A stretch of DNA of 21,111 bases, taken from IMG/VR virus record IMGVR_UViG_3300020419_000097, positions 1 through 21,111 of that record; one strand, written 5' to 3'. This stretch comes from a virus. Numbering within the stretch: position 1 is the first letter of the stretch; each line of letters starts with the position of its first letter. Both the position numbers and the translations under genes were made by a program. The notes under the pieces were generated by a model. The model did not search any database, was not told where the DNA came from, and worked only from the letters and a program-made list of their open reading frames with translations. Below, piece after piece: positions 1 to 21,111 of this stretch.

Positions 1-2672
1 TCTGGAAAAAGCATTTCAAAAAAAGTTTTATTTTCAAATTCAGGAGCAATAGTACCAGATTCAGCAGTCCCAGGTTTAATTCCTTTTGCAACTCTAGGTT
101 TAGCATTAAAACTATCTATGTATTGTCCAAATCTTCTTACATCAAATTTACCGTCAACAGTTGCTTTTTCAATAGCATTTTGAAAAAATTTCTTTTGTAA
201 TAATTCAATACTTTTATTTTCAATTTGAGGTAAGGTGTCATTTAAAGCCACATTAAAAGATTGAAAATTTTCTTTTCTTCTTTGAACATTATCTATAATG
301 TTTTTTAAATTCATTTCATTGGGATCTGTTAACACTTCGCCAGCTTTAATTTTACTCTCCACATTCTGAAAAACTTTAGCTCTTTCTTGAGCAGTTGTAT
401 CAGCAAAATCTTTTCCTAAAATTCTAGCCTCTAATCTACTTGCAGTCTCTCTTTCACCCATCGTAAATTCATCAGGTTGTTTTAAATTTTTTCTTATATC
501 TTCTATGCCCGGGCTAGATTTAGCTTTTCTTAAAGATGAAATAAATTTAGCTAAGTTAGTAGGGCTATCTAATAATGTATTTAAATATTGTGCTGGATCT
601 ATTTTTTTATCAGCAGTAGATTTAGCTATAGATCTAATTAAAGCATCGTCTTGATGCTCCATAAAATTTCTGTAATTTATTTGAGCTTTTTCTAAATCAT
701 CAACAGATCTTTCCATAATTTTAAATGCGTCTTTAAGGTTTTTTTGTGGCTCATTTAAAGCAGTTCTTTTTGATAATATATCATTAATATCTCTTATTCT
801 GTTTGCGGATGACGCTAGATCATTATCTAAAGATTCCCTTAATTGAGCTAATCCAAATTTTGATTTATCACCTACTAATGCAGTTTCTGCATCAAAATTA
901 TTAATATATCCTCTTATATTATTTACCTGTCTTAATGATAAATGTGTTAAAGGGTTGTCTTCATCTGGAATAATAAGTTGTTTCACTAAAGGATTATTTA
1001 CTCTAAGAGGATCTAATCCACCTTCTTGAACTAATTCTTCTAAAGCGTTTCTAAATTGAGTAGGAATAATAAAAGCAGGTCCCCGTGGGCCTGCTGTTCC
1101 CGCTACATTTGGTTTAATAATTAAAGTATCGGAAATTTTTCTTAATTCATCAGTAGGTATTCCATCTGCAGCTAACTGTTTTAAAACATCATCTCCTAAA
1201 CTTTCCATATCTGCTAATTCTTCAGGAGTAAATGCTGTTTCATCTAAATTTTTACCTTTACTCGCTGCTTGTAATTTCATATTTGCTACACCCATATCTG
1301 TGTCAATAGCTTCAAATGTATCATCCATTGTTTTATGAAAAGCTTGTTGCACTTCACTTAATTGTTTTGCCGCTTGCCCAGAATCAAATCCTTGAGTAAC
1401 TATTTTATTAAGAATACCGTCATAAGCTGTAGTAAGATAATTTTTAATATCATCCTCAGCCAAATCAACCATTTCTGAGCCTATTCTTAATTTTCCAGAC
1501 TCAAATTCTTTAACCATTTTTTCTAATTCTGCCGTGTCTAACCAATCTTCTCTGCCCTCAAATAATTCATCTGCTATTCTTCTTCGTAAAATAGTAGCGT
1601 TTTCATCAACTCTTCCTGGGAAAATACTTTCAAATATTTTTACATTAACACCTAAAATAGGTCTATTACTTAAACCTTCTCCAGTCATATCCGGCGTGTA
1701 ACCTTCCTTTATTAAACTTTTTAATTGTTCTGCTCTTTCCATTCCCTCTTTACCAGCAGATCTACCTAAAAATACATCGGTAGTAAATCTAGTTGGATCT
1801 TTAAATTTTTTAGCTGAGGGATCTTCCTTTAATAATTTTTCATTTATTTCGGCTATCTCTCCTTTAGTAAAACCTGCTCCTCCTGTTTTTTTAAATAACC
1901 TTCTAATAGTATTAAAAAGAACACCACCAACATATTCACCACCAGCAGCTAAAGCTGTTTCTACTGCCGCTCTTTTTCCATATTCATTAAAATCTTCATC
2001 TGCTACACCTCGTCCTTTTTGTTGTAATTCATCAAAAAAAGTAAATGCTCCAGCTCCTAATCCAGCTCCAGCACTGGCAACTAATAAAGGCGCTGCAACC
2101 GGGGCAAAAGCTAAAGCTCCTAAAGTTCCCGCTATAGCACCTGCAATAGGCATACCCGCCTCACCTATAAAATCTGTAAGATCATTCCAACTAAACCCTT
2201 CTTCATCTATAGCTATTTTACCTTCTCCAGTATCTCCTAATTTTTGTCTTCCAGCAGTTGTCAAAATAAATCTTCCAATTTTATCGACATCCCAAAATTC
2301 TTTTTGCGGGCCTAATTCTTTATTTAATAATAAAGCTTTTTCTTTATCATTATTTAAATTAGAAAATCTCAATCGAAAACCAGCATTTTTTATTCCACTT
2401 GAGTAATCAACATCAGCGTCATATTTCTCTCTGTCAGGTGATTGCGCTATATTTTGATCCACATATTGAGATGGATCTGTAGTAGAAGAGAGTCCGTCTC
2501 TAACAGGTGTTCCAGCTTGTTCAAAAAAAACATCTACATCTGATTGAGTTTGAGTTCTATTTTTTTCTACATACTTTTGAATAGAGACAAGTTCTTCTTC
2601 AGTTGGTTTATCTCCATCAATTTCAAAAGATTGTAATCCTCCGTTTGGTGTTTCTAACTGATAAGTACCCAT
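1..2672 (-). CDS. Large internal virion / DNA-ejection protein candidate (3' end outside window)
   Basis: The reading frame is open from the ATG at 2672 to the window edge, giving at least 890 residues with no stop; the C-terminus lies outside. The ATG directly follows the TAA of the previous gene (TAAATG), which fixes the start. The protein is rich in Lys, Glu, Leu and Asn and looks largely helical. Residues about 172-210 form a Gly/Ala-rich hydrophobic stretch (MPIAGAIAGTLGALAF and onward) that could cross or insert into a membrane. The rest is charged and probably coiled coil. Size, last place after the nozzle and fibre genes, and the Gly/Ala segment fit the large ejection proteins of podoviruses (the role of T7 gp15/gp16), which leave the capsid and help DNA cross the host envelope. 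I see no clear lysozyme or transglycosylase motif. A tape-measure-like role is an alternative. The family assignment is inference; the reading frame itself is certain. Confidence 0.72.
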   Translation of the reverse strand, partial: MGTYQLETPNGGLQSFEIDGDKPTEEELVSIQKYVEKNRTQTQSDVDVFFEQAGTPVRDGLSSTTDPSQYVDQNIAQSPDREKYDADVDYSSGIKNAGFRLRFSNLNNDKEKALLLNKELGPQKEFWDVDKIGRFILTTAGRQKLGDTGEGKIAIDEEGFSWNDLTDFIGEAGMPIAGAIAGTLGALAFAPVAAPLLVASAGAGLGAGAFTFFDELQQKGRGVADEDFNEYGKRAAVETALAAGGEYVGGVLFNTIRRLFKKTGGAGFTKGEIAEINEKLLKEDPSAKKFKDPTRFTTDVFLGRSAGKEGMERAEQLKSLIKEGYTPDMTGEGLSNRPILGVNVKIFESIFPGRVDENATILRRRIADELFEGREDWLDTAELEKMVKEFESGKLRIGSEMVDLAEDDIKNYLTTAYDGILNKIVTQGFDSGQAAKQLSEVQQAFHKTMDDTFEAIDTDMGVANMKLQAASKGKNLDETAFTPEELADMESLGDDVLKQLAADGIPTDELRKISDTLIIKPNVAGTAGPRGPAFIIPTQFRNALEELVQEGGLDPLRVNNPLVKQLIIPDEDNPLTHLSLRQVNNIRGYINNFDAETALVGDKSKFGLAQLRESLDNDLASSANRIRDINDILSKRTALNEPQKNLKDAFKIMERSVDDLEKAQINYRNFMEHQDDALIRSIAKSTADKKIDPAQYLNTLLDSPTNLAKFISSLRKAKSSPGIEDIRKNLKQPDEFTMGERETASRLEARILGKDFADTTAQERAKVFQNVESKIKAGEVLTDPNEMNLKNIIDNVQRRKENFQSFNVALNDTLPQIENKSIELLQKKFFQNAIEKATVDGKFDVRRFGQYIDSFNAKPRVAKGIKPGTAESGTIAPEFENKTFFEMLFP

Positions 2673-4277
2673 TTAATTTCCCATGTAATCTGATTTTTTT
2701 ACAGTTTTATTTCTTCTAGATAATTCTGCGCCAATGTCTGGAAACTTTTCTGCAGCATTATTTAAAAATCTTTTATGAGCATCTCTACTAGATAATAGTT
2801 TTAATTTTACTTCTTTGAGCCTTCTTCTTAAAAGATCCGGAGATGTAAATGTATTCGGAGCGCCTAAAGCTTCTTTAACCATTAGCCTTTCAGTGTCAGA
2901 AATAGTTTTACCACCTTCTCCTAATAACTCTTTTGCTAATTCTAATTGAAGAAAATCTACTATTGCATTTTGGTTTTGCATATTAGATGCTGATGGTTTT
3001 AAATTAAACAGTGTTCCCAGTTGAGCGGCTAATTTTTGTAATTGTGGTAAACCACCCGTAGCTAAATCAGCGTTAGCGCTTAATGCATCTATAGCTTTTA
3101 AATATCTATTTAAAGTTCTTGTTCCTTCATCTACAACTTGAATAACATTTGCTGCTTGTCCCTCTGCAAATTTTGAATCATATAATCCCGGACGCTTACT
3201 TTTGTATATTTGAGCTATAATATCGTTACCTCCTAATTGACCTACAGTTAAATCAGCCAAATCACCGTAGGCTGGTGTTGAGGCAGCCTCAGCTCTTAAC
3301 TTAGCCATCTCTATTTCTCTTTCTTTTTCGTATTCTCTTTCTTTATCTTCAATACCTTGCTGGCGCAGCTCCGCTGTCCGCGCTCCGCGGGACAGTCCCA
3401 CACCAAAACCACCTACCTGACCTGGAGCAATTTCACCATACATTTGAGCTACATTACCAGCTCGTATTGCCTCCGGTCTGTATTCTGGACTTCTATCAAT
3501 AAAAGACTCTCTCCTCATGCGCTCTATAAAATCTTCCACTGTTTCCTCTTGTGGTTCTTCTGGAGTTGGACTTGGATCTGATTCGGTTGTTTCTTCAACC
3601 TCTGTTTGATCAACTTCTTTACCAGATGCAGTAGGCATAACGCTCTCTAAATCAATATCGACAGATTGTGTATTTGCATCATCAATTTCTTTTTGAATCC
3701 TTTGTCCCGAAGTATCAAATTGAGGTAACTCTATGGAAGGGGATTCTATTCCTAAAAGATTTGCGGGATCTCTTTCAATACCTTTTTTAATATCAAAATT
3801 TCTTGCGTTTATTAATCCTCCAACTCCACTATTTTTTAATTCATTTATTTTTTTACGCAACCTATTTTTTCTTTTAGGATTTTTTTCAAACTCTAACTGT
3901 TTTTCAAAATCTGCTAAAAGATTTAATCTTTCTTGTTCTTTTATCAAGCCAGATAATGCTTTCCCTTGAGAAGTATTTTTTCTTCTATTATGTACAAATT
4001 GAGGATTATTTAAAAATCGTCTCATCGGAGTTGTTCCACCTATATCTTCTCCTAAAGGTAATTCATTTACTGGAATATCTTTTATTTGTTTTTGTAAATA
4101 TTTAATAAGATTTTCATCTACTCCAACACTTCTACCTCTCGTGTTAGGAATTAAAGACGGCGGGCGTTTTTCTTCATTAATAGTTACCGGTAACTTAACT
4201 CTGCGTTGTCTTCTTTGTGATACCGGTCCACCAACATTATATCTCATCATAGATCTTTGATGCCAAGGTTTATGCAT
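2673..4277 (-). CDS. Internal virion / structural protein, coiled-coil and acidic linker
   Basis: This 534-residue protein is not assigned to a named family. The N-terminus is very basic (RYNVGGPVSQRRQRR at 12-26). Charged helical segments likely to be coiled coil follow at about 110-150. An acidic, Pro/Thr/Glu-rich and probably disordered linker spans about 208-250, a Lys/Glu/Arg helix spans about 306-332, and the C-terminal part is helical. The start at 4277 overlaps the stop of the preceding gene as TAATG; a second pair of Met codons at residues 10-11 is an alternative start. It lies between two other candidate ejection proteins, so an internal core or ejection role is likely. Codons for residues 295-306 lie in a strikingly GC-rich hairpin, unlike the rest of the gene. 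Confidence 0.7.
   Translation of the reverse strand: MHKPWHQRSMMRYNVGGPVSQRRQRRVKLPVTINEEKRPPSLIPNTRGRSVGVDENLIKYLQKQIKDIPVNELPLGEDIGGTTPMRRFLNNPQFVHNRRKNTSQGKALSGLIKEQERLNLLADFEKQLEFEKNPKRKNRLRKKINELKNSGVGGLINARNFDIKKGIERDPANLLGIESPSIELPQFDTSGQRIQKEIDDANTQSVDIDLESVMPTASGKEVDQTEVEETTESDPSPTPEEPQEETVEDFIERMRRESFIDRSPEYRPEAIRAGNVAQMYGEIAPGQVGGFGVGLSRGARTAELRQQGIEDKEREYEKEREIEMAKLRAEAASTPAYGDLADLTVGQLGGNDIIAQIYKSKRPGLYDSKFAEGQAANVIQVVDEGTRTLNRYLKAIDALSANADLATGGLPQLQKLAAQLGTLFNLKPSASNMQNQNAIVDFLQLELAKELLGEGGKTISDTERLMVKEALGAPNTFTSPDLLRRRLKEVKLKLLSSRDAHKRFLNNAAEKFPDIGAELSRRNKTVKKSDYMGN
3374..3395 (-). other. GC-rich hairpin inside a coding region
   Basis: An inverted repeat, CTGTCC GCG / CGC (G) GGACAG, has nine paired bases, a 3-nt loop and one bulged G at 3389. 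It sits in a short stretch (3361-3395) where 27 of 35 bases are G or C, in a gene that is otherwise very AT-rich. The motif GCTCCGC occurs twice in or next to it. The minus-strand codons here (CGC, GCG, CGG, CTG) are unlike those around them. It is a strong RNA hairpin in the mRNA; its role is unknown. Confidence 0.55.
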
Positions 4278-5365
4278 TATACACTCCCTCCACCAAACGG
4301 ACCTACACCAGCTATACCGGATGCCATTCCATAGGTATCGCCTTGGCTAGGTAATGGAGTTGATATAGTGTAATTGTTGTTTGGTAAACTTCCTGTAACA
4401 CCTGACATATAACCTAATAACTGGAACGGTAAAGATTGTTCAGCATATAAATTAGATTGTCGTGTGTCTAATAAACTTTGATTATAATCTCTCAATGATT
4501 GTCCATATGTTCTAGCTGTGTTTAAATCTTGTCCATACATTTGTTGTCCTGTTTGACCTAATTGAGCAAAATTACCAGCTAAAGATCCAAGTCCAGTTGC
4601 TACAGATCCATATCCTTGAGCAACAGATGGAACAGCGCTTGCCATATTTCCATATGTGCTACCTAAACTACTTATACCTTGGGCTGCAACTTGTTCAGCT
4701 TGTCTTTGATTTTGAAAATTTGTGTTATACAAGTTTGCTAAACTATCAGCTAAAGCTTCTTGAGTTCCTTCTTGTATATTAGCTCTTTCTATTCCGTAAC
4801 GACTTCCGCCTAAAGCTCCAGATCCACCAGCGCTTCGTGCTAAATTACTTAATTGTCTAGCTTCATTATCTTCTAATCTTTGTGTTAATCTATCGGCAAC
4901 TTGTTCTGTAAATCTATTTTCGTCAGCAATTCCTTGATAATAAGGTAATGCGCTTTCTACAAGATCCATTCCTTTACGCGTCCCTAATATACCCTCGGTA
5001 ACAAATGGTATTCGCTCTCTTTCTAGCGCTCCCGACTCACCATACAATCTTCTTGCATCTTGTAAGTAAGGAAGAAATTGACCAACTCCAGCGCCAGCAG
5101 CTTGGTAAGCAGATGTTTCTAACCCGGTTAAAGGTGCAACTTGTTTAGTAACAGCGTCTTGTGAAAAAGGCCTTCCTACATATTCCATTTCTGGTAAAGG
5201 ATTTCCTAAAGAATCTTGTCGTGTACCATAAATAATATTTCCTTGCTCATCTAGCTTAGGTTGCATTCCGCTAATTAAACCCATAGACTGTTGCGTTAAG
5301 AAATTAAGTAATTCCCTTTTTATAGGATCCATATATGTTTGTTGTGATTGTCCTATCTCAGCCAT
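4277..5365 (-). CDS. Virion-associated protein, Gln/Gly/Ser-rich helical (ejection or internal protein candidate)
   Basis: The 362-residue product begins with MAEIGQSQQT at an ATG that overlaps the upstream stop as TAATG. Residues 150-230 are amphipathic and helical (RFTEQVADRLTQRLEDNEAR), with a Gly-rich break SAGGSGALGGSRYG at about 178-191. That break resembles a segment I associate with internal or tail-associated proteins of marine podoviruses (from memory, not searched). Residues 230-330 are low-complexity Gly, Ser, Tyr and Gln with heptad-like spacing, and the C-terminus is Gly/Pro-rich. It sits between the 380-aa and 534-aa genes in the block downstream of the nozzle, which in podoviruses usually encodes the internal core. 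No enzyme motif is seen. A function in DNA ejection is inferred from position only. Confidence 0.7.
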   Translation of the reverse strand: MAEIGQSQQTYMDPIKRELLNFLTQQSMGLISGMQPKLDEQGNIIYGTRQDSLGNPLPEMEYVGRPFSQDAVTKQVAPLTGLETSAYQAAGAGVGQFLPYLQDARRLYGESGALERERIPFVTEGILGTRKGMDLVESALPYYQGIADENRFTEQVADRLTQRLEDNEARQLSNLARSAGGSGALGGSRYGIERANIQEGTQEALADSLANLYNTNFQNQRQAEQVAAQGISSLGSTYGNMASAVPSVAQGYGSVATGLGSLAGNFAQLGQTGQQMYGQDLNTARTYGQSLRDYNQSLLDTRQSNLYAEQSLPFQLLGYMSGVTGSLPNNNYTISTPLPSQGDTYGMASGIAGVGPFGGGSV

Positions 5366-6507
5366 TATGCTTTTCTTTCTAAATTGTTCATTAAATCATA
5401 CATTTTACGAGTTCCTTGTTGGCGTGAACCATTGCCCATATTTCTTACCGCTTCAGCTGTCATAACAAATTCACCATCAGATAATAAAGCCGGGATAGAG
5501 TCAGAAGTTCCTGTTCCGGGACCAGCCGATTCTCCACCGTTTGTTAAATCAGTAATCCCACCAGATTTATATCCTCGTGGACGCAAATTGCGTGCAAAAC
5601 CTGACCTCATTGGATCTAAACTTTCTGTTCTAAATTCTCTTCTTAATCTCTTATCTCTTTCTTCAGCTTCTGCCGCAAAATCTCTTTTCTTATAATAGTC
5701 AGGATTAATAGCCTCTAATAAAAGTTTATTCATCATAATTTGATCAAAGTTTTGAAGATGTGGTCCAAAGAATCCTTTATTTAATCCACCAATACCTTGA
5801 TTAAAATTAAATCCTCCTTGTCCAAAGCCGGGGGCTGAAGGAGTGCCTTGAGTTATCATATTTATTGAATTATCCTTCCCAAGAATAAATTTTTCTCCGC
5901 TCTTTGGATCATAATACGTATGTGTTCCTCTCGGACCTGGTGTTATTTCATAATCAGGTGCGCTACCGCGACTTGTTCCTTGAGATTTAGGTAAACTTAA
6001 TATACCAGCTGGATCATTAAAACCTTTATAAGAAGTTGTACTTATTTGTTGGGAAGGTTGATTAGATCCACCACCCATAGATGTATACATTAATTTAGGT
6101 TCTCCTGTTGGAGTAAAATCAGGTAAACCTTGTCCCGCTGAAGGAGCTTGTTTCGATTGAAAGTATTGTAAATAATCTTCGTGAGTATTAAATGCGCCCG
6201 GTTTAATAACTCCTAAATCTTTAAAAGTTTGAAAGTCTTCTTTTCTTAAATTTCCAGAACGAGCTAAATTTGTATATTCTTGTTGTTCTTTAGGAGTTAA
6301 CTGTGCAAAAGCTTTTTTCTTGTCTTTAGCACTTAATGATAAAGGATTTGAAGATCGTGATAAATTACTTAATAAAAAGTTTCTTTTAAAATCATCACTA
6401 TTACCGCCAAACAATTGCATAATGCCTGCGGTTCCTAAAGAATTCATTAAATTCTGAGGTTTAAAAAATTGTTTACCAGTATCTAGAATAAAATCATACC
6501 ACGCCAT
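5365..6507 (-). CDS. Virion protein with conserved C-terminal SDSIPALLSDGEFV-type domain
   Basis: The 380-residue protein has a Phe/Leu-rich N-terminus, a charged Lys-rich helix around 60-100, and a Gly/Pro/Ser/Gln-rich middle likely to be disordered. Its C-terminal motif, TGTSDSIPALLSDGEFVMTA (about 332-351), sits in a Gly-rich context. I recognise this short domain as recurring at the ends of tape-measure-like, internal and other virion proteins of many marine phages. Its biochemical role is not known to me. The stop overlaps the next start as TAATG, and the gene follows the small structural gene at 6515-6844 closely. Assignment to the ejection/internal block is from position. Confidence 0.72.
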   Translation of the reverse strand: MAWYDFILDTGKQFFKPQNLMNSLGTAGIMQLFGGNSDDFKRNFLLSNLSRSSNPLSLSAKDKKKAFAQLTPKEQQEYTNLARSGNLRKEDFQTFKDLGVIKPGAFNTHEDYLQYFQSKQAPSAGQGLPDFTPTGEPKLMYTSMGGGSNQPSQQISTTSYKGFNDPAGILSLPKSQGTSRGSAPDYEITPGPRGTHTYYDPKSGEKFILGKDNSINMITQGTPSAPGFGQGGFNFNQGIGGLNKGFFGPHLQNFDQIMMNKLLLEAINPDYYKKRDFAAEAEERDKRLRREFRTESLDPMRSGFARNLRPRGYKSGGITDLTNGGESAGPGTGTSDSIPALLSDGEFVMTAEAVRNMGNGSRQQGTRKMYDLMNNLERKA

Positions 6508-6514
6508 ATTGTCC

Positions 6515-6844
6515 TCATGTTATTTGAAGTAAAGAAACTATTGAATCTATTGCCGTTCCTGTCCCAGCGTTTATTTTCAATACGTCACTTGACTCCAAAA
6601 TTATAACTTCTCCGTTTTGAAGGACTCGTTCTTGAGTGTTTGCAGACACTGATGTTTCGTTCCATACACCTGTAGTGGTTGAGGAACTATCTAATACTTT
6701 TGTAGAAACTGTTACAGCTCCCGCAGTAGTATTATATATATTTACAACTTTAACTATAGCTTGTCCACCTTGTGGGCAAGTATAAATTGTATTATCACCA
6801 GATGATAAACCATTTTTCACAATATTTAAATAGGCTCTTGCCAT
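6515..6844 (-). CDS. Small beta-rich virion protein candidate (109 aa)
   Basis: I place the start at the ATG at 6844 (MARAYLNIVKNG), because it overlaps the stop of the 58-aa gene as TAATG. A start 15 nt further upstream is possible. The product is short and rich in Thr, Val, Ser and Asn with alternating hydrophobic residues, as expected of a single beta-sandwich (for example IVKVVNIYNTTAGAVTVSTK). It resembles in style the 108-aa product at 19271-19597, although they are not obviously homologous. A virion decoration or small tail component is plausible; no named family was recognised. Confidence 0.75.
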   Translation of the reverse strand: MARAYLNIVKNGLSSGDNTIYTCPQGGQAIVKVVNIYNTTAGAVTVSTKVLDSSSTTTGVWNETSVSANTQERVLQNGEVIILESSDVLKINAGTGTAIDSIVSLLQIT

Positions 6845-7020
6845 TAAGTTATAAACCAAGAAAAGGTTTCAGACTCTTCTCTAGTTTCCTCTGGTGTTTG
6901 TAAGCTGGTAAATATCCTTTGAATATCACCTACTAACCTTCTAAAATAGGATTCTTGATACTCTCTTTCCGGTAGCGGTAAAGTTGTTTTTGTTAATACT
7001 TGTTCAGGTGTTCTGCTCAT
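6844..7020 (-). CDS. Small conserved phage protein, 58 aa, unknown function
   Basis: The frame starts at 7020 (MSRTPEQVLTKTTLPLPERE) and ends with TAA at 6844. It is tied to both neighbours: its ATG overlaps the stop of the nozzle gene as ATGA, and its own stop overlaps the next ATG as TAATG. This tight coupling and the bias of the sequence strongly support a real gene despite its size. The product is hydrophilic and charged, with an amphipathic helix around 20-40 (QESYFRRLVGDIQRIF) and a glutamate-rich end. It has no membrane segment and no motif I can assign. Its place directly behind the nozzle gene suggests a virion assembly or tail-associated role. Confidence 0.75.
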   Translation of the reverse strand: MSRTPEQVLTKTTLPLPEREYQESYFRRLVGDIQRIFTSLQTPEETREESETFSWFIT

Positions 7021-9095
7021 CTTCTACCATCCGGTTTCATATCTAATCTTACTCCTCCCAACCTCCATTGCTGGCCTGTAGTAGTGCTTTCAAAACGAAA
7101 AGCAGCTTGCCTACTTCTTATACGAGAGTATAATTGTTGTGATCCAGTAGATCCACTGTTACTTGCTCCCGTTTGAAATGTAAATGTTTGATCTGTTATT
7201 GGAGGATTCAAGCTAGATGAATAGTCTCTTACTTTTACAATGATATTCATGTCTTGTGAAGCTGATGTTCCATAAAAATAAATATCTGGTAATATACGCC
7301 TAATAAACATCATTTGATTACCGGCTCCAATATCAATATCACTTGATTCAATATAAGCCGTCATTGCAGATCCATCGTCATCATCTCCAGTTTCTTGATT
7401 ATATATATAATTATTATCGCCGGCTGCTATAGGGTTAGTAACTGAAGTTCCTACATCATCCCAAGCTGTTCTATCCATTGTACCTACAGCCCAAGTTCTT
7501 TCTACATAATTATAAGTTACATATCTGTTTACTTCTGTAGAATCAGCACTTGGATAAAACCAAGACACTTCATTAAAGTTTTCATTTCTAGCAGCAAAAA
7601 CTTTGTAGCGTTGTGACATATTAATATCGTTAAATACATAATTTCTTACACTACATGGCAATGTTTGAACTGAACCGGTATACACATAAAAGTTTTCACT
7701 ATCAGCAAAAAAGATACTATTATTAGCATTGATAGCTGCATTCGGAGATAAGATAGAAGTACCTTCATCCATCAAGCTAAAATTAAAAACAAAATTTGTT
7801 CCAGAATAAGTCATGGCATATAAAGCTGTGTCGGTCCAAATTAATATTTCTTGTCTTGTTTTAATCCCTCCAATAATTTTACTACCAGATGATAATCTAT
7901 AATCACCAGCATTATTTTCATTTAACACTTGCCAAATATTTGGATTTTCTGTGTCAGACCATCGAATAAGCATAGGATCTTGTGTAGTAGATCCTTGTTC
8001 ATTAGCTCCTAAACAAATAACATGTTTACCTAATTCACTAACAAGAGCTTGTGTCGCTACCGTTGGCGCAAATCCATCCGCTCCGGCCTTCGCAGATAAA
8101 GCAACTGCCGGGGCAGAAACTCCACCTGATTTATCCCAATAATAAACACCGCCATTATTAACATTAAATACTAAATCTTCACCAAAATTATCTTTACCCC
8201 ATAAGCGTAATTGTTGGCCGTCTGTTAATGATGTGGCTGCATTACCCCATCCGATAAAAGTATCGGCTTGTTGAACAATAGCTCCAGCTGTATGTGTTGC
8301 GTCTTGTGTTCCTGATTGACCTCTCGTACAGCTAGTAAAAGATGTGGCTGTTAATGCTCCATAAGTTATTAATTCTTCATTAATTAATATTGTTCCTGTT
8401 ACTGTAAAACCAGCAGTGGATACTACATTAATAGTAGCTGCTCCAGCACTGTTAGTGCCTGTTGTAGTTGTTGATTGCACTCCTGTTTGTGTTCCACCAA
8501 AAAAACCAGCTCCAAAACCTACACCAGCTGTATAGTCCACTGAACCCGTGTTAATCTGATAAACAGCAGTAACTGAACCACCTCCATTTACTGCTGAACT
8601 CGCAGAGGTGGATACATTTATTGTGTAGTTATCATTATCAATAATTGTAACTATTTGATGTTCTTTATTAAAATCTACTGCTGGAACTCCACCAACAGCG
8701 CCACTTCCCGAAAAAGTTACAAAATCATTTTGACCAGCATTATGGCCCGCATCAGTTACGGTAACTAAAGTAGATCCGTTAACAGTTGTAAATGGATTTG
8801 TTAGTGAAGAAGTTTTTCTCGTTGGTGTAATATCATTATAAGCTTCACCTTCAGATACATAAAATTTAAGATTAGTTCCAACACCTATATATTGACTTCC
8901 GTCAATAGCAGCCCATTGATTTAAGCTGCGACAAGTTCCTTGAAAAGTATTACTTCCTCTTTTCTCCCAACCACCTATTTTTTCTGGAAAACCTGAACGA
9001 AATCTTACTTTGTCAGAATCATACCATCCACCCTCATTTGAATAGCGTGTTCCTTCTTTTATAACTCCAGGTTTGAATTGAACATTCTCTAGCAT
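7017..9095 (-). CDS. Tail nozzle protein (P22 gp10-like / stabilisation protein)
   Basis: The 692-residue product forms the distal tube of a short tail that holds DNA in and opens on infection. The N-terminus (FKPGVIKEGTRYSNEGGWYD, residues 7-26) and the segment RLWGKDNFGEDLVF (297-310) are typical of nozzle proteins in podoviruses with P22- or SU10-like tails. The later part has aromatic-rich beta-propeller-like repeats (SGSKIIGGIKTRQEILIWTD, SENFYVYTG, YNYVERTWAVGTMD). Two extra segments interrupt the usual core: about 105-185, a Gly/Val/Thr-rich beta domain, and about 207-276, a small domain with INEELITYGALTATSFTSCT at its centre. A ribosome site AAGGTAA precedes the ATG. The stop overlaps the 58-aa gene as ATGA. 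Assignment rests on motif and position. Confidence 0.85.
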   Translation of the reverse strand: MLENVQFKPGVIKEGTRYSNEGGWYDSDKVRFRSGFPEKIGGWEKRGSNTFQGTCRSLNQWAAIDGSQYIGVGTNLKFYVSEGEAYNDITPTRKTSSLTNPFTTVNGSTLVTVTDAGHNAGQNDFVTFSGSGAVGGVPAVDFNKEHQIVTIIDNDNYTINVSTSASSAVNGGGSVTAVYQINTGSVDYTAGVGFGAGFFGGTQTGVQSTTTTGTNSAGAATINVVSTAGFTVTGTILINEELITYGALTATSFTSCTRGQSGTQDATHTAGAIVQQADTFIGWGNAATSLTDGQQLRLWGKDNFGEDLVFNVNNGGVYYWDKSGGVSAPAVALSAKAGADGFAPTVATQALVSELGKHVICLGANEQGSTTQDPMLIRWSDTENPNIWQVLNENNAGDYRLSSGSKIIGGIKTRQEILIWTDTALYAMTYSGTNFVFNFSLMDEGTSILSPNAAINANNSIFFADSENFYVYTGSVQTLPCSVRNYVFNDINMSQRYKVFAARNENFNEVSWFYPSADSTEVNRYVTYNYVERTWAVGTMDRTAWDDVGTSVTNPIAAGDNNYIYNQETGDDDDGSAMTAYIESSDIDIGAGNQMMFIRRILPDIYFYGTSASQDMNIIVKVRDYSSSLNPPITDQTFTFQTGASNSGSTGSQQLYSRIRSRQAAFRFESTTTGQQWRLGGVRLDMKPDGRR

Positions 9096-9103
9096 TGTTT
9101 ACC

Positions 9104-10558
9104 TTAAGTTGGGAATGATGCGCCATATAAATCTATACGAGATCCTGATTTTAAGGTGTTGCCACCTAATTCACTAAACACTAAGCCATATACAGCAGTC
9201 GCATTTGCTGACGCTTCCTTTATATAACATTGACTTGTAGTACCTATATCACCAGTTGCTCCACCATCTTTTGTACAAGTGGACTGAGCATTACCAGCAA
9301 AATTATTTCCTGAAGAGTATTGAGCATTTCTAAATAAATACATTGTTCCCTCAACAACTACTTCCGTTGATGATGAAGTAGGGACACTACCAACAGCAAT
9401 AACTCCTGTGGCTGCATTAGAAGATTTATTTGCATTTGATGTTATAGCGCCTCCACTAGCTCCTGAAACATCTTGGTAGATAAATGTGCTGTTAAATATA
9501 TTACTTGCAGATACTTGGCTACCAGCTGAATCGACTAAACCAACTCTAAATGTTGTTAAAGTTGTAGCATCAAAGAGCAACCGATAAGTAGCCCACCATA
9601 CATCATAAGCAACAGATCCAAAAATAGTCATGGAATTTGCTCCACCACTTATAGCATTACCTACAGTTGACCATGCTCCAATTGTTCCAATATCAACAAA
9701 CTGTAAATTTCCAGAACTGTTCATTTGTAAAATTTGTTCGGAAGTTCCAGCAGAACTAGGGAATTGATAACCACCCGTGCCACCTATAGTAAAATCATCG
9801 GTAATTGTTCTATTAGCAACATGAAGGGCAGAAGACGGATTAGCTTGTCCAATACCCACTCTATTATTTGTTTGATCTAATACTAAAGTATTTGTATCAA
9901 AGTTTAATCCATTAGGAATAGAAACAGCATTACCATTAATTGTTGTTGTATCTCCAGAGGCATCGCCTAAAGTAGTATTTCCATTCACGGCTAAATTTGT
10001 AGTTACTGTTAAAGCTTGACTTGCTGTTACATCTTTAGAAAGAACAACACTTCCAGTTCCGTTTGGAGTTAGCACAATATTGCCGTTTGTATCTGTGGAA
10101 GAAATTGTGTTTCCTGTAAAATTAATGTTGTCTATATCTAAATCATCAGTAAATGTAAGAGCTGTATAAACATTAGAACCCGTGCCATACAAAATTGTTG
10201 TTTTACCATTTGGAATAGTGACACTTGTTCCTGTAGGCCCAGTTGTTCTTACTGCTATACTTTGTCCACCCGTTGTTCCATTTTTTACAACATATAATTT
10301 TTCTTGGGCTGGAATATAAATATTTGCTGTTGTTGCAATAGTTCCTTGAACATCAAGAACCATATTTCTTGATTGATCTGTTTGACCGTTATTTGTTGTA
10401 AGAGTGGTATCTCCAGAAATAGTTATAACTTCATAACCAGATATGGCTTGCTCTAATAAAGTTCCCATGTTTCGATTAGTTGTAGAACCCCATGTACCAG
10501 CTTGTTCCCCGGTAGCAATAAGTTCTAATCGTAAAGAATTTGAATATGTACTTGCCAT
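9104..10558 (-). CDS. Large tail fibre (484 aa)
   Basis: I choose the ATG at 10558 (MASTYSNSLRLELIATGEQA), which overlaps the upstream stop as TAATG, over an ATG 21 nt earlier inside the upstream gene. Residues 1-45 (GEQAGTWGSTTNRNMGTLLE) are a recognised N-terminal anchor in fibres of podoviruses and other phages. The shaft carries fibre motifs: NGNIVLTPNGTGSVVL (about 158-173) and NNRVGIGQANPSSALHV (231-247). Then comes the linker YQFPSSAGTSEQILQMNSSG (264-283), also found in altered form in the neighbouring fibre genes. The final ~190 residues are a beta-rich head ending in SRIDLYGASFPT. It most likely trimerises and contacts the host surface. Spacing to the nozzle gene is only 8 nt. The receptor cannot be told from sequence. 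Confidence 0.88.
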   Translation of the reverse strand: MASTYSNSLRLELIATGEQAGTWGSTTNRNMGTLLEQAISGYEVITISGDTTLTTNNGQTDQSRNMVLDVQGTIATTANIYIPAQEKLYVVKNGTTGGQSIAVRTTGPTGTSVTIPNGKTTILYGTGSNVYTALTFTDDLDIDNINFTGNTISSTDTNGNIVLTPNGTGSVVLSKDVTASQALTVTTNLAVNGNTTLGDASGDTTTINGNAVSIPNGLNFDTNTLVLDQTNNRVGIGQANPSSALHVANRTITDDFTIGGTGGYQFPSSAGTSEQILQMNSSGNLQFVDIGTIGAWSTVGNAISGGANSMTIFGSVAYDVWWATYRLLFDATTLTTFRVGLVDSAGSQVSASNIFNSTFIYQDVSGASGGAITSNANKSSNAATGVIAVGSVPTSSSTEVVVEGTMYLFRNAQYSSGNNFAGNAQSTCTKDGGATGDIGTTSQCYIKEASANATAVYGLVFSELGGNTLKSGSRIDLYGASFPT

Positions 10559-11571
10559 TACGCTGCTATCTCCGTCCAACCTGGGGTTTGCGAATCGTCA
10601 ATCACTTGCCACACATTAACAGCAGGTACTTGACCAGAAGAAATAAATCCTGTGGCACTCACTCCGGTTGGAGTAATAAGAGCTGTGCCTGATACATTTA
10701 CATCTCCAACTATACCAAAAACATTCATTCCAGAGTTATTTACTGGAATAAGTATAGATGCTTTAATTGTTACACTATTTAGTGCGGTATTTCCAATTAT
10801 TTCAGCATTATAATCCATATCAAGCATGAAGCCCATGCCTGGGTGGTTTGCACAATAGACATACAGTTGTGGTGTAGAATCAGTAAGAGTAATTTCTACA
10901 TAAGCTCCCGGATTACCAGCAACTCCATTAACTGTTACTCCTGTTGTATATTCCGTTCCTCCTCCATGCGTGCCATCTGCTGTAGTAGAGAATCGTAAAG
11001 GATGACTTCCTGTAGAAGAATCTGATAAATCAAAGCGATAGGTAAATGGAGGATGAAGACTATCAAGTGTAGTCTGCATAAAGTAGTTTAAGTAATAAAC
11101 ATTACCACTACCACCGTTAGCAACTGTCACATTAAATGTTTCATCGCCTCTTGGTTTAGCTATAACATTACCCGCAACAACCGTTTCTTGCCCTAAATGA
11201 GCTGTTGCAGAAACTCCAGTTACTTCAGCAGTAATCGGTAAGACCGCCTCTACTGTCCCTAACTCTGCTGTCATTAGAAGGTTAGTGTTATTAACGGGAA
11301 CAAGAATACCTACAAAGACCGTTTCGTTACCTAATTCAGCATTTGCCGATACACCCGTTGGGAAGACTATGACGCCAGCTCCCGCATTAACCGTGCCGAT
11401 AGCTCCAGTTGCCTGAACACCCGTAACCTCAAACACCATGTCAAATTTAGTTGTAACAACTCCAAGGCTAGTTGTTCCGGCTACGCCTGTAGCGGATACA
11501 GTTACATTGACTGGCCCTCCTCCTGAAGTGGAGAAAGCGTCTTGTGCGTATGAGTCAAAACCAAATGCCAT
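10558..11571 (-). CDS. Tail-associated repeat protein with cupredoxin-like domain
   Basis: The 337-residue product has three parts. Residues about 20-135 carry degenerate beta repeats of the type TGVSATAxLGxETVVxG. Residues about 140-255 form a cupredoxin-like domain with the complete ligand pattern of a type 1 copper site: His190 in GSHPLRFSTTADGTHGGG, then Cys240, His243 and Met246 in YVYCANHPGMGFM. Residues about 265-310 return to the repeats (ILIPVNNS echoing ILVPVNNT). The end, VWQVIDDSQTPGWTEIAA, is a motif I associate with marine phage structural proteins. The protein sits between the fibre-chaperone-like gene and the large fibre, so a virion tail role is likely. Whether it really binds copper is unknown. 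A weak ribosome site AGGATA precedes the ATG. Confidence 0.78.
   Translation of the reverse strand: MAFGFDSYAQDAFSTSGGGPVNVTVSATGVAGTTSLGVVTTKFDMVFEVTGVQATGAIGTVNAGAGVIVFPTGVSANAELGNETVFVGILVPVNNTNLLMTAELGTVEAVLPITAEVTGVSATAHLGQETVVAGNVIAKPRGDETFNVTVANGGSGNVYYLNYFMQTTLDSLHPPFTYRFDLSDSSTGSHPLRFSTTADGTHGGGTEYTTGVTVNGVAGNPGAYVEITLTDSTPQLYVYCANHPGMGFMLDMDYNAEIIGNTALNSVTIKASILIPVNNSGMNVFGIVGDVNVSGTALITPTGVSATGFISSGQVPAVNVWQVIDDSQTPGWTEIAA
10642..11502 (-). repeat. Degenerate protein repeats flanking the cupredoxin-like insert
   Basis: At the protein level, units of the type TGVSATxxLG occur around residues 24, 50, 72, 100 and 118, and again near 302, on both sides of the cupredoxin-like domain. 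A longer unit, ILVPVNNT (89-96) and ILIPVNNS (273-280), also recurs. At DNA level they are diverged. The arrangement suggests that the copper-type domain was inserted into an existing repeat array. Confidence 0.55.
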
Positions 11572-11623
11572 ATTTTATTTTATCCTATTTTAAAAAAGAA
11601 TACGAGTATCTGGTTTTCATCTC

Positions 11624-12076
11624 CTATTCTGATGGGGGTTCATGACCTTCGGGATTTTCAGGATCGTAATCATCTTTATATTCTGGAGTGGGAGCTGTAG
11701 GAACAAAATCATATAAAAGACTTCCCTCATCCCAAAAAGTATCTGTTTTATCTACTGGATCACCACTTCCATCCACATATTCACCTTTGTTTGCAATTAA
11801 TGCGTCTAAACTTGCTCGATATGTTGTAAATGCGTCTTGATTTTTTAGTGGAGCATCAACCAATTGTGTCCAATCTAATTGAGACTTTGTACCCTGTAAT
11901 AAATCTATGTAATCATTAATTCTTGAAACATGGTAATTATCAATAGATAAGTCATGAGCGGCTTGTCTCATGGCTAACTCAGCATCGGTTTCATCCCTCC
12001 ACTCTCTTTCAAATGTTGTTGGGTTTCTATCATTGATTTTACCTTTGGTTAATGTCTTTTTAGTTGGATATGCCAT
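11624..12076 (-). CDS. Tail fibre assembly chaperone-like protein
   Basis: The 150-residue hydrophilic protein has a charged helical N-terminal half (FEREWRDETDAELAMRQAAH at 22-41) and a Pro/Asp/Glu-rich, probably disordered C-terminus. The segment LDWTQLVDAPLKNQDAFTTY RASL (about 68-90) follows the pattern D-W-T-Q-L-x-D-A-P-L...Y-R-x-x-L, which is shared by tail fibre assembly proteins and phage tail assembly chaperones. Those proteins help fibres fold or trimerise, and the gene lies inside the fibre block, directly after the fibre at 12092-13024. An intergenic gap of 52 nt follows. I read this as a fibre chaperone with fair confidence; a small structural protein is the alternative. Confidence 0.6.
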   Translation of the reverse strand: MAYPTKKTLTKGKINDRNPTTFEREWRDETDAELAMRQAAHDLSIDNYHVSRINDYIDLLQGTKSQLDWTQLVDAPLKNQDAFTTYRASLDALIANKGEYVDGSGDPVDKTDTFWDEGSLLYDFVPTAPTPEYKDDYDPENPEGHEPPSE

Positions 12077-12091
12077 TTTCTCTCCTTAACT

Positions 12092-13024
12092 TTATACAAC
12101 AGCCGTGGGTTTAATTCTGCATTTTAAAACAGCACTCAGCCACACTTGATTGTTGGCGTCACTTGAACTGTATCCTTGTCCATTTAATCTAAATCCGCCA
12201 AATTCTCCAGCCCATGTGTATGCATTAGAGGTAGACCACGTTGTGTTTCCTCGATATGGCATTTTAGCGCCACAATACCAGCTTGGGCCATAATCCCAGC
12301 TGTTACTATAAGTATAATATCCATCATGCCATACTCTTTGATAGGCTCCAGGCGCACATTTTACGTGCAGTCTTCCACTAGCTTGTCCTATTTGGTTATT
12401 ACTATTTGTCGCATACAGATAAGGGCCAGATGACCATTGATTTGTTTGTCCAGACCATGGAGTAGAATTAGAGCTACTAGCGGTTGTATTTCTAGACCAA
12501 TTGGAATTACCTTCCCACTTATTATTTGTTGCTGCTTGGCTTTCATATTGATCTCCAATTCCAGATGAATTGCCATTAGTACAACCATGAGCTGTGCCAG
12601 CTCTGTTTAAAATCATAAAGAAACCTTGTTGTCCTGAACCCTGATCGCTATTATTATAAAAAGTAAAATCTAAATCGAGCCACCTCATATTTGCTTGAGC
12701 TAAATAATTTGTTTGTATAGCAGCAGGTAAATTCCAAATTCCTAAATTCCATCCAAAATAATCATTAGCACTGTTACTAAAATTAGAATTTCCTACAGCA
12801 TCAGCGCCATTATTGTAGGTAGAATCAATATAAACTGTTGTTACCATAGGAGTGCCAGCATCAGTTACATAAAACTCACAAGGCGTTGTTCCGGCAGAAC
12901 TAAAAGTTAAATTTCCATTATTATCAAGATAACCCTCTGCGGTAGCGCTAGGGCGTGCTGAAGGGAGTGTCATATCAGCACTACCTGAAAGCGTTCCTAA
13001 TTTATTTGTAGCAAGTGTCGACAT
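12092..13024 (-). CDS. Tail fibre-like / receptor-binding paralogue C (310 aa)
   Basis: This is the last of three short tandem fibre-like genes. It opens with MSTLATNKLGTLSGSADMTL (1-20) followed by PSAR and DNNGNLTF, the same order of motifs as in its two upstream neighbours. The remainder is rich in Asn, Ser, Trp, Tyr and Gly (GNSNWSRNTT, NSWDYGPSWYCGAKMPY) and free of membrane segments or long helices, as in carbohydrate-binding beta heads. Three Cys residues lie in its second half. A good ribosome site, AGGAGA, precedes the ATG, and the gap to the upstream gene is only 9 nt. I infer a receptor-binding or fibre-tip role. Sequence divergence from its paralogues is high, so the exact ligand may differ. 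Confidence 0.65.
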   Translation of the reverse strand: MSTLATNKLGTLSGSADMTLPSARPSATAEGYLDNNGNLTFSSAGTTPCEFYVTDAGTPMVTTVYIDSTYNNGADAVGNSNFSNSANDYFGWNLGIWNLPAAIQTNYLAQANMRWLDLDFTFYNNSDQGSGQQGFFMILNRAGTAHGCTNGNSSGIGDQYESQAATNNKWEGNSNWSRNTTASSSNSTPWSGQTNQWSSGPYLYATNSNNQIGQASGRLHVKCAPGAYQRVWHDGYYTYSNSWDYGPSWYCGAKMPYRGNTTWSTSNAYTWAGEFGGFRLNGQGYSSSDANNQVWLSAVLKCRIKPTAVV

Positions 13025-13033
13025 TTTTTCTCC

Positions 13034-13870
13034 TTATGTTTTAGTAATACCCCAAAGTTGAATATTTCCCTGCCATTTATAACTACTATTAGTATAAAAT
13101 TTAAATCCATCAGCAAATTGAGTATTGGTTCGAGTGCTGTAAGGTTTTTGAAGGTAATAATTAGAATACATTTGATAACCGTAACTGTATTGATACCAGT
13201 CACCATTACCATTAACGTGAGTCCAATTCATAGCCATATCTGGTTCACAGAAGTGTCTTAACCCGGCTCCATTGTAATACCTCATTTCACCGTAAATACC
13301 TGCTCTCCAAGGATAGGTACTAGTTTGAGTTGTAGACATATCAAATTGCGCGCTATATGTATCAGCAGAATTGCCCGTTCCTATAACACCACTTGTAGTA
13401 AATTCATAAGTATTAGCGCTTCCTGTGCCTCCATAAGGGCCATAACTTGTACTACTACTATCGCTATAATTCCAACCTGCATTATATAAATTACCATTAG
13501 AGATATTAGTGCTTCCGTTTAAGGGAGCTATATAGAGATACTGCCCTGAACTTGAAGTGCCATTAGAACCATGAATATCAAATAGTATTTTATACATATA
13601 TATATCAGAAGCGGATACAGACGATCCGGAAGATATTGGAACATCAATCTCTGTCGCTAAAGCATCTTGCTCTACAACATTTAAACATACCCACCCTGTT
13701 TCACCAGCGCTATTTGTCAAAGTATTAAATGTTGCAGTTGATCCAGACTCCGCAGTCATCGTTCCATCCGTGTCTACCTGAACTGCTGTATTTGTAGAGG
13801 GCAAAGATGTAGGAAGTTTTAAAGGAGCTGATCCTGTTAAACTTTGTATTTTTTCTGTTCTTACCGTCAT
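13034..13870 (-). CDS. Tail fibre-like / receptor-binding paralogue B (278 aa)
   Basis: The protein starts MTVRTEKIQSLTGSAPLKLP and continues with VDTDGTMTAESG, matching the linker motif of the other fibres (LPxxxPxxxxxxxxDxxGxxx, about residues 17-41). The C-terminal part is Ser/Tyr/Asn/Gly-rich and ends WQGNIQLWGITKT; this 'G-x-I-x-L-(W/Y)-G' ending also appears in the 484-aa fibre (SRIDLYG), which links the two families. It lacks a long shaft, so it may attach to another fibre or to the tail by its short N-terminus. A ribosome site AGGAT overlaps the stop of the upstream gene. I infer a receptor-binding role from these features and the position. Confidence 0.68.
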   Translation of the reverse strand: MTVRTEKIQSLTGSAPLKLPTSLPSTNTAVQVDTDGTMTAESGSTATFNTLTNSAGETGWVCLNVVEQDALATEIDVPISSGSSVSASDIYMYKILFDIHGSNGTSSSGQYLYIAPLNGSTNISNGNLYNAGWNYSDSSSTSYGPYGGTGSANTYEFTTSGVIGTGNSADTYSAQFDMSTTQTSTYPWRAGIYGEMRYYNGAGLRHFCEPDMAMNWTHVNGNGDWYQYSYGYQMYSNYYLQKPYSTRTNTQFADGFKFYTNSSYKWQGNIQLWGITKT

Positions 13871-13878
13871 ATTATATC

Positions 13879-14751
13879 CTATGTTTTAGTTGGATTAAGG
13901 AAAGAGTATGTCCAAAACAAACCCTCATTAATGTTATTACCATTCGTATCATAAAAATCAAGTTGAGTAGCCTGATTCCATGTTTGTCCATCACTATTCA
14001 TATAAAAATCACTAAAATTCTGAGTAAAATAACAGCTATAATTACTAAAAGTTCGATCATTTCTGTATGATATTTGAGAAATCATTCTAATCATACCTTT
14101 TCTACTTATATCTCCAGCTCCACTGTTTTGAGTAGGCGTTAAGCAATAAATATAAACTATACCACTAAGCAATCCAGCTCCTGTCCACCCAGCAGTTTTT
14201 GTAAATCCTTCATCGCTGCTTAAACTTCCAGAGGCTATGCTATAACTATAATTCAACTTAAAGCCGTTAGAACTCGCATTGCTGTTACTATTTACATAAC
14301 TTCCATTACCTGCATTATAAGAGTCTCGTTTTTTATAGGATTGTCTAAAATTACTATCAAGGATAGCAGTGCCACTAGAATCTTTTAATTTAATGGTAGG
14401 ATGAGAATAATCATTACCTGAATTGTTATCAAAACACACTCCCGCAAATTCTAATTTTGACCAAGCAATATTATCAACATCACTCGTATTATCAGGTGTC
14501 AAACTTAGGTTAACGGTTGAAGGTGTAGAGACAGTATTATTTACCCTTACCTTATCGCAAAATCTTTCACCAATAACAGATGGTGTACTTCCTGAACCCA
14601 TTTTATCACTAGAAACACCGCCTGTTTTGTATTGCCAAACCCCACTGCTAGTAGATTGCAGTGTAGATTTGGAAGCGGGATAGGTAGTCGGAAGAGTAAA
14701 ATCTTCTCCACCTGGTGTACTTATCTTATTTGTTTTTATTAACGATGCCAT
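13879..14751 (-). CDS. Tail fibre-like / receptor-binding paralogue A (290 aa)
   Basis: The first residues, MASLIKTNKISTPGGEDFTL, then PTTYPASKSTLQSTSSGVW, show the same N-terminal layout as paralogues B and C. The body is Ser/Asn/Tyr-rich beta sequence with few charges (YSYSIASGSLSSDEGFTK, SQISYRNDRTFSNYSCYF). It ends NPTKT. The ribosome site is a weak AAAGGTAA, after a 48-nt gap behind the 552-aa fibre. Its stop region shares ACTAAAACATA with paralogue B, which hints at duplication or recombination at gene ends. A role as an adhesin head is inferred. I do not recognise a catalytic site such as a depolymerase. Confidence 0.65.
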   Translation of the reverse strand: MASLIKTNKISTPGGEDFTLPTTYPASKSTLQSTSSGVWQYKTGGVSSDKMGSGSTPSVIGERFCDKVRVNNTVSTPSTVNLSLTPDNTSDVDNIAWSKLEFAGVCFDNNSGNDYSHPTIKLKDSSGTAILDSNFRQSYKKRDSYNAGNGSYVNSNSNASSNGFKLNYSYSIASGSLSSDEGFTKTAGWTGAGLLSGIVYIYCLTPTQNSGAGDISRKGMIRMISQISYRNDRTFSNYSCYFTQNFSDFYMNSDGQTWNQATQLDFYDTNGNNINEGLFWTYSFLNPTKT

Positions 14752-14799
14752 AATATTACCTTTTTACTATATATTTAATTCGTTTGCAATTCTTCATAC

Positions 14800-16458
14800 T
14801 TAATTCGACATTACTGCTTCATTTTGTTTAATAGTAGCATAAAACTCTATTCTTCCTCCAACAAGACCTTGATGATTAGTGCCTGTTAAATAACTAACAT
14901 TAGAGGGAACAAGGTACAATCTATATCCTTGAGCATGATTACTTGTCATATTGTATATCGTGTTATTACTATTACCTTGGTTTTTTGTCATTCCCCACGC
15001 CATTGCTTTTGTTTGACTATATGCACTACTGTAACCATTCCATTCCATTTGCCATTGAGTCTTGGGATCATGCTTGGTGTTGTATATCTCAATATCTCCA
15101 CATACATTCTGATTCTGCAAAACATAGTTATCTGTGCTAAATGGATGATTTGCAATTGTTGGCCCATAATAACTGGAGCTTCCAAGATTGCCTATGGCTG
15201 GTTGGGCATTGTATCCCCAAACATTAAAACCATAAGTGTTACAATCATATGTTCCATTACTTATACCAGCAGAACTCCAAGTTTGATCTTTTCTACTTTG
15301 ATAAGAACTTTGATTTATAAATGCAGTGGAAGTTGTGGTTCTGTACCAAAATTGTCCACTGTAATTAGCGCTTGAACTGTCGAGTATAGGACTGCCACCA
15401 GCAGTTGAAAGTGGAGCGAGCCAACAGATTATATTAGCTGTGTTATTATCTGTGTCGTTTTTTCCTCCAAAATCTACATGAACAAATTTTATACGAAAAC
15501 TTTCTATTAAGTCAGGGGTTGCCGCAATTGTCGTTGGAATCATGCACTCAAATTCGTTAAGGGGAGCGCTAGGAGTAAAATTTATATAATCAAAAACTTT
15601 AATTAATCTTTCTGATGTTGGAGTTGGTGTACTTCCTCCTCCAGCAGCTCCTTGAATAGCAAAATTACCAGATCCGTCTGTTATAACATTAGAACCTGAT
15701 GCCCCATCAACGGTTGGTAATTTCCACTTAACAGAACCTCCTTCTTGTTGAAAACTATCAGAAATAATTCCGTTACCATTATTAACAAATGTTGTGCCAA
15801 CGGGAGATACAGTAGCTGTAATACCATTATTTATAGTAACGGTAGCATAAGCATTAATTCCCGGAGAAAATAAAGTATCAGCAGTAACAGTTGTATCGCT
15901 TGTAAAGTCACCCGTTCTATCCATAATAGTAGATGTAGTGATATTAACAGCATATAAATCAGCACTATCTGTTACAGTTAATGTATGACTTGATGCAACT
16001 GTATAATCGGTAGAAGTAAAATAAGATTTATTAAACTGTAATGTACCTTTAAATTGTCCAGAAAGAGCTTTATCCGCTGTCAACGTGTCAGTAAATATAG
16101 CGTCTGTTTCCACAACATTATTAGGCATATCCGTAGCAGAAAAAGCTGCATTTTCAGCCGGGTATGTGGAAAATATTTCAGGAGCAGAGGCAAAATTGAC
16201 TTTGTTGTTAGAGTTAGAAGAAGATTTAATTTCTGTTCTAGATAAAGTCCAAGGAGTACCAGTAGTTAAAGTTCCTTTACCTACCTCAAAAGCATTATTG
16301 GAAGAATCAACAGCGCAATAGAAGACCTCATCACCCGTTGCATGAACGGCTGAAAAGGCTCTAAAACCTCCATCAGCTCCAGTTCCAGATAACGAGAATG
16401 TTCCCGTGCCTGTTGTGGTAGCCTCTTCCTTGGTTCTATCATAGAATTTCAGGGCCAT
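14800..16458 (-). CDS. Large tail fibre with virion-anchoring N-terminus (552 aa)
   Basis: The first ~100 residues (MALKFYDRTKEEATTTGTGT, later GTLTTGTPWTLSRTEIKSSS and STYPAE) form an N-terminal domain I recognise from many phage tail fibres and prophage tail proteins, where it attaches the fibre to the virion. A Thr/Val/Asn-rich shaft follows at about 120-240. The linker WKLPTVDGASGSNVITDGSG (245-264) is the same motif seen in the other fibres, then a Gly/Thr/Pro hinge at about 269-281. The last ~270 residues form a Tyr/Trp/Asn/Ser-rich head ending GGRIEFYATIKQNEAVMSN. AGGTAGG serves as ribosome site. It is probably the main anchored adhesin upstream of three short paralogues. Receptor unknown. 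Confidence 0.83.
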   Translation of the reverse strand: MALKFYDRTKEEATTTGTGTFSLSGTGADGGFRAFSAVHATGDEVFYCAVDSSNNAFEVGKGTLTTGTPWTLSRTEIKSSSNSNNKVNFASAPEIFSTYPAENAAFSATDMPNNVVETDAIFTDTLTADKALSGQFKGTLQFNKSYFTSTDYTVASSHTLTVTDSADLYAVNITTSTIMDRTGDFTSDTTVTADTLFSPGINAYATVTINNGITATVSPVGTTFVNNGNGIISDSFQQEGGSVKWKLPTVDGASGSNVITDGSGNFAIQGAAGGGSTPTPTSERLIKVFDYINFTPSAPLNEFECMIPTTIAATPDLIESFRIKFVHVDFGGKNDTDNNTANIICWLAPLSTAGGSPILDSSSANYSGQFWYRTTTSTAFINQSSYQSRKDQTWSSAGISNGTYDCNTYGFNVWGYNAQPAIGNLGSSSYYGPTIANHPFSTDNYVLQNQNVCGDIEIYNTKHDPKTQWQMEWNGYSSAYSQTKAMAWGMTKNQGNSNNTIYNMTSNHAQGYRLYLVPSNVSYLTGTNHQGLVGGRIEFYATIKQNEAVMSN

Positions 16459-16476
16459 AAACCTACCTTTTTAAAT

Positions 16477-16938
16477 CTAAGCTATTCTAATAATAGCGTT
16501 TGTTGCGTCAGCAGCTGGGAATTGAATTGTAAAATCTCCAGCAGAACTTGTTTTATCACTACCAAAATCTAAAACACATACAGCATTATTTCCTGAAAGA
16601 CTATAGTTGTAAATTAATGCTCCTCTAGCAGTAATAGAGCTAGAAGACCAAGTTACATCTGCAAAGTCTGTTAGGGCTGTTGTTCCAGATAGTGATGGCG
16701 TTACATTAGTTAGAGACTGACCGCCAGCCGAATAAGCTGTTCCAGTTGCCTCATTACCTGATGCATATGCGGTTGTAGTAGCGTCTAGAGAAGCACTATT
16801 AGTATAGAGAGCCACATAATATGTGTTCCCGGTACCAGTGCTAGTCGTAGTTCCACCACCACTTCCGTTAGTAAAGTTGTGAAGACCTTGCAACAATTCT
16901 TGTTTAAAACTGCTACACATTGCTTGCGTTATTGCCAT
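16477..16938 (-). CDS. Conserved small virion-associated protein (153 aa)
   Basis: The start MAITQAMCSSFKQELLQGLH overlaps the stop of the upstream gene as TAATG. The protein has a short N-terminal helix, a Gly/Thr-rich loop, then alternating beta strands (YYVALYTNSASLD, LTDFADVTWSSSSITARGAL, AVCVLDFGSDKTSSAGDFTI). I recognise this as a common small protein of phages and prophages that usually lies just before the fibre genes, as it does here. Its exact role is not known to me; a tail or fibre-attachment structural role is a reasonable inference. Confidence 0.78.
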   Translation of the reverse strand: MAITQAMCSSFKQELLQGLHNFTNGSGGGTTTSTGTGNTYYVALYTNSASLDATTTAYASGNEATGTAYSAGGQSLTNVTPSLSGTTALTDFADVTWSSSSITARGALIYNYSLSGNNAVCVLDFGSDKTSSAGDFTIQFPAADATNAIIRIA

Positions 16939-17234
16939 TACATTCTCCTTATTGATTCAGCTAACGAATTATGTCCTTCTTTTTCAAGAAGGTTTATTAC
17001 ATTAGTGCGATCACTTTGAACCGCTTGAGTCATATATATAACTAATACATGAAAAAGCTTTTCTTTGTAAGTATTAATTTGTTCTTTAATACCATCGGGC
17101 GCATCGCCACTAACATAAATTATTCTATCCATAGCTAATTTAGCTACTTCTTCTGGAGTCATTCCTCTATTTTGCGTTGTTATAACATTAACATCTCCAG
17201 TATTCATTTTTACTTCTGCTGTAAACATAGTCAT
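16938..17234 (-). CDS. Conserved small phage protein, helical (98 aa)
   Basis: The product is mostly helical, with the segment RGMTPEEVAKLAMDRIIYVS (23-42) and the C-terminal SDRTNVINLLEKEGHNSLAE. This pattern recurs in phage genomes between adaptor and fibre genes, in my recollection, always without an assigned function. The ribosome site AAGGTGA lies about 7 nt before the ATG at 17234; the second Met at residue 3 is a less likely start. The gene is one nucleotide behind the adaptor gene and overlaps the next start as TAATG, so it is translated with virion proteins. No catalytic motif is seen. Confidence 0.75.
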   Translation of the reverse strand: MTMFTAEVKMNTGDVNVITTQNRGMTPEEVAKLAMDRIIYVSGDAPDGIKEQINTYKEKLFHVLVIYMTQAVQSDRTNVINLLEKEGHNSLAESIRRM

Positions 17235-17235
17235 T

Positions 17236-17883
17236 TTAAGTCACCTTTTGTCTTATTATTGTTGAACGGTATTCATCTGTACGATTACGCCCCTCTCCAA
17301 GATTTTTTACCCTAGACAGCGCTTCCATATAGCGATCATTATATAGTTTTATTAAATCCGGCTCACCTTTTAAAAATGTGTAAGCCTCAACTAATGATCC
17401 ATATAATAATGCGTTTTGAGCATTAGTACCAAACCAAGATGTTCCATCTGTAGATGTAGTTATGGAAACAGGCTTGTAATAATAATGCAATTCTACTTCA
17501 TATGATTGATCCGGGGTGGGTGAAAGTATAAAAGTATTTTCATCCCATAAAGAATAATATTTAGGCATTCCTCGTGTGGTGTCAGGATCGGGATCAAATG
17601 TTTGTAAAAAATTAACATCTTTGTTTAAAAGAAAATGATGTGTTCCACTAGAAACAATACTTAAACTATAGGTAGATAAAAAATCATCAGGACTAGAAAG
17701 ATATTTATTGTTAGCTGTGGTATTACCCGTAGAATTTTTTCTATCTAATGGTAAATCTGATTCGCTAAATATTCTTTGTTCAGCATTTTGTATAAAATTA
17801 TCTAAATTAGCAACAAAGGTTGTTCCTGAATCTTCTACAAAATCTTGTATAGCTGTTTTTAATGTTGTGTATGTGTATGCCAT
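17236..17883 (-). CDS. Head-tail adaptor protein (SU10-adaptor-like)
   Basis: The 215-residue protein opens with MAYTYTTLKTAIQDFVEDSG and contains FVANLDNFIQNAEQRIFSES (23-42), typical of the helical core of ring-forming adaptors in short-tailed phages. A beta region follows, including TRGMPKYYSLWDENTFILSP, where 'P-x-Y-x-x-x-x-x-x-x-x-x-P-x-P' precedes VELHYYYKP; this is also characteristic. The C-terminal helix ALLYGSLVEAYTFLKGEPDL is the usual packing helix. Such proteins form a dodecameric ring between portal and nozzle. The gene lies in the connector block and its start overlaps the zinc-ribbon gene's stop as TAATG. Family assignment is from memory of motifs. Confidence 0.8.
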   Translation of the reverse strand: MAYTYTTLKTAIQDFVEDSGTTFVANLDNFIQNAEQRIFSESDLPLDRKNSTGNTTANNKYLSSPDDFLSTYSLSIVSSGTHHFLLNKDVNFLQTFDPDPDTTRGMPKYYSLWDENTFILSPTPDQSYEVELHYYYKPVSITTSTDGTSWFGTNAQNALLYGSLVEAYTFLKGEPDLIKLYNDRYMEALSRVKNLGEGRNRTDEYRSTIIRQKVT

Positions 17884-18212
17884 TATACTACCACCGTTAT
17901 ACTACCTAATTGTCCATTTAAAGAATTAGTTCTAAAAGCATGACCAATTAAATCTTCTTTTGAATTAACAAATCCAGGGTTTTGAGTTCTTACCACACCT
18001 TCACCAGCCTCTACATCAATGCTAGGTCTGGGTTCATATAGTGCTTGTGGATCTACCGTATTTGTAGGTATTTCCAATTGTGGTTGTTTAGGCGAATAAC
18101 ACTCTGGACAAGCCTTCCAGTTATTCCATTGTTTTTTTAATTGATGTAATTTGTATCTTTGACCACAAATATCACATATAGCGAGTGCAAATTTTCCAAG
18201 AGCATAATTCAT
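17883..18212 (-). CDS. Zinc-ribbon-like small phage protein (109 aa)
   Basis: The N-terminal half carries two CxxC pairs, CDIC (Cys13, Cys16) and CPEC (Cys35, Cys38), separated by 18 residues including a Trp-rich basic stretch (LKKQWNNW). This is the layout of a structural zinc ribbon. A Pro-rich tail follows with DPQALYEPRPS, and a short Gly/Val end (GQLGSITVVV). Proteins of this form lie between connector genes in many podovirus-like genomes, as here between the gp4-like factor and the second adaptor. Both ends overlap neighbours as TAATG. A role in connector assembly or virion structure is inferred; DNA or RNA binding is not excluded. Confidence 0.78.
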   Translation of the reverse strand: MNYALGKFALAICDICGQRYKLHQLKKQWNNWKACPECYSPKQPQLEIPTNTVDPQALYEPRPSIDVEAGEGVVRTQNPGFVNSKEDLIGHAFRTNSLNGQLGSITVVV

Positions 18213-18892
18213 TATCTTATCATAAAGCTCCTCATATCGGGAGCCACTCTAAAGGATGAACGAGGTTCGTCTTGATCAATAGCTCTTCGCATATCATCTT
18301 CATATGCAGCCTTTAATAATTCAGTTCTTTCAGGGGCTTTTTTAACAGCCAACATATAAGCTAGTCCACTTGCTAAACATGGATAAAACCTAAAAGGCAT
18401 TTGTAATGTGTTGTTAGGTGCATCAGCATCATCCATTCTTACTAATCTATTATAAACTATTTTATCTGTACTATTATCAGGAGTAGGCCATAAATATATT
18501 TTAGGATCAATTTGTTTATCTACAAAATATTGAGTTGGTCTAGCTTTATTAGATTTATCAGGAATATTTAAAAATTCTGCACGGCTTACCATTCCCAAAG
18601 ACATATCTGTATCTGTACCATTTTCATTTCGTCTTAACACAGCGTCTAGTACATCAATAGTATCTGAGCCAGGAGAAATATAATTTACTCCCTCAGTTAC
18701 AGTCGTAATCGTTTGTTGAATAGTCCATTGATTAAGACCTCTGTTAGCCCAATCAGCTAAAAGTAAATTCATAGATCTTTTAGCTGTTTCTAAATCATAA
18801 CCAGTTCGTAACTCTAAACCACATCTTTCATAAGCCTCTTCAATGTAATCTGTTACATTTAACTCAAAATTTTTGGAATTACTTAATGTCAT
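18212..18892 (-). CDS. Head-tail connector, P22 gp4-like tail accessory factor
   Basis: The 226-residue product starts MTLSNSKNFELNVTDYIEEA and has YERCGLELRTGYDLETAKRS (15-34) and MNLLLADWANRGLNQWTIQQ (35-54). This is the N-terminal helical core I recognise from P22 gp4-type tail accessory factors, which bind the portal after packaging and form the first ring of the tail. A middle beta part contains PTQYFVDKQIDPKIYLWPTP, and the C-terminus is an Arg/Asp-rich helix (ERTELLKAAYEDDMRRAIDQ). The start overlaps the 45-aa gene's stop as TAATG. Length is near that of related connectors. No muramidase motif was identified. Confidence 0.82.
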   Translation of the reverse strand: MTLSNSKNFELNVTDYIEEAYERCGLELRTGYDLETAKRSMNLLLADWANRGLNQWTIQQTITTVTEGVNYISPGSDTIDVLDAVLRRNENGTDTDMSLGMVSRAEFLNIPDKSNKARPTQYFVDKQIDPKIYLWPTPDNSTDKIVYNRLVRMDDADAPNNTLQMPFRFYPCLASGLAYMLAVKKAPERTELLKAAYEDDMRRAIDQDEPRSSFRVAPDMRSFMIR

Positions 18893-19029
18893 TAACTATA
18901 CCTTGTTGCTTTTCTTCTATCGGACATGATTTTACCACATCCTTTATTTTTTTTCACTCGTACTGGTCCACCTTTACTATAAAAAGACCTTTTCGTTAAA
19001 GTACCAAACTGAGAACGACCACTAGCCAC
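18892..19029 (-). CDS. Very basic 45-aa protein, GTG start
   Basis: The frame starts with GTG at 19029, overlapping the end of the upstream gene by 8 nt, and reads (M/V)ASGRSQFGTLTKRSFYSKGG then PVRVKKNKGCGKIMSDRRKA to TAA at 18892, where it overlaps the next ATG as TAATG. A ribosome site AGGAT lies about 9 nt upstream of GTG. Thirteen of 45 residues are Lys or Arg. I recall very similar short proteins in marine phages at the same position, which supports the call. It may bind nucleic acid or an acidic virion partner. One Cys is present. No named family. Confidence 0.65.
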   Translation of the reverse strand: MASGRSQFGTLTKRSFYSKGGPVRVKKNKGCGKIMSDRRKATRYS

Positions 19030-19258
19030 TTTCAATAATCCTATCAATTTTAGATTCTATTTTATCAAACCTTCTTAGAACTTGGTCTAAGCTATCTTGA
19101 TAATCTTCTTTAGAAACATATTCTTTAGCTACTTCTACTTTAAAATCATTTATATCTTGCTGTGCTTTATTCATCCGAACAAATAAATTAGCAATAGCAT
19201 AAGTGCCAGGAGCAATTAAGATGGTTAAACCAACATTCCATAGTAAGTCCATTTCCAT
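19022..19258 (-). CDS. Small single-pass membrane protein with coiled coil (78 aa)
   Basis: Residues about 5-26 (LLWNVGLTILIAPGTYAIAN) form one likely membrane helix. From about residue 30 the protein is charged and follows heptads (NKAQQDINDFKVEVAKEYVS, then DSLDQVLRRFDKIESKIDRI), a likely coiled coil. Topology resembles small holin-like or inner-membrane spanin-like proteins, but no endolysin or outer spanin gene is next to it. It lies between decoration-type genes and the connector block, so a virion-assembly role is also possible. A ribosome site AAGGAG stands 5 nt before the ATG. Function is open. Confidence 0.72.
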   Translation of the reverse strand: MEMDLLWNVGLTILIAPGTYAIANLFVRMNKAQQDINDFKVEVAKEYVSKEDYQDSLDQVLRRFDKIESKIDRIIESG

Positions 19259-19270
19259 CTTAACTCCTTA

Positions 19271-19597
19271 TTACGTGTAATATATTTGAGCGTTATCAAT
19301 ATTCGCATCTGTAGTAACCCGCAGTCCGTCTTTTAAACGAACTCCCATGTCACCTGGAATATAAACAGAATCATTGTTATTAGCGCTAACAGAATATGTT
19401 GTCTGTGTTGCCCAAGATCCATTTACTTGTGTTTGAATATTAACTGTACCTTCTCCTCCAGCGCCCGCAGAAAAATCTATCCCTTTAAAATATGCAATTG
19501 TACTTGCATAATTTACAGCAGGGTTTGCAGACTGTGGATTAATGATAGTTTCAGTAGCATTAGCTCCTAAATTTGCGACACTAACTGGTCCAGCCAT
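19271..19597 (-). CDS. Small beta-rich virion protein candidate (108 aa)
   Basis: The protein begins MAGPVSVANLGANATETIIN and is rich in Asn, Ala, Thr and Val with alternating strands (GTVNIQTQVNGSWATQTTYS, VRLKDGLRVTTDANIDNAQI). It contains no Cys, no membrane helix and no long helix, and looks like one beta-sandwich. The ribosome site is a perfect AGGAGG 5 nt before the ATG, which suggests high expression and fits a structural or decoration protein. It sits between the 151-aa and 78-aa genes. I do not recognise a named family. Confidence 0.72.
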   Translation of the reverse strand: MAGPVSVANLGANATETIINPQSANPAVNYASTIAYFKGIDFSAGAGGEGTVNIQTQVNGSWATQTTYSVSANNNDSVYIPGDMGVRLKDGLRVTTDANIDNAQIYYT

Positions 19598-19606
19598 TTA
19601 AGCCTC

Positions 19607-20062
19607 CTATGATAAATTATTGTTCTGAGCGTATAGAACTGTAACAGTAGCAACACCGGCTGTTCCGTCTCCAGTTGCTCCAGTAAAGTCAGCAAGAACC
19701 TCTAAATCAGTTGTTCCAACATTAGTAGCTTCAGTATCTAAAGTTCCATGTGTTGTTCCCACTGCTTTAGTGTTTATACCGTTTAAAAAAGCATCTGCAT
19801 CTGCTGCAGTTCCTACAGAAATAGTAGCGGCTCCAGTATCATCACCAGCTGTTGTTACATTTAAGATAACATCAATAATCTGTGAATTAGCAGGTATAAC
19901 TGCCATTCTTTGATTAAGTTGACTTGCACCAGTAATATTTGGAACTGCTGATTGAGCCATAGTTACATAGCCTACATCAGCAACATCAGTGCCAACTGTT
20001 GTTCCAGTAGTGTTTGAGATTGGGCCTGCTTTAATTGGCCCACTAAAAGTTGTTGTACCCAT
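19607..20062 (-). CDS. Capsid decoration / structural protein candidate (151 aa)
   Basis: First gene of the unit started by the promoter at 20122-20150. It opens MGTTTFSGPIKAGPISNTTG and is dominated by Thr, Ala, Val and Gly in beta strands (ANSQIIDVILNVTTAGDDTG, GVATVTVLYAQ). The 'TTFSGPIKAGxIxNTTGT' start is one I associate with proteins encoded directly after the capsid gene in marine podovirus-like phages, usually annotated as virion or decoration proteins. A good ribosome site AGGAG precedes the ATG. The position right after the capsid gene supports a head decoration role. This is inference from position and motif. Confidence 0.75.
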   Translation of the reverse strand: MGTTTFSGPIKAGPISNTTGTTVGTDVADVGYVTMAQSAVPNITGASQLNQRMAVIPANSQIIDVILNVTTAGDDTGAATISVGTAADADAFLNGINTKAVGTTHGTLDTEATNVGTTDLEVLADFTGATGDGTAGVATVTVLYAQNNNLS

Positions 20063-20093
20063 TGTTTTTCTCCTTGTCAGTTGAGTAGCCTGT

Positions 20094-20108
20094 CGAACAC
20101 CATGTTCG
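20094..20108 (-). other. Hairpin in the 5' leader
   Basis: CGAACA-CCA-TGTTCG is a perfect 6-bp inverted repeat with a 3-nt loop, between the predicted promoter and the ribosome site of the 151-aa gene. It could stabilise the transcript or be an operator; it lacks a T-run, so it is not a terminator. Confidence 0.4.
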
Positions 20109-20121
20109 TCAAAGATTCCCT

Positions 20122-20150
20122 ATAATATAAACATTTTAAAAAGAATGCAA
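20122..20150 (-). promoter_or_regulatory. Sigma70-type promoter
   Basis: On the minus strand, TTGCAT (20145-20150) and TATTAT (20122-20127) are separated by exactly 17 nt, close to the consensus for host sigma70 promoters. Transcription would start near 20115, giving a leader of about 53 nt to the ATG at 20062. The promoter lies just downstream of a strong terminator, which supports a new unit starting here. Confidence 0.6.
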
Positions 20151-20155
20151 TAGAC

Positions 20156-20186
20156 AAAAAAAAGGGTAGACAGAATCTACCCTTTT
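20156..20186 (-). terminator. Rho-independent terminator after the capsid gene
   Basis: On the minus strand, AAAAGGGTAGA-TTCTG-TCTACCCTTTT forms an 11-bp stem with a 5-nt loop, followed by four more T (eight T in a row in total). It lies about 20 nt past the stop codon of the capsid gene and is the clearest terminator in the window. Because A-runs flank the other side too, it could also work weakly on the plus strand. Confidence 0.88.
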
Positions 20187-20205
20187 CTCAGAAATCTAAA
20201 AAAGA

Positions 20206-21111
20206 CTAAGCGCCTTTTGAACCATAAATTCCTCTAGGATCAGACCATCCAAAGCTGTATCTTTCTCTTGCTTTGTATCTCATATTTCCTGTGTTGAAGT
20301 CACCTTCCATTGCTGTTCTTAATGGGCTTCTTTCAAAGTGTTTAAGACCATTAGGAGCATCGGTTAATACAAACCATGCGTCCGGATCAGTTAAGAAGTG
20401 ATTTACTACATATCCTTCAGGAACAGCACTTGTGTTTCTGATAGCGTTAATGTCGTTATCAGCAGTACCTACTCTAAGAGTAGATTCAAGTATTCTGTCA
20501 GCAACAAATCTAAGTTGTGACGGAACAACAAGTTTTCTTCCGTTAAGAGCAACGATTAAATTTCTTTCGTCTACAAAATTACTAATATCAATTAGTGCAT
20601 TTTCTAGAGAAGCTTCATTTAAATCGGCATCTGTAGTAGGTTCGTTAGCAAATGTTCCTCCATATGCTAGTGGGTGTGCAGTTGAGAAAAGCTCAACCCC
20701 GTCACCACCAGTGAAGTTATTGTTAAAACCATTGTTTAGAACATTAGCTGCTTTAACCTGTTTAGTGTGATTCATTGACCTAGCTAGTGCTTTAGTATAG
20801 CGAGTTGCCAGACGATCATACAAGTTATCTTCAACAGCTTCTTCCGTTAGAGCAAATGCAAGAGCAATTGTCTCATGTGTATAACGAGAAGTATAAGCTT
20901 CTGAAGCTGAGTCGTATTGTACGCCTGCGCCTTCTGCTTTTTCTGCAGCATTACCGAATCCAACGAGCATTACTTCTTCTTCAAATGCTCTGTCAGAAGA
21001 TTCTGTTTCAAAAATCTCCCTAGATTCGTCACCATATTTGGCATATTCAAGTCCAAATAAGGCATTAAGGCCTGGTTCTAGTTCTTTTGCGAGTTGTGCG
21101 CGTGATATAGC
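20206..21111 (-). CDS. Major capsid protein (5' end at window edge)
   Basis: The frame is open from the window edge at 21111 to TAG at 20206, 301 residues in view, starting AISRAQLAKELEPGLNALFG. In related proteins I recall, this stretch directly follows the initiator Met, so only the start codon is probably missing. Further family signatures are SDRAFEEEVMLVGFGNAAEK, YTSRYTHETIALAFALTEEA, YTKALARSMNHTKQVKAANV, and the C-terminal MRYKARERYSFGWSDPRGIY. These mark a major capsid protein of the HK97-fold type common in marine podovirus- and siphovirus-like phages, with resemblance to the Mu gpT group. An internal ATG at 20970 is not the start because the upstream sequence is conserved. Protein forms the icosahedral shell. 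A terminator follows at once. Confidence 0.9.
   Translation of the reverse strand, partial: AISRAQLAKELEPGLNALFGLEYAKYGDESREIFETESSDRAFEEEVMLVGFGNAAEKAEGAGVQYDSASEAYTSRYTHETIALAFALTEEAVEDNLYDRLATRYTKALARSMNHTKQVKAANVLNNGFNNNFTGGDGVELFSTAHPLAYGGTFANEPTTDADLNEASLENALIDISNFVDERNLIVALNGRKLVVPSQLRFVADRILESTLRVGTADNDINAIRNTSAVPEGYVVNHFLTDPDAWFVLTDAPNGLKHFERSPLRTAMEGDFNTGNMRYKARERYSFGWSDPRGIYGSKGA

Follow-up and report, generated by a model that had tools for sequence, protein, structure and literature searches.

The window analysed here, the whole stretch of 21,111 bases of the IMG/VR virus record IMGVR_UViG_3300020419_000097, covers part of a tailed phage's structural region with its genes on the minus strand, and its capsid protein shares approximately 66% identity with the capsid proteins of Pelagibacter phages HTVC023P and HTVC027P. 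An ATG-started open reading frame at 10558..11571 (minus strand) encodes a protein of 337 amino acid residues, a probable virion protein of the tail region, which we call the carrier protein. According to its translation, the N-terminal flank (residues 1-136; 11164..11571, minus strand) contains TGVxAT/LG-type repeats, and the C-terminal flank (residues 257-337; 10561..10803, minus strand) contains one TGVSAT repeat and the conserved end NVWxVIxDSQTPGWxEIAA. Between them lies a predicted cupredoxin-fold domain (residues 137-256; 10804..11163, minus strand), delimited by profile boundaries, the AlphaFold model and Foldseek matches to PDB. A preliminary description of this DNA had given the 337-residue frame and the codons of four putative copper ligands, H190, C240, H243 and M246, all of which are exact. 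It had also placed the domain between two blocks of TGVSAT repeats: repeats are present on both sides, but "two blocks" is generous for four N-terminal units (TGVAGT, TGVQAT, TGVSAN and TGVSAT) and a single C-terminal one (TGVSAT).

Homologues of the carrier gene were found by tblastn in 20 viral-contig loci, and in L001-L019 the gene layout around it matches that of the window. The PHROG tail-fibre families and the genomic context indicate that the 337-residue carrier is likely a tail protein; this label is indirect, since the PHROG matches stem largely from the shared domain itself, and we infer the virion location of the window's own protein from the position of its gene. Structure prediction of the full-length carrier, on 15 alignment rows, gave a pLDDT of 32. 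Nearby, three adjacent minus-strand genes (12092-13024, 13034-13870 and 13879-14751) encode proteins with similar starts (Lys/Thr-Gly ... LPT/SxxP ...) which are rich in Ser, Thr, Asn and Tyr and resemble paralogous fibre or receptor-binding proteins; the PHROG scan of the window proteins gave no match for the 12092-13024 product.

The tblastn search with the carrier protein also gave matches in 12 phage records, all marine; in isolated phages, the matched region is centred on residues ~137-256. The domain is recognised by the signature YRFDQSDSSNxxHPLRFST ... GxxGAYxEI ... LYYYCxNHSGMG. Neither the window protein nor its family showed anything significant in Pfam, NCBIfam and PDB sequence searches. 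Concerning the copper-protein family PF00127, the window protein gave no match, and 8 of the 121 domain copies in a set thinned to less than about 90% identity gave matches that stay below the gathering cut-off (best E 0.06). The PROSITE type 1 copper signature PS00196, whose pattern is taken from PMC517927, was found in none of the 121 copies; in relation to this pattern, the domain lacks the Pro/Gly before the second His and mostly has Asn there. The databases miss the domain because its scores fall under the Pfam, NCBIfam and PROSITE thresholds. Matches to PHROG families 30742, 693, 27200, 708, 677 and 6005 were obtained for all or most of the 121 copies; however, the names of these families describe whole carriers (tail fibre, baseplate, virion structural or unknown) and none of them denotes a copper-type domain. 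Weak matches of the domain to carbohydrate-binding modules and antibodies were treated as chance.

The tertiary structure of the domain was modelled with AlphaFold2 on an alignment of 114 sequences, from which rows of annotated phage records were excluded. The model is a confident beta sandwich of nine strands, with a pLDDT of 91.2 and a pTM of 0.85, and together with the Foldseek results it agrees with the eight-stranded Greek-key beta sandwich of cupredoxins. H190 is just ahead of a middle strand (model residues 57-60), as in cupredoxins, C240 closes the penultimate strand (model residues 101-105), and H243 and M246 are in the loop that leads to the final strand, which is the type 1 layout of a His before strand 4, a Cys ending strand 7, and a His and a Met on the next loop. 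Among the best 30 Foldseek matches in PDB, 26 have a cupredoxin fold, and the top nine are multicopper oxidases and an azurin. The matches also include azurins re-engineered with CAAHAAM and CTPHPFM loops, which have the same C-x2-H-x2-M spacing. The E-values are modest (0.006-0.03, with 0.006 for the best) and the TM-scores are around 0.5. In the database of predicted viral structures (BFVD), the domain shows matches down to an E-value of 4e-18, including tail-fibre-like proteins of P-SSM2. Three giant-virus entries named "beta-sandwich protein" (A0A481Z6J5, A0A481Z7Q7 and A0A481YVH3, from Pithovirus and Marseillevirus deep-sea sediment assemblies) show a weaker fold likeness.

Antibody domains appear further down the Foldseek list, one viral relative in BFVD is named immunoglobulin domain protein, and the weak carbohydrate-binding-module matches mentioned above point in the same direction, namely to a plain Ig-like or carbohydrate-binding beta sandwich without metal, in which the Cys/His/Met pattern arose by chance. 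In the PDB matches listed, nevertheless, antibody domains rank lower than cupredoxins, which are the best fold matches, and the ligand residues provide a second kind of evidence against a coincidental pattern.

The predicted type 1 copper site is formed by the N-terminal ligand H190 (11002..11004), the Cys ligand C240 (10852..10854), the second His ligand H243 (10843..10845) and the axial ligand M246 (10834..10836), all encoded on the minus strand. The corresponding residues are conserved in 119, 119, 119 and 120 of the 121 thinned copies, respectively, and of the 103 columns scored in these 121 rows, those of the four ligands all rank within the nine best conserved. The patterns used to retrieve homologues, in the viral as well as the cellular searches, held no ligand residue. 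In total, 177 domain copies were found in 161 sequences; 156 are distinct and 151 of these cover all four ligand positions, with H/C/H/M in 148. Full viral copies show this set without exception, the axial Met included. The three exceptions read YDYR (L143), YDFG (L145) and FSQM (L158), so that three or four ligands are lost together, and all belong to flavobacterial surface-type proteins which also have an intact copy. These ligand-lost copies (L143 3998-4321, copy 1 of L145 and L158 4598-4930) are natural ligand-free controls. A reverse search in viral contigs used the Cys/His/Met loop alone, as a DNA pattern for YCxxHxGMGG; each of its 82 matches falls within the domain, and the upstream His is present in 80 of the 80 aligned rows that extend to its position.

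On these alignments, the ligand pattern is far beyond chance. Joint retention and joint loss of the four residues point to a metal site, since such behaviour is unexpected for four independent structural residues. For the same reasons, near-invariance and joint loss, the readings as a coincidental motif and as a plain Ig-like sandwich were rejected; the latter we regard as highly improbable. The expectations of the preliminary description held on each of these points: the predicted fold is that of a cupredoxin, its ligand set is complete, and the residues do not vary freely among homologues. Taking model and alignment together, it is very probable that the domain combines a cupredoxin fold with a type 1 ligand set.

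Profile comparisons were used to relate the domain to annotated families. The flavobacterial protein L164 is a PF00127 member (28.3 bits against a cut-off of 21.2), and L164 and its kin L165 align with the domain profile with an hhalign probability of 94%, all four ligands (H, C, H and M) being in register. For pseudoazurins the probability was 77%, and for two multicopper-oxidase contrast sequences 0.5%, although the latter are themselves cupredoxin-fold proteins and no clean negative control; all these comparisons are one-to-one, and their E-values are not database E-values. H190, C240 and H243 align in register with the ligands of PF00127 members. The sequences of L164 and L165 (HPFYIKT ... 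YYYQCSAHNGMYG) are close to the phage HPLRFST ... LYYYCxNHSGMGG, and their domain also sits in a large surface-type protein; they differ in a shorter link between the two ligand regions and in passing the PF00127 cut-off, unlike the phage domain. Furthermore, the domain profile finds L196-L198, which are divergent relatives from bacteria, with E-values of 7e-11 to 9e-8. Over its cupredoxin-like region L197 passes PF25489 (At5g54830-like) with 27.5 bits against a cut-off of 27, so this family is a further distant relative; in contrast, only 3 of the 121 phage-type copies match PF25489 (best E 0.0047). Since these bridging sequences (L164, L165 and L196-L198) tie the domain to PF00127 cupredoxins, it is placed, at the level of predicted fold and profile similarity, in the cupredoxin superfamily and outside PF00127. 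The bridges to PF00127 with ligands in register also count against the plain Ig-like sandwich.

The nature of the metal is a separate question. Phage proteins are synthesised in the cytoplasm, which offers zinc but little copper, and sequence cannot give metal identity; the site may hold zinc, or Cu(I) only, purely for folding, the type 1 label being right in form only. This is the main chemical rival. On the other hand, type 1 copper sites in cupredoxin folds classically use Cys/His/His/Met (PMC517927), and the profile neighbours are annotated copper proteins. We consider another metal unlikely, and would expect the domain to bind copper in vitro.

Searched by alignment, viral contigs gave at least 592 stretches related to the domain, and assemblies of bacteria and archaea gave 51 loci. 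The domain is present in 182 of 50,697 phage records, nearly all named for Synechococcus, Prochlorococcus, Pelagibacter and marine Methylophilales, so that a segment which the preliminary description had mentioned for other marine phages is indeed widespread among them. Carriers include tail fibres, baseplate-type and other virion structural proteins, and zinc-ribbon proteins; several are annotated as virion structural protein or tail fibre, and some have tandem copies of the domain. In L016 (53-1420) and in L018 and L019 (4989-6356), a complete domain is nested in a loop of another and both ligand sets are full. The window also encodes a 109-residue zinc-ribbon-like protein (17883..18212, minus strand) with weak Zn-ribbon Pfam matches and a CxxC...CxxC N-terminus, which is devoid of the domain. 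Among its homologues in the fetched loci, 34 of 52 open reading frames have one or two copies at the C-terminus, a proportion which is not a natural frequency because the loci were fetched by the domain. As far as these gene comparisons reach, in related phages the carrier varies and the domain persists.

Cellular carriers are lipoprotein-like proteins and very large Bacteroidetes proteins, one of them an open frame of 6085 residues. Lipoproteins and giant surface proteins, as these relatives appear to be, would display the domain extracellularly too. Six marine bacterial lipoprotein-like proteins (L117, L120, L122, L144, L147 and L148) have a signal with an ACGGGG or NCS lipobox and the domain at their end; some contain cadherin-like repeats, and they are unannotated candidate surface cupredoxins.

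The carrier gene of the window (10558-11571) was compared with L009 (263-1267). Protein identity is 96% in the domain and 73% in the flanks, DNA identity 95 and 81%, and dS 0.13 and 0.41, respectively, which perhaps reflects an exchange confined to the domain. In six relatives the flanks have a higher dN than the domain, whose lower divergence suggests that it is under stronger constraint. In a tree of the domain copies, 59 of the 118 inner branches are weak, and the tree does not show whether the domain was first in viruses or in cells; parsimony on this tree counted eight changes of label between viruses and cells.

Small blue copper proteins (amicyanin, pseudoazurin, plastocyanin and azurin) share with the domain the predicted fold and the order His...Cys-x2-His-x2-Met. 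In amicyanin the ligands Cys92, His95 and Met98 give the same C-x2-H-x2-M spacing, and the His-to-Cys distance of the phage domain, 50 residues, is inside the range of 38-66 residues known for cupredoxins (PMC517927). The phage domain differs in a Pro after the first His and in the long conserved GxxGAYxEI segment, and also in being part of virion or surface proteins: electron carriers of this type are free periplasmic or lumenal proteins with a redox partner, whereas here the domain belongs to a protein of the phage structural region, and no redox partner turned up in the window proteins that were scanned. Cyanophage plastocyanin (petE) is likewise a cupredoxin encoded by marine phages, but it is a free photosynthetic electron carrier from a metabolic gene and not part of any structural protein (PMC3037559). 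Virion proteomes have been published for S-SM1, S-PM2 and Syn9 (PMC3037559).

The full ligand set of redox cupredoxins, axial Met included and never relaxed in viral copies, makes a redox role the main functional rival: the site would be redox-active or redox-sensing, and Cu(I)/Cu(II) cycling at the host surface or in the periplasm would control adsorption or DNA delivery. The window proteins scanned include no electron-transfer partner for such cycling, the carriers differ too much to share one fixed redox partner, and a Pro follows the first His instead of the Asn which tunes amicyanin (PMC12723479). Such control seems unlikely to us. The essential restriction of the domain to marine phages would also suit a copper lure, in which copper on the virion would engage the host's receptors for metal uptake or be delivered to the host; for iron, the Ferrojan horse hypothesis proposes a comparable marine-phage link, as cited in PMC5797145. 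The hosts are diverse, however, and no link to copper-uptake genes was found. Furthermore, the metal of a type 1 site is buried, which leaves no chelate for an outer-membrane receptor, and we judge this use of copper very improbable. The analysis thus gave no support to the sensing and metal-uptake uses that the preliminary description had suggested.

A parallel for display on the particle is given by the Ig-like domains of T4 Hoc (PMC10385173), which are also beta-sandwich modules that recur on unrelated virion proteins, and for which surface display is a likeness that the phage cupredoxin domain likely shares. They differ in having an Ig fold without a metal site, while the domain described here has a predicted cupredoxin fold and conserved predicted metal ligands; it occurs on unrelated virion proteins as a decoration module does, but its fold is not that of an immunoglobulin, cupredoxins outranking Ig domains in Foldseek.

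The explanation that we favour, with moderate confidence as a whole, is a copper-stapled cupredoxin module, displayed on the surface for attachment or other particle-surface contacts. A domain of a marine cupredoxin subfamily would have been grafted into virion proteins and would move between them as a module; the variety of carriers points to a portable surface module rather than to a part of one fixed machine. On the particle it would be shown as a rigid beta sandwich for attachment or surface contacts, as Ig-like domains are elsewhere, and copper held by H190, C240, H243 and M246 would tie two loops and stiffen the fold. A point against this reading is that a purely structural role does not obviously call for such strict retention of all four ligands. 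Surface display of the domain is likely, and a role in attachment or surface contact is plausible. Phage structural proteins fold in the cytoplasm, nearly without free copper, and for this reason the site would probably be loaded after lysis, from the lysate or seawater. Such late loading is feasible because cupredoxins fold without metal.

The domain is a real, conserved and widespread feature. Cupredoxins and cyanophage plastocyanin were already known; the new element is a cupredoxin domain as a virion module, and no report of such a domain in phage virion proteins was found in the open-licence literature. It provides a candidate function for PHROG tail families of unknown role, with an annotation that is absent from current libraries. 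If the reading is true, a redox-protein fold has been re-used as a virion decoration module which is common to bacterial surface lipoproteins. Dissolved copper is scarce in the ocean and is mostly bound by organic ligands. Were the site occupied, copper proteins would sit on the particles of very many ocean phages, a concrete link between metals and viruses in the ocean, which until now has been discussed for iron. It is conceivable, although rather doubtful, that type 1 (blue/green) copper, bound to the virions of a large proportion of marine tailed phages, affects infection through its occupancy or redox state; if so, their virions would be copper metalloparticles and part of the ocean's copper-ligand pool.
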